64,000 nucleotides of DNA, taken from Caldisericaceae bacterium. GTDB taxonomy: Bacteria > Caldisericota > Caldisericia > Caldisericales > Caldisericaceae. The stretch is taken from NCBI GenBank assembly GCA_027023025.1, contig JALVXB010000025.1, forward strand, positions 1-64,000. Reading direction: 5' to 3'. Below are positions 1 through 64,000 of this stretch, piece after piece. Under the pieces are notes generated by a model that was given only the letters and a program-made list of their open reading frames with translations, was not told the DNA's origin and ran no database searches. Position numbers and translations under genes: made by a program. Numbering within the stretch: position 1 is the first letter of the stretch; each line of letters opens with the position of its first letter.

Positions 1-126
1 GGCGACAATGTAGACATGGAAGTTGAATTGATCTACCCCGTTGCACTCGAAGAAACCCAAAGGTTTGCTATCCGTGAAGGCGGTAGAACGGTAGGTGCAG
101 GTGTCATCACTGAGGTGATTGAGTAA
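1..126 (+). CDS. tuf: Elongation factor Tu, C-terminal fragment
   Basis: The window opens inside this gene; the last 41 codons remain. The reading frame gives the EF-Tu domain 3 ending, including [20 protein letters not shown], which is close to diagnostic for EF-Tu/EF-1A of bacteria. EF-Tu carries aminoacyl-tRNA to the ribosome as a GTP complex. It is followed 20 nt later by rpmG, the usual order at the start of the secE-nusG-rpl cluster. Confidence 0.97.
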
Positions 127-146
127 AGGAAAGGGGTTAAACCATA

Positions 147-299
147 ATGAGAGAAATTATCCTGCTTGAGTGTACTGAGTGCGGTAGAAGAAACTACGCA
201 ACTACGAAGAATAAAAAGAACAACAGAGAAAAGATGCAAGTGAGAAAGTATTGCAGATATTGTAAGAAGCATACAATTCATAAGGAGGTAAAACCGTAG
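147..299 (+). CDS. rpmG: 50S ribosomal protein L33
   Basis: A 50-residue basic protein with two CxxC pairs (CTEC near residues 9-12, CRYC near 36-39) forming the zinc ribbon of the C+ form of L33. It belongs to the large ribosomal subunit. It lies between tuf and tRNA-Trp, its usual place. The stop codon TAG at 297-299 shares its last two bases with the first bases of the tRNA-Trp acceptor stem, so gene and tRNA overlap by 2 nt. Confidence 0.96.
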   Translation: MREIILLECTECGRRNYATTKNKKNNREKMQVRKYCRYCKKHTIHKEVKP

Positions 300-373
300 G
301 TCCGTGGCTCAATTGGTAGAGCATCGGTCTCCAAAACCGAGGGTTGGGGGTTCAAGTCCCTCCGGACCTGCCA
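298..373 (+). tRNA. trnW: tRNA-Trp (CCA anticodon)
   Basis: A 76-nt cloverleaf: acceptor stem AGGTCCG (298-304) pairs with CGGACCT (363-369), discriminator G370, encoded CCA 371-373. The anticodon loop CTCCAAA carries anticodon CCA at 331-333; the T loop reads TTCAAGT. It overlaps the rpmG stop codon and ends 6 nt before the secE start, so it must be cut out of a polycistronic transcript. The tRNA-Trp/secE neighbourhood is conserved in many bacteria. Confidence 0.97.
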
Positions 374-379
374 CTTATT

Positions 380-652
380 ATGAGTAAAAGAACGCAAGAG
401 AAAAGAAGAGTTAAAAAAACAGCAACGAGAAGTGTAAATACTGCAGCACAGACCGTAAGGCCCAGAAAAGAGAGCTTTAAGGATTTTTTAAAGGGCGTAT
501 GGATTGAGCTTACCAAAAAAGTTATATGGCCATCTGGCAAAGAGCTCTGGAACTATACTATAATTGTACTTGCGTTTGTCGTGTTCTGGGCTGTTTACAT
601 TGGTCTGTGGGATATGCTTTTTGCTAAAGGACTGGAAGCGATTGTTAGATAA
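380..652 (+). CDS. secE: Preprotein translocase subunit SecE
   Basis: A 90-residue protein: basic N-terminus, then the SecE signature near residues 36-55 (FLKGVWIELTKKVIWPSGKE), then one membrane segment near 58-80. SecE clamps the SecY channel. I start it at ATG 380; a longer frame would begin inside the tRNA. There is no Shine-Dalgarno sequence, only 6 nt (CTTATT) between the tRNA CCA end and the ATG, so tRNA 3' processing would leave an almost leaderless secE message. Confidence 0.95.
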   Translation: MSKRTQEKRRVKKTATRSVNTAAQTVRPRKESFKDFLKGVWIELTKKVIWPSGKELWNYTIIVLAFVVFWAVYIGLWDMLFAKGLEAIVR

Positions 653-653
653 A

Positions 654-1226
654 ATGGCAGACGAAGAAAAGAAAGTAAATAATCAAGAGGAAAAAGAAGA
701 GAAAAAACCGGAATGGTTCCTCGTGCATACCTATTCAGGCTCCGAGAAAAAGGCATTAATTAACTTGCAGGAGCGAATAAAGGGGTATGGAGTAGAGGAC
801 AAAATACTAAAAGTTATTCTTCCAGTAGATTATTACAGTGTTGTTGAGCGCGGAAAGAGGAAGGTTAAGCCTCACCGTGTTTTTCCCGGTTACCTGATCG
901 TTCAGATGATTCTGGACGACCAGACCTGGTTTGTCGTAAGGAATACGCCTGGAGTTTTGGGTTTTGTTGGTAGTGGTGGAAAACCCACGCCTCTCACGGA
1001 TAAAGAAGTTGAAGTTCTCCTTAATAGAATTGGCGAAGAAGAGGCCCGTGAGAAGATGAACTTTGAAGTGGGTGACAGAGTGAAAATTCTTGCAGGTCCT
1101 TTCAAAGATATGGAAGGTACCGTGCAGGAAATAGACGAAGCAAAAGGCAAGTCGAAAGTTCTGCTCGAAATGTTCGGCAGAGAAATGCCTGTAGAAATAA
1201 AGAGCGAATTTATACAGAAGATTTAA
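654..1226 (+). CDS. nusG: Transcription termination/antitermination protein NusG
   Basis: A 190-residue protein. An 18-residue Lys/Glu-rich leader is followed by the NGN domain (about 19-125; [15 protein letters not shown], then PGVLGFVG) and a C-terminal KOW domain (about 136-190; [19 protein letters not shown]). It binds RNA polymerase and links it to Rho or the ribosome; rho is also in this window. The ATG at 654 directly follows the secE stop at 652, so the two are translationally coupled. A longer upstream frame overlapping secE is not needed. Confidence 0.96.
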
Positions 1227-1236
1227 GAGGTGTATT

Positions 1237-1677
1237 ATGGCGAAGAAAAAGAAAAAGGAAGTTATCGGAATTGTAAAGCTTCAAATTGAAGCGGGAAAAG
1301 CAACGCCTGCACCACCTGTAGGTCCTGCGCTTGGACAGAAGGGTGTAAACATTATGGACTTCTGTAAGAGGTTTAATGCAAGGACGGCAAAGCAGGCAGG
1401 GCTTATTATTCCCGTAGTAATCAAGGTTTACAAGGACAGGAGTTTTGACTTTATTACAAAAACTCCTCCGGCATCTTCGCTTATTAAAAGAGCGTTAAAG
1501 ATTGATAAAGGTTCTCCTGAGCCTAACAGAAAAAAGGTTGGAACAATTAAACGCTCTCAATTGGTGGAGATTGCCAAGATGAAGTTGAAGGACCTCAATA
1601 CTGAGGACCTTGATGCGGCAGCACGCATTATTGAAGGGACTGCCCGAAACATGGGCGTAAATGTAATAGAAGGATAA
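1237..1677 (+). CDS. rplK: 50S ribosomal protein L11
   Basis: A 146-residue L11. The N-terminal part has the proline-rich segment [20 protein letters not shown] (about residues 20-39), and the C-terminal part the rRNA-binding domain ending [14 protein letters not shown]11 forms the GTPase-associated centre with 23S rRNA and the L10-L12 stalk encoded just downstream. GAGGTG precedes the ATG. It is slightly longer than the usual 141 residues because of a lysine-rich start. Confidence 0.97.
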
Positions 1678-1725
1678 TTATAATTTTGTGGGAGACAAAA
1701 GTCGATTGACCACAAGGAGGTAAAA

Positions 1726-2424
1726 GTGAAAAGAAGTAAAAGGTACAGAGAATTACTGAAGAAAATTGACAAAACAAAACAGTACACATTGGACGAAGCG
1801 ATTAAACTTCTTCCAGAGCTTAAAAGTGCAAAGTTTGACGAGTCAGTTGAAGCAACTTATGTGCTTAATGTAAATCCAAAGTTTGCAGACCAGAACATTA
1901 GAGGTGTAATTTCGCTGCCTCACGGAACAGGAAAAACAGTAAAGGTTCTCGTGTTTGCAAAGGGTGAAAAAGCACAGGAAGCAAAGGATGCAGGTGCCGA
2001 CTATGTAGGTGCAGAGGAACTCATTGACAAGATTGCAAAAGAGGGTTTCCTGGACTTTGATGTGGCTATTGCAACTCCTGACATGATGAGATTTGTTGGT
2101 AAAATTGCGCGTATTCTTGGTCCGAGAAAACTTATGCCAAACCCGAAGGCAGGTACTGTAACAATGGACATAGCAAAAGCAGTCAAAGACTTTAAGGCAG
2201 GTAAAATTGAGTATAGAGTTGACAAGACTGGTGTTATTCATACTATCGTAGGTAAAGTTTCGTTTAAGCCTGAAGACCTTAAAGAAAACATACTTGCTTT
2301 GACGGAAGCTATTTTGAAGGCAAGGCCTGCATCTGTGAAAGGTACATACTTAAAAAAGATGTACCTGGCGCTTACGATGTCGCCTGCAATTCGTATAAAT
2401 GTTCAGGATTTAACAAAAAAGTAA
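1726..2424 (+). CDS. rplA: 50S ribosomal protein L1
   Basis: A 232-residue L1, full length for the family, with the RNA-binding motif around [12 protein letters not shown] and the C-terminal LTMSPAIRI. It builds the L1 stalk that helps release E-site tRNA and is a classic translational repressor of its own operon. The start is GTG at 1726, preceded by AAGGAGG at 1714-1720. It sits in the usual order after rplK. Confidence 0.97.
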
Positions 2425-2437
2425 TTTAAATTTGAAA

Positions 2438-2565
2438 AAGACAAACCAGAGACAGTTGGTGGGTTGAACCCTTAAAAGGAATTGCCAACCGAGGTTTTAA
2501 AGATACATTTGGAGTTACTTAAAAGTTGATGTATTATACCCCGGTTGCGCAAGCGCCGGGGTTAA
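2438..2565 (+). promoter_or_regulatory. Ribosomal protein L10 leader RNA
   Basis: The 162-nt gap between rplA and rplJ contains the conserved L10-leader words: CCAGAGACAGTTGGTG at about 2445-2460 and GCCAACCGAGGT at about 2483-2494, which pair as the kink-turn stem bound by the L10-L12 complex. A strong GC hairpin (CCCCGG 2539-2544 with CCGGGG 2556-2561) follows and would act as an attenuator or RBS-sequestering element. This is the known autoregulation site for rplJL; only the fine structure is inferred. Confidence 0.85.
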
Positions 2566-2586
2566 TTAGTTTAAGGAGGATTCGTT

Positions 2587-3120
2587 ATGCGAAAGGAAAA
2601 GAAAAAAGAAGTTATTGAAGAGATGACCGAGAAACTTAAAGGTCAGAAGAATCTTCTTATCGTTGACTTTACGGGCATCAAAGCAAATGATGCAGCAAAT
2701 TTTAGAAAGCTTGCCAAAAAGCGGGGCGTTTACTACAAAGTAGTAAAGGCGAATTTGCTCGAACTTGCTTTCAAAAGTGCAGGCTTTGAAGTAGAGGAGT
2801 CTCTTTTTGAAGGGCCAGTTGCAGTGGCAATTCACGATAGTGACCCTGTCGTTCTGGCAAAGACTCTCGTAGATTTTAAAAATGAAGAAGAAGATAAGCC
2901 TCTCTTTAAGGTGAAGAAAGGGCTCGTTGAAGGACAGTGGTTCTCTGGTGCCGACATTGAAAGAATTGCGAAACTTCCATCCAGAGAGGAACTACTTAGC
3001 AAACTCGTATACCTGCTGAATTCACCAATACAGAGGCTCGTTACTGTGCTTGAGAAACCAATTAAAGACTTTGTGGTCGTATTAGATCAAATCAAAGATA
3101 AAGCCGAAAAGGCCGCATAA
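2587..3120 (+). CDS. rplJ: 50S ribosomal protein L10
   Basis: A 177-residue L10. The N-terminal globular domain (LLIVDFTGIKANDAANFRK, then VYYKVVKANLLELA) binds 23S rRNA. The C-terminal helix (about 130-177) carries L7/L12 dimers. GGAGG lies 8 nt before the ATG. It is preceded by its leader RNA and followed 31 nt later by rplL. Confidence 0.96.
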   Translation: MRKEKKKEVIEEMTEKLKGQKNLLIVDFTGIKANDAANFRKLAKKRGVYYKVVKANLLELAFKSAGFEVEESLFEGPVAVAIHDSDPVVLAKTLVDFKNEEEDKPLFKVKKGLVEGQWFSGADIERIAKLPSREELLSKLVYLLNSPIQRLVTVLEKPIKDFVVVLDQIKDKAEKAA

Positions 3121-3151
3121 AATAAAAATTTATTCGTAAGGAGGACTTAAA

Positions 3152-3532
3152 ATGACTAAAGAAGAATTAATCGAAGCAATTGAAAAGATGAGCGTGCTTG
3201 AACTTTCCGAGCTAGTGAAAGCACTTGAGGACAAATTTGGAGTAACTGCAGCAGTTCCTGTTGCAGCAGTAGGCGCAGCAGGCGGAGCAGCAGCCCCTGC
3301 AGAAGAGAAGACAGAGTTTGATGTAATGCTTACGGGTTTTGATCCTAAGAAGAAGATTAGCGTAATTAAAGTAATCAGAGAAGTAATGCAGCTTGGGCTT
3401 AAAGAATCCAAAGAATTCGTTGAGGAGTCTGAAAAAGAGCCTAAGCCAGTTAAAGAAGGGCTTCCTAAGAAGGACGCAGAAGAACTTAAGAAGAAACTCG
3501 AAGAAGCCGGCGGAAAAGTCGAACTTAAGTAG
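3152..3532 (+). CDS. rplL: 50S ribosomal protein L7/L12
   Basis: A 126-residue L7/L12 with the three usual parts: N-terminal dimerisation helices (1-32), an alanine-rich hinge (about 33-52) and the C-terminal factor-binding domain (about 54-126; [12 protein letters not shown], then [20 protein letters not shown]). It recruits EF-Tu, EF-G and other GTPases to the ribosome. AAGGAGG precedes the ATG. It is the last gene of the cluster; a terminator follows instead of rpoB. Confidence 0.97.
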
Positions 3533-3558
3533 AATTTTATTTAACTTTTGTTTCGTTG

Positions 3559-3590
3559 ACGGGAGGCAATATGTCTCCCGTTCTTTATTT
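3559..3590 (+). terminator. Rho-independent terminator after rplL
   Basis: Stem ACGGGAG (3559-3565) pairs with CTCCCGT (3575-3581) around a 9-nt loop and is followed by TCTTTATTTT. It lies 27 nt after the rplL stop and would end the tuf-rplL transcription unit, isolating it from the repeat-rich gap that follows. Confidence 0.85.
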
Positions 3591-4007
3591 TCTCACAAGT
3601 GTTTATTTTTTGTAGTGCAGTTTACTGATATGGGTTTGGTTTATTCTTTGTTAATGCATTTTAATAGTTATTCCGCAAAATAATCTGGACGAAATTAATT
3701 AATCAAATCTTGCTTTTCCTTATAGACTTAATACGAAACAATTTCTACAAAGTTGTTTTTAATCTTTTTATAATCTATTAATGCTCTGTCTAAAACTTAC
3801 GGTTGCATAATTTTTCAACGATGTATTTTAAGTTAATTTAATGAATAAAACTTTCCTGTTTAAACTCTTTAACGCCACTTGCTTTTTCTACGAGAATTGA
3901 AGGAATGTAACAACTAAAGAATCTGTGCTTTTATTCAGATCTTTTACTGACACTCCGAACATAGCAAAGAGACTTTGCCTTAAAAGCTACTTATTATTTG
4001 TACCTGA

Positions 4008-4042
4008 TATTCTGAACGAAGTGAAGAATCTCTGCCCTAACC
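4008..4042 (+). repeat. Module C repeat (short), copy 1
   Basis: A ~35-nt unit of the form TCTGAACGAAGTGAAGAATC followed by TCTGCCCTAACC. It recurs ten or more times in the window's intergenic clusters with base changes and is the left-most module of this cluster. Confidence 0.8.
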
Positions 4043-4061
4043 ATTTTACATTTGCAAAATG

Positions 4062-4224
4062 CAGCCAGCAGACTTTACCTTTTGTCGTGTAAAACTACTT
4101 TTTAGTAAAATCAACCTTGCAATTTACTTTCCACCCCGTAGGAAGAAAAGTTAGAAAGGAAACTCCGTGTCCGCTCTAAAAGGGATAAGGTCCTTCGCTC
4201 GCTTGCTCTCACTCGAGGACGACG
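4062..4224 (+). repeat. Module B repeat, copy 1
   Basis: About 160 nt. Its centre contains GGAAGAAAAGTTAGAAAGGA followed by AACTCCGTGTCC, and its end is a CTTCGCTCGCTTGCTCTC-type stretch closing with CGAGGACGACGG. The 23-nt core is identical to the one in the copy near 61.3 kb on the other strand. Confidence 0.8.
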
Positions 4225-4302
4225 GACAGGAGGTTGTTCTAGAGGAGTAAATCAATTGAAGATAAGGAAACTCCGTTTTAATAACGAGGCTTTTGACTCC
4301 AT

Positions 4303-4336
4303 CATGTTGGACGAAGTAAAGCATCTCTGTCTTAAC
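4303..4336 (+). repeat. Module C repeat, copy 2
   Basis: Diverged copy: GGACGAAGTAAAGCATCTCT then GTCTTAAC. It lies between the two B modules of this cluster. Confidence 0.7.
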
Positions 4337-4353
4337 TGCTGTACCTTTGTGAA

Positions 4354-4510
4354 AGCGCGGTCAATAAATTTTATCTTTTGTTTTGTAGAAAGTATTTTTG
4401 TGAATTGCCTACTCAATTCGTTTTTTTAATCCCGAAGGAAGAGAAGTTAGAAAGGAAATTTCGTGTCCTTTATTATTTTGGATTCTTCGCGAATGCGGCT
4501 CAGAACGACG
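4354..4510 (+). repeat. Module B repeat, copy 2
   Basis: Contains GGAAGAGAAGTTAGAAAGGA and AATTTCGTGTCCTTT, then a GATTCTTCGCGAATGCGGCT end with CAGAACGACG. It aligns along its whole length with the other B copies. A 60-codon frame here is accidental. Confidence 0.8.
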
Positions 4511-4573
4511 AAATGGTGGGCGCCCCGAGCACGGCAAAACATTTCTACATTAACGACTAAACATTTTTGTTGC

Positions 4574-4609
4574 GTCACTCTGAGCGAAGTGAAGCATATC
4601 TGCCTTAAC
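4574..4609 (+). repeat. Module C repeat, copy 3
   Basis: GTCACTCTGAGCGAAGTGAA followed by GCATATCTGCCTTAAC. It lies between module B copy 2 and module A copy 1. Confidence 0.8.
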
Positions 4610-4687
4610 GATCCTACACTTCGTTACTATTAAACTTATAGACAGTTTTTTTGTTGAAGACGGCGCAGAATAGCAAAATTACATCCC

Positions 4688-4960
4688 ATGAACCCTGTAT
4701 TAATCAGGTCGCATTTAAAACATGCCATTTAAATGCCCGTAGAGGCGAATCTTGAGGAAAATCAGGTAAATATACCTGCAAAACGCTTAAAACGCCTTAT
4801 TTTAGAAGGCAATAAAGCCTGTATTTATCTATATTTCTTTAATTCTGGCCAGAATGAAATATGATTTATCAGGTTATATTTTTTAGAAACCCTTTATTTA
4901 TCAGTATTTCTTAAAGTCCAGATTTTCCACTTTTGCAAGCAAAACACGAATTTTTGTTCT
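4688..4960 (+). repeat. Module A repeat (~270 bp), copy 1
   Basis: A ~270-nt element found again at 16.3 kb (plus) and 61.0 kb (minus). Shared words include CATGCCATTTAAATGCCCGT, TACCTGCAAAACGCTTAAAA and CGAATTTTTGTTC. Inside, a unit like CCTGTATTTATCAG recurs three times, near 4693, 4818 and 4900. A small hairpin GCCTT/AAGGC lies around 4795-4812. It has no coding frame, and no transposase or obvious target-site duplication was seen. Confidence 0.85.
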
Positions 4961-5251
4961 ATTTTTTAAAAAACATAAGATTTAATGATAATAATGTTCA
5001 GTTGCAGATACTCGTGCAAATCTAACAAAGTTTCCTATAAACGGCCATTTTTGTTTTAAAGAACAAACAAAAATCAGAGTAGCCTTTTCTTTAATCTTGA
5101 AAATTTAGCGAACGGGGAAGAAGAATACTTCTCGTATTTTTCTAACGGCTTTGCTTTAAGGGTGTGTTTATTTACCTATTTTTGAGGAATATAAATTTTA
5201 CTGTTTAAGGTCATCGCTATTTTTCTACTTAATTAAATCACACTTTTGTAG

Positions 5252-5257
5252 TATAAT
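5252..5257 (+). promoter_or_regulatory. Likely -10 box before the nitronate monooxygenase gene
   Basis: A perfect TATAAT lies 24 nt before the start codon. The region 16-18 nt upstream is AT-rich without a convincing -35 hexamer. A promoter is needed here because the gene follows a long non-coding gap. Confidence 0.5.
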
Positions 5258-5281
5258 ATAAAAAATTTTTAGGAGATGATT

Positions 5282-6400
5282 ATGATCAAAGAATTACCGA
5301 ATCTTAAGATCGGTGAACTTACTGCAAAGGTGCCAATCGTTCAGGGTGGTATGAGTGTGGGGATTTCTCTTTCGGGGCTTGCCTCTGCAGTAGCAAATGA
5401 AGGCGGTATTGGTGTGATAGGCGCTGCAGGAATAGGAATGCTTGAAAATGACTTTTATACGCATTACGAAGAAGCGAATCAGCGTGCGCTAAAAAAGGAA
5501 ATTCGCAAAGCAAGGGCAAAAACGAATGGTATTCTGGGCGTGAACATAATGGTTGCCTTAAGTGATTACTACGAATTAATAAAAACAGCCGTTAATGAGG
5601 GAATAGACATCGTTTTTGCAGGTGCAGGGCTACCACTCAAAAATCTTGCGTCTATTATAGATAGTGCTAGAAAAATTAAAACTAAGTTTGTGCCCATTGT
5701 TTCTTCTGTGCGCTCCTTGAATGTCCTGTTTAGTTACTGGGAAAAGCATTACAATGAACTTCCAGATGCAGTCGTGGTTGAAGGGCCCATGGCTGGTGGC
5801 CACCTTGGGTTTAAGAAAGAACAAATAGACGATCCGCGTTTCAAACTTGAGAAAATATTTGTAGACATACTAAAAGCAGTAGATATATTTGCTAAGGGGT
5901 TTAAAAAGCGTATTCCAGTTATTACTGCAGGAGGTATTTATACTGGTTTTGACATTTATAAGTTTCTTAATATGGGAGCAAGCGGAGTCCAGATGGCAAC
6001 TCGTTTTGTTGCAACTGAAGAGTGCGACGCTTCAGACAAGTTTAAAGAAACATACATAAATGCAACGAAGGATGACATTATGATTATTGACAGTCCTGTG
6101 GGATTACCTGGCCGTGCAATCAGGAATTCTTTTTTGGAAGATGTAAAGATGGGAATGAAAAAACCTTTTACCTGCACATACAAGTGTCTTAAAACCTGTG
6201 ATTATAGAAAGGCACCGTATTGCATAGCACTTGCTCTTACTAATGCCAAGAAAGGCATTTTGCAAAACGGTTTTGCTTTTGCTGGAGCAAATGTTTACAG
6301 AGTAGATAAAATTGTTTCAGTGAAAACTCTTATGGAGTCTCTGATAGACGAATTTTATATGGCTGTGAGCCTTGCTAATAGAGGGACGGCAGCCATTTAA
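5282..6400 (+). CDS. Nitronate monooxygenase / 2-nitropropane dioxygenase family flavoprotein
   Basis: A 372-residue FMN-dependent TIM-barrel protein. The N-terminus has the family motif QGGMSVGISLSGLASAVAN (about 21-39) with GGIGVIGAAG. The catalytic-histidine segment EGPMAGGHLGF puts His at about 174, followed by the phosphate-binding GGIY and MGASGVQMATRF motifs. A cysteine-bearing segment (CTYKCLKTC, then APYCI) near residue 300 is typical of the clostridial-type branch. Family members oxidise nitronates or act as FabK enoyl-ACP reductases; with no fab genes nearby I keep the broad name. AGGAG (5271-5275) abuts ATG 5276, so ATG 5282, 6 nt away, is the better start. Confidence 0.85.
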   Translation: MIKELPNLKIGELTAKVPIVQGGMSVGISLSGLASAVANEGGIGVIGAAGIGMLENDFYTHYEEANQRALKKEIRKARAKTNGILGVNIMVALSDYYELIKTAVNEGIDIVFAGAGLPLKNLASIIDSARKIKTKFVPIVSSVRSLNVLFSYWEKHYNELPDAVVVEGPMAGGHLGFKKEQIDDPRFKLEKIFVDILKAVDIFAKGFKKRIPVITAGGIYTGFDIYKFLNMGASGVQMATRFVATEECDASDKFKETYINATKDDIMIIDSPVGLPGRAIRNSFLEDVKMGMKKPFTCTYKCLKTCDYRKAPYCIALALTNAKKGILQNGFAFAGANVYRVDKIVSVKTLMESLIDEFYMAVSLANRGTAAI

Positions 6401-6429
6401 AAGTATTTTGATATAGCCGTTTAAGTTTT

Positions 6430-6464
6430 ATGCCTGCGCAATTCACGCAGGCATTTTTTATTTG
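6430..6464 (+). terminator. Rho-independent terminator
   Basis: TGCCTGCG (6431-6438) pairs with CGCAGGCA (6445-6452) around CAATTCA-like loop bases and is followed by TTTTTTATTTG. It ends the monocistronic nitronate monooxygenase message. Confidence 0.9.
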
Positions 6465-6553
6465 TATGCGTGCTATAAAAATTATGGAACTTTTTTCTGC
6501 AATTTGTGTCTAAATAGTGTCAATGCTAAAATAATGCGGGAGGGGATGGTGAG

Positions 6554-8041
6554 ATGAGTAAAAATAAAGGCGCATTTTTGAAGGCAGTTGTATTTGTATT
6601 AGTTTTGGCGCTTGTTTTTACTGCTTCTATTTTTATGCAGGCGGATGATTTTGTTTTTGCTGGGCAGTCCTTTAAAACTCCTGAAACTGGATTTAAAGTT
6701 TATCGAAGTGCAAAGTACGGTTTTGCTTTTAGGTATCCTGCAGATTTTACGATAAAGGAAACTGATAGCGGCGTAAGGGTGTACTTCCCAAAAACTGCAA
6801 AGTGGAGAGAATACATTTTTAAAGACGATGTCGTAAGTGCGTATGTGGATGTGGGTATTTCCAATCTTGATGTAGTTCAAAGCGGGACCTTGTGCAGTTC
6901 AAATATTCTTTCCGATAAAAAAGTCATAATACTCAATGCAAAGCGTTTTCAGTATGGAACATTTAACGAGGCTGCAATGGGTGGCAGATACTTTGACTAC
7001 GAAGTTTATACTACTCAGCACCTTGGGAAGTGCTATCACATCGCTCTCGTGGTAAAGGGTGAAGGGGTTGGTGCAGGTGCTCACGACGGGAAAGGCCCTC
7101 AACCTGGTGATTATGCTCCAAAAAACGCAAAACAAGAGTTCTTAAGCGTACTTAAGCAAATCGTCCTTTCTTTTGAATTTCTGCCAGGAAAAGGCAAGAT
7201 AAGCGTAATGTTTACCATTGGTGAACCTATTATGACGGTAAACGGTATAAAAGCAGAAATTGACCCCGGGAGGGGTACTGCTCCTGTAATAATTCCGGAG
7301 TGGAGCAGGACTGTTTTGCCAATTCGTGCTCTCGTTGAGGCTCTTGGTGGCAGCATCAGCTGGAACGGAAAAGACAGAAGCGTCGTAATATACCTTGGTG
7401 ACAGGCAAATTGTTTTGTGGATTGGCAAAAGCGAAGCGTATGTGAATAGTAAAGCTGTGCAGATAGATCCTAAAAATCGTAGTGTTAAGCCAATAATAAT
7501 AAATGGCCGAACGATGATTCCTGTGAGGTTTGTTGCAGAAAGTCTGGGATGTAAAGTTTTGTGGAACGGTAAAACCAAACAGGTTACGATAATTTACGAT
7601 AAAGGAGTGAACATGCTTAAAGAGAATTGTATTTATGCAGCTATGAAAGGTGTATCAATGGACATTGTGCGCGTGGAAAGTTGGCTGAAAAGCCCTCACA
7701 ATTTATCCGATGACGAGATTTCAGAACTAAAAGCGAAACTTACCGAATTAAAAGAAGCACTTGCAAAGTATAAAACAATCTCTGTTTCTAAATATAAACT
7801 TCCAGAGAAAAGAGAAATTATTGGTTGGGTGAGCAAAAAAGGAGATACACTTCTTTACAGCGAGGGGATGTCCCGCTCCGGTCCATTTTATCACATTTCA
7901 GGCATTTATTCTGGCACACTCAACACGCTGGAGCCAAAAGTGAAGTATAGAATGACTATTTACCTAGTATATCCGCGTATATATCCTTTTCCTGATTACT
8001 ATGTATATGTTGCAAGCGTAGAAAAAGCTAACGGGAAGTAA
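6554..8041 (+). CDS. Secreted protein with copper-amine-oxidase N-terminal-like repeats
   Basis: A 495-residue protein with an N-terminal signal peptide or anchor (about residues 10-30), so it acts outside the membrane. Residues 45-80 (SAKYGFAFRYPADF) look like a PsbP-type beta domain. Residues 224-348 hold two copies of the stalk-like domain first named from copper amine oxidases (PF07833): LPIRALVEALGGSISWNGKD and IPVRFVAESLGCKVLWNGKT. These domains are common on surface proteins of Gram-positive-type anaerobes and are not enzymes. The last ~140 residues are unassigned. GGGAGGGG precedes the ATG. Function unknown. Confidence 0.75.
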   Translation: MSKNKGAFLKAVVFVLVLALVFTASIFMQADDFVFAGQSFKTPETGFKVYRSAKYGFAFRYPADFTIKETDSGVRVYFPKTAKWREYIFKDDVVSAYVDVGISNLDVVQSGTLCSSNILSDKKVIILNAKRFQYGTFNEAAMGGRYFDYEVYTTQHLGKCYHIALVVKGEGVGAGAHDGKGPQPGDYAPKNAKQEFLSVLKQIVLSFEFLPGKGKISVMFTIGEPIMTVNGIKAEIDPGRGTAPVIIPEWSRTVLPIRALVEALGGSISWNGKDRSVVIYLGDRQIVLWIGKSEAYVNSKAVQIDPKNRSVKPIIINGRTMIPVRFVAESLGCKVLWNGKTKQVTIIYDKGVNMLKENCIYAAMKGVSMDIVRVESWLKSPHNLSDDEISELKAKLTELKEALAKYKTISVSKYKLPEKREIIGWVSKKGDTLLYSEGMSRSGPFYHISGIYSGTLNTLEPKVKYRMTIYLVYPRIYPFPDYYVYVASVEKANGK

Positions 8042-8776
8042 GAACTTTGTACGATTTTTAACGAAAATCGTAAAATTAATGCTTACTTTACCTATTAAAC
8101 TTACTTTTTGTTTATACAAAACTGAGTTTTTTGTGACTTGCTTTTAATTTATTCTTAACTCTTGGAAAGAAAAGATGGGATAAATTGAAAAGCGTTATCT
8201 ACTGACACTTTTCCGTGGATAATGAAGTAAACTGAAAAATTCTGTATTTATCAGTTCTCTTTTCCGAAAGTCGCTAATTTAAAACTTAAAAATTCGAGAT
8301 TATAAGTGATGAAATATTGAAATCGAACGAAAGAAGAAATATAAGTGTTAATGTAAGAAATTAAAAGTGCAAAATAGTATACTTTCTAATTAGTCATAAG
8401 AGTTATAATGAAATTCAATGTATTTGAATTCCCGGGCGAGTGTTTATCGCATATCCGTAATTTGGGTAGGAGGTGTGATTAAGTTTCTCAAAAAATTGTT
8501 TGGTTTTTAAAAGTATTTAAAGTAATTTTTACTGTGTAGGCTTATTGTTGCGTAGCAGTTATAAGAAATTCTTTGAGTTTAATTTTTGCTTTATACTTTT
8601 ATGGCTAAGTCAGAAGAATTGGTAAACGCTTGTTTAGTGTAAAATTGGTGTCACAAAGTTTCTGGAGAGGCGAGCTGTAACGATTGGGCAATAGGAATCA
8701 TAAACTCAGCAGTAGCGAATTCAATAATGTATTTCAAGGTAAACGAATTTTTTAATAGACGATTTTAGAAAAAGTA
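8042..8776. other. Gene-free interval before katG promoter
   Basis: An AT-rich gap with no credible gene. A weak hairpin (ACGATTTT/AAAATCGT, 8051-8071) follows the upstream stop but lacks a U tract. A partial module A repeat lies near 8244. A mini-frame with GTG 8475 and AGGAGG only 1 nt upstream was judged accidental. Confidence 0.6.
8244..8290 (+). repeat. Degenerate module A fragment
   Basis: CTGTATTTATCAGTTCTC followed by TCGCTAATTTAAAAC resembles the left end of the module A copy at 16.3 kb (CTGCATTTATCAGTGTTC, then TCGCTAATTTAAGG). It is isolated from the other modules. Confidence 0.45.
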
Positions 8777-8804
8777 TTGACATTGTAATTTTTTATTGTA
8801 TAGT
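8777..8804 (+). promoter_or_regulatory. katG promoter
   Basis: TTGACA (8777-8782), 16-nt spacer, TATAGT (8799-8804): a good housekeeping-sigma promoter. Initiation would fall near 8811, giving a ~185-nt leader before katG. Confidence 0.75.
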
Positions 8805-8815
8805 ATAGATACAAA

Positions 8816-8830
8816 TTAAAATAATTTTAA
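8816..8830 (+). promoter_or_regulatory. Candidate PerR/Fur-type operator upstream of katG
   Basis: TTAAAATAATTTTAA is a perfect 7-1-7 inverted repeat, one symmetric change per half from the PerR consensus TTATAATNATTATAA. It lies immediately downstream of the predicted start of transcription, where a repressor would block. katG is a classic PerR target. In such AT-rich DNA a chance palindrome is possible, and no perR gene is in the window. Confidence 0.5.
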
Positions 8831-8996
8831 AATATGAAATAGGTAAAAGTAAGCAAAAGGTAACCAGCAGATTTGATGATTTATTTAGGAATAAACAGAT
8901 TTAGTTGGATTTTGCAGGCTACCTAAAAAGTAAGTGATTTTTGGTCATATTTAAAGAATGAGTAAATGAGGAAATAAATAACAAGGAGGTAAAATT

Positions 8997-11189
8997 ATGA
9001 AAGAAAGAAGTCGTAAGACAAGAAAAAGGTGGATTACGGACTGGTGGCCTAACCGATTGAATCTAAAATTATTGAAGCAGAACCATCCGTGCCTAAACCC
9101 CTATGGTGAAGACTACGATTATTTTAAGGAGGTGCAAGACCTAGATGTAGATGCAGTTATAAAAGACTTAAAGAATTTAATGAGAACTCCTCAGAACTGG
9201 TGGCCTGCTGACTTTGGGCATTACGGTCCGCTATTTGTCCGTCTTGCGTGGCACAGTTCTGGAAGTTATAGAATTTACGACGGCAGGGGAGGGGCAAGAA
9301 ATGGGAGTATTCGCTTTCCTCCCAGAATAAATTGGCCGGACAACATAGGGCTTGATAAAGCACTAAGGTTACTGTGGCCTATTAAAAAGAAGTACGGTAG
9401 GAAACTTTCGTGGGCTGACCTGATCGTTCTCGCAGGAACTATTGCACTTGACGACATGGGGCTTAAGATATCAGGTTTCTCTTTAGGCAGAGAAGATATA
9501 TACGAACCAGACGAAAGTCCAGACTGGGGGCCAGAGGAAAAAATGCTTACCTCAAAGCGTGTGAAAGAAGGAGAATTGGAAAAACCTTTTGCAGCTACTG
9601 AGATGGGTCTTATTTATGTTAATCCAGAGGGGCCTGGCGGAAATCCTGACCCAGCAGAGTCAGCCAAACAAATTAGGACTGCCTTTAAGCGGATGGGAAT
9701 GAATGACGAAGAAACTGTTGCTTTGATTGCTGGAGGACATGCTTTTGGTAAGTGTCACGGTGCATCCTCTGATGCATATTTAGGGCCAGATCCAACATCT
9801 TCTCCTATAGAGCAACGAGGTCTGGGATGGAAATTTAACTATAAGAGTGGAAAAGGCCCGGATACATTTACTTCTGGCTTCGAATTGACCTGGTCACTAA
9901 CTCCTACGCGGTTCGCTTCTTACTTCCTTAAGTTTTTGTTCGAGTACGAGTGGGAGCTTACGAAGAGTCCTGCAGGCAAGTATCAATGGGTCGCTAAAGA
10001 TGCACCAGAAATGTTGCCCGATGCTCACGATCCCTATAAAAAACACAAGCCAATGATGCTTACATCGGACCTTGCGTTAAAATTTGACCCGATTTATTCT
10101 AAAATAGCGAAAAGATTTCTTGAGAATCCTGATGAGTTTGGAAAGGCTTTTGCTACGGCATGGTTTAAATTGACTCATAGAGATATGGGGCCAAAGTCTT
10201 GCTATGTTGGGCCTTATGTTCCTAAAGAGGAGTTTCTCTGGCAGGATCCCCTACCTAAGCGAGACTACGAATTAATTAACAAAAATAATATATCGGAACT
10301 AAAGAAAAAAATACTTACCTCTGCTTTAAGTACTTCTCAATTGGTTTATACAGCATGGTCTTCTGCTTCAACATATAGAGACTCTGACAGAAGAGGTGGA
10401 GCAAATGGGGCGAGGATTAGACTCTATCCTCTAAACCAGTGGAAGGTAAACCATCCTGAGGATTTGAAAAAAATCATTAATATTTACGAAAAGATTCAGA
10501 AGGAATTTAACGAGAAAGAGGAGAAGAAAGGCAGTAATCGTAAAGTTTCTATTGCTGACCTTATAGTCTTAGGGGGAACTGCTGCTGTAGAAACTGCTGC
10601 TAATAAGGCAGGATTTGATGTGAAGGTTCCGTTTACACCCGGCAGAGTAGATGCTACTCAGGATGAAGTGGAATCGGAATTTTATGAGGAAGTAGAGCCG
10701 TTTGCCGACGGCTTCAGGAATTACTTTAGCAGGCCAGATAAAGTGGACGAAAGTGACATATACACGACACCTGAATACTTTCTCGTGGATAAGGCTCAGC
10801 TTCTAAAATTGACCGTCCCAGAGTTAGTCGTACTGATAGGCGGGTTGAGAACACTTGGGGCCGTGTATGGATACGAAAAGTACGGTGTTCTTACTGATAG
10901 GCCAGGGATACTTACAAACGACTTCTTTGTAAATCTTCTGGATATGGGTATTGAGTGGAAACAGGCAGATAAGTATCGCTACTTGTTTAGTGGATACGAT
11001 ACGAATACGGGAAAGCAGAAGTATGTTGCAACGAGAACTGACTTAATTTTTGCTCATCACGACGAATTAAGATCTGCGGCTGAGGTTTACGCAAGTGACG
11101 ACGCAATGGAAAAGTTCGTTAATGACTTTATAACAGCGTGGAATAAAGTTATGAACCTTGATAGGTTTGATCTGATATCGAAAGGCTAA
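8997..11189 (+). CDS. katG: Catalase-peroxidase KatG
   Basis: A 730-residue bifunctional haem catalase-peroxidase of full family length with two peroxidase-fold halves. The distal triad is Arg82, Trp85 and His86 ([12 protein letters not shown]). The Met-Tyr-Trp cofactor needed for catalase activity is complete: Trp85, Tyr207 ([10 protein letters not shown]) and Met233 ([11 protein letters not shown]). The proximal haem ligand is His248 ([10 protein letters not shown]). The second half has degenerate peroxidase motifs, as expected. It removes H2O2 in the cytoplasm. AAGGAGG precedes the ATG. It is a single-gene unit flanked by long gaps, which suits an independently acquired stress gene. Confidence 0.97.
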
Positions 11190-11214
11190 AATAGAAAAAC
11201 TTTTACAGTAAACG

Positions 11215-11256
11215 GAACGCCCCTATTAAGAATGTATAATTTTAATGGGGGCGTTC
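11215..11256 (+). terminator. Long hairpin after katG, probable terminator
   Basis: GAACGCCCCTATTAA pairs with TTAATGGGGGCGTTC over 15 positions with one G-T pair. There is no clean U tract right after it (TGATTGCC), so it may act as an mRNA-stabilising hairpin or a Rho-assisted terminator. Confidence 0.6.
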
Positions 11257-11637
11257 TGATTGCCGTCGTGTTTTTAACTGTTTTGCATCGGTAATGAAAA
11301 ATTTCGTTACGCGATACATCGTGACCTAAAGATGGAAAGTCCTATAACAAATTGTACGACGATATACAAAGGCGTAGATGTATTATCTTCCTATACTTAA
11401 TACCTGCCAAAAATTTACGGGTTTGGTTGAGCGTCCTTAAATTCCTGGTGATTTCCTGATATTTCGATAGTTTTTTAAATAGAACTTGTAATTAACTTAC
11501 TCAAATGGGCGGGCAAACTTTTTATTCCCTGCTTATTACGATTTATTTAAAGAAATACGCCGAGAAAAATATTAATGGATTCCTGAAATTTTTGTCGTTA
11601 GTGGTAACCCGGGTTATTTTTACCTTTTATTTATCTA
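11257..11637. other. Gene-free interval
   Basis: About 380 nt of AT-rich DNA between the katG hairpin and the next promoter. I see no gene, RNA gene or repeat module in it. Confidence 0.6.
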
Positions 11638-11666
11638 TTGACAAAAATCTCCAGCGTGATATTGTA
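11638..11666 (+). promoter_or_regulatory. Promoter of the lipoprotein gene
   Basis: TTGACA at 11638-11643 with a -10 around TATTGT/TTGTAT 16-18 nt downstream. It is followed by AAGGAGG and the ATG at 11698. Confidence 0.6.
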
Positions 11667-11697
11667 TTAATACAATAATACGATAAGGAGGTGTGCT

Positions 11698-12129
11698 ATG
11701 AGGAAAGTTTTTCTCGTTGCATTGTTAATTGCTTCTTTAGTTGTATTTAACGGCTGTGCTAAAAAAGTTGATGCAAGCCAGGTTCGCTCGTTTGCTGATC
11801 CTATGACTGAGAATTTGCTTATTGCTATGAACAATAAAGATTACCGAATGTTTTCCAGGGATTTTGATAGTAAAATGAAGCAGGCTATTCCTGAATCCAG
11901 GTTTTATACACTCGTTAAGCAGGTAAACGGGAAGATTGGTATGTACATTCCAAACTCAAAGCAATTTTATCGTGCTTATAAAACTGGCAAGTTTACGACT
12001 GTTGTTTACAAAGCAAAGTTCAGCAGGGAAAGTAGTCCTGTGACGGTGCGTGTCGTTTTTGATGTAGAAAGCGGAAAGGAAAAAATTTCCGGGCTTTGGT
12101 TTGACTCACCTACATTAAGAAAGAGGTAG
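11698..12129 (+). CDS. Putative lipoprotein, DUF3887-like
   Basis: A 143-residue protein with a signal peptide and a plausible lipobox (VFNGC, Cys at about 20), so probably tethered outside the membrane. The mature part has a small NTF2-like pattern (DYRMFSRDFDSKMKQ, then GKIGMY) as in DUF3887 proteins, whose role is unknown. AAGGAGG precedes the ATG, and it has its own promoter. It is followed after 3 nt by a membrane-protease-like gene, so the two are probably co-transcribed. Family assignment is from pattern memory. Confidence 0.65.
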   Translation: MRKVFLVALLIASLVVFNGCAKKVDASQVRSFADPMTENLLIAMNNKDYRMFSRDFDSKMKQAIPESRFYTLVKQVNGKIGMYIPNSKQFYRAYKTGKFTTVVYKAKFSRESSPVTVRVVFDVESGKEKISGLWFDSPTLRKR

Positions 12130-12132
12130 TCC

Positions 12133-12783
12133 ATGGCTCCGAACATCCTCGTGTTGTTGACATTTTTTGCATTCGCTGTGCTTCTCGTAGGTACCGTTTT
12201 GTCCGTGGGGAAAATAAGCAGACGCGCGATCTGGTTTTTATCCATTGGTAGTGTGTCTTTTTTATCGGTTTTCTTCGTTCAGATGCCTTTGCAAAGACTT
12301 ACTTCGAGAGTGTTTGCACTAAGCCCTGTCTGGAAAGCCATGGCGTATGCAGCAATCGCAGGTTTCGTGCAGGAATTTTTTAAGTTTGTTTCCGCACTCT
12401 ATCCAGAGGGTAATTCAACTTCCGGGTTTTTAACGGGTATGGGCTTTGGGCTTGCGGAAGTGTCTTTTATTCTTTTGCAAGCCCCATTTATCTCTTTTAT
12501 GCTCGTAGTGGAACGCATATTTGCACTGCTATTTCACTGCTCTTCTTCAGGAATTGTTCTTTATTTTAAGGAAAAGGGACGCTTTATTTTAGGATACATT
12601 CTTATATCTCTTATACACGCTGCTATGGACTTTTTGGCAATTTTGTACCATATTGGGCTTGTGAGTATCGTTCTTGCGGAAGCATTCGCTGGAGCTGTAT
12701 CTATTTTCGTGTTTATCTCGTTTTTATTTGCAGTTAAAAGGTTTACTTTTAAAAGGAAAACATCAAAAGAATTGCGAGCATAA
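12133..12783 (+). CDS. YhfC/CPBP-like intramembrane protease family protein
   Basis: A 216-residue protein with about seven membrane helices. Polar residues sit in helices in a pattern like glutamic-type intramembrane proteases: Glu81 (GFVQEFFKF), Glu109 (GFGLAEVSF), His135 (ALLFHCSSSG) and His162/Asp166 (IHAAMDF). YhfC (DUF2324) is the closest family I can name; the canonical EExxR is not intact. It follows the lipoprotein gene by 3 nt. Its last 35 bp overlap the convergent transporter gene on the minus strand. Substrate unknown. Confidence 0.6.
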   Translation: MAPNILVLLTFFAFAVLLVGTVLSVGKISRRAIWFLSIGSVSFLSVFFVQMPLQRLTSRVFALSPVWKAMAYAAIAGFVQEFFKFVSALYPEGNSTSGFLTGMGFGLAEVSFILLQAPFISFMLVVERIFALLFHCSSSGIVLYFKEKGRFILGYILISLIHAAMDFLAILYHIGLVSIVLAEAFAGAVSIFVFISFLFAVKRFTFKRKTSKELRA

Positions 12784-13882
12784 TACCAGCAGTTATTAAT
12801 AAAAATGGAATAGAATACTTATGAAACAACAGAAAGATCTTCTTTTTAGAAAGCCTTAAAGCAATAATGTTTGCAAGTGAGCCTACGATAAATCCGTTTC
12901 CTCCAATATTTACTCCGTAGGCAATAATTCTGTAGTTTTTACTGAAGTGAGTGATAAAAATACTTGCAGGAACATTGCTCATTATCTGTGAACTCCCTAC
13001 GGATAGTAAAAATAAGTTTCTAATGCTTTCAATGTGAACTAACTGAACGAGCCTGTAAATCTGGGGAAACTTTGCGATAATTCCAAAGTCTATAAACATT
13101 ATACAAAAAAGAACGATCAAACCCCAATCTGTTTTTGCAATTACTCTGGTGAAGAGAACGAAGTAAAGAATTACGATTGATGCCGTAAAGTATACAAAAA
13201 AGGATCCTTTTATATTAATGGAGAGGATGTAAGCAAAGAGTAAAACTATAGATGTATAAAAGAGAAATTTGTCTTCGTTTTCAGTACTTTTATTATCAGA
13301 AAACGGAATTATTTGCTTACTTTCTGAAAAACTTAGTAATACAAACAGTAGCAATACGACGATAAGTATTACTTCCATTGGCATCATCGTCTGAACGAAT
13401 TTTGGAAAAGAAACTTTCATAAGTCGAAATAAATATATGTTTTGCGGGTTTCCAATAGGCGTAAGCGCGGAGCCTGCATTTGCTGCTATTGCTTCAAATA
13501 TTATTAGCTTGCCGATGTCGTTTTTTATCAGTGTCTGCAATGTCAAAGTAAGCGGGACTACTATAAACAGAGAAATGTCGTTTGTTAAGAAAGCGGATAA
13601 AATTAGTGTAAGCGTTACGAGTTTTACTGCAAGCATTCTTTCACTTGAGGTTTTTCTTACAAACTGTTTCGTAATTCTGCGGAGAAAGTTACTTTCTGCA
13701 ACGCCTGTCGTGATGACGATAAGGCCTGTAAGCATTAAAATTGTGTGCCAATCTATAAACTGTGAGTAGTGTGGTATTTCAGATGGAGCAGTTATTGCAA
13801 GCCCAATTAGTAAAAGCGTAAATATCACGAGTAGTCCTTCTCTTTTTACGAGAGGCATGGCGATTTTCAGTAACTTTTTCAT
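12749..13882 (-). CDS. ArsB/NhaD-type (ion transporter superfamily) permease
   Basis: A 377-residue polytopic membrane protein of about ten helices. Motifs typical of the SLC13/ArsB/NhaD superfamily are present: AFLTNDISLFIVVPL (about residues 98-112) and, in the first re-entrant loop, NAGSALTPIGNPQNIYLF (about 134-151). A second half repeat ends GSSQIMSNVPASIF and NIGGNGFIVGS. Substrate (citrate-like anions, Na+/H+ or oxyanions) cannot be told. No Shine-Dalgarno is seen. A promoter ends 6 nt before the ATG, suggesting a leaderless message. It overlaps the convergent upstream gene by 35 bp. Confidence 0.8.
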   Translation of the reverse strand: MKKLLKIAMPLVKREGLLVIFTLLLIGLAITAPSEIPHYSQFIDWHTILMLTGLIVITTGVAESNFLRRITKQFVRKTSSERMLAVKLVTLTLILSAFLTNDISLFIVVPLTLTLQTLIKNDIGKLIIFEAIAANAGSALTPIGNPQNIYLFRLMKVSFPKFVQTMMPMEVILIVVLLLFVLLSFSESKQIIPFSDNKSTENEDKFLFYTSIVLLFAYILSINIKGSFFVYFTASIVILYFVLFTRVIAKTDWGLIVLFCIMFIDFGIIAKFPQIYRLVQLVHIESIRNLFLLSVGSSQIMSNVPASIFITHFSKNYRIIAYGVNIGGNGFIVGSLANIIALRLSKKKIFLLFHKYSIPFLLITAGIMLAILLMFSF

Positions 13883-13888
13883 ACACTT

Positions 13889-13916
13889 ATGTTATCACTT
13901 TATGGGAAGCCGTCAA
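13889..13916 (-). promoter_or_regulatory. Promoter implying a leaderless transporter transcript
   Basis: On the minus strand TTGACG (13911-13916), 16-nt spacer, TAACAT (13889-13894), then only 6 nt to the ATG at 13882. Transcription should start at or within 1-2 nt of the start codon. Confidence 0.6.
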
Positions 13917-13990
13917 TATGCTTTTGGGTTATGAATTTAGTATCGTGTGAGGGTTTTTGAATTGCTGGATAAGCCCCAAGAAAAAGGGGC

Positions 13991-14443
13991 TTATTGTCTA
14001 ATCTTTTCTTTCTTTCGTTTTTCGTTGAGCGCAAGTCCGATTAAGGTGAATATTATTGCAAGAATTACGAGCCACACGATACTCCAATGTATGTTTCCTC
14101 TTACGCTGTTACTTAGGTGTGCCGTAAGACCTTTATTCGCGTTGGAAAAGTTTTTCATCTTGGCAACAAACTTGCTTTCTTTGAACGGAAACGCAAGGAT
14201 TTCAGTTGCGATGTACACGATTACTGCAAAACCAATTCCGCTCCATACTGCACTGGAAGTTTTTCCCGAAGTCATGTAACCTGCAATAAATGCAAAGGCT
14301 GACACGATCGCAAGTGGAAATACAAATAGTAGTGCAATGATAGTAATTACTGGCAGCGTTTCTTTTCCAATAATTGCAATTAAGTAGAATATAATTACTA
14401 ATATAAGCGATACTATACCGACTTTGTAAATACTCTTATCCAT
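13991..14443 (-). CDS. Four-TM membrane protein of unknown function
   Basis: A 150-residue protein with hydrophobic segments near residues 7-25, 30-54, 62-85 and 120-142 and a basic C-terminal tail. I do not recognise the family. I use the ATG at 14443 because GGAAGGAGG lies just upstream; a longer frame has no such signal. It is divergent from the DUF1614 gene across a ~140-bp promoter region, and a TATAAT (ATTATA at 14484-14489 on the plus strand) serves it. A hairpin AAGCCCC/GGGGCTT (13971-13992) overlaps its stop. Confidence 0.65.
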   Translation of the reverse strand: MDKSIYKVGIVSLILVIIFYLIAIIGKETLPVITIIALLFVFPLAIVSAFAFIAGYMTSGKTSSAVWSGIGFAVIVYIATEILAFPFKESKFVAKMKNFSNANKGLTAHLSNSVRGNIHWSIVWLVILAIIFTLIGLALNEKRKKEKIRQ

Positions 14444-14529
14444 GTGTTTCACCTCCTTCCAAAATAACAAATTTTCTATTAACTATTATACAAAAACTTC
14501 GTAATTTTCCAATATTTTCACGGATTTAG

Positions 14530-14559
14530 TTGCGTAAATTATCAAAAAATCTGTATAAT
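14530..14559 (+). promoter_or_regulatory. Promoter of the DUF1614 gene
   Basis: TTGCGT (14530-14535), 18-nt spacer, TATAAT (14554-14559). GGAAGGTGATAG follows before the ATG at 14582. Confidence 0.6.
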
Positions 14560-14581
14560 TAAGTGTGGAAGGTGATAGTGG

Positions 14582-15289
14582 ATGAATAGAAATTACAACT
14601 TTTTGCCCATTGCATTGCCGTTTTATTTAATGCTATTTTTAATTTTAATACTTTTACTGCCGGTGCTGTTTTTTATTTATGCAGGCAGTATTGTTGCAGT
14701 GTTTGCGCGTTTGGGCTTATCGCCTGCTGTTGGGTATTCGCTTTTCTGGCTGACGCTCTTTGGAAGTATGATAAACATTCCGATAAAACAAGTTGAGTCT
14801 AAGAAGCCGATTTATCAGGAAAAAGAAGTTTACTTTTACGGGATGCGATATGTAGTCCCTACCGTCCAGAAGCAGAAGACCGTCATTGCAGTAAATGTTG
14901 GAGGAGCCGTGATTCCCGTGCTTTTATCCATATACGAACTGGTCAGGCTCGTCGTAATGGGTAGGTTTTACCTATTCTTTGCTTCACTTCTTGCAGTAGT
15001 TATCGTTGCTGCAGTTTGCCATCACTTTGCAAAGCCCGTTAAAGGGCTTGGCATTGCAATTCCTACATTTATTCCACCACTCGTAACTGCTGCAGTAGCG
15101 CTTATACTTGCATTTCACTCACCTACGATCGTTGCTTATGTGGGCGGCACACTGGGAACGCTTATCGGGGCGGACCTGATGAATCTTAATAGGATTACCG
15201 ATCTTGGCGCGCCTGTTGCAAGCATTGGCGGTGCTGGAACGTTCGACGGTATATTCCTGACGGGTGTACTTGCCGTGTTGCTCGTATAA
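14582..15289 (+). CDS. DUF1614 membrane protein
   Basis: A 235-residue protein with about seven helices. The C-terminal segment GADLMNLNRITDLGAPVASI followed by GGAGTFDGIFLTG is the conserved core of DUF1614. Members occur in thermophilic bacteria and archaea and have no known function; the conserved Asp/Asn pair suggests transport or catalysis within the membrane, which is inference. It is a single gene with its own promoter and RBS, and a long repeat cluster follows it. Confidence 0.75.
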   Translation: MNRNYNFLPIALPFYLMLFLILILLLPVLFFIYAGSIVAVFARLGLSPAVGYSLFWLTLFGSMINIPIKQVESKKPIYQEKEVYFYGMRYVVPTVQKQKTVIAVNVGGAVIPVLLSIYELVRLVVMGRFYLFFASLLAVVIVAAVCHHFAKPVKGLGIAIPTFIPPLVTAAVALILAFHSPTIVAYVGGTLGTLIGADLMNLNRITDLGAPVASIGGAGTFDGIFLTGVLAVLLV

Positions 15290-15391
15290 TTTTTACCTGC
15301 TTTAACAAAAAGTGAATAAATTTTTTGGTAAGGAAAGCTATTAGCAGATTTTTAAGGAATAATTTCAACCTGACAATTGTCTTTTTATATT

Positions 15392-15427
15392 GTCGTTCTG
15401 AGCGTAGTGAAGGACCTCTGCCGTAAC
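15392..15427 (+). repeat. Module C repeat, copy 4
   Basis: GTCGTTCTGAGCGTAGTGAA followed by GGACCTCTGCCGTAAC; first module of cluster 2. Confidence 0.8.
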
Positions 15428-15480
15428 AGTAAACATTTTCAGATAAACCAGAGTTGGACAGACCGAAGAAATTTAATAAT

Positions 15481-15613
15481 TGTTTTATTCAAACCATTTT
15501 TATAAAGCTTAACTTATTGCTGTTTTTGAAGTAATAAATGTTGAAAAGGGAATTTTGTGTGCTTTCTAAATGGATTAGAATCCTTCGCTCGCTAACGCTC
15601 TCTCGAGGACGAC
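15481..15613 (+). repeat. Module B repeat, copy 3
   Basis: A more diverged B copy: GTTGAAAAGGGAATTTTGTG, then CTTTCTAAATGG, then CCTTCGCTCGCTAACGCTCT ending CGAGGACGACCG. Same orientation as copies 1 and 2. Confidence 0.7.
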
Positions 15614-15623
15614 CGTCTTTCTA

Positions 15624-15661
15624 TCACACTGAGCGCAGCGACTGAAGAACTCTATCTTAAC
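15624..15661 (+). repeat. Module C repeat, copy 5
   Basis: CACACTGAGCGCAGCGACTG followed by AAGAACTCTATCTTAAC, with a 4-nt insertion relative to other copies. Confidence 0.7.
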
Positions 15662-15942
15662 AATTTCACATTTTTGTTAAAACTAAAGTATCAAACTTCA
15701 CACCAATGTTTTATGAGGTCCTTCGCAAAAACGACTCAGGACGACGAGGAGAAGAGAACGCTTGCTCGAGGACGACGGAGAGAAAGTGCTCGTTCAAGAA
15801 GAATGAAAAAAAGAGTAGAAAAGCCTTCGGGGCTCTGGGAAGAGAAGAGTTCCTTTGCAAAGATGGCTCAGAACGACAGAAGAGAGAAGAATTCCGAGCA
15901 CAGCAAAAACATTTTATCTTAACGGCGAAACATTTTCTTTGT

Positions 15943-15978
15943 GTCACTCTGAGCGCAGCGAAGAGCCTCTACCCTGAC
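15943..15978 (+). repeat. Module C repeat, copy 6
   Basis: GTCACTCTGAGCGCAGCGAA followed by GAGCCTCTACCCTGAC. Confidence 0.8.
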
Positions 15979-16012
15979 GACAAACATTGCTGAACCACTT
16001 GCATTTTTCCAA

Positions 16013-16048
16013 GTCATTCTGAACGAAGTGAAGAATCTCTGCTTTAAC
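16013..16048 (+). repeat. Module C repeat, copy 7
   Basis: GTCATTCTGAACGAAGTGAA followed by GAATCTCTGCTTTAAC, the copy closest to the family consensus. Confidence 0.85.
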
Positions 16049-16295
16049 AACAATTACATTTTTTGACAAGAACGACATCACTCTACACGGCCAATTCTTA
16101 TGAGATCCTTTGCTTGCTGGCGCTTGCTCGAGGATTACGAGTGAATAAAAGGTGCTCATTTGAGGATATTGGGAGAGAGTGAGATTACTCGCGAAAGTGG
16201 CTCAATACTATAAAAAGAAAGGAAAGCTTTGCTCTGCTAAGCAAGAAAAAAGTGATGTTTCGTAAAAATACCTAATTATGGCAAAAATCAGCCCA

Positions 16296-16590
16296 AACAA
16301 ACCCTGCATTTATCAGTGTTCATTTAAAAATCGCTAATTTAAGGCCCATAGACGCAAATCTTAAGAAAAATCGGGTAATTATACCTGCAAAACGCGTTAA
16401 ACGGCCTTATTTTAGGGCATAAGAAAATCGCAATAAAACCTGTTTTTATCGGCATTTCTTGAAAACCGTTCTAAAATTATCAATTTGAATAAAATTCCCT
16501 AAAATAGAAACCCGCATAAATAAAGGCTTCTTTGAGGGTCAAAAACAGGCAAAATCCGGACGAAAAGCGAAAAATTGTTCGTATCTAATT
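16296..16590 (+). repeat. Module A repeat, copy 2
   Basis: Diverged ~290-nt copy, aligned with copy 1 through ACCCTGCATTTATCAG, GCCCATAGACGCAAATCTTA, ATACCTGCAAAACGCG and GGCCTTATTTTAGGGCA. The right third is the least conserved. Same strand as copy 1 and again the right-most module of its cluster. Confidence 0.75.
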
Positions 16591-16978
16591 TAGTAAACAT
16601 AACCAGAGTAGAATCCTTATTTTACGGTGTAATCCTATCGTTCTGGGCTCATGCTGGCTGCAAGAAAACTATGTGAATGTCTGCAGAAAGGGATATACTT
16701 CGCAATGTCGTTTTAATTGGGAGTGTAGTTTACTAACGAGAGCTTTACCAAGAATCCTTAGTTTTTCTAATTTCAAAAAGATTTTTGACTTATGCTTTAA
16801 AAGTAAGTCTTCTGTTTCTTTTTGCATAGAAATTCTCAGATCAAATCTTAACTTACGCTTGTTTGTAACCAAGTATCGATAAATTAAATATCTTTCGTCT
16901 ATGTTTCCTTGCAGAAGTTTTGCTTTTTAGTTAAAATAAATTGTTATTAAATAATTTTGTGAAAGGAGCTGATGTTCT

Positions 16979-17794
16979 GTGACGAATGTTTCTATTATAA
17001 CGGCCGTAATCGCAGGATTCCTATCGTTTGTTTCTCCCTGCGTATTACCGCTTATTCCGGCATACATTTCTTATATTTCGGGTGCTTCATTGCAGGAAAT
17101 TCAGGCAGGAGAAGTTTCGTCGAAAAAGATAATTATAAATTCGCTGGCGTTTGTCCTTGGTTTCTCAACAGTATTTATATTGCTTGGTGCGTCTGCAACT
17201 ATAGTAGGTAGAGTGCTTGCGCGGCATATGAATATTTTCAAGATTGTTGCAGGTATTATTATTATTATTTTCGGGCTTCATACGGCTGGAATTGTTAGAA
17301 TTAGATTTCTTAATTATGAGAAGAAGGTACAGGTTAAAAGGTCTAATAGTGCAACACTTATAGGGGCGTATCTTATAGGAATTGCATTTGCTGCTGGATG
17401 GACGCCATGCGTTGGTCCAATTCTTGGTGCAATTCTTGCGACGGCAAGTACATATACTACGATGTGGAAGGGAATTCTCCTCCTTACTGCTTACTCTCTT
17501 GGACTTGGTATACCATTTATTTTAACAGCCTGGGCAATTAACAAATTCTTTGTCGCATTCAAGCAGATAAGAAAATATTTCCATGCAATCGAAGCAATAG
17601 CAGGTGTTTTACTTATTGTCGTAGGGCTAATACTGATCATAGGAATATATCCAGCACCAATGGTGATAGGAATTTTCCTTATTACACTGGGAATAATATT
17701 GATAATAAAGGAAAAATCAGAGCTATTGGAAGTTAACAGCCTGCTTATTTTCGTGGGGCTATTGCTTATCTTTAATAAAGGGATACACTTCTAA
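16979..17794 (+). CDS. ccdA: Cytochrome c biogenesis protein CcdA-type thiol transporter
   Basis: A 271-residue membrane protein with the CcdA/DsbD-beta topology. The two redox cysteines are in the repeated motifs SPCVLPLIPAY (Cys21) and GWTPCVGPILG (Cys144). The protein moves reducing equivalents from cytoplasmic thioredoxin to extracytoplasmic thiol proteins. Two extra C-terminal helices make it slightly longer than minimal CcdA (~235). Start is GTG at 16979 with AAGGAG about 10 nt upstream. No thioredoxin-like partner is adjacent. rbfA follows after 2 nt. Confidence 0.88.
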   Translation: MTNVSIITAVIAGFLSFVSPCVLPLIPAYISYISGASLQEIQAGEVSSKKIIINSLAFVLGFSTVFILLGASATIVGRVLARHMNIFKIVAGIIIIIFGLHTAGIVRIRFLNYEKKVQVKRSNSATLIGAYLIGIAFAAGWTPCVGPILGAILATASTYTTMWKGILLLTAYSLGLGIPFILTAWAINKFFVAFKQIRKYFHAIEAIAGVLLIVVGLILIIGIYPAPMVIGIFLITLGIILIIKEKSELLEVNSLLIFVGLLLIFNKGIHF

Positions 17795-17796
17795 AT

Positions 17797-18252
17797 ATGA
17801 GTGAATTAAGAAAAGCAAGGATACGCTCCGCAATAGAGCGTGAACTTTCAAAGTATTTGCACAGCCTTGACGACGAGAGGTTGAGAGGTATTACCGTAAC
17901 AAATGTGGTGCTGTCAAAAGACCTGCGCTACGCAAAGGTGTACTTTACATCTCTTGGGCGCGAAGAAGAAAAAGACGAAATCCTCGAAGCACTAACGAAG
18001 GCGTCGCGCAGAATTCAAAGGGACATTGCAAACAGACTGAAGAATATGCGGTATGTTCCGTTACTTTCCTTTCACTTTGATTTGTCCATTCAGAAGGGGA
18101 ATAAGATGCTCAACCTGCTTGACAAAGTTCAGGAAGAAATTGACAGACATCCAGAAGAATTTTCCAAGGAAGAACAATTAGGGGAAGGCGGTGAAGACGC
18201 CGGCTCTTCTAAAAGTAATACTGAAAACGAGGAGACTGGGGAAACATTATGA
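17797..18252 (+). CDS. rbfA: Ribosome-binding factor A
   Basis: A 151-residue RbfA. The KH-like domain spans about 1-115 (RIRSAIERELSKYL, then VVLSKDLRYAKVYFTSLG). An acidic/Ser-rich tail of ~30 residues follows. RbfA matures the 5' end of 16S rRNA in the 30S subunit. The ATG is 2 nt after the ccdA stop; its own stop overlaps the nrnA start by 4 nt, so ccdA-rbfA-nrnA-plsY form a coupled unit. The rbfA-nrnA pair is widely conserved. Confidence 0.92.
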   Translation: MSELRKARIRSAIERELSKYLHSLDDERLRGITVTNVVLSKDLRYAKVYFTSLGREEEKDEILEALTKASRRIQRDIANRLKNMRYVPLLSFHFDLSIQKGNKMLNLLDKVQEEIDRHPEEFSKEEQLGEGGEDAGSSKSNTENEETGETL

Positions 18253-19229
18253 AAAAGAATAACACACTTGAAGAGATTGGAAAAGTAATGAAAGAAAACG
18301 AGTCTTTTGCAATTTTCAGCCACGCGAATGCAGACGGAGATGCATTTGGTTCCTCACTTGGGCTTGGACTTATGCTAAAACGACTCGGCAAAAAAGTTTC
18401 ATACTTCCTTCCAGAACCGGTGCCCACGCGTTTTGCGTTTTTGTCTGATTACGAGCAGATAAACAAAAATGTACCTTCTGCAGATGTAGGCATCGTGGTG
18501 GATGCAGCAGACATTGGCCGTATAAACAATCTTTCTGAAAAGTTCAACAATTTTAAAACTACGATAAACATTGATCACCACGAAACAAACGATTACTTTG
18601 CAGATTTCAACTATGTGGACAAAGATTCTCCGTCTACGAGTTGTTTAATTTACAAACTAATAAAGGCAAATAACTTTCCTATCGACGAGAAAATCGCTGA
18701 AGCACTGTACACAGGTGTTTTAACTGATACTGGTGCTTTTAAGTACGCTAATGCAACTTTTGAAGCATTTGAGATTGCAGGGGAGTTGGTGAAGCATGGG
18801 GCAAACCCGGAGTATGTCGCAAAGATGTGCTTTGAGTCGGATACGGTTGAGCACTTAAATCTTACTGGTATTGCGCTTCAGCGGCTCGTCATCGAGGAAA
18901 ATGTGGGCTATTCTTACATTTCTTACGACGACAGAGTGAAAATTGGCGCAAGCGAAGAAGACATGGAAGGCATTATTGATACGCTGAGAAAGTGCAAAGA
19001 CATAGAGGTTGCTGTGCTGTTTAAAGAGGCAAACAGGGACGAAATCAGAGTGAGCTTCAGAAGCAAAAACGGTATTGATGTAAAGAGTATTGCAGTAAAG
19101 TTCGGAGGGGGCGGACACATTCCGGCGTCAGGATGTACGGTAAAAGGCAAACTTGAAGATGTAATAAGGCAAGTAATTCAAACTGTACACGAGATGGTCG
19201 GTAACAGAAGTGAGGTTAATAGTACTTAG
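18249..19229 (+). CDS. nrnA: DHH-family phosphoesterase, NrnA-type nanoRNase/pAp phosphatase
   Basis: A 326-residue protein. The DHH domain shows all metal-binding motifs: HANADGDAFGS (His25, Asp29, Asp31), VVDAADI (Asp85) and IDHHETN (Asp109-His111). The DHHA1 domain ends with the substrate-binding GGGGHIPASGC near residue 295. NrnA degrades 2-5-nt RNAs and dephosphorylates 3'-phosphoadenosine 5'-phosphate. ATG overlaps the rbfA stop (ATGA). Confidence 0.9.
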   Translation: MKKNNTLEEIGKVMKENESFAIFSHANADGDAFGSSLGLGLMLKRLGKKVSYFLPEPVPTRFAFLSDYEQINKNVPSADVGIVVDAADIGRINNLSEKFNNFKTTINIDHHETNDYFADFNYVDKDSPSTSCLIYKLIKANNFPIDEKIAEALYTGVLTDTGAFKYANATFEAFEIAGELVKHGANPEYVAKMCFESDTVEHLNLTGIALQRLVIEENVGYSYISYDDRVKIGASEEDMEGIIDTLRKCKDIEVAVLFKEANRDEIRVSFRSKNGIDVKSIAVKFGGGGHIPASGCTVKGKLEDVIRQVIQTVHEMVGNRSEVNST

Positions 19230-19809
19230 CGGATTTGTATCTTACATCATAGGCGGAATTCCAGTTGGTTTTATCATTGCGAAGGTTGCACGCAAAGTAG
19301 ACATAAGGAAGTTAGGTAGTAAGAATATTGGCGCAACGAATGTTTTCCACATTATAGGCAGAGCGTACGGAATATTTACATTCCTGCTTGATATGGCAAA
19401 GCCCATAGTAGTGATGTTTATTGCGCACATATTACACTATCCTGAATGGAGTATTCCATTACTCGGTGCTTGTGCAGTTATTGGCAATTTGTGGAGTATA
19501 TTCCTGAAGTTTAAAGGAGGCAGAGGGCTTTCTGTTACTATAGGTTACTTTATCTGGGTGATGCCTAAAGCAATTCCTATTGTATTCCTTATCGCATTTG
19601 TAGTTGCTCTGCTTACGAAGTGGAATCTTCCCGTTGCAGGACTTTCGCTTTACATTGTAGGGCCGATTATTGCTGCAAAAGTTTATCGTTATCCCCGGTA
19701 TGTTATTTTAATAACGCTCTATCTGGGCCTGTTTGTTTTGATAAGGCAAATCCCCTGGATGTTTATCCATCTGGTTAATTACTACAAAAGGAAGAATGCA
19801 ATAAGGTAG
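19210..19809 (+). CDS. plsY: Glycerol-3-phosphate acyltransferase PlsY
   Basis: A 199-residue membrane enzyme with PlsY motif 1 (GSKNIGATNVFHIIG, about residues 36-50), motif 2 (FKGGRGLSVTIGYF) and the N-terminal GGIPVGFIIAK. It transfers the acyl group of acyl-phosphate to glycerol 3-phosphate, the first step of phospholipid synthesis; plsX is not in the window. The GTG start lies inside the end of nrnA (20-bp overlap). The usual GSGN is GSKN here, a small change in motif 1. Confidence 0.92.
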   Translation: MRLIVLSGFVSYIIGGIPVGFIIAKVARKVDIRKLGSKNIGATNVFHIIGRAYGIFTFLLDMAKPIVVMFIAHILHYPEWSIPLLGACAVIGNLWSIFLKFKGGRGLSVTIGYFIWVMPKAIPIVFLIAFVVALLTKWNLPVAGLSLYIVGPIIAAKVYRYPRYVILITLYLGLFVLIRQIPWMFIHLVNYYKRKNAIR

Positions 19810-19868
19810 ATGGTTCAATTTTGTTTTATGCGTTTTTGTCTTAAAATGTAGTCGTGCGGAGGTGCAAA

Positions 19869-20804
19869 ATGAAAAAAGAAAGTATTTTTGGCTGGGTGAT
19901 GATTGGTATAATTATTTTTGTCGTGGTATTTGCATTTGTTAAAGCGCGTTCTGCAAGCGAAGGTGTAACACAGGCGCCTGCTACAGTAAAAAGTGGCGAT
20001 GCAATATCCGTAATTAGTTTAAACGGTGTTATTGGTATGGGCTCGTCCACTTCACTTGGCTCAAGCGACGAGATTACCGTGAATGAAGTCCAAACTTTAC
20101 TTAACGAAGCAAGGAGCGACCCTTCTAAAGCATTAATTATAGAAATTAACAGCCCGGGTGGTGCCGTTGAACCCACGCAGGAAATTTACGATGCAATAGA
20201 GCAATTTAAAAAAGACACAGGCAAAAAAGTGTACATATGGATGAGAGGTTTGGCTGCATCTGGTGGTTATTATATCTCTTGTGCTGGAGACAAAATTATT
20301 GCAATGCCCACTACACTTACGGGTAGCATCGGCGTAATTATGGAATTAGTTAATTATCAGGGACTGCTTAATAAAATCGGCGTTAAAGAAGTTGTAATTA
20401 AGAGTGGAACTTTTAAAGATATGGGCTCTCCTGTGCGTCCCATGACTCCTGAGGAGAAAAAAATGTTTCAAACGATTATTGATCAAACATACCAGCAGTT
20501 TTTTAATGTCGTGGAGAAAGCGCGGCACATTCCACCTGATAAGTTAAAGACAATTGCGCAGGGACAGGTGTTTACGGGTATTCAGGCAAAACAAAACGGT
20601 CTCGTTGACGCAATTGGCAATTTTCAGTTTGTCGTCGATACGATTAAGAAAGACTTAAATTTAAAAGGGACTCCGCGGATTATCCGACATACTGTAAAGA
20701 AAAGTTTTCTTTCTGCTTTATTTAACGAAAAGAGCGTGCTTTCGCAGTTGAGCGTACTTAATTCTCTTACGCCCGTGAAAGTAGAATACAAATTTGCACC
20801 GTAA
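19869..20804 (+). CDS. sppA: Signal peptide peptidase SppA
   Basis: A 311-residue membrane-anchored serine protease with one N-terminal helix (about 8-26). The Ser/Lys dyad is Ser131 (GLAASGGYYIS) and Lys183 (KSGTFKDMGSP), separated by 52 residues as in the Bacillus enzyme. NSPGGAV near 94-100 and TGSIGV near 151-156 form the S49 fold. It digests signal peptides left in the membrane. I use ATG 19869 because GGAGG sits 6 nt upstream; an ATG 15 nt earlier has no RBS. A TAAAAT at about 19842 may be its -10. Confidence 0.92.
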   Translation: MKKESIFGWVMIGIIIFVVVFAFVKARSASEGVTQAPATVKSGDAISVISLNGVIGMGSSTSLGSSDEITVNEVQTLLNEARSDPSKALIIEINSPGGAVEPTQEIYDAIEQFKKDTGKKVYIWMRGLAASGGYYISCAGDKIIAMPTTLTGSIGVIMELVNYQGLLNKIGVKEVVIKSGTFKDMGSPVRPMTPEEKKMFQTIIDQTYQQFFNVVEKARHIPPDKLKTIAQGQVFTGIQAKQNGLVDAIGNFQFVVDTIKKDLNLKGTPRIIRHTVKKSFLSALFNEKSVLSQLSVLNSLTPVKVEYKFAP

Positions 20805-20819
20805 GTAAGGAGGGAAAAA

Positions 20820-21497
20820 ATGAATAAAACACTCGAATTAATGTGGAAGGTGATAGTAAATCCCGTGGAGGCGTTTGACGAAATACGGGAGGAAAAGTCA
20901 ATTTACACATCTCTGATTTATCTGCTAATATACGGAATCGTAGCAGTGGCTGCAGGACACTTTGCAAGCCTCATTGCCCAGAAAACACTTGCTACGCCTC
21001 CAAATGCTGGTAACTTACCGCCTAACTTAACGCCGTTTTTTAAAAATTTTAATTCTACACTAAAAGTACTTACCAGTTCGAGTTCGTTCTTTATCTTAGG
21101 CCTTATAATGCCGTACATAAATGTTTTCGTTACGGCGAGTATTTACGACCTACTTGCACAGTTTATAACGAAAAAGGCGAACGGCCGCGTGTTGTTTACC
21201 GCTTTTGCATTTGCTTCAATACCGATCCTTATTTACAAACTTATACTACTTGCCTTTGCAGCACTGATGAGCTACACGATTCCTGCCTGGATAGAACTCA
21301 TATTTGTTGTCTGGGGTATAGTGCTTTACATTCTTGCAATTCGCGAAACTTACGAAATTGACAGCGGTACGGCAATTGGTATTTACTTTACTCCGATTGT
21401 AATATTGATTATTATCGTCGTAATTTACATTTTATCGCTCGTGCCGTTTATTATGAATTTGCTTAAGACTCTGCCGCACGGAGCGTTTACGCCTTGA
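20820..21497 (+). CDS. Yip1-family membrane protein
   Basis: A 225-residue protein. The N-terminus MWKVIVNPVEAFDEIREEKS is typical of bacterial YIP1-domain proteins, followed by about five helices. Function in bacteria is unknown. GGAGGG precedes the ATG, 15 nt after the sppA stop. The stop overlaps the pcrA start by 4 nt. Confidence 0.7.
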   Translation: MNKTLELMWKVIVNPVEAFDEIREEKSIYTSLIYLLIYGIVAVAAGHFASLIAQKTLATPPNAGNLPPNLTPFFKNFNSTLKVLTSSSSFFILGLIMPYINVFVTASIYDLLAQFITKKANGRVLFTAFAFASIPILIYKLILLAFAALMSYTIPAWIELIFVVWGIVLYILAIRETYEIDSGTAIGIYFTPIVILIIIVVIYILSLVPFIMNLLKTLPHGAFTP

Positions 21498-23596
21498 AAG
21501 ACTTTCTCACTGAGTTAAACGAGCCACAGAAGGAAGCAGTCCTTTATAACGAAGGGCCGCTTCTTATTTTTGCAGGTGCAGGTTCTGGGAAAACAAAAGT
21601 TATTACCTACAAAATTGCTTATCTCGTAGAAAACTTACGCGTGTATCCTTCAAAAATCCTCGCAGTTACTTTTACGAATAAGGCAGCAAACGAAATGAAG
21701 GAACGCGTTGAGGCGCTGATTGGGGATAGTATGCGAGGATTGTGGATAGGTACATTCCACTCTATTTGCGCGCGTATCCTCCGAAGAGATATTGATAAAT
21801 TGGGATATAAAAAGAATTTTACGATTCTAGACGAAGACGATGCAGTGCGCGTCGTAAAGGACGGGGTAAGGCAGGCAAATTACGACCCAAAGTACTTCGA
21901 AGCAAAAAAGATTAAGAACTTTATTTCAAAATTGAAGCGTTCCTTTGTTACGGCAAAAGAATATGCCACTGTAAAGCATGATTACTTTGAAAGCGTCGTT
22001 TCGGATGTATTTTTAAAGTACGAGAGAATGCTTAAAGAAAGCAACGCGCTGGACTTTGACGACCTTATAATGCTTACCGTAAAGCTTTTGAAGGAGCACT
22101 CTGATGTGGCGTTTTACTACACTGAAAAGTTCAAGTACTTTCTCGTTGACGAATACCAGGATGTAAATCGTACTCAATACGAATTAATAAAGTTACTTTC
22201 GCAAAAGAGCAGAAAAGTGACCGTTGTGGGGGACGACGACCAGAGTATTTATTCTTTCAGGGGTGCTGACGCAAATCTCATATTTAAGTTCCAGGAAGAC
22301 TACCCTGATGCAAAAATTATAAAACTTGAGCAGAATTATCGTTCCCCTCAGGAAATTCTTACTGTTGCAAATGAACTAATCTCGCACAATTCTGCGAGAA
22401 GTGGTAAACAGTTATTTAGCAAAAAACACGAACTCAATGCAGTAAATTTATACGAAGCTGCAGACGAGATGGACGAAGCGCGTTTTGTCGTGCAAACGAT
22501 CCGAAACCTCCATAGGGAGGAGGGTAAGCACTTCAGGGACTTTGCTATTCTCTATAGAATGAACTTTCAGTCCCGCGTATTTGAACAATACCTGCTTGAG
22601 CAGGGCATTCCTTACCAGATCATAGGAGGTGTGCGTTTCTACAGCAGAGAGGAAATAAAGGACATTATGGCGTATCTTTCTGTAATAAACAATCCGGACG
22701 ATGAAATTACGCTGAAGCGAATTATAAATGTCCCTCAAAGGAAAATTGGGCGCAAGACACTCGAAAAGATTGAAGAGATTAAAAACGAACGGGGCATTTC
22801 TTTGTTTGATGCGCTAAAAGTCGCAATTGACGAGAAGCTTCTAAGCGCACAGGCGTTAAAGAATATTGAAGAATTTTATATTTTAATAAATGAACTGAGA
22901 GAAAAGGCACAAAATACCAGTATTTTAGACCTCACAGAAGAGATTATCCATAGAATTCATTATTACGATTACCTTTCTCAAAAAAAGGATAACAGTGAGA
23001 GTAAAATTGAGAATGTAAAAGAATTTATGAATGTAATTGCTGAATTTATGAAAGAATCAGAAGACAATTCACTTGAGGCATTTTTAAATTACCTATCGCT
23101 TATAACGGACCTTGACACTGCGAAAGGTGGAGATAGGGTAACGCTTATGACCCTGCATGCGGCAAAGGGGCTGGAATTTCCAGTCGTATTCCTCGTTGGC
23201 ATGGAAGAAGGTTTTCTTCCCCACTACCGTGCATTTGAATCAAACAAAGACCTTGAAGAAGAGCGAAGGCTTTGCTATGTGGGCATTACGCGTGCAAAGG
23301 AAAAGGTATACTTTACTTACGCTTACAGGAGAAATCGTTACGGTGTTTACGCGCCTACGCAACCTTCTCGATTTCTTTCGGAAATTCCTATTGAAAAGGT
23401 CGAAGAAGAGCGCCAGGCAGTCAGCGTTAATAGTGACATACATGTGGGCGATAAAGTGATGCACAGAGTCTGGGGCATTGGAAAGGTAGAAGAGATTTTT
23501 ACAGACGAAGATCCCCCTTATGCCGTAATAGACTTTATAAAAATAGGAAAGAAAAAACTGGACTTGAGATACGCACCAATAGAAAAATTGGAGTAA
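21494..23596 (+). CDS. pcrA: UvrD/PcrA-type superfamily 1 DNA helicase
   Basis: A 700-residue 3'-5' helicase. Motif I is GAGSGKT (28-34). Further motifs are DEYQDVN (motif II), GDDDQSIYSFRGA (III), LEQNYRSP (IV), TLHAAKGLEFPVVFLVG (V) and YVGITRAKEKVY (VI). The ~70-residue C-terminal Tudor-like tail (GDKVMHRVWGIGKV) is characteristic of PcrA and binds RNA polymerase. It acts in repair and conflict resolution. Start is TTG, overlapping the previous stop. Confidence 0.93.
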   Translation: MKDFLTELNEPQKEAVLYNEGPLLIFAGAGSGKTKVITYKIAYLVENLRVYPSKILAVTFTNKAANEMKERVEALIGDSMRGLWIGTFHSICARILRRDIDKLGYKKNFTILDEDDAVRVVKDGVRQANYDPKYFEAKKIKNFISKLKRSFVTAKEYATVKHDYFESVVSDVFLKYERMLKESNALDFDDLIMLTVKLLKEHSDVAFYYTEKFKYFLVDEYQDVNRTQYELIKLLSQKSRKVTVVGDDDQSIYSFRGADANLIFKFQEDYPDAKIIKLEQNYRSPQEILTVANELISHNSARSGKQLFSKKHELNAVNLYEAADEMDEARFVVQTIRNLHREEGKHFRDFAILYRMNFQSRVFEQYLLEQGIPYQIIGGVRFYSREEIKDIMAYLSVINNPDDEITLKRIINVPQRKIGRKTLEKIEEIKNERGISLFDALKVAIDEKLLSAQALKNIEEFYILINELREKAQNTSILDLTEEIIHRIHYYDYLSQKKDNSESKIENVKEFMNVIAEFMKESEDNSLEAFLNYLSLITDLDTAKGGDRVTLMTLHAAKGLEFPVVFLVGMEEGFLPHYRAFESNKDLEEERRLCYVGITRAKEKVYFTYAYRRNRYGVYAPTQPSRFLSEIPIEKVEEERQAVSVNSDIHVGDKVMHRVWGIGKVEEIFTDEDPPYAVIDFIKIGKKKLDLRYAPIEKLE

Positions 23597-23606
23597 GGAG
23601 TAAACG

Positions 23607-24017
23607 ATGGAAAAAGCAAATTACTGTTTTGTGTGCAGCAAGACGAACCCAAAAGGCTTGCACATCGACTTTCACTATCTCGAAAATGGAATTGCGGTTG
23701 CTAAGTTTAAACTTGCGCGAGAATACGAAGGCTATCCGGGGATTGCCCACGGAGGGATCCTGTCTGCAATTTTGGACGATGCAATGGGCAATGTAAAGTA
23801 CCTTGAAGGGTACATCGCTTACACGGTGGATATGTATGTAAGGTTTATTAAGCCCTCCTACATAGGAGAGGAGCTCACCGTGCGCGGCTGGGTAAAGTCT
23901 GTCCACCTGAAAATCGTAAGCACTGAAGGGGACATCCGTGATAAATACGGGAATGTGAAGGTGCGCGCCCGTGCGAAGTATTACATTGCAGGAAAAATTG
24001 AAGATGTGCTGAAGTAA
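23607..24017 (+). CDS. PaaI-type hotdog-fold thioesterase
   Basis: A 136-residue single hotdog domain with the PaaI-type signature GYPGIAHGGILSAILDDAMG (about residues 45-64) and the RFIKPSYIGEELTVRG strand. An N-terminal YCFVCSKTNPKGLH segment is common in this subgroup. Probably hydrolyses a small acyl-CoA; substrate unknown. AAGGAG precedes the ATG; it follows pcrA by 10 nt. Confidence 0.8.
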   Translation: MEKANYCFVCSKTNPKGLHIDFHYLENGIAVAKFKLAREYEGYPGIAHGGILSAILDDAMGNVKYLEGYIAYTVDMYVRFIKPSYIGEELTVRGWVKSVHLKIVSTEGDIRDKYGNVKVRARAKYYIAGKIEDVLK

Positions 24018-24075
24018 TGTTGCAAGTTTTTAATGGGATTGCTGCAAGAAATTTTTGTTTTACCAATATTCGTTG

Positions 24076-24081
24076 TATAAT
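24076..24081 (+). promoter_or_regulatory. -10 box before the SPFH/DUF2207 gene group
   Basis: TATAAT at 24076-24081, with TTTGTT about 16 nt upstream as a weak -35. AAGGAGGGG and the ATG at 24106 follow. It marks the start of the four-gene membrane module. Confidence 0.55.
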
Positions 24082-24105
24082 AAATCAAAAACCAAGGAGG
24101 GGTAA

Positions 24106-24609
24106 ATGGACGACTTACGCAAAAAGATTGACGAGGGAGAAAATTGGTATCAGAAACTTATTGAGAAGATTCCCGGTTTTGCCGGTTACTTCGAGCGTGA
24201 AAAAAGACGGACTGCTGATAAACTTTTAAGGGATTATCTTGCAAATAGGCTGAGGAATTCAAAGGATGCACTAATGAAGTATGCAAATGTGCTGTTTAAA
24301 ACACACGACTTTGATGCGATTAACGAACTGAATGACCTCGTAAAAGAGTTTCAGATGGTGATCGACAAGATTCAGTACAGTCCTCACGGGTATTCAGGAT
24401 TTTTTGGTGCAATTAAAGTAGATACGCCCGAACTTGACAGGCTCTACAACATTGATGCAACACTCGTTAGTTTAATAGAGGAAACGGAAAACTTCCTGAA
24501 AGACGAATCGAAGTCTCCAAAGGAAAAGATTGCATTCGTAAAGAACGAATTGGAAAAGTTTAAGGAAAAAATTACGGAAAGGGAAAACGCTCTTTCCGGG
24601 ATAAAATAG
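24106..24609 (+). CDS. Helical protein linked to the SPFH module
   Basis: A 167-residue, soluble, mostly helical, highly charged protein; no signal or membrane segment. It begins with the motif NWYQKLIEKIPGFAGYFERE (about 14-33), and the last ~45 residues look like coiled coil. I do not recognise a named domain. It is the first gene of a group with the SPFH protein 12 nt downstream, so a cytoplasmic role at that membrane complex is the best guess. Confidence 0.6.
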   Translation: MDDLRKKIDEGENWYQKLIEKIPGFAGYFEREKRRTADKLLRDYLANRLRNSKDALMKYANVLFKTHDFDAINELNDLVKEFQMVIDKIQYSPHGYSGFFGAIKVDTPELDRLYNIDATLVSLIEETENFLKDESKSPKEKIAFVKNELEKFKEKITERENALSGIK

Positions 24610-24621
24610 GGGGGATAAAAA

Positions 24622-25758
24622 ATGGCACTGGAAATTATTCAATGGTTTGACCAGACGGGCACAGAGATGGTGCACCGCATTCCCGAATCAGGCTCTACTG
24701 ACATTAAAATGGGTGCTCAGCTTATAGTGCGTGAAACGCAGAGCGCAGTTTTCTTCAGGGACGGAAAAGCACTTGATGTATTTGGCCCTGGCAGGCACAT
24801 TCTTTCTACGCAGAATTTACCGCTACTCACGAAACTTCTTTCGCTTCCTTATGGGTTTAAGAGTCCGTTCCAGGCAGAAGTTGTTTTCGTAGACAGAAAA
24901 GTTTTCACAAATTTGAAGTGGGGCACCGAGCAGCCGATTCTTTACAGAGATAAAGAACTTGGAATGGTGAGGCTTCGCTCGTTTGGCGTATATAGCGTGC
25001 GTATCACTGACCCGTATCTTTTCGTAAATACGGTTGTCGGCACGCAGGGCATTTACACAACAGAAGAACTGCAAAACTTCTACCGTTCGATTATACTTTC
25101 CCGCTACACGGATGTGCTTGGCGAAGGAATTGAATCAATATTTGACCTACCGAAACTTTACGACGAACTGAGCGGTGTTGCGAAGTCGCGTATTGTAGAA
25201 GACTTCAAAAAGTACGGAATAGAACTCGTTGACTTTTACATTTCTTCAATTACTCTTCCAGAGGAAGTCCAGAAAGTTATCGACGAGCGTACCGGCATGA
25301 ACGCGATAGGAAATATGAATCAGTACTTGCAGTATAAAACTGCGCGTGCAATGGAAGATGCAGCGAAGAACCCTACTCCCGGCGGAACGGCAGCAGCAGG
25401 TGCAGGGCTCGGTATGGGAATGGGAATGGGTATGATTATCCCCGGAATGATGCAGCAAGCAATGAACGCAAACAATCAGCAGAAACAGCAGATAATGATA
25501 AAGTGTCCGAATTGCGGTGCAGTTATTCCTGCAGATTCTAAGTTCTGCCCGAACTGCGGATACAAACTCGTCCGTGAGGAACCGAAGCCACAGATGATCA
25601 AGTGTCCACACTGCGGCTCTATGATACCTGCAAACTCAAGATTCTGTCCAGTGTGCGGATATAAACTCGTTCAGGATAATCCGTCTGCAGGCGGTGAAAG
25701 TGAGAATCCGCCTTCAGGGCAAACGCCACCATCTGGAGGGGATAGTAGCGGCAAGTGA
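24622..25758 (+). CDS. SPFH-domain protein with two zinc ribbons (YdjI-like)
   Basis: A 378-residue protein. Residues ~1-235 form an SPFH/band-7-like domain ([19 protein letters not shown]). A Gly/Met-rich linker (about 250-285) follows, then two tandem zinc ribbons: [19 protein letters not shown] and [19 protein letters not shown]. This is the layout of B. subtilis YdjI, which works with the PspA-like YdjF and TPM-type YdjH in envelope stress. It has no N-terminal membrane helix. GGGGGG-type RBS precedes the ATG. The stop overlaps the next small gene by 4 nt. Confidence 0.8.
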
Positions 25759-25946
25759 TCTGGCTTATTCTCGTAATTTTAGCGTGGTTTGGTTTTGGGT
25801 TACTGAGTCTGCTTATTTTGAGAAAGGAAAACCTGCAAACTGCCTATCGCGTGTTTCTCGTATTAGAAGGCTTTGTGGGTTTTCTCTTTTTAATTCTTTT
25901 CAGGTCTGTCCTTGTTGAAGATAAAAGCGACAGTGAAAAAAAATAA
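25755..25946 (+). CDS. Small two-TM membrane protein
   Basis: A 63-residue protein with hydrophobic segments at about 2-22 and 30-50 and a charged tail. GTG at 25755 overlaps the stop of the SPFH gene (GTGA), the coupling used throughout this genome, which argues that it is real. Probably a membrane anchor for the SPFH or DUF2207 protein; that is inference. Confidence 0.6.
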
Positions 25947-25968
25947 CTAACTTTGATAAGGAGGAAGT

Positions 25969-27888
25969 ATGAGGCGGCAGAAAAATAAATTTATAATTGC
26001 CTTTATAAGCGCGGTAATTATCTTCTCTTTGCTCATTCCCATTAAAAGCGCATTTGCATCGTATAGGTTTAACAGCTGGCACACGACAATCTTCGTGCAG
26101 AGGGACGGAACTCTGAATGTAACAGAGGACCTCGAGATGTACTTTGGCTCTCACGACGGGGGGCAACCTTACCACTGGTTCAAGCGATGGATTGACCTTA
26201 ACAAAATTCAGGGTGTTTCTGATGTAAAGGTTTACGAAGTTAAGAATGGCGAGCGGGTTCCCTACACATTGGGGGATAATGGTCCGGGAACCTACATCGT
26301 TACGCGCGAGGGTGATTCAGTTTACATTAAACTTAACTATGTGGCTAAAAATACGGTGAAGCACTTCGTAATTACCTACAAAGTACTCGGCGCGGCAACG
26401 GCTGGTGCAATAAGTTTTTACCAGAAAGACATAAAGTTCGAGTACTACGGAATTCCTCCGAAGAATCAGGTTGAAATTGGCAAGGCAATGGTGGAGGTGC
26501 ACCTTCCTGAAGGGGCTTCAAAAGACCAGATTAAAGCGTGGGGATGGGGGCTTCCCGTTGGCACGGGCAAAGTGCAAATCGTAAGCGGAAATCTCGTGGA
26601 ATTTTCCGGGCAGAATCTTTCGCCAGGGCAGTTTATCGGTTTTTCTATAGTGATGCCTAAAGGTTTAATTATCCAACCTGCGGGTGTGACTGTGCACCCG
26701 GGCAGTGCAATTGACGAACTAAAGAAAAAGGCAGAAGAGGAGGCAAGAAAAGCAAAGATAGCAGGCTTAAAAACGCTCATTGGTTTTCTATTTTTTATAT
26801 TCATCGTCGTTTACATGTTTCTTGAATGGTACAGGAAGGGACGCGAATATCCCGTTCCTGACTATGCAGAGTATGTGAGTTCTCCTCCATCTGACTTGCC
26901 ACCTGCCGTCGTTGGTGCGCTGCTCAAACAGGGTGCAACGATTAAGGAAGTGCTTGCTACGATTATAGATCTTGCAAACCGCGGCTACCTGAAAATGGAA
27001 GAGATAAAGGGCGGGCTCTTTAAAAGCAGGGATTATGTTTATACGCTTAACAGGGACAAAAGTACCGAGGACTTAAAGTACTTTGAAAAGTTGATTATAG
27101 ACGAAATGTTTTCCGGACTGGATATGGTGAAGCTCTCTGACCTTAAGTATAACTTTGCTCAATCGCTTCCTAAAATTTACAAAGCGATAAATCAGGAACT
27201 CGTTGAACGAGGTTTCTTCGAAGGCGGCAGTCCTGCAAAAGTAAAAGGGAAGTACTTTGGCATAGGAATTGCGATGATATTTGTAGGTTTCTTCCTGCTT
27301 TTCTTTGGCGGGCCGTTTTTGGGGTTTGGATTCTTAATCTGGCCGCTCATTCTTGGCGGTATTGTGGTGCTTGCTTTTGCCAATGCAATGCCGAGGAAGT
27401 CGCGAAAAGGCGTAGAGGAATATGCAAAGTGGCTTGCTTTTAAGAGGTATCTTGAAGGTCTTTTGAAGTATAAGAAAGCACAGGAAGCAAAGGATAAATT
27501 TGCCGCATATCTACCGTTTGCAATTGTTTTCGGTATAGACAAATCCTTTATTCGCGAATTTTCCAGAGTAAATGCTCCAGCACCCGTTTGGTATATTCCG
27601 TATGGTTATTATAATACGGGTTATGGATATAACGGTGCCGGAACTAACAACGCATTTTTGCAGGGCAGCAGAAACAGTATGGGCTCAAGTGGAATTGGAG
27701 GCAGTAATTTTGCGGGTGGTATGCAAGGGTTCTCGCTTGATTCTATTTCTGACGGGCTTAATTCACTGCTTAATAGTTCTGCCTCGGTATTTACTTCTAC
27801 CAAGAGTTCCTCGTCCGGCGGAGGCGGTGGTTTCTCCGGCGGAGGCGGCTTTGGCGGAGGCGGAGGCGGTGGTTCCGCTGCTGGATGA
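25969..27888 (+). CDS. DUF2207 membrane protein with Gly-rich tail
   Basis: A 639-residue protein with a signal segment (about 8-28). An extracytoplasmic beta domain (YRFNSWHTTIFVQRDGTLNV onward) matches the DUF2207 start. One helix lies near 265-285, a winged-helix-like cytoplasmic part (SDLPPAVVGALLKQGA) follows, then two more helices near 430-470. The end is a Ser/Gly-rich tract (GGGGGFSGGGGFGGGGGGG) as in TPM-type proteins. Function unknown; repeatedly found beside SPFH/TPM genes. AAGGAGG precedes the ATG. Confidence 0.78.
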   Translation: MRRQKNKFIIAFISAVIIFSLLIPIKSAFASYRFNSWHTTIFVQRDGTLNVTEDLEMYFGSHDGGQPYHWFKRWIDLNKIQGVSDVKVYEVKNGERVPYTLGDNGPGTYIVTREGDSVYIKLNYVAKNTVKHFVITYKVLGAATAGAISFYQKDIKFEYYGIPPKNQVEIGKAMVEVHLPEGASKDQIKAWGWGLPVGTGKVQIVSGNLVEFSGQNLSPGQFIGFSIVMPKGLIIQPAGVTVHPGSAIDELKKKAEEEARKAKIAGLKTLIGFLFFIFIVVYMFLEWYRKGREYPVPDYAEYVSSPPSDLPPAVVGALLKQGATIKEVLATIIDLANRGYLKMEEIKGGLFKSRDYVYTLNRDKSTEDLKYFEKLIIDEMFSGLDMVKLSDLKYNFAQSLPKIYKAINQELVERGFFEGGSPAKVKGKYFGIGIAMIFVGFFLLFFGGPFLGFGFLIWPLILGGIVVLAFANAMPRKSRKGVEEYAKWLAFKRYLEGLLKYKKAQEAKDKFAAYLPFAIVFGIDKSFIREFSRVNAPAPVWYIPYGYYNTGYGYNGAGTNNAFLQGSRNSMGSSGIGGSNFAGGMQGFSLDSISDGLNSLLNSSASVFTSTKSSSSGGGGGFSGGGGFGGGGGGGSAAG

Positions 27889-27949
27889 TAAAACTCCCTT
27901 ATTAAGTTTACAGCAAGGCTGTTCCGGTGCTATATAGACGGAGGTTGTA

Positions 27950-30451
27950 ATGAAAAAGAAAAAGCGTTCTAAATTTCTAACATTTATAGAAGCGTTCTTG
28001 CTTATTTTGCTGATTATTGTAGTAGTAGCGGGTACTGTTGGGTTTGTCTATGTTGCACAGTGTGCAAAAGATTTGCCTGACATTTCGAAACTTTCATTTT
28101 CGCCAGAACAGTCTTCGCAAATATTTGATTACAAAGGAAATTTGATTACGAATGTTTACGCGTTTGAAAACCGCGTATATGTGCCACTGAGCAAAATTTC
28201 AAAAGTAGCGCAGGAAGCAGTCATTGCAGAAGAAGACGAGAGGTTTTACGAACACGGCGCTCTGGACTATCGCGGCATAATGCGTGCAATCTGGCAGGAC
28301 ATACGCCACGGAAAGGCAATCCAGGGTGGAAGTACGATTACCCAGCAGCTTGCAAGGAATTTATTCCTCACACAGGAGCGAACGGTAAAAAGGAAAATAA
28401 AAGAAGCGATTCTTGCAATTGAACTCGAAAAGAAGTTTACGAAAGACCAAATCCTCGAGATGTACTTAAACGAAGTTTACTTTGGCGCTGGTGCCTACGG
28501 CATAGAGTCTGCCGCTGAAACATACTTCGGCAAGCACGCAAGCGAACTTACCCTCCCGGAAGCCGCTATGCTTGCCGGCGTTATCAAGGCGCCGTCTGAC
28601 ATTAATCCATTCGTTAACATGAAAGCGGCTAAAGAGGCGCAAAAGATCGTGCTTGCAAAAATGGCAGATGTGGGTTTCATTACGGAAAAGGAAGCAGAAG
28701 ATGCCTACAATGCGCCGCTTAAATTTGCCGTAAAAAAACAAACCGGCGACAATATGGGTTATGTGATCGACTATGTAAAAGAAAAAGTCGCCGACATGTT
28801 TGGAGAAAAAATGCTTTATCAGGGCGGCTTGAAAATATACACTACCGTAATGCCAGAACTCCAGAAAGCAGCAACTGATGCGATAAATTCCGTGCTTACA
28901 AAGGCTGAAAACGAAGGGATATTCCCTAAGGGCAAGAAAAATTCCCTTGGCGTTATCCAGCCGCAGTCCTCGCTTACTGCAATTGATGTAAAAACTGGCG
29001 CAATTCTTGCGATGGTGGGCGGCAGGGACTACAACAACACAAAGTACAACAGAGCATTTGCACTGAAGCAGCCAGGTTCCTCTTTTAAGATTTTTGACTA
29101 TACGCCTGCAATCGCCTGCGGAAGTTTGCTTCCTTCTTCTATTATCCTTTCTGCACCTTACGAGGTAAAAACGGCAACGGGTGTCTGGAAGCCGGGTGAG
29201 TGGATTGGAGAAAACAAATACTTTGGAGATATGTCTGTATACAGAGCGCTTGCTCTCTCCTCCAATATATGTGCTGCGAAGGTTTCGCAGAGAATTGGCT
29301 TGAACTCCGTTATCTACTTTGCACGAAAGTTTGGAATTACCACGCCGTTAAAACCGTATCCGTCCATTGCAATAGGTGGTTTTGAGGTAAAGCAGGTAGA
29401 GATGGCAGATGCGTATGCAGCGCTTGGTGCAAATGGAGTGAGGCACCCTGAATTTATTATTCGAAAAATCGTTTCTTCTGACGGAGAAGTGCTCTACCAG
29501 CATAAGGACGATTCTTATAGGGTGGTATCGCCGCAGGTTGCTTACATTATGAATAAAATCTTTTCCTATGTAATGTCCACAGAGGTAAATGCAAGGATTA
29601 AAGGTTTGCCTGCTGCGGGTAAGACCGGAAGCACGGATAATTGGACGGATGCCTGGTTTGACGGGTATACACCGAATATTTCCGTAAGTGTTTGGGTGGG
29701 GCCGGATTCAAAAGAAGTTACATTTCCTGACGTCCTTAATGCAGGGAACCGTTTCCCGGCAATGATATGGCACCAATTTATGCTAAAAGCGATGAACTTC
29801 TTCCCAAAAGACGACTTTACAAAGCCGAATAGTGGGCTCGTTGATTTGAAGGTATTTAAGGACACAGGCTACAGGGCACCCAATAGTGCAAGTGGTAAAA
29901 ACATTAAAGTGTATAGTTTCCTTAACGATGCGCAGCCTCCTTACGACATTCGCGTAAACGGAGTCGTTACCGTAAAGGTATGCAAAGATTCGGGATTGCT
30001 TGCTCCGCCCAATTGCCCTAAGGACCTCGTTGAAGAGCGGACTTATTTAAAAGGGACGGAACCTACGAAAGTTGACCCGCGTGACTTCTCTAATGGCGGA
30101 GGCAGTGGCGGAAGCGACAATGGAAACGGCGGTAATGTAATACCACCTGTAAATAACAAAAATGTAAAAATTGAATTTTCCACCGACAAAAACGAATATA
30201 AAACGGGGGAATACATTACACTTACTGCGAAGCTTACTGGTGTGGACACAAACAGTGTAAAAGTTACATTCTACATTTTTGGACTGCCTGCTGCAACTCT
30301 TTCAAAGCCCACATTTGACGACACATACCAGTACAAGATTCTTGCAAATGCTCCGGGAAATGCCGAAGTAGGCGTAATTGTTACGGACCTAAATGGTAAA
30401 ACACTTGCAACTGCAAAAAAACAGATTATCATAGAAAGGAAAAATCCATAG
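27950..30451 (+). CDS. Penicillin-binding protein 1A (class A bifunctional)
   Basis: An 833-residue murein synthase with one N-terminal anchor (about 12-36). The glycosyltransferase domain has EEDERFYEHGALD (catalytic Glu95) and QGGSTITQQLARNLFL (about 125-140). The transpeptidase domain has SxxK at 377-380 (GSSFK), SSN at 437-439 and KTG at 558-560. After a Gly/Ser/Asn-rich linker there is a C-terminal Ig-like beta domain (about 740-830). It polymerises and crosslinks peptidoglycan outside the membrane. serS follows after 15 nt. Confidence 0.93.
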   Translation: MKKKKRSKFLTFIEAFLLILLIIVVVAGTVGFVYVAQCAKDLPDISKLSFSPEQSSQIFDYKGNLITNVYAFENRVYVPLSKISKVAQEAVIAEEDERFYEHGALDYRGIMRAIWQDIRHGKAIQGGSTITQQLARNLFLTQERTVKRKIKEAILAIELEKKFTKDQILEMYLNEVYFGAGAYGIESAAETYFGKHASELTLPEAAMLAGVIKAPSDINPFVNMKAAKEAQKIVLAKMADVGFITEKEAEDAYNAPLKFAVKKQTGDNMGYVIDYVKEKVADMFGEKMLYQGGLKIYTTVMPELQKAATDAINSVLTKAENEGIFPKGKKNSLGVIQPQSSLTAIDVKTGAILAMVGGRDYNNTKYNRAFALKQPGSSFKIFDYTPAIACGSLLPSSIILSAPYEVKTATGVWKPGEWIGENKYFGDMSVYRALALSSNICAAKVSQRIGLNSVIYFARKFGITTPLKPYPSIAIGGFEVKQVEMADAYAALGANGVRHPEFIIRKIVSSDGEVLYQHKDDSYRVVSPQVAYIMNKIFSYVMSTEVNARIKGLPAAGKTGSTDNWTDAWFDGYTPNISVSVWVGPDSKEVTFPDVLNAGNRFPAMIWHQFMLKAMNFFPKDDFTKPNSGLVDLKVFKDTGYRAPNSASGKNIKVYSFLNDAQPPYDIRVNGVVTVKVCKDSGLLAPPNCPKDLVEERTYLKGTEPTKVDPRDFSNGGGSGGSDNGNGGNVIPPVNNKNVKIEFSTDKNEYKTGEYITLTAKLTGVDTNSVKVTFYIFGLPAATLSKPTFDDTYQYKILANAPGNAEVGVIVTDLNGKTLATAKKQIIIERKNP

Positions 30452-30460
30452 AAGAGGTGA

Positions 30461-31750
<1,290 letters not shown>

Positions 31751-31787
31751 AGCGATAAGATAACTGTTTGTTTTTAGTATTGTGTTG

Positions 31788-31830
31788 ATGCCGTTTGCTT
31801 TTTGTTTGAGTAAGCGGCATTTTTTGTTTT
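31788..31830 (+). terminator. Rho-independent terminator after serS
   Basis: ATGCCGTTTGCT pairs with AGTAAGCGGCAT (two G-U pairs) and is followed by TTTTTTGTTTTG. It ends the PBP1A-serS unit. Confidence 0.85.
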
Positions 31831-32720
31831 GCAACGGGCTTGTGTGGATGTTACTCAAAAATCCTGGTAAATTGTGGCAATCCTGGTAAATGTTTTCCTT
31901 CTATAGCATAATAGCTGCAATTGTTGTCTCTATCAGTATGCAGTAGAGCAAAGTTATATATAGAATACTTTTTTCGTCACCTCGGGCAAGCAATTTTTCA
32001 TTCCTCGACAGCCTCAAGCAAACATTTCCTTTTGTCATCTTAGAACGAGCATCTCCCTTCTCTATCGTCCTGAGCCGCTTTTACGAAGGACCTTACATTG
32101 GAGCGGGCACAAAGTTTCCTTTTTAACTTTTATTCCTGTGGAGGTAAAAAGGCGAATTGATAGGCAATTTACAAAAATGGCTTTCTGTAAAACAAGAAGT
32201 AAAATCTGTTGCGCTTTTCCTTAAATATATTGCCGTTAAGTCGAAAATTCTTCACTCCCCTTAGAGTGATTTATTTTCATCATCCTCGGGCGAGCATAAG
32301 CAAGTAAAGAAGCTCGTTTTTTATTTTTTACCGCAATTTCATTGCTAGAGCAGAGACTCTTTGCTTTGCTCAGAGTGCAGAGGGCGGTCGTACTTTATCA
32401 ATTACTCCTTTCTTTTTACTCTTGGAATATGCTTCTCTATTCTGTCGATCTGAAGAACATTTATTCTTTCATCATCCTCGGGCGAGCATTTTTCTTTTTT
32501 TGTCGTCCTTGGCCATCCTTGTGAAGAATCTCTCCCCTCCCCGTCGTCCTGAGCGAGCGTCAGTGAGCGAAGGATTTCATCCCTTTTGAAAAAGGCACAG
32601 AATTCTCTCCCTGATTCTTAGTTATGGAAGTGTAGGATTTCAGGTTGCAAAGGAAGTTATTAACAGAATTTCGTATTGTATTGCAGAAATTGATAAAATC
32701 AGTATATTATTACTGTGAAT
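31831..32720. other. Gene-free repeat-rich interval 3
   Basis: About 890 nt with no gene. It holds a minus-strand B module (32066-32218), a decayed C-like stretch near 32246-32270 (TTCTTCACTCCCCTTAGAGT) and CCTCGGGCGAGCAT fragments at 32283 and 32472. AATCCTGGTAAAT occurs twice at 31859-31890 and may be the worn end of an A module. It ends at tRNA-Ser. Confidence 0.65.
32066..32218 (-). repeat. Module B repeat, copy 4
   Basis: On the minus strand the B-module words appear: GGAATAAAAGTTAAAAAGGA, AACTTTGTGCCC and a CCTTCGTAAAAGCGGCTCAG end. Opposite orientation to copies 1-3. Confidence 0.7.
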
Positions 32721-32807
32721 GGAGGGGTGGCCGAGTGGACGATGGCACCGCACTTGAAATGCGGCAGGTGATGAGCCTCGGAGGTTCGAATCCTCTCCCC
32801 TCCGCCA
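32721..32807 (+). tRNA. trnS: tRNA-Ser (TGA anticodon)
   Basis: An 87-nt tRNA with a long variable arm. Acceptor GGAGGGG (32721-32727) pairs with CCCCTCC (32797-32803), discriminator G, encoded CCA 32805-32807. The anticodon loop CTTGAAA gives TGA at 32755-32757, and the T loop is GTTCGAATC. It stands alone at the left border of the defence-type island; tRNA-Ser genes are frequent integration sites, though I found no duplicated 3' end on the far side. Confidence 0.96.
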
Positions 32808-32871
32808 TACCGCTAAGTTTTTTTGAGTTATCACAGTTTGATTTTCGTTGTATTTAATCCTCTTAGATAAT

Positions 32872-32951
32872 GTCTTACGGTGCTCAGGCTATACAAAAAA
32901 TGCGTTAATCGGTTGGATTAACGAAGTGAGTTGTATAAACCTGCGTTAGGT
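32872..32951 (+). other. attC-like imperfect palindrome 1
   Basis: The outer boxes are GTCTTAC (32872-32878) and GTTAGGT (32945-32951), the second fitting the integron core GTTRRRY. Inner pairing: CAGG (32885-32888) with CCTG (32940-32943), TATACAA (32890-32896) with TTGTATA (32931-32937), and GTTAATC (32904-32910) with GATTAAC (32916-32922) around GGTTG, with unpaired bases between. It begins 8 nt beyond the stop of the PLD-like gene. This could be a recombination site, a terminator-like hairpin or chance. Confidence 0.4.
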
Positions 32952-32959
32952 ACTGAACT

Positions 32960-33766
32960 TCAATTTCTTCTAGGATTTTGAGCTTTGTGTTTACTCTTTA
33001 ACATTTCTGTTATTCTGTCAGCTGCTTCGATACGCTCATGAAACATATTTTCAGAAGAAAGTGGTATTGCCTCATGCCAGATCATTTCAAGATTTGCTTT
33101 CCAATCTCTTGCAGTTCCACCGAAATTTAATTCCAAAATTAGGCGATCGTCTGTTCGCCATCCGTACATATAGAGTTCAATATTTCCTTGTTTACCGTCA
33201 AACATTGCCGCACTCATTGTAGGTATTTGCTTATATACTCGAATGTGAAAATTATTGGGCGCCTTTTTCCATACGGGCAGAAAGTTATTGAAGAACCAAG
33301 AAAGCTCCCGAGGGTAAGGTCCCTCTCGTCTCAAAAACCTTGCTATGGTAAGTATAAGTTCTTTTTCGCAAGGATCTGGAACAAGTAGTCTTACTTGTAC
33401 ACCATTGCAAGATTTGTCTTCTAACAGTCCGGTAAAGCCGTCCAATTTTGGAAGTGAAAGTCCCATGAAGAAAATATCGGATGTTGCATTTTGTATGAGG
33501 CTGCTCAATGGAGCAACCTTATCCACATCAGCTCGTCTGAATATGCGTAATATTCCCAAATTTTGCAAGGTTACGCCAGTTTTTCGATACCCTACCTCTA
33601 ATCCTAGAAGATATGCTAATATTACGAGCCCCGAAGCTATACATCCCGTCAAGACGGCTATTTGAGCCGGCCCAGATAATCCGGAAGTATGGAGTTGGAG
33701 ATAAAAACTTACGCCACCAATAAGCCAGGCTAATATACCAAATCCAATCCCTATTCTCTTCAACAT
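32960..33766 (-). CDS. Two-TM protein with PLD-like (DUF5919-type) domain
   Basis: A 268-residue protein with two N-terminal helices (about 6-24 and 34-57) followed by a soluble domain. Patterns such as SDIFFMGLSLPKLDGF (about 111-126) and VQVRLLVPDP (about 139-148) resemble the phospholipase-D-like/DUF5919 fold in which a short helix follows a beta strand. No complete HxK(x)4D pair is visible, so activity is uncertain. Membrane-anchored PLD-like proteins recur in mobile and defence regions; here it sits between tRNA-Ser and an IS remnant. Confidence 0.55.
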   Translation of the reverse strand: MLKRIGIGFGILAWLIGGVSFYLQLHTSGLSGPAQIAVLTGCIASGLVILAYLLGLEVGYRKTGVTLQNLGILRIFRRADVDKVAPLSSLIQNATSDIFFMGLSLPKLDGFTGLLEDKSCNGVQVRLLVPDPCEKELILTIARFLRREGPYPRELSWFFNNFLPVWKKAPNNFHIRVYKQIPTMSAAMFDGKQGNIELYMYGWRTDDRLILELNFGGTARDWKANLEMIWHEAIPLSSENMFHERIEAADRITEMLKSKHKAQNPRRN

Positions 33767-33782
33767 GATGCATCATCCTACA

Positions 33783-33956
33783 TTATCCAATTATTACTGG
33801 TTTAGTCAAAGTTTTTTTGTATTCTTTCCCCCATCTGTAGTACATATCTTGTCCTATACAATACCTTCTATATACAGATACAACGGTACTATTGTCCTTC
33901 TCCACTTCTGCAAGGATCTGGATGATCTGCTCTACTGTAAACCTCCTTTTCTTCAT
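33783..33956 (-). pseudogene. IS3-family OrfA transposase remnant
   Basis: On the minus strand a 57-codon frame starts MKKRRFTVEQIIQILAEVEK and continues to YYRWGKEYKK. This is the helix-turn-helix N-terminus of IS3-family OrfA (form FTxEQII.IL.E.E, then YRWxKKY). GGAAAGGAGAG lies upstream of the ATG. OrfA is normally ~90-110 residues and followed by OrfB with DDE; here the frame stops early and no OrfB is present. It is therefore a decayed insertion sequence. Confidence 0.7.
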
Positions 33957-34001
33957 TGTCCAATCACTCTCCTTTCCTTACTAATTTAATTTTAATACTT
34001 C

Positions 34002-34194
34002 CATAACCTGAGCACAAAACACTCTCATTATATTTGTCTCAGATTTGGGGAGCAGGACACAATTTCTACTAATACTTGGCGTGTATCTGGGGTAGCCAAA
34101 GGTGATTCGGTGAGAACTGCAGTCTAAACCAAATATCTGCTTTTTGTCTGAGTGTGAAGGCGGTGAAGTATGTTGTAGTGAATAGAGAGTTATG
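34002..34194. other. Long imperfect palindrome between IS remnant and 4TM gene
   Basis: CATAAC (34002-34007) and CTCTC near 34023 face GAGAG near 34184 and GTTATG (34189-34194); CAGATTTGG near 34040 faces CCAAATATCTG near 34120. The 82-codon minus-strand frame across it has no good RBS and an unlikely composition, so I treat the region as non-coding. It may be a decayed mobile-element end. Confidence 0.35.
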
Positions 34195-34225
34195 AGCGAT
34201 GGAAACATCATATTGGGCGTATTTC

Positions 34226-34729
34226 TCATTTTTCAACTTCTTTATATAGCAGCACATGAATGCGCTTTAGAACCATAAATAATGTCAATAAAAAAAGGAC
34301 CATCAGATAATACGCTATAAAGTTGAAAGTTAGAAATATTAATGTAGAACATCTACTATCAGAAATGCTAATAAGAATTAAGAAAACAACTGCCCAAATA
34401 GCAATTAAAATGCAGAATGAAATATTAGAATAAATTTCTTTTAAAAATTTAATTTTGAGCCTATTTTCATTTTTTGATTTTTGAACAATATCATATATTA
34501 GAAGTAGCAGGTTAAATAGAAGTGCTGCAAATATAGATAATGAAGTAATAAGTATAGATATAAGATTATGTGTCAATAGAATATTGAAATAAGGAAATAT
34601 AACTGCAAAAAACAAGGGTGTGACAAAAAATAAAATAAAGTCCCCAATTTTGTATTTGTTTGTTCTGTAATCTTTAAGTGTGGAGATATGATCTCTTATA
34701 ATCTTCGAAACGTTTACTTTATCGAACAT
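34226..34729 (-). CDS. Four-TM membrane protein of island operon
   Basis: A 167-residue protein with four hydrophobic helices (about 29-50, 53-80, 102-123 and 130-154) and short basic ends. ATG 34729 overlaps the previous gene by 11 bp; a TTG start 15 nt earlier is possible. The family is not recognised. A small 4TM protein translated with a larger soluble partner is the layout of two-gene antiphage systems such as Kiwa or Bunzi, where the membrane protein carries out or regulates membrane damage. Membership here is only inferred. Very AT-rich compared with the housekeeping genes. Confidence 0.6.
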   Translation of the reverse strand: MFDKVNVSKIIRDHISTLKDYRTNKYKIGDFILFFVTPLFFAVIFPYFNILLTHNLISILITSLSIFAALLFNLLLLIYDIVQKSKNENRLKIKFLKEIYSNISFCILIAIWAVVFLILISISDSRCSTLIFLTFNFIAYYLMVLFLLTLFMVLKRIHVLLYKEVEK

Positions 34730-35654
34730 TATTATCTCTCGCAATCTGGTTTATTAAGTCTCGGAGCAATTCTCGCGAAATTGCGTCAATACTATTAAAT
34801 AATGGGTGTCCATTATCTCCAAGCTTTATGTTTTGTGTAATATCTATGTATGGCCGTATTTTATTTATGTCTGAAAGATCTATTGTTCTTTTATTTCCGT
34901 TTATATCAATCTCAATTTTCACTTTTTCATATTTAAAATCCTTAATTTCGATTAGTTCATTTAGTTGCCTTTTGCCATTTATGACTTCGAGTATACGTCC
35001 GATGATTGGAATGCGTCCTCTTCTTTTTGCAGAAATAACTAACTCTGTATACCCTTCTTCCTCTTTATGATCTTGGGTGTCATACGCGTTTGCAATATCC
35101 GAAGGAAAAGAAAATCTAATGAATCTTAATTTTAAAACTCTTCCATGTCTTAGATACTCATTTATTAGCTGAGAAGTTACTAATGGATTTATTTGTAATT
35201 CTAGGGAAGAAAATCGTGTTTTTACATATTCATTTATGTCTCTTTCAAAGTTTGTTCTTATTCCATACTGTTTGAATCTTTGTAAAATTAATATTCCTTC
35301 ATCAGCATTTTGTGGTAAGTACATTAAAAGATAAAAAGGCAACATTTCAGCCTCGTTTATATGTCTTTTATAAGTTGTCTTTTCCGAATTTGCATCAAAA
35401 AGCTCAGTTTCGTAGCCATATTCGCCAGTTTCAATAATTCCTGAAAATATTCTATTTTGAAGTGTAAAATGCCTTATTCTTAATATTTTCTTTTGTGATT
35501 GCTGATGCCCTACACTATTCTTGCGGTTGGAGAGATAGTTGTTCATTACATATAGAAAATCCTCTCCGCCACTTATATTATCAATATGGACATATTTATC
35601 GCTTTTTTTGTCTTTTATTCTTATTGTATATGGAGCAAGTGAATATCGTGCCAT
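34719..35654 (-). CDS. Soluble protein of island operon, possibly DUF4747-like
   Basis: A 311-residue soluble protein with no signal or membrane segment. Recognisable stretches are ETGEYGYETELFDANSEK (about 97-114), NEAEMLPFYLLMYLPQNADE (about 123-142) and GILILQRFKQYGIRTNF. These resemble, from memory, DUF4747 proteins, one component of the Bunzi antiphage pair; I cannot confirm this without a profile search. Its end overlaps the 4TM gene, so the two are probably made together. GAAGGTAGG precedes the ATG. It is the third gene after the restriction-modification pair. Confidence 0.55.
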   Translation of the reverse strand: MARYSLAPYTIRIKDKKSDKYVHIDNISGGEDFLYVMNNYLSNRKNSVGHQQSQKKILRIRHFTLQNRIFSGIIETGEYGYETELFDANSEKTTYKRHINEAEMLPFYLLMYLPQNADEGILILQRFKQYGIRTNFERDINEYVKTRFSSLELQINPLVTSQLINEYLRHGRVLKLRFIRFSFPSDIANAYDTQDHKEEEGYTELVISAKRRGRIPIIGRILEVINGKRQLNELIEIKDFKYEKVKIEIDINGNKRTIDLSDINKIRPYIDITQNIKLGDNGHPLFNSIDAISRELLRDLINQIARDNNVR

Positions 35655-35682
35655 AATACCTACCTTCTTCTATTTATTTCAA

Positions 35683-35813
35683 GCCTATCACTAATAATTT
35701 TGGACAACATCCACTGACACCAGAAATTTTCCTGAAAGTAGGATTGGGTGGAGCGAAGCGGAACACATTTAGGCGGAGTGAAACAAAGCCAAATACCCGC
35801 TTGTTTGTTAGGC
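35683..35813 (+). other. attC-like imperfect palindrome 2
   Basis: GCCTATC (35683-35689) and GTTAGGC (35807-35813) form the outer boxes, one mismatch apart, and the second fits GTTRRRY exactly. The 131-nt span resembles a long VCR-like attC. It contains GGAGCGAAGCGGAAC and GGCGGAGTGAAACAAAGCC stretches and lies between the specificity-subunit stop (9 nt away) and the next gene. Orientation matches palindrome 1. Confidence 0.4.
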
Positions 35814-35822
35814 AAGGTGATG

Positions 35823-36965
35823 CTAAATAATTTCATATTCCAACAACTCCTCAATTTCTCTTTTTAATTTTTCTAATTTCTCAATGAGTTTATCCACTAT
35901 TAGAAGTTTTTCAGCAATTTTGTTTTGCACAGTAATAATATCGGGAATTTTTACCTTTTGTTTTTGGGCATATTCCTTGTTAAAGGTTGCATTATCACTT
36001 TTAGAGGTTACTAAATTAAAGAACAATTCTTGATATTGATAAGCAAACCATCTCAAATTTATTTTGTCTTTCCAATTTTTTTTGGGTATAAGAACATATG
36101 CATGATCATTTGTTGTAAACTCCTCTTTTGGGATATATGTCATTTTTCCGGCATAGCCATTTCTTGCCACTAAAATACACGGTCCTTTAAAAGTTTTAAG
36201 TTTTTCTCCTTGAGGTTTAGTATTTCTGGAAATGTATCCCATAAAGTTAGTTTTTATTGTTGCACTAGACAAAATAGGAATTTTATCATCTTCGCTCGTT
36301 GGTTGATTATAATAAATAAACTCCTCTGTGAGACCACTGTTGCCTCCTTTGAAATGGATAATTTCTTTTAACTCTATTTCCTGTGTATTATATTTTGTTA
36401 AATCTATTTTTGTTTGTATGATATTTTCTAAATCTCTTAGAGATTGGTCTATATACTTTAACGTATCATTCAACATTCTCTTTTTTTCTAAGTATCTGAG
36501 CTGAATTTTATAATCTGGAATTTCAAAATAAACCCTATCAAACCACTTTGTACTAAAAACACCATTATCACTTTTAGATGTTACATATTGATATAATCTT
36601 TTTCTAAATTGCAATGCAAACCACTGTTCGTTAATCTTGTTGATGTAATCTTCTTTTAATTTTAAAACGCATGCATGATGATTTATAGTAAACTTCCCCT
36701 CCTCTCTTGCTTTGTAAGTCAATAATCCCGCACTTCCATCTTTTGTCAAGACTAAACAAGGTCCAATAAAATATACGATTGATTCTCCATATTTATTTTT
36801 TGCATTTTTTCCTATATATCCTATGGGAACAATATTATTTTGGGAACCTGAAAAAATAGGTATTTTTTCGTCTTGTGAGGCAGGACTATATTCATAAATT
36901 ATCTCCTCAGTAAGACCATGATTACCTGGATAGTAATCGAATATTTCTGACATCTTATATTTCAT
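35823..36965 (-). CDS. Restriction-modification specificity subunit with two similar TRDs
   Basis: A 380-residue HsdS-type protein: TRD1 (about 4-150), central helices (about 150-190), TRD2 (about 200-345) and C-terminal helices (LIEKLEKLKREIEELLEYE). The TRDs are alike: GNHGLTEEIIY versus GNSGLTEEFIY, and VTSKSDNGVFSTKWF versus VTSKSDNATFNKEYA. It directs the adjacent nuclease-methyltransferase to DNA, and similar TRDs predict a symmetric or near-symmetric bipartite site. I start it at ATG 36965, which has GGAGG 8 nt upstream; three in-frame ATGs lie just before. It overlaps the RM gene by 11 bp. Confidence 0.85.
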   Translation of the reverse strand: MKYKMSEIFDYYPGNHGLTEEIIYEYSPASQDEKIPIFSGSQNNIVPIGYIGKNAKNKYGESIVYFIGPCLVLTKDGSAGLLTYKAREEGKFTINHHACVLKLKEDYINKINEQWFALQFRKRLYQYVTSKSDNGVFSTKWFDRVYFEIPDYKIQLRYLEKKRMLNDTLKYIDQSLRDLENIIQTKIDLTKYNTQEIELKEIIHFKGGNSGLTEEFIYYNQPTSEDDKIPILSSATIKTNFMGYISRNTKPQGEKLKTFKGPCILVARNGYAGKMTYIPKEEFTTNDHAYVLIPKKNWKDKINLRWFAYQYQELFFNLVTSKSDNATFNKEYAQKQKVKIPDIITVQNKIAEKLLIVDKLIEKLEKLKREIEELLEYEII

Positions 36966-39000
36966 CCTCTTCTCCTCCATCATCATGTATGGTTTGGGGA
37001 TTAGAATTATTAATTATCTCCAGCAGTGCTTGAAGATCGTTGATTTTTTGCAATATTATATCATCAAATTCCTTTTCTTTTATTCTTTTTAGAATTACCG
37101 GTCGCAAATGAAACTCGCTCAACAAATTATAGAAATTCTCTTCATTGATTCGCTCAATTTCCACATAACCGTATTTCATACCCCCTAATCCTTCCTCTTT
37201 CTCCCTGTCATTTACTTCTCTTTCAAATTTGTGTCTTTCTTCTTCAAATTTTTCTCTGTTGGTTTCGTACAATCTCGCTAGTTTAACAGCACCATCAAAT
37301 TTTTCTTCCAATTCAGGTATATCATCGTGATATTTGGTTCTGTATCTCTTATCACTGTTGGCATAACCATCATAATCTAAAATGAAATGCCAGGTAGGAA
37401 ACTTTTGTATTTCCCCTACTTTGTCGTCTTGCTTCTTTTGCATAAACAGAATATATGTTTTCTCTTTTGTATATGGTGCGAAAGCAAATTTAGTTAAGGA
37501 TATAATCGCGTAAATGTTACAAGTTTTAAGAAGTTTTTTTCTAAATCTTTCTCTTGAGGGTGCTTCCAACGCTCCATCGTTTATTACAATTGCAATTTCG
37601 CCCCCTGGTTTTGTGGCTTTTATTACCTTTTCAGCGAATAACAATTCATATCTTTTCTCATTTGTGAAATCAAAATCTTCTATTTTGGCTTCACCGTCAT
37701 ACTTCCCCATGGGTGGATTGGTCATAATATAATCAAATTCGTTCTCTTTCCATCCTACCTTATCATTCCATCCAATAAGCGAATCATTTTCATAAATATG
37801 GATATGTCCATCACCGACTAAGAACATATTTAATTTGGCTCTGGCTACAGATTTTTCGTCATTATCGTATCCCCAAAAAGTTTTAGTTTGAAGTTGCTCT
37901 GTTATTTTTTTGTTTAATTTCTCATTTATGAAGTAATTGTTCACTAATACTTTATAGGCTTCCGTCAAAAATCCACCAGTTCCACATGCAGGGTCACAAA
38001 TTTTTAAATCTCTTGGGATTAACTCATTTCGCAACAACAAACGAGCAACCATTCCTGTTATATGTCTTCGAGTATAAAACTCTCCAAACTCTTTTTTCTT
38101 TGTCTGTGATGCAAATTCTTCATAAATTGCCCCAAATAGATCGAAATTTGCACCATGAAAATGGTATGGATCCAGTTCTTTATATATCTTTTTGAAATGT
38201 TCATTTTTCAATTTGGACGGAAAAACAATCAAATTTTTGAAGTCTTTGTAAATGTTGTCTTTATATTCGCTTTCATCACCCCATACTTGGTCAACCATCT
38301 TTTTAAACTCTGCTCTTAAATCACCATCTTCACTTTCTGCAACACTTTTCAGCTCGTGCCATAGTTTAATCTCTCTGGGAAGCGTCCTTTTATCCTGTTC
38401 CTTTTCAGAGATATACTTCAACACTACAAAACTAACCGTAGGATCAATTCTTTCATCTCCTTTTTTAAGACCTGCCGAACGATATATATCGGCTAACTTT
38501 TTTAAAGTTACCCTAAATTTGTTTTCAGAAATAGGGCGGGTAATTTTGCTTGTTTTATAGACAACATAAGAGTTATCTGAAGAAACTTGAGCTTGTATTT
38601 TTTGTAAGGCATCAAGAGGAACCAGTTTTGTGAGCACTTTGCCGTCAAGCACGATTTCTTCATCTGTATGAGCATTATAATATCTAAAATCGCTTCTGCA
38701 GTTAGTAATAATGTAATAGTTCAACCCTTGTTTGAGAGCCTTCTCTTTCCCCTGCCGCATCGCATCGCGCCAATCCATGTCACCAACGGTAGAATTTTTG
38801 TGCTTCGCCTCGATAAGAGCAATAATATTTTTCTCAAAATCCTTATTACTTTCTTTTTTAAGAGATATCCAAATATCGCCTCTTTCCCTGCCTGTCTTTT
38901 CTGTAGTAACATCAATTTTACAATTTTCTCGGCTAATTCCTATTTTTTCCAGAGCGGGAATTAAATATTGGATAATATCGTTAGCTTCTTCCTTTTTCAT
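36955..39000 (-). CDS. Fused nuclease/N6-adenine methyltransferase (BcgI-like type IIB RM subunit)
   Basis: A 681-residue protein. The N-terminal 1-130 residues look like an HsdR-N-type PD-(D/E)xK nuclease (GDIW with Asp42, IALIEAKHK with Glu64 and Lys66). Residues ~160-300 are the HsdM helical domain. The methyltransferase has motif I DPACGTGGFL (336-345) and motif IV TNPPM (427-431), where NPPY/F is usual. A charged coiled coil lies near 570-610. With a separate specificity subunit and no helicase-type HsdR, the closest match is the BcgI A/B arrangement, which cuts on both sides of its site. AAGGAGAG precedes the ATG. Confidence 0.8.
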   Translation of the reverse strand: MKKEEANDIIQYLIPALEKIGISRENCKIDVTTEKTGRERGDIWISLKKESNKDFEKNIIALIEAKHKNSTVGDMDWRDAMRQGKEKALKQGLNYYIITNCRSDFRYYNAHTDEEIVLDGKVLTKLVPLDALQKIQAQVSSDNSYVVYKTSKITRPISENKFRVTLKKLADIYRSAGLKKGDERIDPTVSFVVLKYISEKEQDKRTLPREIKLWHELKSVAESEDGDLRAEFKKMVDQVWGDESEYKDNIYKDFKNLIVFPSKLKNEHFKKIYKELDPYHFHGANFDLFGAIYEEFASQTKKKEFGEFYTRRHITGMVARLLLRNELIPRDLKICDPACGTGGFLTEAYKVLVNNYFINEKLNKKITEQLQTKTFWGYDNDEKSVARAKLNMFLVGDGHIHIYENDSLIGWNDKVGWKENEFDYIMTNPPMGKYDGEAKIEDFDFTNEKRYELLFAEKVIKATKPGGEIAIVINDGALEAPSRERFRKKLLKTCNIYAIISLTKFAFAPYTKEKTYILFMQKKQDDKVGEIQKFPTWHFILDYDGYANSDKRYRTKYHDDIPELEEKFDGAVKLARLYETNREKFEEERHKFEREVNDREKEEGLGGMKYGYVEIERINEENFYNLLSEFHLRPVILKRIKEKEFDDIILQKINDLQALLEIINNSNPQTIHDDGGEEDEI

Positions 39001-39684
39001 AGTTACTCTCTCCTTTTAATAGCATTTTTGCTTAACTCGCTCATATCCGCATCAGGTGCGCATATATTACCTCTATTCGGATGTTGCCATAATGCCATTA
39101 TACCAAATATTTTCATTCTCCACATCCCCCGCTGAGAAATGGATTTATTTTTCTTGTGCGGAGTTTGCCTATCTGTACAAAAGTAGAGTAAACTTCCATT
39201 AGTCTTCGAGATAGGGTTATATATCTCACAGTAGACGCCCTTTTTGACTTCTTAAATTTATCATTACTCTTCATATAATAAACATAGCAAAGAGGAGAAA
39301 AAAGTCAAATTGGTTTTGTTATATATTATATATATTGAAACGTCTTGATCGTATTTTAATTTAAAAATTGGCATTAAAAGTGTTTTTGATAAAAAATGAA
39401 CGGGCTTAATATTCAAATTACTTCATGTGAGAGAAAAGGAGATATTTTAAAAGATAGTTTCAGCATATACTACTGATATATGTGGGGATGTAGTATTTAT
39501 AATCCAATTTATCTCAAGCAATACTTAAATACTTGATTGGACAATGCAAAGCATTATAATGAAAACAACATTAGGAGAATGGTTTACACAGATTTTTTAA
39601 AGGAGGAGTGCAGTACGAAGAAAATAAGATATGTATATACCAAGTTTTTACTTTGCCTGATGTAATTACAAGTGGTGCGGGGAT
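39001..39684. other. Gene-free right flank of the island
   Basis: About 680 nt of AT-rich DNA. Frames are short; one with GTG 39608 has AGGAGG only 1 nt away and stops after 29 codons. TGATTGGACAATG at 39534-39546 repeats, inverted, the sequence just before the IS3 OrfA start (33954-33966), which may mark another decayed element end. Otherwise nothing recognised. Confidence 0.5.
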
Positions 39685-39993
39685 ATGTGGCAGATAGACG
39701 ACTTAATACATTATGGCATTCTCTTTTCTTTTTACGCTGTAATTGCCCTTGCTGCAATGTTTGGCAGGAAGTCGCGCAACTATTTTAGGCTAAACTTTAT
39801 TTCAAAAGGGGTTTTGTTTCTTTTGCTTGCCCTTTCTTCCTATTCAGGAGTTTTTTATTTACTATATAAATTGTGCCACGGGTATAATTTCTGGTTTTAT
39901 TTTAGCGCAATCTTCATCTATGCAGGGCTTATTACACACCTTTTCCTGCCGCTCGAGCGCTTAAACAGATCGGGTAAGACGGACGAAGAATAA
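39685..39993 (+). CDS. Small membrane protein of unknown function
   Basis: A 102-residue protein with three hydrophobic helices (about 8-25, 38-60 and 68-90) and a charged tail ending GKTDEE. No family recognised. The RBS is poor (GCGGGG a few nt before the ATG). Composition is that of the host genome rather than the island. It is convergent with the PEBP gene. Confidence 0.55.
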   Translation: MWQIDDLIHYGILFSFYAVIALAAMFGRKSRNYFRLNFISKGVLFLLLALSSYSGVFYLLYKLCHGYNFWFYFSAIFIYAGLITHLFLPLERLNRSGKTDEE

Positions 39994-40020
39994 ATAGCAA
40001 TTTCTGTTCAAAAAATCTCT

Positions 40021-40569
40021 TTACCTTTTGTACAGCCCGACTAATTTTCCTTCCGCAAGGATGTGCCCGTGCAAAGCCCTGTGGAATGTTTTTGCGTTAA
40101 TCCCTGCGGGTAAGTTAAGCACTGTGTCGAGTGCAAAAATCGTGATTATGTAGTGGTGCACTTTTCCTGCAGGCGGCATTGGTCCGTTGTATCCAATTCT
40201 TCCAAAGTCGTTTCTGCCCTGTCTGGAGCCGTCTGGAAGTTCTGCTTCCTGGGGCACGCCTTCAGGAAGGCCTGTTTTGCTTACCGGAATGTTGAAAATA
40301 ATCCAGTGTGTAAATGTCCCTATCGGCGCATCCGGGTCATCCATTAAAATTGCAATTGACTTTGCCTGCTCTGGTATGTTCTCCCAGTTCAGCGGGATTG
40401 AAACATCTTCTCCGAAACCTGTGTACTTTACGGGAATTGTTTCTCCATTCTTGAAAGCAGGGCTGCTTATTGTAATTGTTTCTTCCACCTTAGTTGCACC
40501 TCCTTTCGCACATCCTGATAAAATCATTGCAGCAAGCGCTACGATAATTAAAATTACCTTTACTTTCAT
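40021..40569 (-). CDS. PEBP-family (YbhB/YbcL, Raf-kinase-inhibitor-like) lipoprotein
   Basis: A 182-residue protein: signal peptide with lipobox ILSGC (Cys at about 20), then a full PEBP domain with AILMDDPDAPIGTFTHW and GRIGYNGPMPPAGKVHHY and the GHILAEGKLVGLY end. Bacterial members bind small phosphorylated or lipid-like ligands; the role is unknown. As a lipoprotein it faces outside. A perfect TATAAT lies only 5 nt before the ATG and there is no Shine-Dalgarno, indicating a leaderless message. Confidence 0.88.
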   Translation of the reverse strand: MKVKVILIIVALAAMILSGCAKGGATKVEETITISSPAFKNGETIPVKYTGFGEDVSIPLNWENIPEQAKSIAILMDDPDAPIGTFTHWIIFNIPVSKTGLPEGVPQEAELPDGSRQGRNDFGRIGYNGPMPPAGKVHHYIITIFALDTVLNLPAGINAKTFHRALHGHILAEGKLVGLYKR

Positions 40570-40574
40570 ACTAT

Positions 40575-40604
40575 ATTATATCACTTTTTAGACATTTATG
40601 TCCT
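40575..40604 (-). promoter_or_regulatory. Promoter of the PEBP lipoprotein gene (leaderless)
   Basis: Minus strand: AGGACA (40599-40604, weak -35), 18-nt spacer, TATAAT (40575-40580), then 5 nt to ATG 40569. Confidence 0.55.
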
Positions 40605-40872
40605 GTAAAATATAGAAAATAAGCAGGGCGTATATTACGATTGCAATAACTATATAAATGAGTTTTTTAGACTCCTTTAAGATAATTTCTCTTATGAGGC
40701 TCACGATGATAAATACTACCGAAACAAATAGAAAGACAAACACTATAAGCAGTGCGAATGTGCAGCCTGCACCTGCACAGTTTGATTGCCCGTAAAGGAG
40801 CATAGCGATTGCAAGTATAATAAAAATGTACGATACGATAAGGTCCCATTTTCTTTTAAGCGAGTTAAGCAT
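40588..40872 (-). CDS. Small membrane protein after the FucI-like gene
   Basis: A 94-residue protein with three helices (about 9-24, 36-58 and 68-90) and a Cys pair in SNCAGAGC near residue 30. Family not recognised. AGGAGG lies 6 nt before ATG 40872. Its start overlaps the end of the FucI-like gene by 8 bp, so it is translated with it. The promoter of the next gene lies around its stop. Confidence 0.6.
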   Translation of the reverse strand: MLNSLKRKWDLIVSYIFIILAIAMLLYGQSNCAGAGCTFALLIVFVFLFVSVVFIIVSLIREIILKESKKLIYIVIAIVIYALLIFYILQDINV

Positions 40873-42097
40873 ATGAACCTCCTGTTTTGTTATTCTGGTC
40901 AAAGGAAACTGTGTCGATGTGCATATCACTGAGGTACTCTTCAACTTCTTTTTTATGAGAACCTTTTATGATAATGTGGTGGTTTCCGAGCGGGAATTTC
41001 AGGAAGTAGTTTTCGTATTTTGCGTCCACTTCTACGTTTAGCTGACTTCTGCACCTGTGGGTGGAAAAGCGCGACTTTTTTGAAGTGCCGGTGATAACGA
41101 CCGCTTTTTTCATTTCTTTTCCGCCAATTCTTACGATTGTAACGGGCGTCTCTTCAAACTTCCCTTCTATGCCGACGCCCTGCCCGCTTTCAAAGTGAGT
41201 GCGCAAATTAAATGCTTTTACGAATTTTGTCGCTATTGTGCAGTGTGCAAAGTTAATCAAAAGTTTATTTCTGTTTTTCTTTATGTAGGAAACATTTGCC
41301 ATAAATGGTATTTCAGAGCTTGCCTCTCTTGCAATCTCCATAGTAAGTGCTGCGGGCACATCTGCTTCGCACCCTGCCGTTACGCCTTCGTCGTTAAGTA
41401 TCGATAGGGCGAGGCACCCCGTAGTTTTCAAGGGCTTTATAATGTCAAAGCAGCGGACAGTGATAAAATCAAGATCGTGTTTTTTAATGGCCGTTTTTAA
41501 GGCAAAGTAGAATTTAAGCGCTTTTGTGATCTCGTAAAGATTTATACCATAAATGTGATTTGCGTTTTTCACAAGTTTGCGCGAGAGTTTTTCTGCTTCT
41601 TTGTCTGGAATTCTCTTGAATATTTCAATGGGCTCTTCTATCGGTATGTGCTTTACTTTTACATTAAAGCGCTCTTTATATAAAGCATCTGGATATGTGC
41701 TTGCAATAAGCCAGTCGGAAGGCTCCCCAATTACTCCAAGCGTTTTACCCGAAAGAGGAAACCGTTTTTTGAAGTATTCTGCAGAGAGGTTGTTAACGTC
41801 TATTAGCTCTCCTTCTAAGTTTTGCATATTTAAAAAAGAAAGGATTTCCGTTGCAGCGGGTAGAGAATTGTTAAACTCGTTAAACAGAATAAAATACGGT
41901 GGAGAATACTTTTTGTAAATTTCTTTGAATTTATTCTCGGTTCCTCCTGTTATTACTGCAAATAGGACGAAGTCCGGATTTTTTACAGAGGTGGATACAT
42001 TCCATTCAGGAAGTTTCTGTTTGATTTTTTCAATAAACGGCCTGCCCGTTTCTTTACTCGAAATGTCTGAAATGAGTTGTATAATTTTTGCTTTCAT
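40865..42097 (-). CDS. L-fucose/L-arabinose isomerase-family protein
   Basis: A 410-residue protein. The segment RCFDIIKPLKTTGCLALSIL followed by GVTAGCEADVPAALTMEI (about 240-280) is the conserved core of the FucI/AraA-like superfamily, with the metal-binding Glu/Asp in CEADVP. The C-terminal part contains GNHHIIIKGSH. Sequences of this type are usually annotated only as isomerase-like; the actual substrate is unknown, and no other sugar genes are adjacent. I use ATG 42097 (AAGGAGGG upstream) rather than an earlier ATG lacking an RBS. Confidence 0.72.
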   Translation of the reverse strand: MKAKIIQLISDISSKETGRPFIEKIKQKLPEWNVSTSVKNPDFVLFAVITGGTENKFKEIYKKYSPPYFILFNEFNNSLPAATEILSFLNMQNLEGELIDVNNLSAEYFKKRFPLSGKTLGVIGEPSDWLIASTYPDALYKERFNVKVKHIPIEEPIEIFKRIPDKEAEKLSRKLVKNANHIYGINLYEITKALKFYFALKTAIKKHDLDFITVRCFDIIKPLKTTGCLALSILNDEGVTAGCEADVPAALTMEIAREASSEIPFMANVSYIKKNRNKLLINFAHCTIATKFVKAFNLRTHFESGQGVGIEGKFEETPVTIVRIGGKEMKKAVVITGTSKKSRFSTHRCRSQLNVEVDAKYENYFLKFPLGNHHIIIKGSHKKEVEEYLSDMHIDTVSFDQNNKTGGSYA

Positions 42098-42349
42098 TTG
42101 CCCTCCTTTTTGGTATTCTAAACTTTTTGTGGATAATTTCAAACTACGCGGATAAAATTTGATACTCAATTTTTAACGAGCTAATCCTTTGAATGGTATA
42201 CAAACAGAAGTGATATAGTAAGATGCTGTTATTTAGGAGATGCTTCTTTAAGAAGTTTATCGGAGAAATGATTGGAGTGCGTGAATATTATGCTACCTTT
42301 GAATATTTAGGTATTCGAAAAACTGGGTTTTAGTAAAACCTTTTTATAG

Positions 42350-42389
42350 TAAAAAGTAAAAACCCCGGCGCACTTTTGCACACCGGGGC
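42350..42389 (-). terminator. Rho-independent terminator after groEL
   Basis: On the minus strand CCCCGGTGTGC pairs with GCGCCGGGG-type bases (42363-42388) and is followed by TTTTTACTTTTT. It ends the groESL operon. Confidence 0.9.
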
Positions 42390-42413
42390 TGCAAACTTTA
42401 CCTAAACTTTGTA

Positions 42414-44030
<1,617 letters not shown>

Positions 44031-44041
44031 TCACACCTCCC

Positions 44042-44332
44042 TTACTTAAGAATTGCGAGAACATCGCTCTCTGAGAGAATAAGATACTTTTCTCCGTCAA
44101 GCTTTATCTCTGTTCCTGCATACTTGGAGAAGACTACTGTGTCTCCTTCTTTTACTTCAAGTTCAACTCTTTTTCCGTTATCGAGTAACCTTCCGGAACC
44201 TACTGCTACCACCTTTCCTTTTTGAGGTTTTTCTTTAGCGGTGTCCGGTAAGACAATTCCTGATTTTGTCCTTTCTTCGTTTTCTTCAATCTTTACGACG
44301 ATCCTGTCACCAATTGGTACTATTTTAGCCAT
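44042..44332 (-). CDS. groES: Co-chaperonin GroES (10 kDa)
   Basis: A 96-residue GroES with [20 protein letters not shown] at the start, the mobile-loop region ([13 protein letters not shown]) and [14 protein letters not shown] at the end. It caps the GroEL ring. GGAGGCTG precedes the ATG. First gene of the operon behind a perfect promoter and CIRCE. Confidence 0.97.
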
Positions 44333-44358
44333 ATTTCACAGCCTCCTTTCGCAAAATT

Positions 44359-44385
44359 TTGGCACTCCTTTATCACGAGTGCTAA
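44359..44385 (-). promoter_or_regulatory. CIRCE operator (HrcA binding site)
   Basis: TTGGCACTC, 9-nt spacer, GAGTGCTAA: matches CIRCE (TTAGCACTC-N9-GAGTGCTAA) with one change. It covers the predicted transcription start of groESL. HrcA, its repressor, is encoded at the right edge of this same window. Confidence 0.95.
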
Positions 44386-44389
44386 AACA

Positions 44390-44417
44390 ATTATATAAAG
44401 TTTGTAATGCATGTCAA
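44390..44417 (-). promoter_or_regulatory. groESL promoter
   Basis: Minus strand TTGACA (44412-44417), 16-nt spacer, TATAAT (44390-44395): consensus in both boxes. The start would be near 44383, inside CIRCE. Confidence 0.9.
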
Positions 44418-44434
44418 TACTTTTCTGAAAAATT

Positions 44435-44461
44435 TTAGCACACAATTTTTAGAGTTGCTAA
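44435..44461. promoter_or_regulatory. Second, degenerate CIRCE-like repeat
   Basis: TTAGCACAC, 8 nt, GAGTTGCTAA. The outer hexamers TTAGCA/TGCTAA are perfectly symmetric; one half has a base change and the other a 1-nt insertion relative to CIRCE. It lies 18 nt upstream of the groES -35 and 60 nt before the divergent helicase gene, so it could couple both to HrcA. Confidence 0.5.
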
Positions 44462-44508
44462 AAAGTCACTTTTTATTTAAGTGCAGTTTTAAAAGCGAAC
44501 TTTTAAAC

Positions 44509-44514
44509 TATAAT
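44509..44514 (+). promoter_or_regulatory. -10 box of the MrfA-like helicase gene (leaderless)
   Basis: TATAAT with 6 nt (AAAATT) to the ATG at 44521. The -35 region is weak (TTTTAA-like at about 44487). No Shine-Dalgarno exists. Confidence 0.55.
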
Positions 44515-44520
44515 AAAATT

Positions 44521-46779
44521 ATGCGCGAAATTCTTGATAAGATACGAAAAAGCGAACACTACGCAGGGCAGTTTGCCCGTATTGTCCACATTCCGCCTGA
44601 AAAAATTCCCGTAGAGGAAATTCCAGATGGAATTAGCGAGTATATAGTGAAATTTCTTAAATCGAGTGGAATAGAAGGACTTTACAAACATCAAATTGAA
44701 ACCTTCAATGCGGTAAAAAGTGGCGGGAATGTAATTATTACGACGGGCACATCAAGCGGCAAAACGCTTGCATTCAACATACCTGTTCTGGATACACTGC
44801 TTTCAGAAAAACTGGCAACTGCTCTGTATATCTACCCAACGAAAGCGCTGGCACGCGACCAGACGGACAAGCTCCGCGCTATCGTAAACGGAGCGTTTAC
44901 TCTTGGCGCATACGACGGAGATACACCGCAGAGCAGCAGAATTTTTTTGAGGAAAAACGCGCACATCATAGTGACAAATCCGGACCTATTGCACATTGGG
45001 ATTTTGCCGTACCATACGAATTGGTCGCGTTTCTTCAGCAGGCTAAAGTTCGTCGTAATAGACGAAGCACATTACTACAGTGGCATACTCGGCACTCATG
45101 TTTCAGAAGTTATGCGCAGGCTGCGGCGCATTTCCAATTTGTACGGCGCACATCCGCAGTTTATTCTTGCAAGTGCAACTTTAAGCAACCCTGACGAATT
45201 TTCTTTTAAACTCGTAGGCGAGCGTTTTGTCCACATAAGCGGGCCTCAGTCGCACCAGTACGGAAAAATATTTGCTCTTTTTAATCCCGCACTTGTTGAC
45301 GAAAAGACAAATACGAGGAGGAGTTATTACAAAGAAGCAGTCTGGGTTACAAAATTACTTATTGATGAGGGCAAGCGTGTGATCGTATTTTCACGCTCGC
45401 GCAGGGGAGTGGAACTTATCACAAAGTATCTTAAAGTAGTGCTTCCTCAAGATAAAAAATCGCTCGTTTCTTCGTACAGGGCAGGGTACTTGAAAGGGGA
45501 AAGAAAACGCATTGAACAGAAACTAAAAAGTGGCGAACTGCTTGCCGTCGTTACGACGAATGCGCTGGAGCTTGGAATAGACATAGGAGACCTCGATGCA
45601 ACTATTATCGTTGGTTATCCTGGCACGATTTCCAGCCTGTTTCAGGAATCCGGAAGGTCCGGGCGCAAAAAGAATTCGCTTACTATTTTCATCACTTCAC
45701 CCAACCCGCTTGACCAGTACTTTGTAAAGGATCCAGACTACCTGTTTTCCAAAAAGTTTGAAGCTGTTTCTGTAAACCCAGAGAACTATTATATTCTAAA
45801 GCCCCATTTGAAGTGTGCTGCGTACGAATACCCGATTGAGCGGAATATCGACACTGAATATTTTGGGGCAAGCGTTAATCCAATTGTAGACGAACTCGTA
45901 AAAAGCGAGGTTCTTGAAGAAAGAAACGGAAGATACTACTATGCTGCGCGTGACTATCCCGCAAACAGTGTGGACATCAGGGGAAGCGGAGGACAGGAAA
46001 TTACCTTAAGAGACGAAGATACGGACGAAGTTTTAGAGCACATTTCTTTTAAGCGTGCACTTGAAGAGGCGTTCAAGGGCGCTGTATATATGCACCTTGC
46101 AGAAACTTATGTCGTAAAAGAACTGAACCTTTTTGACAGGTATGCAATATTAAAGAAGAGTAAAGTAAATTACTATACGGATTCTCTTGAACTGCACAAA
46201 ATTGATGTGAAGAAAGTTTTGAAACAGAGAAAGGCGCTTGGCACGACGCTTTACTTTGGCGAAGTCATAGTAAGCGAGCGGGTCGTAGGATTTATTATGA
46301 AGCGGTACGGAACGGATGCAAAAATCGGTGCAAAGGAACTTGACCTTCCGGAAACTCACTTTGAAACAAAAGCGTTCTGGTTTCCCCTGAGCGAAAGAGC
46401 AGAAAAAACGGTAATAGAAAGTGGAGAGGAAATACCCGGGACGATACACGCCGCAGAGCATATGCTCGTTGCGATGATGCCTTTGCTCGTCGTATGTGAC
46501 AGAAACGACATTGGAGGCGTCTCCCATCCGCTCCATCCGGACTTAAACCGCCCTGGAATCTTTATCTACGATGGGGCAGAAGGCGGCGTGGGGCTTGCAG
46601 AAAAAGGTTTTGATGTGTTTGAAGACCTCGTGCGTTCTGCGTACAAAACTGTTGCAACCTGCCCCTGCGAGGACGGCTGTCCTTCCTGCATATATTCTCC
46701 AAAGTGCGGAAACGACAATAAGCCGCTCAGCAAAAAAGGTTCGATTATACTGCTTTCGGAGATGCTCAGTGAAGAATAG
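44521..46779 (+). CDS. DEAD/DEAH-box helicase with DUF1998 (MrfA/YprA-like)
   Basis: A 752-residue superfamily 2 helicase. Motif I is TGTSSGKTLAFNIPVL (about residues 75-90), with YPTKALARDQ (Ia), VIDEAHYYSG (II, DEAH), LASATLSNP (III), TNALELGIDIGDLDA and QESGRSGRKK (VI). The C-terminal DUF1998/MZB domain has four cysteines (CPCEDGCPSCIYSPKC). B. subtilis MrfA repairs mitomycin crosslinks with the exonuclease MrfB, which is not next to it here. ATG 44521 is chosen because the promoter ends just before it; a longer frame would run through the groES control region. Confidence 0.88.
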   Translation: MREILDKIRKSEHYAGQFARIVHIPPEKIPVEEIPDGISEYIVKFLKSSGIEGLYKHQIETFNAVKSGGNVIITTGTSSGKTLAFNIPVLDTLLSEKLATALYIYPTKALARDQTDKLRAIVNGAFTLGAYDGDTPQSSRIFLRKNAHIIVTNPDLLHIGILPYHTNWSRFFSRLKFVVIDEAHYYSGILGTHVSEVMRRLRRISNLYGAHPQFILASATLSNPDEFSFKLVGERFVHISGPQSHQYGKIFALFNPALVDEKTNTRRSYYKEAVWVTKLLIDEGKRVIVFSRSRRGVELITKYLKVVLPQDKKSLVSSYRAGYLKGERKRIEQKLKSGELLAVVTTNALELGIDIGDLDATIIVGYPGTISSLFQESGRSGRKKNSLTIFITSPNPLDQYFVKDPDYLFSKKFEAVSVNPENYYILKPHLKCAAYEYPIERNIDTEYFGASVNPIVDELVKSEVLEERNGRYYYAARDYPANSVDIRGSGGQEITLRDEDTDEVLEHISFKRALEEAFKGAVYMHLAETYVVKELNLFDRYAILKKSKVNYYTDSLELHKIDVKKVLKQRKALGTTLYFGEVIVSERVVGFIMKRYGTDAKIGAKELDLPETHFETKAFWFPLSERAEKTVIESGEEIPGTIHAAEHMLVAMMPLLVVCDRNDIGGVSHPLHPDLNRPGIFIYDGAEGGVGLAEKGFDVFEDLVRSAYKTVATCPCEDGCPSCIYSPKCGNDNKPLSKKGSIILLSEMLSEE

Positions 46780-47437
46780 AAAAAAATTCTTGAATTCCGT
46801 ATTTGGCGTTTCTGCGTTTTTCGTTTTGCTTTTTTCTATTTTCTTTGCGCTGCTTTTCTGCAAACCGTTTTACTCTGTTGAATACGACTTACACAGGAGT
46901 GAGATTTCGTTTTCCAATCTCAGCAAAGTGGAGTATGTGCACTACTCAATGGAGATAGTAGACTACTTTTTTAACAGCGATTACTACATAACGATGCACG
47001 ATTTAAACGGCAATGTAATTCCTGGCTATTTCACAGATGAGGAAGTGCAGCACATGATTGATGTAAAGCACCTCATACGCGGCGCTACGCTTATTTTTGC
47101 GTTTTCCGTATTTTTCTTTGTGCTTTTGTTTTCTTTTGTTGAGAGGCGGAAAGTGCTTCGGACAGTTTCGTTTGTCTCTCTGTCTTTTATCGGCGTACTT
47201 TTCCTTTTGAGCGTGTGGAACTTTAACGCAGTGTTTATTGCTTTTCACAAAACATTTTTTAGAAACAACTTCTGGCTGCTCTCTGAAAATACAAAGTTAA
47301 TAGAGATGTTTCCGGAGGGGTTTTTCTACGACTTTGCGAAAGTGTGGTTTATTTCATTTGCGGCCGTAAATGGGATTATTTACTTAACCGCTACTTTTTA
47401 TGATTACTTCTTCCGCTCTGACTTGTCAAATTCGTAA
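46769..47437 (+). CDS. DUF1461 (TIGR01906-type) integral membrane protein
   Basis: A 222-residue protein with helices at about 9-30, 108-130, 140-160 and 190-212. The second loop has the family pattern FYSVEYDLHRSEISFSNLSK and, before helix 2, EEVQHMIDVKHLI. Function unknown. The GTG start lies inside the helicase gene (11-bp overlap), and the 3' end overlaps convergent folE2 by 34 bp. Confidence 0.75.
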   Translation: MKNRKKFLNSVFGVSAFFVLLFSIFFALLFCKPFYSVEYDLHRSEISFSNLSKVEYVHYSMEIVDYFFNSDYYITMHDLNGNVIPGYFTDEEVQHMIDVKHLIRGATLIFAFSVFFFVLLFSFVERRKVLRTVSFVSLSFIGVLFLLSVWNFNAVFIAFHKTFFRNNFWLLSENTKLIEMFPEGFFYDFAKVWFISFAAVNGIIYLTATFYDYFFRSDLSNS

Positions 47438-48186
47438 AATGCGTATGCGTTGTGGTTGTGGATGCTCTCAAAGTTTTTTGCTTCTACAGAAAAATAGGTA
47501 ACTCTGTCGTTTTTTAAGAGCGCGGTGCTTGCTTCCCTTACTATGTCCTCCACAAAGCGCGGGTTTTCGTATGCAGTTTCGGTGATGTACTTTTCGTCTT
47601 CCCTTTTGAGCAAAGAATAGAGGGGCGCGCTTGCAGATTGCTCTGCAATTTCTACGATTTCTTCAATCCATACGAGTTTTTTCATCCGTATTTTTATTGT
47701 GACTACTCCTCGCTGGTTGTGTGCTCCGTACTTACTGATTGCTTTAGAGCACGGGCAGAGGCTGTGCACGGGTGTGTTTACTTCCAGAACGAAGTCCATT
47801 TTTTCGCGTTTTGATGCAAGGAATGCGCATTCGTAACTCATAAAGCTTTCGATTTTTGTCATCGGTGCTTTCTTCAATATGAAGTATGGGAACCTTACTT
47901 CTATAGCACTTTCTTCTGCATTGAGAACGGTTTTCATATCGTCCAGTACCTGCTCGATGTTTTTAATACTCATATTGCAGCGGTGCTTGTTCAGTATCTC
48001 TAAAAATCTACTCATGTGCGTGCCGCGAAACTCCTTTGGCAGGCTTACATGCATATTAATTTTTGCAACGGTATGCTGGGTGCCGTTTGTCCTGTCCATT
48101 ACCCGTATGGGGTATAATACATCACTTACTCCAACGCGTTTTAGCGGGATATTTCTCGTGTCCTTTTCTTTTTGCACATCATACAC
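47404..48186 (-). CDS. folE2: GTP cyclohydrolase FolE2 (type IB)
   Basis: A 260-residue enzyme. GVSDVLYPIRVMDR near the start, FRGTHMSRFLEIL, and the catalytic-cysteine segment LCPCSKAISKYGAHNQRG (about 141-158) identify FolE2. It converts GTP to dihydroneopterin triphosphate and, unlike FolE1, does not require zinc. queD immediately upstream uses that product, so the pair feeds deazapurine (queuosine) synthesis; folate is a second outlet. Confidence 0.93.
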   Translation of the reverse strand: MYDVQKEKDTRNIPLKRVGVSDVLYPIRVMDRTNGTQHTVAKINMHVSLPKEFRGTHMSRFLEILNKHRCNMSIKNIEQVLDDMKTVLNAEESAIEVRFPYFILKKAPMTKIESFMSYECAFLASKREKMDFVLEVNTPVHSLCPCSKAISKYGAHNQRGVVTIKIRMKKLVWIEEIVEIAEQSASAPLYSLLKREDEKYITETAYENPRFVEDIVREASTALLKNDRVTYFSVEAKNFESIHNHNAYAFYEFDKSERKK

Positions 48187-48547
48187 TTCTGATCACCGCC
48201 GTATTGTTTATTCCCTCAGAAAGGCTTACTTCGTGCACGCTGCAACCGTACTTTTTAAATGCTTCCTGCAGCGCATCGAATATAAATATTGCAATGTTCT
48301 CTGTGGTGGGGTTTTCAAAGATGTCGTTGAGGAATTTGTGGTCAAGTTTGTTTAATACCGTTTCGTTTACGACTTTTTTAAGAATTGCAAAGTCCAGTAC
48401 CATACCGTTCTTTTGCAGTTTGCCCGTAAGCGTAACGGTCAGTATGTATGTGTGCCCGTGCAGGTTCTCACACTTTCCGTTATAGTCCGTTACCTGGTGT
48501 GCTGCGTCGAAGTGAAATGTTCTTTTTAAAAAAATTTTCTTACTCAT
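48179..48547 (-). CDS. queD: 6-carboxy-5,6,7,8-tetrahydropterin synthase QueD
   Basis: A 122-residue PTPS-fold protein. Zinc ligands are His17 (HFDAAHQV) and His30/His32 (CENLHGHTY), with catalytic Cys26. It converts dihydroneopterin triphosphate to carboxytetrahydropterin on the way to preQ0. ATG 48547 fits the family start; 18 further codons upstream are possible. A TATAAT lies 9 nt before this ATG. The end overlaps folE2 by 8 bp. queE and queC are not in the window. Confidence 0.9.
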   Translation of the reverse strand: MSKKIFLKRTFHFDAAHQVTDYNGKCENLHGHTYILTVTLTGKLQKNGMVLDFAILKKVVNETVLNKLDHKFLNDIFENPTTENIAIFIFDALQEAFKKYGCSVHEVSLSEGINNTAVIRSV

Positions 48548-48607
48548 CTTAGCCAGATTATACAAAATTTTTTCTTTTTTGGAAGTTTTGAATTTTTTCA
48601 TTTTCTC

Positions 48608-48638
48608 TTGACTGAACTTTTAATATCGATAATATAGT
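48608..48638 (+). promoter_or_regulatory. Promoter of the DUF364-rho-prfA gene run (leaderless)
   Basis: TTGACT (48608-48613), then AATATA at 17 nt or TATAGT at 19 nt (48633-48638), 7 nt before the ATG at 48646. No Shine-Dalgarno precedes the ATG. It may serve a run of genes reaching 57.7 kb or beyond. Confidence 0.6.
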
Positions 48639-48645
48639 ATTTGCT

Positions 48646-49359
48646 ATGAAGTTAATCGATGAAATCATAGAGACGCTCCCTGACTCACCTATTGAAGATG
48701 TACGCGTTGGGGCTTTCTGGAGCGCCTTAAAGAGCAAAAATTGCGGACTTGCACTTACATATCCGGAACCTTACAGAATGCTCGTAAGGAATGCGGGCAA
48801 TTTAATTGGGAAAAGTGCAAAAGGCATTGCCTCCTTATTTGCGAACTCCTGGAATCCTACGGAGGCAGCAATCGGCATTGCTGCTATAAACTCGTTAATT
48901 GAACCTGACGGCGAGCACATCAACGCGCTGGATTATATAAAAGAAAAGTCCGTAGGAAAGAAAGTTGTTTTTGTGGGACACTTCCCCAGAATGGACGAAA
49001 TAAGGAGGAGAGCAAAGAGCCTTACTATTATAGAAAAAAATAAAATGCAGATAGGGGATTATCCGGATGTTGCAGCAGAATTTATTATTCCTGAATCAGA
49101 CATCGTCGTAATTACTGGCAGTTCATTTGTTAACAAGTCTTACAAAAGGCTACTTGAATTATCTAAGAATTGTTTTACAATATTAATAGGTCCGTCCACA
49201 ATAATGAGTGATGTCATATTTGATTACGGAGTGGACGCACTTGCAGGGAGTAAAATCCTTGATTGTAATAGTGTATTAAGTACTGTTTCACAGGGAGGAC
49301 ATCTGCGGGACTTCAGCAAATACCTGGATTATATAATGAAATTCAGGCGGAAACTATAA
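48646..49359 (+). CDS. DUF364 (putative heavy-metal chelation) protein
   Basis: A 237-residue soluble protein. The N-terminal part (about 1-85; VGAFWSALKSKNCGLALTYP) is the enolase-N-like DUF4213. The C-terminal DUF364 domain has VGKKVVFVGHFPRM and VITGSSFVNKSYKRLLEL, and LIGPSTIMS. A metal or cofactor-related role has been proposed for the family but not shown. First gene of the long operon. Confidence 0.78.
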   Translation: MKLIDEIIETLPDSPIEDVRVGAFWSALKSKNCGLALTYPEPYRMLVRNAGNLIGKSAKGIASLFANSWNPTEAAIGIAAINSLIEPDGEHINALDYIKEKSVGKKVVFVGHFPRMDEIRRRAKSLTIIEKNKMQIGDYPDVAAEFIIPESDIVVITGSSFVNKSYKRLLELSKNCFTILIGPSTIMSDVIFDYGVDALAGSKILDCNSVLSTVSQGGHLRDFSKYLDYIMKFRRKL

Positions 49360-49390
49360 AAGGATAAACTAGCAAGAAGAGGTGATAAAT

Positions 49391-50026
49391 ATGTTTAAAG
49401 ACCTGACTATTCAACAGTTCATGGAACAACTTTCATCTGATGCGGCAACCCCGGGCGGTGGTACAGCAGCTGCTCTTTCCGGCTCAATGAGTGCATCTCT
49501 CGTTTCTATGGTTATTCGGATTTCTACCAGGAAAATTAAAGAAGAAGCAATCGTTGATAAGTTTAACGAAATATTGGAAAATACAGACAATCTATCCAGA
49601 GAATTCCTTCTCCTTATGGATAGGGATGCAGAGGCGTTCGACAGGGTAATGGAAGCGTTTAAATTACCTAAAAAGACAGCCGAGCAGAAGGAAGAAAGAA
49701 AAGCTAAAATCCAGATTGCACTGAAAGATGCTGCACTAACACCGCTTAAGACGATGGAAGAAGTAAGTAAAGTGTGCAAGTATGCAAAAGAAGTAATGAA
49801 CTATGTACCAGGATCTGTGATTTCTGACATAGGTGTTTCTGCCCTGCTTTCAGAGTCTGCATTAAACGGTGCTTACTACAATGTTTTGATTAACTTAAAG
49901 TACATAAAAGACGAAGAATTTAATAGAGATTTGAGAAAGAAAGCAGAAAGTATTATGAACGAAACCAAGAAATTAATAAACGAGATTAAAGAAACAATTG
50001 GAAATAAAATGGAGGGAGAGAAATGA
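49391..50026 (+). CDS. fchA: Methenyltetrahydrofolate cyclohydrolase / cyclodeaminase (FchA/FTCD-C type)
   Basis: A 211-residue all-helical protein of the formiminotransferase-cyclodeaminase C-terminal family. DAATPGGGTAAALSGSMSAS (about 17-36) is the folate-binding signature and SDIGVSALLSESALNGAYYN the second conserved block. It acts in one-carbon metabolism, supplying 10-formyl-THF, the donor used by fmt further along this gene run. ATG 49391 has AGAGGTGA 5-6 nt upstream; an upstream GTG overlaps that RBS. The stop overlaps rho by 4 nt. Confidence 0.8.
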   Translation: MFKDLTIQQFMEQLSSDAATPGGGTAAALSGSMSASLVSMVIRISTRKIKEEAIVDKFNEILENTDNLSREFLLLMDRDAEAFDRVMEAFKLPKKTAEQKEERKAKIQIALKDAALTPLKTMEEVSKVCKYAKEVMNYVPGSVISDIGVSALLSESALNGAYYNVLINLKYIKDEEFNRDLRKKAESIMNETKKLINEIKETIGNKMEGEK

Positions 50027-51546
50027 GTGAGACATTGAAAGACGTGTTAAAACTGACAAAAGAAGATTTAAAAGCAAAAACTGCAAGGCAGTTGTATAGG
50101 ATATGTAGGCTGATCAAGGTTAAAAACTATACGCACTTTAAGAAAGACGACTTGATTGAAGAGGTATGGAGGCGTATTGAAGAACTCAGGCCTGCTTCTA
50201 AAAAGAGTAAGAAGACTGCTGTGTCTGAAAAGAGCAAAACTGAAGAAAAGAAAGTATCGGCAAAAACTGCTACCGGGTCTAAAGTTTCTACAGAAAGCAA
50301 AAGTGAAAAAACAGAGCAGACGGTAAGGGAAACTACTTCACCGCAGCAAAAAACTGCACAGGAGGTAAAGCCGCAACAAAAGGCAAAGAAGCAAGTCTAC
50401 AGACAGAACCAGCAAGTAAGGAATCAGAATAGAGAGAGGTTGGAAACGAAAGGAATACTGGACATCCATCAGGACGGTTACGGTTTTCTCCGTGCAAATT
50501 ACTTTCCGTCTTACTCCGACATTTATGTGTCTCCTCCAGTGATAAGGCGTTTTGGCCTGAGGACTGGAGACCTCGTTAGTGGCCCGGTGAGAAGCCCGCA
50601 GCACGAAGGTGAAAAGTACCCTTCACTTACGACTGTAGAAACGGTGAACGGCGAAAGGGTGCAGGGATACATCAGGCGTCCCGTGTTCGAGTCGCTTACG
50701 CCTACTTATCCAAACGAAAGAATTAAACTGGATACCCCTGGCTGCAACCTTGCGTTAAGAGTGATTGACCTCGTTGCGCCGCTTGGAAAAGGACAGAGAG
50801 GGCTTATCGTTTCTCCGCCTAAGGCGGGCAAAACAACTCTGCTTAAAGAGATTGCGCGCAGCGTTTCCACGAACTATCCGGAAATCAAGCTGATGATTCT
50901 ATTGATAGACGAGCGACCTGAAGAGGTTACGGATATGCAGATGTCCGTTTCTGCAGAGGTAATCAGTTCCACATTCGACCAGCCGCCGGAAAACCACATT
51001 CGCGTTGTAGAGCTCGCACTTGAGCGTGCAAAAAGGCTCGTTGAAATGGGTAAGGATGTAATGATTCTGCTTGACGGAATTACGCGTCTTACCCGTGCGT
51101 ACAACCTTTTGAGTTCGAACACCGGTAAAACTCTTTCTGGAGGTCTTGACCCGTCGGCAATTAAAGGGCCGAAGAAGTTTCTGGGCGCTGCAAGGAACAT
51201 TTTGAACGGCGGTAGTTTAACGATCCTTGCAACAGCACTTATTGACACGGGTTCCCGTCTTGACCAGGTAATTTACGAAGAGTTTAAGGGGACGGGCAAT
51301 ATGGAAATCGTTCTTGACAGAAGCATTGCTGAAGAGCGCATATTCCCTGCAATTGACATTAAAAAATCTGGAACGAGGAAAGAAGAACTCCTCTATACGC
51401 CTGAAGAATTAAAGAAAATCTGGGCTCTGCGCAGGTTTATCAGCGAGCTTCAGCCAAAAGAAGCGCTGGAGAATCTTATAGAGATGCTGAGAAAAACGAA
51501 GTCAAATGACGAATTTTTAAGGAGTATTGCAATAGATGAGGATTAA
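50023..51546 (+). CDS. rho: Transcription termination factor Rho
   Basis: A 507-residue hexameric RNA helicase. The N-terminal SAP-like helices (about 1-50) are followed by ~90 residues of low-complexity Lys/Ser/Thr/Gln-rich sequence. Then come the RNA-binding cold-shock-type domain ([17 protein letters not shown]), Walker [14 protein letters not shown], Walker [10 protein letters not shown] and the R-loop [20 protein letters not shown]. The insert makes it ~90 residues longer than E. coli Rho. ATGA overlap with fchA. Confidence 0.95.
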
Positions 51547-52126
51547 TAAAACAGGGCGCATTGAAGTAATTGCAGGATGTATGTTTTCCGGGAAAAGCGA
51601 GGAACTAATCAGGCGTTTAAAGCGTGCGCAGATTGCAAGGCAGAGAGTACAGGTATTTAAGCCAGCAATAGATACGCGTTACTCTGAAATAGAAGTCGTC
51701 TCCCACAACGGAGAGAAGATTACCGGAATCCCAGTGAAAGATTCTGCAGAGCTCTACTCCCTTATAGATAAGAATGCGGATGTAATTGGTATAGACGAAG
51801 CGCAGTTTTTTGACGATGGCATTGTGAGAGTTGCAAATAAACTTGCAGACGAAGGCTTCAGGGTAATTCTTGCAGGGCTTGATATGGATTTCAGGCGCGA
51901 GCCTTTTGGGCCAATGCCCAGACTTCTTGCAATTGCAGACGATGTGCAAAAACTCCATGCAATTTGTACGATTTGCGGTGAAGATGCAATGTACACTCAG
52001 AGGCTTATTAACGGGCAGCCTGCAAATTACAACGATCCTGTAATTATGATTGGCGCTTCCGAAAAGTACGAGGCGCGGTGCAGGAAGCACCACTATGTTC
52101 CTGGAAAGCCTCAAGATAAGGAGTGA
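51536..52126 (+). CDS. tdk: Thymidine kinase
   Basis: A 196-residue type II thymidine kinase: P-loop [15 protein letters not shown] (14-28), DEAQFFDDG with the catalytic Glu, and the lasso zinc site [13 protein letters not shown]. The last cysteine pair is reduced to one clear Cys plus His residues (RCRKHH). It phosphorylates thymidine in salvage. Starts 11 bp inside rho. The rho-tdk-prfA order (with rpmE missing) is common. Confidence 0.93.
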
Positions 52127-52131
52127 TATCT

Positions 52132-53205
52132 GTGATTGACAAACTTGAAAGCATAGAGAAGCGGTACGAGGAGTTATCAAAGTCGCTTTCCCAAAAAGAA
52201 GTGATATCAAATACTGAGCTCTACAAAAAGTATTCCAAGGAATTTAAAGAGTTGGGCGACATCGTAGAGCTTTACAGAAAATTAAAAACCATAAATAAAG
52301 AGCTGAAAGACGCAGAGGACCTTGCAAAAAGCGACGACTCTGAGATGAAAGAACTTGCCAAACAGGAAATTAACGACTTAACGAGTGAAAAAGAAAAAAT
52401 ACTCTCAGACATTAAAAAGCTGCTTTTACCCAAAGACCCTATGGAAGGCAGAAACATTATTATGGAGATTAGAGCAGGAGTTGGAGGAGACGAAGCCGCG
52501 CTGTTTGCACACGACTTGTTTAAAATGTACTTTAACTATGCAGAGAAAAAGGGATGGAAGGTTGAGATAATGGATTCCCACCCTACGGACATAGGAGGGC
52601 TAAAGGAAATTGTTTTTTCAATCTCTGGAAAAGATGTTTACAAGTACTTAAAGTACGAAAGCGGCGTGCACCGCGTTCAGCGTGTGCCAGAAACGGAGGC
52701 TTCGGGTCGTATACACACCTCTACTGCAACGGTTGCCGTGCTCCCAGAAGCAGAGGAAGTGGATGTAAAAATCAATCCGGATGATTTGCGTATAGACATT
52801 TACCACTCAAGCGGACACGGTGGGCAGAATGTGCAGAAGGTTGCAACTGCAATTCGAATTATCCACAAACCCACCGGTATTATGGTTACCTGCCAGGACG
52901 AGCGCTCGCAACTTCAGAATAAAATAAAAGCAATGAGAATTTTACGAGCACGGCTTTACGACTTATACCAGAAACAGAGCGAAGAAAAAATCGTTTCTCA
53001 AAGGCGGGCACAAATAGGGCGCGGCAACAGGAACGAAAGAATCAGGACTTACAACTTCCCGCAGGGGAGGGTGACTGACCACAGGATAAACTTATCGCTT
53101 TACAATCTTGAAGAAATTTTAGAGGGAAATATCGACGAACTCGTTAATGCACTGATAGAAGCCGAACAAAAAGAACGCCTGGAGATGCTTGAGAAGGGAA
53201 GCTAA
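52132..53205 (+). CDS. prfA: Peptide chain release factor 1
   Basis: A 357-residue class I release factor with the GGQ loop [18 protein letters not shown] (about 225-242) and the [12 protein letters not shown] block. The long N-terminal coiled domain is intact. Identity as RF1 rather than RF2 rests on the neighbouring prmC and on no programmed frameshift being needed. I start at GTG 52132, since AAGGAG at 52118-52123 is 8 nt upstream; a GTG at 52123 overlaps that RBS. Confidence 0.93.
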
Positions 53206-53206
53206 C

Positions 53207-54058
53207 TTGAAAGTTAAGGAAGTACTAAAAGAAGGAAAGGACCTACTTTCAGAAATTTCGGATGCACCAATGCTTGAAGCAGAGGTGCTTCTTTCTTATT
53301 TGCTCAATTTGGACAGGGCAGCGCTCGTTGCACGCTCGGACGAAGAAGTAGATAATGCCGTAAAAGAAAAGTTTATTTCTCTGATTGCAAAGCGAGCGGA
53401 CGGTGTTCCGCTTTACTACATTCTTGGAAAAAAAGAATTTATGGGCATCGAATTTTTTATTAACGAAAGTGTTTTAATCCCTAGGCAGGAAACGGAAACG
53501 CTCGTTGAGGAAGCGCTGAAACTTATAGGAAATAAAGCCGTAAGCGTGCTTGATGTGGGGACGGGTTCTGGCTGCATTTTGCTGTCGTTTCTTTACTACA
53601 ATAAAAAAAGTAGAGGCATAGGTATAGACATTTCAAGCGGTGCAATAGAAGTTGCACGGAAAAATGCAGAGCTTTTAGGTCTTTCCGAAAGGGCAAAATT
53701 TAAAGAAGCAGACTTCAGAGCATTTCGTATAGATGAACGCTTTGACATAGTGCTTTCTAATCCTCCGTATGTGAGGACGGACGAAGTGAAACAGCTAAAA
53801 GGAGAACCAGAAGTTGCACTTTCAGGCGGAAAGGACGGCCTTGATGTGTATCCACAACTTGCGCAGTTTATTGCTGAAGTGCTGAAGGAAAACGGAACAT
53901 TTATCGTAGAAGTAGACTACAGAAGTGCCCGAAAAGTGAAAGGAATTTTTGAGAGTGCAGGATTTAGGTTCGTAAAGTTTCTAAAGGACCTTAGCGGAAG
54001 AAACCGCTTTATTGAAGGCGTAAAATTTGAAGGCACAAAGTTTGAGGGCGCAAAGTGA
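53207..54058 (+). CDS. prmC: Release factor glutamine methyltransferase PrmC
   Basis: A 283-residue SAM enzyme that methylates the Gln of the release-factor GGQ motif. SAM motif I is VLDVGTGSGCILLSFL and the catalytic motif is LSNPPYVR. The N-terminal helical domain (DLDRAALVARS-like, then PLYYILGKKEFMG) binds the release factor made by the gene before it. Start TTG 53207 has AAGGGAAG upstream; TTG 53189 is the alternative. A short repeat FEGTKFEGAK closes the protein. Confidence 0.92.
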   Translation: MKVKEVLKEGKDLLSEISDAPMLEAEVLLSYLLNLDRAALVARSDEEVDNAVKEKFISLIAKRADGVPLYYILGKKEFMGIEFFINESVLIPRQETETLVEEALKLIGNKAVSVLDVGTGSGCILLSFLYYNKKSRGIGIDISSGAIEVARKNAELLGLSERAKFKEADFRAFRIDERFDIVLSNPPYVRTDEVKQLKGEPEVALSGGKDGLDVYPQLAQFIAEVLKENGTFIVEVDYRSARKVKGIFESAGFRFVKFLKDLSGRNRFIEGVKFEGTKFEGAK

Positions 54059-54618
54059 AGAATTTTGATGAAGCAATTAGAGTTGTAAAAGAAGGCGGTA
54101 TCGTTGCATTTAAAACGGATACGGTAATGGGTGTTGGAGCAAATGGATTTGATAAGTATGCAGTGGAAAAACTTTTTCTGCTTAAAAAAAGAGACTTCAA
54201 AAAACCGGTTGCGCTGCTTTTGCCCACGCTCTCTTCTGTATTTGAGTATGCAGTTGTGAGCGAGATGTCGTTAAAGCTAATGGAAAAATACTTCCCCGGT
54301 GCGTTTACCTGTATTTTGCCTGCAAAAAAGTGCGTTTACACGACGCCCCTTCGCTGTGGCGAAACGATAGGAATAAGGATTCCAGACCTGCTTCCACTGA
54401 GGGAATTCCTTGCGGAGCTTAATCTTCCGCTCGTTACGACGAGTGCCAATGTGTCGGGGCTGCCTCCGTTGAAAGATAAAAAAGGTATTTTAGAAACTTT
54501 TGGTGATAATGTATACTATGTTGAGATACTGTCAGAGATGAGCGGTGTCCCCTCTACTGTTGTTGATTGCAGCAAAGGAAGTATAAAAGTGATTAGAGAA
54601 GGTGGTATAAAGATATGA
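54055..54618 (+). CDS. tsaC: Sua5/YciO/YrdC family threonylcarbamoyl-AMP synthase (TsaC)
   Basis: A 187-residue YrdC-domain protein: VKEGGIVAFKTDTVMGVGAN (about 12-31), KKRDFKKPVALLLP, the RIPDLLPLREFL block and TSANVSGLPPLKD. It makes threonylcarbamoyl-AMP for t6A37 of ANN-decoding tRNAs. MtaB, which methylthiolates that same t6A, is encoded at 61.7 kb. GTG start overlaps prmC by 4 nt; no C-terminal Sua5 domain. Confidence 0.88.
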   Translation: MKNFDEAIRVVKEGGIVAFKTDTVMGVGANGFDKYAVEKLFLLKKRDFKKPVALLLPTLSSVFEYAVVSEMSLKLMEKYFPGAFTCILPAKKCVYTTPLRCGETIGIRIPDLLPLREFLAELNLPLVTTSANVSGLPPLKDKKGILETFGDNVYYVEILSEMSGVPSTVVDCSKGSIKVIREGGIKI

Positions 54619-55118
54619 AAGTGATAACTTACGGAAACCCTGTACTAAGGAAAAAGGCAAAGCGCATTAAAAATATAAATAAAGACATTCTGAGGCTCGT
54701 CGACAATATGTTCAAAACGATGCACACAAACGAACCCCAGGGCGTTGGGCTTGCTGCACCTCAGGTCGGCGTGCCTATTGCACTTTTCGTTTACGAACTG
54801 GACGACGACAAAGGCGTTATTATAAATCCAGAAATTATAGAAAGGAAAGGCAGCGAGATAGGGGAAGAAGGGTGCCTGTCTGTTCCAGGCGTGTTCGGGC
54901 CTGTGGAGCGTGCAACAGAAATTGTGGTAAAGGCGATCAATCTTAAAGGCAAAAGGATTACGCTAAAACTAAAAGGATTTAAAGCGCGCGTATTCCAGCA
55001 CGAAACGGACCACCTGAATGGTATCCTGTTTACTGATTACATTAAAAACATCGACGACCTTGAAGTGGAAGAAGGTTACGAACTGCCGGAAAAACTTGCA
55101 GAGAGGTTTAGAGAGTGA
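54615..55118 (+). CDS. def: Peptide deformylase
   Basis: A 167-residue metalloenzyme with the three PDF motifs: GVGLAAPQVG (43-52), EGCLSVP (85-91, metal ligand Cys87) and QHETDHLNG (128-136, ligands His129 and His133, catalytic Glu130). It removes the formyl group from nascent proteins. ATGA overlap with tsaC and GTGA overlap with fmt; the def-fmt pair is a conserved functional unit. Confidence 0.95.
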   Translation: MKVITYGNPVLRKKAKRIKNINKDILRLVDNMFKTMHTNEPQGVGLAAPQVGVPIALFVYELDDDKGVIINPEIIERKGSEIGEEGCLSVPGVFGPVERATEIVVKAINLKGKRITLKLKGFKARVFQHETDHLNGILFTDYIKNIDDLEVEEGYELPEKLAERFRE

Positions 55119-56026
55119 AGATAGTCTTTTTTGGCTCGTCTGACTTTTCAGTTCCGTTTCTTGAATCAGTAAAAGGCGATACTGTGCTCGTCGTTACCTC
55201 GCCCGACAGAAAAAAGGGGAGAGGTAAAAAGCTGCTTCCAAACCCCGTTAAAGAAAAAGCAATGGCGCTTGGAATTCCATTTATCACTGCAGAAAAACTC
55301 GGCGAAGAAGAAGCACAAAAAATTAAAAGCGTGTCTCCTGAGCTTTTCGTCGTCGTTTCCTACGGAGTTATTATTCCTGAAAGCGTTTTAAGTATTGTAA
55401 ACTGCGCAATCAATGTCCATCCTTCAAAAGTTCCTTATTATAGGGGCGCATCGCCGATCATCCGCCAGATTATGGACGGGGTAAAGGAGAGCGCCGTTTC
55501 TATTATAAAGGTGAGCAAGCGCCTGGATAGGGGAGACATTATTTTGCAAAGGCAGTTTGAAATTTCCGAAACTGACACGCGTGCGGATGTGGAAGAAAAA
55601 GTTATCCGCATTGGAACTGCGCTTTTAAAAGAAGCGATTGAAAAAGTTCAGGCGGAAGGATGCACAGGCGTTCCACAGGAAGGAAAGGGAACCTATGCAA
55701 AAAAAATTACGAAAGAAGACGAGAAAATCGATTGGGGGCAGCCTGCTTTAAAAGTATACAATAAGGTCAGGGCACTTTATCCTTCTCCCTGTGCGTATGC
55801 CTTTTTCAGGGGAAAACGCGTGAAGGTAAGGAAGGCATTGCTTTCTAATGATAGCTCAAGCGGAGTGCCCGGCAGTGTCGTAAGTGTGGGTAAAAACGAA
55901 ATTGTCGTGCAGTGCGGGGCAGGTGCATTGAAGTTGCTCGAGCTTCAGATGGAAGGGAGAAAGCCTGTTTCTGCACGCGACTTTATCAATGGGGTAAAGC
56001 CAAAAGTAGGAGAAAAGTTTGAGTAG
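55115..56026 (+). CDS. fmt: Methionyl-tRNA formyltransferase
   Basis: A 303-residue enzyme. The N-terminal Rossmann domain has FFGSSDFSVPFLES, DRKKGRGKKLLPNPVKEKA and the active-site NVHPSKVPYYRGASPI followed by ISETDTRADVEEK. The C-terminal OB-like domain recognises tRNA. It uses 10-formyl-THF, a product of the FchA pathway encoded upstream. GTG start overlapping def. Confidence 0.95.
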   Translation: MKIVFFGSSDFSVPFLESVKGDTVLVVTSPDRKKGRGKKLLPNPVKEKAMALGIPFITAEKLGEEEAQKIKSVSPELFVVVSYGVIIPESVLSIVNCAINVHPSKVPYYRGASPIIRQIMDGVKESAVSIIKVSKRLDRGDIILQRQFEISETDTRADVEEKVIRIGTALLKEAIEKVQAEGCTGVPQEGKGTYAKKITKEDEKIDWGQPALKVYNKVRALYPSPCAYAFFRGKRVKVRKALLSNDSSSGVPGSVVSVGKNEIVVQCGAGALKLLELQMEGRKPVSARDFINGVKPKVGEKFE

Positions 56027-57044
56027 AAAGACGATTCTTCTCAGTGGATACTTCGGGTTTGGAAATTGCGGAGACGAACTCATCTATTCGATAGAAAAAG
56101 AAACATTTGCAAGACTCGGTTTTTCCATTTACGCACTTTCAGAAAATCCAGAGGAACACTACGAATTTAGGCGCAAGAATTTACTTGAAATACTCCGTGC
56201 CATCCGTGCCTCTGATGTGGTGGTAAGCGGAGGTGGCGGGCTAATCCAGGATAAGACGAGTTTAAACAGTCTAGTTTATTATGTTTTTATTTTGTTTGTC
56301 GCGCAATTATTCCACAAAAAAACTGCCTGCTTCGCACAGGGCATCGGCCCTCTGCACACAAAAGTGGGTATGTTTTTAACGAGGAAAGTGCTAAATGAAA
56401 CGGATTTTATCAGTGTACGAGACGACTTTTCCGTGCAGGAGCTTAAAAAGTGTGGAGTAAAAAGTAAAATTTACAAAACTGCTGATGTCGCTTTTCTTCT
56501 TAAAGATAAAAAAGAAATGAAACTTCCTTTTGAGCGGTTTGTACTTTTTGCTCCGGGCAAAGCATTAAAAATACCTGCAATTGAAACGCTCGTTGAAGTG
56601 GGTAAATATGTAGAGGAAAAAACAGGCCTGCCGCTTGTCGTTGTCCCACTCTATCCTGCGCGTGACGGTAAACTTTGCAGCACACTTTCTCAAAAGTTAA
56701 ACACGCCTCTTATCGTGCCGCCCTCCCCTTTGCACTATGCTTACCTGGTGGAGAAAAGCGAATTTGTCGTGGGAATGCGTTATCACTCTGTTGTGCTTTC
56801 TGCTTTGAAAGGTAAAGCATTTACGGCCCTTGTTTACGACCCGAAAGTAAAAGCGCTTGCAGACGAGTTTGGCGTGAAGGTTGTGGAGGATTACGGCAAT
56901 GTGGACTTTGGCACCTTTAAGGAAGTGTTTGACTTTAACTTTGCACGCAGAGCGGACATAGTAGAAAACCTCAATAAAAAAACTACCGAACTTAAAGAGC
57001 GTGCCCTGCAAAACTTCGTCCTTTTTGAGAAAACATTTGGGTAG
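56019..57044 (+). CDS. csaB: Polysaccharide pyruvyl transferase CsaB
   Basis: A 341-residue protein of the pyruvyl-transferase family. It has the N-terminal LSGYFGFGNCGDELIYSIE (glycine-rich, about 7-25), ACFAQGIGPLHTKVG and the C-terminal GMRYHSVVLSALKGK. CsaB adds ketal-pyruvate to a cell-wall polysaccharide that anchors SLH-domain S-layer proteins, so an S-layer is implied. TTG start, 8 bp inside fmt. Confidence 0.88.
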   Translation: MSRKTILLSGYFGFGNCGDELIYSIEKETFARLGFSIYALSENPEEHYEFRRKNLLEILRAIRASDVVVSGGGGLIQDKTSLNSLVYYVFILFVAQLFHKKTACFAQGIGPLHTKVGMFLTRKVLNETDFISVRDDFSVQELKKCGVKSKIYKTADVAFLLKDKKEMKLPFERFVLFAPGKALKIPAIETLVEVGKYVEEKTGLPLVVVPLYPARDGKLCSTLSQKLNTPLIVPPSPLHYAYLVEKSEFVVGMRYHSVVLSALKGKAFTALVYDPKVKALADEFGVKVVEDYGNVDFGTFKEVFDFNFARRADIVENLNKKTTELKERALQNFVLFEKTFG

Positions 57045-57050
57045 GGAAAA

Positions 57051-57674
57051 TTGCTGAAAGATTTGCTTGACTTCGTTTTTCCTCCCCGCTGCGTTATCTG
57101 CGGAAAAGAAACAGACGGTGCGAGTGTCTGCCTTCAGTGCAAGTCTAAAATAAAATTTATTGAATATCCGCTGATTTTACACAGAAAAAATACTTATTTC
57201 TACGCAATTACGAGGTACGAAGGCATTTCCGAAAAATTAGTGAAGAAACTTAAATTTTCAAATAGAAAGCGCATTGCAGAAGACCTGGGGAAAATTTTTG
57301 CAGATTTTGTTAAAGAAAATGATATTCGTGCAGATTTCGTGGGTTTTGTCCCTATGTCAAAAAAGGAGTTAAGGAGCAGGGGCTTTAACCAGTCTTATCT
57401 TATTGCCCGCGCGACTTCTAAAAGGCTGAACATCCCGCTGTTCTCAGGTATCAGTAAAGTAAAGGAAACGAAGAAACAGGTGGGACTCTCCCGGGCAGGT
57501 AGAATAAAAAATGTAAAAAACGCATTTAAATTTTCTCAGAGTATTCCTGGTTCTCTCATCGTCGTGGACGATGTGTTTACTACTGGAAGCACTGCAAAAG
57601 AAGTTGCCCGTGCATCGAAAGGTTTTGTCAAAGGGAATTTTTATTTTATTGCATTTTCTCAAAAAATAGGGTAA
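57051..57674 (+). CDS. comF: ComF-family phosphoribosyltransferase-like protein
   Basis: A 207-residue protein: N-terminal zinc finger CVICGKETDGASVCLQC, then FSNRKRIAEDLG, LRSRGFNQSYLIA and the PRPP-binding motif LIVVDDVFTTGSTAKEV near the end. ComF/GntX proteins act in DNA uptake in competent bacteria, through an unclear mechanism. TTG start 6 nt after csaB. Confidence 0.88.
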   Translation: MLKDLLDFVFPPRCVICGKETDGASVCLQCKSKIKFIEYPLILHRKNTYFYAITRYEGISEKLVKKLKFSNRKRIAEDLGKIFADFVKENDIRADFVGFVPMSKKELRSRGFNQSYLIARATSKRLNIPLFSGISKVKETKKQVGLSRAGRIKNVKNAFKFSQSIPGSLIVVDDVFTTGSTAKEVARASKGFVKGNFYFIAFSQKIG

Positions 57675-57713
57675 TATGTTTAAAGTAAATTTTTAGCAAA
57701 GGAGGTGTAAGCG

Positions 57714-58991
57714 ATGCGTAGAAACAGAAATTTGGTTTCTCTGGTAGTTGCATTTATCTTTGTATTTACCTTGTTTTTATATCCTTTTGCTGCTGGAGCC
57801 TCTTCGTATGCGTATAACTTCTCAGCAGGAAGCAGGACTTTCACTGATACGCTGGGAAAATCTTATTCTATGCCGAATGCCCCTGTCGTTAAAAACGGTG
57901 TATTCTTCGTGTCGCTTCGTGCCGTTGTCGAAAGTGCAGGCGGCAGCGTTCTATACATCCCTAAAACTCGTGCAGTAAAACTTTCTTACGGTAAAAATAA
58001 GGGCTATTTACTGATAGGCAAGAAGTACGCCACGGTAAATGGCAAGTTATTCCCTATGAAGCAGTGCTCTTTCCTTGAGAAGAATCACACGATGATAGAT
58101 GTGCGCTACATTGCTGCACTTTTTGCAGGTTCTGCGAACATTACTGGAGAGCAGTGCTCACTTACTTTCTACAAAATATTTATCGGCAAGGACGCACTGA
58201 AAAACGAGGTAGTCCTTTACTCCGAGCCGAAACGGATCGTTTCACTTGCTCCAAACCTTACGGAGATTTTATTTGCAATTGGTGCAGGTTCTCGCGTGGT
58301 GGGAGTTTCAAACTACTCTGACTATCCAGAGGCCGCCCTTGAAAAGCCAAAAGTGGGCGGATTCTTTAATCCTTCGATAGAGAAAATTTTTGCATTGAAC
58401 CCGGATTTGGTGCTCGTTGCGCGCGGCACTCCTTTTTCCGTGATTAACAAACTTAAGTCTCTTCACATACAGGTGTTTACCAGCGATCCGCACACGATAA
58501 AAGACATTTACAATTTAATTCTTACCGTTGGTAAACTTACGGGAAATGTGAAGGAAAGCCTTCAAGTCGTGCAGAAAATGCGTTCCGTGGAGAGCAGTAT
58601 CGTTGCAAAAGTAAGCAAAATTCCGTTAAGCAAGCGTAAGAAAGTGTATGTGGAGATCTGGAACAGTCCGAAAATGTCAGTTGGAAAAGGAACTTTTATT
58701 GATGCACTTATAAAAGAAGCAGGCGGTATAAACATTGCAGAGAATGCAAAAGGCAGCTGGCCTATAATGAGCGACGAAGCGATTATAAAGGCAAATCCGG
58801 ATGTAATCGTCATTTTGTATAAAGGAAGCGTTGATGCAATAAAAAATCGTCCGGGATGGAGCAACATTACTGCCGTAAAAAATAATGCGATTTATGTTTT
58901 AAATCCAGATATTTTTGAACGCCCCGGGCCGAGAATCGTTCAAGGACTTGAAAAACTTTACGAGATAATGTACGGGAAAAATGGAGGATAA
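57714..58991 (+). CDS. BtuF-type substrate-binding protein fused to a copper-amine-oxidase-like domain
   Basis: A 425-residue secreted protein with a signal peptide (about 8-30). Residues ~35-155 form a CuAO-N1-like stalk domain (FFVSLRAVVESAGGSVLYIP, then IDVRYIAALF). Residues ~160-425 are a class III solute-binding protein (KRIVSLAPNLTEILFAIGAG, VGGFFNPSIEKIFALNPDLV). With the permease and ATPase downstream it forms a cobalamin/haem/iron-chelate importer; the ligand cannot be decided from sequence. No lipobox Cys, so the extra domain may hold it at the wall. AAGGAGGTG precedes the ATG. Confidence 0.85.
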   Translation: MRRNRNLVSLVVAFIFVFTLFLYPFAAGASSYAYNFSAGSRTFTDTLGKSYSMPNAPVVKNGVFFVSLRAVVESAGGSVLYIPKTRAVKLSYGKNKGYLLIGKKYATVNGKLFPMKQCSFLEKNHTMIDVRYIAALFAGSANITGEQCSLTFYKIFIGKDALKNEVVLYSEPKRIVSLAPNLTEILFAIGAGSRVVGVSNYSDYPEAALEKPKVGGFFNPSIEKIFALNPDLVLVARGTPFSVINKLKSLHIQVFTSDPHTIKDIYNLILTVGKLTGNVKESLQVVQKMRSVESSIVAKVSKIPLSKRKKVYVEIWNSPKMSVGKGTFIDALIKEAGGINIAENAKGSWPIMSDEAIIKANPDVIVILYKGSVDAIKNRPGWSNITAVKNNAIYVLNPDIFERPGPRIVQGLEKLYEIMYGKNGG

Positions 58992-59994
58992 GCGGTTTTT
59001 ACTTCTTACTATTTTTCTTGCCCTGCTACTTTTCGTAACAGGGCTTTTTTCTCTCCTTCTTGGGCAGGTGCACTTTCCCCTTTCTTCGTTTCTGAAACTC
59101 TTTGGTGGTAAGAGCGGCTCTTTTCGCACGATCGTTTTAGATATACGCCTGCCCCGTTTTTTGCTTGCTGCGTCAGTTGGTGCAATGCTTTCAATTTCTG
59201 GTATGATTCTGCAAACAGTTTTTAGAAATCCGCTCGTTGACCCGTACTTTCTTGGTGTTTCGTCTGCTGCAGAGTTAGGTGCAAGCGTTGCAATTTTGTT
59301 TGGGTTTGGCGCAACTCTGTTTGGGTTTTCTATGGTATCCTTGTTTGCTTTTGTATTTGCACTTGCCCTCGTATTTTTCCTCGTGCGCATCATCCGCTTC
59401 GTGCATGTCGAGTATTCGCGTATAGCAGTGGTGCTGATAGGTATTGCGATTGCGTATGTGCTGAATGCAGTAAACACTTTGCTTATTTCTTTCAAAAAGG
59501 ACATATTTCTCGAATCGATGTTCTGGAGTATGCGCGGGTTTAACAGTGCCTCAATAAACGAATTCTGGTTTTCTACTCCATTTCTAATTGTGGGGATTAT
59601 TTTTGCCCTATTAAAGTCAAAACAGATGAACATCTTTCTTTCGAGCGACATCACTGCACACTCTCTCGGCATAAGCGTGAAACGGTTTATATGTCTTATG
59701 CTCTGTGTGTCGGCTTTGCTTTCCTCTGTTTCTGCAGTGCTTGCGGGGACTGTGATTTTTGTGGGTCTGTTCGTGCCGCATGTCGGCAGAATGATCGTGG
59801 GGGAGGATAGATTTAAGTTGTCAATTACGACACTTTTGCTTGGTGCTATTTTCCTCCCCGCATTCGACCTTATTGCGCGCACGATAATTCCGTCTCAGGA
59901 GATACCGGTAAATACAATTGCATCGCTCGTTGGCGCTCCGTTTTTTGTATTTTTGTTTTTCAAAAGAGGAAACAATGGATTATTTAAAGGTTGA
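58981..59994 (+). CDS. FecCD/BtuC-type ABC permease
   Basis: A 337-residue protein with about ten helices. RLPRFLLAASVGAMLSISGM (about 52-71), QTVFRNPLVDPYFLGVSSAA and GLFVPHVGRMIVG are FecCD signatures, the last touching the ATPase. It forms the channel for the substrate-binding protein upstream, whose gene it overlaps by 11 bp. Confidence 0.92.
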   Translation: MEDKRFLLLTIFLALLLFVTGLFSLLLGQVHFPLSSFLKLFGGKSGSFRTIVLDIRLPRFLLAASVGAMLSISGMILQTVFRNPLVDPYFLGVSSAAELGASVAILFGFGATLFGFSMVSLFAFVFALALVFFLVRIIRFVHVEYSRIAVVLIGIAIAYVLNAVNTLLISFKKDIFLESMFWSMRGFNSASINEFWFSTPFLIVGIIFALLKSKQMNIFLSSDITAHSLGISVKRFICLMLCVSALLSSVSAVLAGTVIFVGLFVPHVGRMIVGEDRFKLSITTLLLGAIFLPAFDLIARTIIPSQEIPVNTIASLVGAPFFVFLFFKRGNNGLFKG

Positions 59995-60709
59995 AAATCT
60001 TTATTTTGCATACGAAAAGAACAAAAAGTATGTGCTCTGTGGGCTGAACCTTGCCGTAAACAGAAATGGGATTTATGTATTGCTTGGCCGTAACGGAAGT
60101 GGTAAAACTACTCTTCTTAAAATTTTGATTAAGTACCTTTTGCCGCAAAAAGGCACGGTTCTTATCGAAGGCGAGGACTTATCCAAAATCAGCCTTCCCG
60201 AACTTTCAAAAAAAGTTTCTTTCCTTGAAAGCGAGATACCCTACATACCGCTTACCGTGTCTGAAATACTAAGCTGGGGTATGTTTCCTTACAAAAGGCA
60301 CTTTGACGCGCGCGAAGTTTCCAGCGAGCTAAACCTTTCTGGACTGCTAAGTGAAAATTTTAATAATTTAAGCACTGGAGAAAAAAAGCGCGTCCTGCTC
60401 GGGCGGCTGTTTGTCCAGAAAACAAAGATTGTTTTAATAGACGAACCGTTTAACTTTCTTGACCCTTACTACAAATTAGAAATTGCAGAGATGTTAAAGA
60501 CACTTTCAAGGGAAAGAATTGTGTTTATTACAACGCACGACCTTGGTGTTGCGGCAAATTTAGGCAGTGAAGTATTTCTTATTCATCAGGGAAAAATATT
60601 TGCAAGAAAAACGCAAAATGACCTATTTTCTGGAAATGAGTTATACGAAGTTTTTGGGATAAACGAAAAGTTAAAAGAAGAGTTCATCCGATTTTACAAA
60701 TTGGGGTAG
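59975..60709 (+). CDS. ABC transporter ATP-binding protein (BtuD/FepC type)
   Basis: A 244-residue ATPase: Walker A GRNGSGKTTLLK (about 35-46), signature NLSTGEKKRVLLG, Walker B IVLIDEPFNFLDP and the H-loop TTHDLG. It powers the importer. ATG 59975 has GAGGA 5 nt upstream and overlaps the permease gene by 20 bp. Last gene of the long rightward run. Confidence 0.93.
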   Translation: MDYLKVENLYFAYEKNKKYVLCGLNLAVNRNGIYVLLGRNGSGKTTLLKILIKYLLPQKGTVLIEGEDLSKISLPELSKKVSFLESEIPYIPLTVSEILSWGMFPYKRHFDAREVSSELNLSGLLSENFNNLSTGEKKRVLLGRLFVQKTKIVLIDEPFNFLDPYYKLEIAEMLKTLSRERIVFITTHDLGVAANLGSEVFLIHQGKIFARKTQNDLFSGNELYEVFGINEKLKEEFIRFYKLG

Positions 60710-60950
60710 TGCATTTTATTTTTAGAAACTCGCCTTTTTGTAACTGAGAAAAGAACTTTTTGCGGAGTTGGGTGAATCCCTGAGAGTCTTTCTTCTTTTT
60801 CTGTACCTTAGTTATAAAATTATGGGATTTTTAGGTTCCTATAATATATGGTTTTTCAGTTTTACAGTTGTTTTTATGCGTTTTGTCCTGCTTTTGTATC
60901 TGAAAATTAGTATCACTAAATTTTATTGCTCTTAATTTAGGGATAAAACT

Positions 60951-61214
60951 ACGAATTTTTGTTCGGGAAAGTGGAAAATCGGGACATCAAAGAATGCTGA
61001 TAAATAAAGGGTTTCTAAAAACTATAACCTATGAGATTATATTTAATTTTAGGTATGGTTAAAGAAACACTGATAAATACAGGATTTGTTGCCTTCTAAA
61101 ATAAGGCGTTTTAAGCGTTTTGTAGGTATATTTACCCGATTTTTCTCAAAATTTGCGTCTACGGGCATTTAAATGGCATGTTTTGAATTAGCCTTGATAA
61201 ATACAGGGTTTGTT
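60951..61214 (-). repeat. Module A repeat, copy 3
   Basis: The reverse complement carries ACCCTGTATTTATCA, CATGCCATTTAAATGCCCGT, ACCTACAAAACGCTTAAAAC and GAACAAAAATTCGT. It is closer to copy 1 (4688-4960) than to copy 2. The CCTKTATTTATCAG unit again occurs three times. Confidence 0.85.
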
Positions 61215-61225
61215 AAATATTATTT

Positions 61226-61380
61226 GTCATCCTGAGCAGCCTTTGCGAAGGATCTCAATGAATAGAAAGGACACGAAGTTTCCTTTCTAACTTTTCTTCC
61301 TGTGGCTGCAGAAATGAATTTGGAGGCAAGTTACAAAAAACTTTCTCACACTAAAAAGTAAAGTTTCTGCTGTGCTTTCC
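61226..61380 (-). repeat. Module B repeat, copy 5
   Basis: The reverse complement contains GGAAGAAAAGTTAGAAAGGA and AACTTCGTGTCCTTTC, then a GATCCTTCGCAAAGGCTGCT end. Starts only 12 nt from module A copy 3. Confidence 0.85.
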
Positions 61381-61410
61381 AAAAGATAAGTCTAACAAAA
61401 AGGGCTTGCC

Positions 61411-61454
61411 GTTAGGGCAGAGATTCTTCAGTCGCCTTGCTCCTTCAGAATGAC
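61411..61454 (-). repeat. Module C repeat, copy 8
   Basis: Reverse complement GTCATTCTGAAGGAGCAAGG with CGACTGAAGAATCTCTGCCC; an 8-nt longer variant like copy 5. Confidence 0.7.
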
Positions 61455-61492
61455 CGGGGAAAATGCAAGTGGCATAAAAAATTGCAAGGTTT

Positions 61493-61527
61493 TTAGGATA
61501 GAGGTTCTTCGCTTCGCTCAGAACGAC
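61493..61527 (-). repeat. Module C repeat, copy 9
   Basis: Reverse complement GTCGTTCTGAGCGAAGCGAA followed by GAACCTCTATCC. Confidence 0.8.
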
Positions 61528-61540
61528 AAAAAAGACGAAA

Positions 61541-61572
61541 AGGCAGAGACTCTTCGCTACGCTTAGAGTGAC
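61541..61572 (-). repeat. Module C repeat, copy 10
   Basis: Reverse complement GTCACTCTAAGCGTAGCGAA followed by GAGTCTCTGCCT. Confidence 0.8.
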
Positions 61573-61728
61573 AAAAATCAGAGTGGCTGGGGAAAAATCA
61601 GAGTGACAAAAATTTTTCAGGGTGGTAAAGAAGTAAAATGACTAAAAATGTAAGTAATGTGAAACTATCGAGAAAGAAGCAGAATGACACTACAAGTATT
61701 TGTTAGGGCGACGAAGAAAAAGAGTTTG

Positions 61729-62973
61729 TCAATCTTTTACACAGGTGCCGTAAAGAAGGTCGGAATCTGCACTTTCTGCTTTTACGCTTACGATGTCTCC
61801 GGGATTTATCTTTCTATTGCAGGCAAACTTTACCCTGAGGTAGTACGGAGTAAACCCAGAGTAATATCCGACTCTTTCTTCCTCTACGAGGACCTCTACA
61901 TTCTTTTGGACGAATCTTTCCTTGTATTGCTTTTGCACTTCTTTTGCAAACTCGCTGAGTCTTTGTGCCCTCACCTTTTTCGTGCCTTCACTTACTGTGT
62001 CCTGCATAAAGTAAGCAGGCGTAAACGGACGCCTTGAATACCTGAATATGTGCACTTTTGAAAACTCTACTTCTTTTACGATTTTCATAGAATTTAAAAA
62101 TGCATCTTCACTTTCGCCAGGAAAGCCTACTATAATATCTGTGCTTATAGAAAAGTTTTTATCTTTTTCGCGCAATTTTCTTGCAATTTTTAGATACTCA
62201 CTTGCGGTGTACTTTCTCTTCATTCGCGCAAGGACTTCGTCGTCTCCTGACTGTAGTGACATATGAAGGTGCGGCACGACGGGCGGCTCAATTTCCTTAA
62301 TAAGCGTATCAGTCACTGCCGTGGGATATATCGAGCTAATTCTTATTCTACTGATTCCGTCTATTTTCTTCAGTGCTTTAAGTAACTCTGCAAGAGATAT
62401 CCCGATGTCCTCTCCGTACTTTCCTATCTCTGTCCCCGTGAGAACGATTTCTTTGTATCCTTTTTCTGCAAGGCCTTTAACTTCATCTACGGTTTGTTCT
62501 ATGGGTTTGCTTTTTATTTTGTGTCCGCGCACAAACGGTACAATACAAAATGTGCAAAAGTTGTCGCACCCTTCTTCTATTTTTACGGTTGCCCTTGTGT
62601 GCTCTGCGAATGCCGAAATTTTTTCTACTTTTAAGTCTATTGGAACGGTTGTCCCGCTGTGATAAAATTCTGCGATTTTGCTGCGCTCTCCTCTGTATAA
62701 AACGGTATTTTTAGACTTAAAGTCGCTGTGCAAATTGGCAAAGCAACTCGTTATGATTATTTTTGCTTTGGGGTTTTTGCGCTGCGCAAAGTGTAGTGCT
62801 TTGCGCGTTTCCGCTTCTGCCTTTTGGGTTACCACGCAGGAATTTATGATGTAAAGGTCTGCTGCTTCTTTGAAAGGTACGATTTTGTCTCCGTATTTTT
62901 CAAATGATTCTCTGATCAGTTCGCTCTCGTACTGATTGGTTTTGCACCCTAAAGTGAATATTGCAACGCGCAT
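61729..62973 (-). CDS. mtaB: tRNA t6A37 methylthiotransferase MtaB
   Basis: A 414-residue radical-SAM methylthiotransferase. The N-terminal UPF0004 domain holds three cluster cysteines (LGCKTNQYES, then NSCVVTQKAEAE and TSCFANL). The radical-SAM motif is CDNFCTFC with VPFVRGHKIKS, and a TRAM domain closes the protein. The SCVVTQKAE and ETGIGKYG-like patterns favour MtaB over MiaB or RimO. It makes ms2t6A in tRNA-Lys. The ATG shares one base with the hrcA stop (TAATG), so the two are coupled. Confidence 0.92.
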   Translation of the reverse strand: MRVAIFTLGCKTNQYESELIRESFEKYGDKIVPFKEAADLYIINSCVVTQKAEAETRKALHFAQRKNPKAKIIITSCFANLHSDFKSKNTVLYRGERSKIAEFYHSGTTVPIDLKVEKISAFAEHTRATVKIEEGCDNFCTFCIVPFVRGHKIKSKPIEQTVDEVKGLAEKGYKEIVLTGTEIGKYGEDIGISLAELLKALKKIDGISRIRISSIYPTAVTDTLIKEIEPPVVPHLHMSLQSGDDEVLARMKRKYTASEYLKIARKLREKDKNFSISTDIIVGFPGESEDAFLNSMKIVKEVEFSKVHIFRYSRRPFTPAYFMQDTVSEGTKKVRAQRLSEFAKEVQKQYKERFVQKNVEVLVEEERVGYYSGFTPYYLRVKFACNRKINPGDIVSVKAESADSDLLYGTCVKD

Positions 62974-64000
62974 TATTTGAGTATCTTTTCTGTGATTTCT
63001 TCTAATTTGTTCGCGATTTTTTCGAGGACAAAAATACCCTTTATGTAGTCCATTCGCGTTGGGCCAAGCAGTGCCAGTGTGCCCTCTAATTCTTTTACAG
63101 TATACTTAACTGTAATCAAACTGTAGTTCCACAGCTCTGGAAGTTTGTTTTCTTCCCCGATGAGAAATCCGATTTTGTCTTTTGAGGGGACATCTTCAAT
63201 TACTTCTTCGAGCAATTTTTTCTCTTCAAGCATTTCAAGAAGGAAGCGGGCTTTCTTTTCTGCGAGCGATATCTGTGTAGTGAGGAGGTTTGCAATACCC
63301 TTTATGTAAATTTCTCTCGTTTCACCTTTCTGGATTTCGTTTGACAGTTTAAGATAAACAGCTCTGAAAACTTCTGTGTCCGAAAATAGTTCGGATAAGA
63401 AGTTCTTTTCTTTTAGTATCTTTTTCGCTCTGCGCATGGACAAATTTTTGCAGTATTTGTTCAGTGCATTTTCGTATTGTTTCAGTACATTGTCTTTGAT
63501 TTTCTTTCTTAGGACTGGCGAAGGCTCAAGCGTGTGCGTCGTCGTAACGAGCACCATATATATTAAGTCTTCTACGGTAAACAGGTGAATGTACTTTATT
63601 TTTTCCTCTTCAAGGTCCGGTGCAAGCACGAGCGAAATTTCTTTTGTGTGGTAAGAGATAAGCTCTGATATTTCGTTAAGCAAGTCGTGCACATCGTTTA
63701 CTTCGGCAGGCTCGGGGAGTTTTATATCAAGGACATTAATTTTTTTTCTGTTTTTAAGCATCGTTTCTACATAGTAGCGATAACCCTTGCTCGTGGGCAT
63801 CCTTCCTGCCGATGTGTGTGGCTGGTATATGTAACCCATCTTCTCCAGCTCTGCCATTTCATTTCTTACAGTAGCTGGAGAAATATTTAACCTGTACTTT
63901 TTTACAATACTGCTTGAACCTACGGGCTTTCCTGTTTTAATGTATTCAGAAACGATGTTGCTCAGGATTTCGCCCTTTCTTTTATCTAAAGTATCACTCA
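62973..64000 (-). CDS. hrcA: Heat-inducible transcription repressor HrcA (start codon cut by one base)
   Basis: About 342 residues. The frame runs to the window edge, where only the last two bases (TG) of a start codon remain. The N-terminal winged helix reads KTGKPVGSSSIVKKY and ISPATVRNEMAELEKMGYIY, then PHTSAGRMPTSKGYRYYVET: the HrcA signature. The C-terminal part has the dimerisation and GroE-interaction domains, ending IKGIFVLEKIANKLEEITEK. It represses CIRCE-controlled genes such as groESL at 44 kb. mtaB follows directly rather than grpE-dnaK. Confidence 0.95.
   Translation of the reverse strand, partial: SDTLDKRKGEILSNIVSEYIKTGKPVGSSSIVKKYRLNISPATVRNEMAELEKMGYIYQPHTSAGRMPTSKGYRYYVETMLKNRKKINVLDIKLPEPAEVNDVHDLLNEISELISYHTKEISLVLAPDLEEEKIKYIHLFTVEDLIYMVLVTTTHTLEPSPVLRKKIKDNVLKQYENALNKYCKNLSMRRAKKILKEKNFLSELFSDTEVFRAVYLKLSNEIQKGETREIYIKGIANLLTTQISLAEKKARFLLEMLEEKKLLEEVIEDVPSKDKIGFLIGEENKLPELWNYSLITVKYTVKELEGTLALLGPTRMDYIKGIFVLEKIANKLEEITEKILK

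Follow-up and report, generated by a model that had tools for sequence, protein, structure and literature searches.

A gene pair in a variable island beside tRNA-Ser

Two overlapping genes on the minus strand, hereafter A and B, lie near the middle of the window (the whole 64,000 nt stretch of a Caldisericaceae bacterium contig analysed here). Gene A (34719..35654) starts with an ATG at 35654 and encodes a 311-aa soluble protein, RexA-like by fold and profile matches and predicted to be a DNA-binding sensor. Its product lacks any hydrophobic stretch (best 19-residue mean 0.75) and has a pI of 9.2 with conserved basic positions, a composition compatible with a putative non-specific DNA-binding dimer, as RexA. 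Gene B (34226..34729) encodes a 167-aa membrane protein with four hydrophobic segments when read from the ATG at 34729; an alternative TTG start would give 172 aa and is disfavoured because B relatives begin with MxxKIN. B is RexB-like by its position and by kinship to the B protein of phage DumpsterDude, and is the predicted effector. A and B share 11 bases, and the S and RM genes precede them on the same strand, which confirms the initial annotation in its reading of a soluble 311-aa ORF and a four-helix 167-aa ORF that overlap and follow the RM pair. Scans for promoters and terminators returned chance-level signals only. The 171 bases upstream of A occur just once in the genome, so that a repeated recombination site of the cassette type is unlikely at this place.

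The island neighbours outside the pair include a specificity (S) subunit (35823..36986, minus strand; Pfam Methylase_S 1.1e-16) and an RM protein (36955..39000, minus strand; Pfam N6_Mtase 2.8e-38), an N6-adenine methyltransferase with an extra N-terminal region. Type I M subunits and RM.BsaXI are among the relatives of this protein in the PDB. By eye only, the extra N-terminal residues read like a PD-(D/E)XK nuclease, and the layout, in which the S subunit has its own gene but an R subunit does not, is Type IIB-like (BcgI/BsaXI-type). Between the tRNA-Ser gene and the pair there is a 268-aa ORF with N-terminal hydrophobic segments (32960..33766, minus strand) that could be another defence gene; its matches to PLDc_2 (E 0.24) and DrmC (E 0.037) both fall below the cut-off. 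A transposase start remnant, IS3 orfA-like by eye (33816..33956, minus strand; translation MKKRRFTVEQIIQILAEVEKDNSTVVSVYRRYCIGQDMYYRWGKEYK), is part of a repeated segment (33816-34060) with an 89% identical copy on contig 5 of the same genome (G000, 44593-44837) and a shorter copy on contig 1.

The left edge of this variable island is marked by a tRNA-Ser (TGA) gene detected by ARAGORN (32721..32807, plus strand). The alignment of the window with G001, a genome of the same genus, ends at position 32811. Beyond this tRNA-Ser site, G001 has genes for a tyrosine integrase, an HNH nuclease and, by eye, a TM2-like small protein, together with a McrB-like AAA_5 protein (contig 28, L110 237-4846). 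For most of the island the GC content is 30-35%, compared with about 40-46% beyond it. Altogether, this suggests that the tRNA-Ser is a hotspot where defence modules are swapped within the genus. The window shows no duplicated tRNA-Ser end that could be a second attachment copy, and we infer integration at the tRNA-Ser only from the island boundary and the sister genome G001. A prophage setting was rejected for this pair, with no phage immunity repressor and no phage gene adjacent to it.

Conservation and spread of the pair

Relatives were sought with the B profile in viral contigs and in genomes of 84,980 species, yielding 32 and 41 loci, respectively; A has no stretch of sufficient conservation to seed a scan of this sort. 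A relative of A lies directly upstream, on the same strand, in all 73 loci found from B alone; the pairing is thus not a matter of chance, and the joint conservation that the initial annotation had proposed as a test holds throughout. The A/B junction ranges from an overlap of 104 bases to a gap of 33 bases in 70 of the 72 loci with a called B ORF; the other two of these 72 have longer gaps, and in the remaining locus (L075) no ORF long enough to be called as B was present. These 73 loci are a lower bound and not a prevalence (short conserved patterns, with tblastn confirmation from close to distant).

Host phyla number at least eight: Acidobacteriota, Cyanobacteriota, Bacteroidota, Balneolota, Pseudomonadota, Planctomycetota, Bacillota and Actinomycetota. 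While the 73 loci lie in prophages and bacterial genomes, the pair is also carried by plasmids and by a Pf inovirus: a protein search of annotated records brought up A relatives from two records of Pf inoviruses, from Acinetobacter, Serratia and Kluyvera plasmids and from a plasmid of the archaeon Natrinema. For the Pf, Acinetobacter, Serratia and Kluyvera records, the gene directly after the A relative has a product matching B. The archaeal case, on a Natrinema salinisoli plasmid (L010 4001-5038), is a distant A relative with no B recognised alongside.

The closest relative of the window A is a Terriglobia (Acidobacteriota) protein, 40% identical, in a tree whose deep branches are poorly supported. 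No other intact B was found among 54 genomes of the window's own phylum, an absence which points to horizontal acquisition of the pair. The sole other trace found in this phylum is a short stretch that resembles B and is interrupted by a stop (L122, G024 contig 26, 2104-2289).

Viral and prophage members repeatedly have repressor domains (helix-turn-helix, S24 and CI-type) upstream of the pair, and the resulting order of repressor, A and B resembles the cI-rexA-rexB order of lambda. More broadly, the neighbours of relatives include phage integrases, S24/helix-turn-helix repressors, transposases, TIR and SEFIR proteins and a Type III restriction enzyme, a plain tally drawn from neighbour sets that took in those of the window and of G001 themselves. 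Co-occurrence with RM genes, which had also been proposed as a check, turned out to be local to this island and not a rule of the family.

Fold and profile kinship to Rex proteins

In phage lambda, RexAB stops phage infection by means of a DNA-binding sensor, RexA, that turns on a membrane channel, RexB. Structure prediction, one of the checks suggested at the outset, gave confident AlphaFold2 models for both proteins of the pair: a pLDDT of 90.1 for A (54 sequences), with a RexA/RdgC fold match, and of 93.7 for the all-helical B (55 sequences). Against the PDB at E <= 0.001, A has three matches only, lambda RexA (8TWQ) and two RdgC chains, RexA being the best (E 5.1e-6) and RdgC the second (2.7e-4). 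RexA and RdgC have a common fold (PMC11077077); RdgC forms a ring that binds DNA, and no membrane gene is paired with it. Whole-chain TM-scores of A are low (RexA 0.30, RdgC 0.38), which could reflect the published domain rotation of RexA. Among viral models, the named matches of A are RdgC-type recombination proteins, and several phage proteins of no assigned function rank above them. For B, the PDB yields no fold match. A residue-level mapping of the lambda RexA DNA-binding residues onto A by HHalign was unreliable and was dropped. As modelled, the pair combines two RexAB features, a soluble partner with a RexA/RdgC fold and an adjacent small four-helix membrane protein. Throughout 59 B relatives, residues P38, M152, K155 and R156 are invariant, which makes them targets for mutation. 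B also has strongly conserved polar or charged residues at K4, H14, D30, N102, K155 and R156.

Searches with known family models were mostly silent. A has no match in Pfam, PADLOC or NCBIfam, and B has no PADLOC or NCBIfam family and a single sub-threshold Pfam match that we regard as noise. PDB sequence searches with both profiles returned chance-level matches only. In PHROGs, A is assigned to phrog_15676 (1.3e-13) and B, weakly, to phrog_15250, both families without functional annotation. Pairs of this kind escape the 2023 models of PADLOC, Pfam and NCBIfam that were applied, but can now be found through the present family.

Comparison with published Rex homologues is more informative. The A-family profile scores 82 bits with gp44 of DumpsterDude, 42 bits with Doggs gp33 and 41 bits with CarolAnn gp44, and the B-family profile scores 91 bits with the DumpsterDude B protein and 72 bits with Doggs gp34, while shuffled controls reach at most 7.8 bits. 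Both proteins therefore have sequence kinship to a published Rex homologue, that of the Gordonia phage DumpsterDude (PMC11077077). There, gp44 and the next membrane protein follow the same soluble-then-membrane order as A and B, although that pair sits in a phage directly after the immunity repressor, whereas the window pair is chromosomal and has no adjoining repressor. Such linkage is not universal among published members, being absent from Sbash and from the mycobacteriophage Butters. In CarolAnn, another Gordonia phage, gp43/gp44 are RexAB-like and both genes are needed for defence (PMC6426606); gp44 is the protein that matches the A profile and gp43 is a 4-TM partner, like B, though with 6.4 bits it does not reach a match to the B profile, and both proteins are longer than those of the window and prophage-borne. 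Butters gp30 has no significant match to the A profile, and gp31 matches the B profile weakly (15.6 bits).

Neither lambda RexA nor lambda RexB matches the A and B family profiles. The likeness to lambda lies in RexA as the best fold match of A, in the adjacent 4-TM partner and in the rexA-rexB order, and the difference in undetectable sequence kinship and in the location of rexAB in the cI operon of a prophage. Sequence kinship to lambda is not used in the literature as a defining RexAB feature, CarolAnn and Sbash being likewise without close kinship. RexABpp of Pseudomonas putida (PP_5643/PP_5644) consists of a soluble, DNA-binding RexA-fold protein of ~36 kDa and a 4-TM effector, both needed for defence, and overexpression of its RexA leads to RexB-dependent growth arrest and membrane damage (PMC12894663). 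It has the same layout as A and B, a likeness drawn from its description, and Pseudomonas members of the present family are similar in layout; unlike the window pair, RexABpp is prophage-borne and lies downstream of a CI-like repressor.

DUF4747 is a weak domain match common to lambda RexA, Sbash gp30 and CarolAnn gp44 (PMC6426606, PMC6426596), and these published Rex-DUF4747 links rest on weak HHpred matches. The initial annotation had been reminded of DUF4747 by stretches of A, and in this it pointed to the right family, given the RexA fold and the CarolAnn gp44 profile match, but not to a Pfam assignment: none of 59 A members matches Pfam DUF4747 at E <= 0.1. DUF4868, the other domain that was meant to name the system, was likewise missing from the families listed for 59 members of each protein family.

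Function and competing explanations

We consider it probable that A and B form a phage-exclusion (abortive-infection) system of the RexAB type, housed in a defence island of the chromosome. Our computations support this with two genes, fixed pairing across phyla, a RexA fold match, Rex profile kinship and an island setting. The reading draws on RexA as top fold match, the Rex homologue profile matches and the constant A-B order, on the repressors upstream of prophage members together with the RM, tRNA, low-GC and swapped setting of the island, and on RexABpp as a proven defence pair of the same layout. By analogy with studied relatives, A would have the RexA/RdgC fold, bind DNA non-specifically as a dimer and act as the sensor: on meeting a state of DNA, or of DNA with protein, that is specific to phage, it would turn on B. 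In turn, B would be an oligomeric four-helix membrane effector whose activity may result in membrane leakage, growth arrest and failed infection. DNA binding, dimer and oligomer states, activation of B, membrane damage and defence itself are all presumed from those relatives. The earlier proposal of a candidate antiphage module made of a sensor and a small membrane protein is borne out by conservation of the pair, its defence island and its RexAB-type kinship, whereas the suggestion of a new system fails since the RexAB kind is already known.

The main rival to this reading is a reversed, Butters-type wiring, in which A would be the antiphage effector and B would hold it at the membrane until infection releases it. 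Butters gp30/gp31 are reported to work in this way, and the weak B-profile match to gp31 speaks for it, but the closer relatives by profile are those of DumpsterDude and CarolAnn, with no significant match to gp30, and both CarolAnn and P. putida use B as the effector and need both genes. Moreover, the conserved K4, H14, D30, N102, K155 and R156 fit an active part for B, so that we regard the reversed wiring as unlikely. More doubtful still is a design of the Kiwa or Bunzi type, which the initial annotation had proposed and which we hold to be extremely improbable. The general design is indeed the same, a soluble protein of ~310 aa with a small four-helix membrane protein, but no KwaA, KwaB, DUF4868 or Bunzi match was found among the families listed for 59 members per protein family, nor did the Bunzi profiles in PADLOC match the window pair or family members, and by fold A is matched to RexA and RdgC. 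Kiwa has kwaA as its membrane gene and kwaB as its soluble gene, a gene order that differs from the soluble-then-membrane order of the window.

A role outside defence has also to be weighed, namely that A is an RdgC-like DNA-binding or recombination accessory which, with its membrane partner, would serve mobile-element maintenance or a lysis-lysogeny switch. In favour of this, RdgC comes second among the PDB matches of A, the CI-Cro switch is also biased by lambda RexA (PMC11077077) and many relatives reside on prophages and plasmids. RdgC function, though, would not explain why a membrane partner is always there, the window copy has neither an adjacent repressor nor phage genes, related pairs are proven exclusion systems and defence genes recur among the neighbours of relatives; on balance, we find this explanation quite improbable, if less so than a Kiwa or Bunzi system.

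The RexAB-type reading has consequences beyond this locus. RexAB was the first abortive-infection system tied to anti-phage defence, and a January 2026 paper puts the number of RexAB-like systems described so far at only five (PMC12894663). The present family is much wider than those five: its paired relatives run into the dozens, span many phyla and occur on Pf inoviruses and small plasmids as well. Most likely, the window pair is RexAB-type exclusion in a chromosomal island that is not a recognisable prophage. We may speculate, giving the idea a small but real chance, that RexAB, rather than being peculiar to lambda, is a large mobile defence family of prophages, inoviruses, plasmids and chromosomal islands in at least eight phyla, whose repressor-free chromosomal branch acts on its own as a fallback for restriction and responds to phage DNA states that appear once restriction has failed.

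Among the mobile carriers, the Pf inovirus PfAC16 (L003 412-1883) has an ORF1 followed by an ORF2 of the same family of pairs. A 2025 Pf survey gives TA and PfsE as the only defence systems of PfAC16 (PMC11878078).
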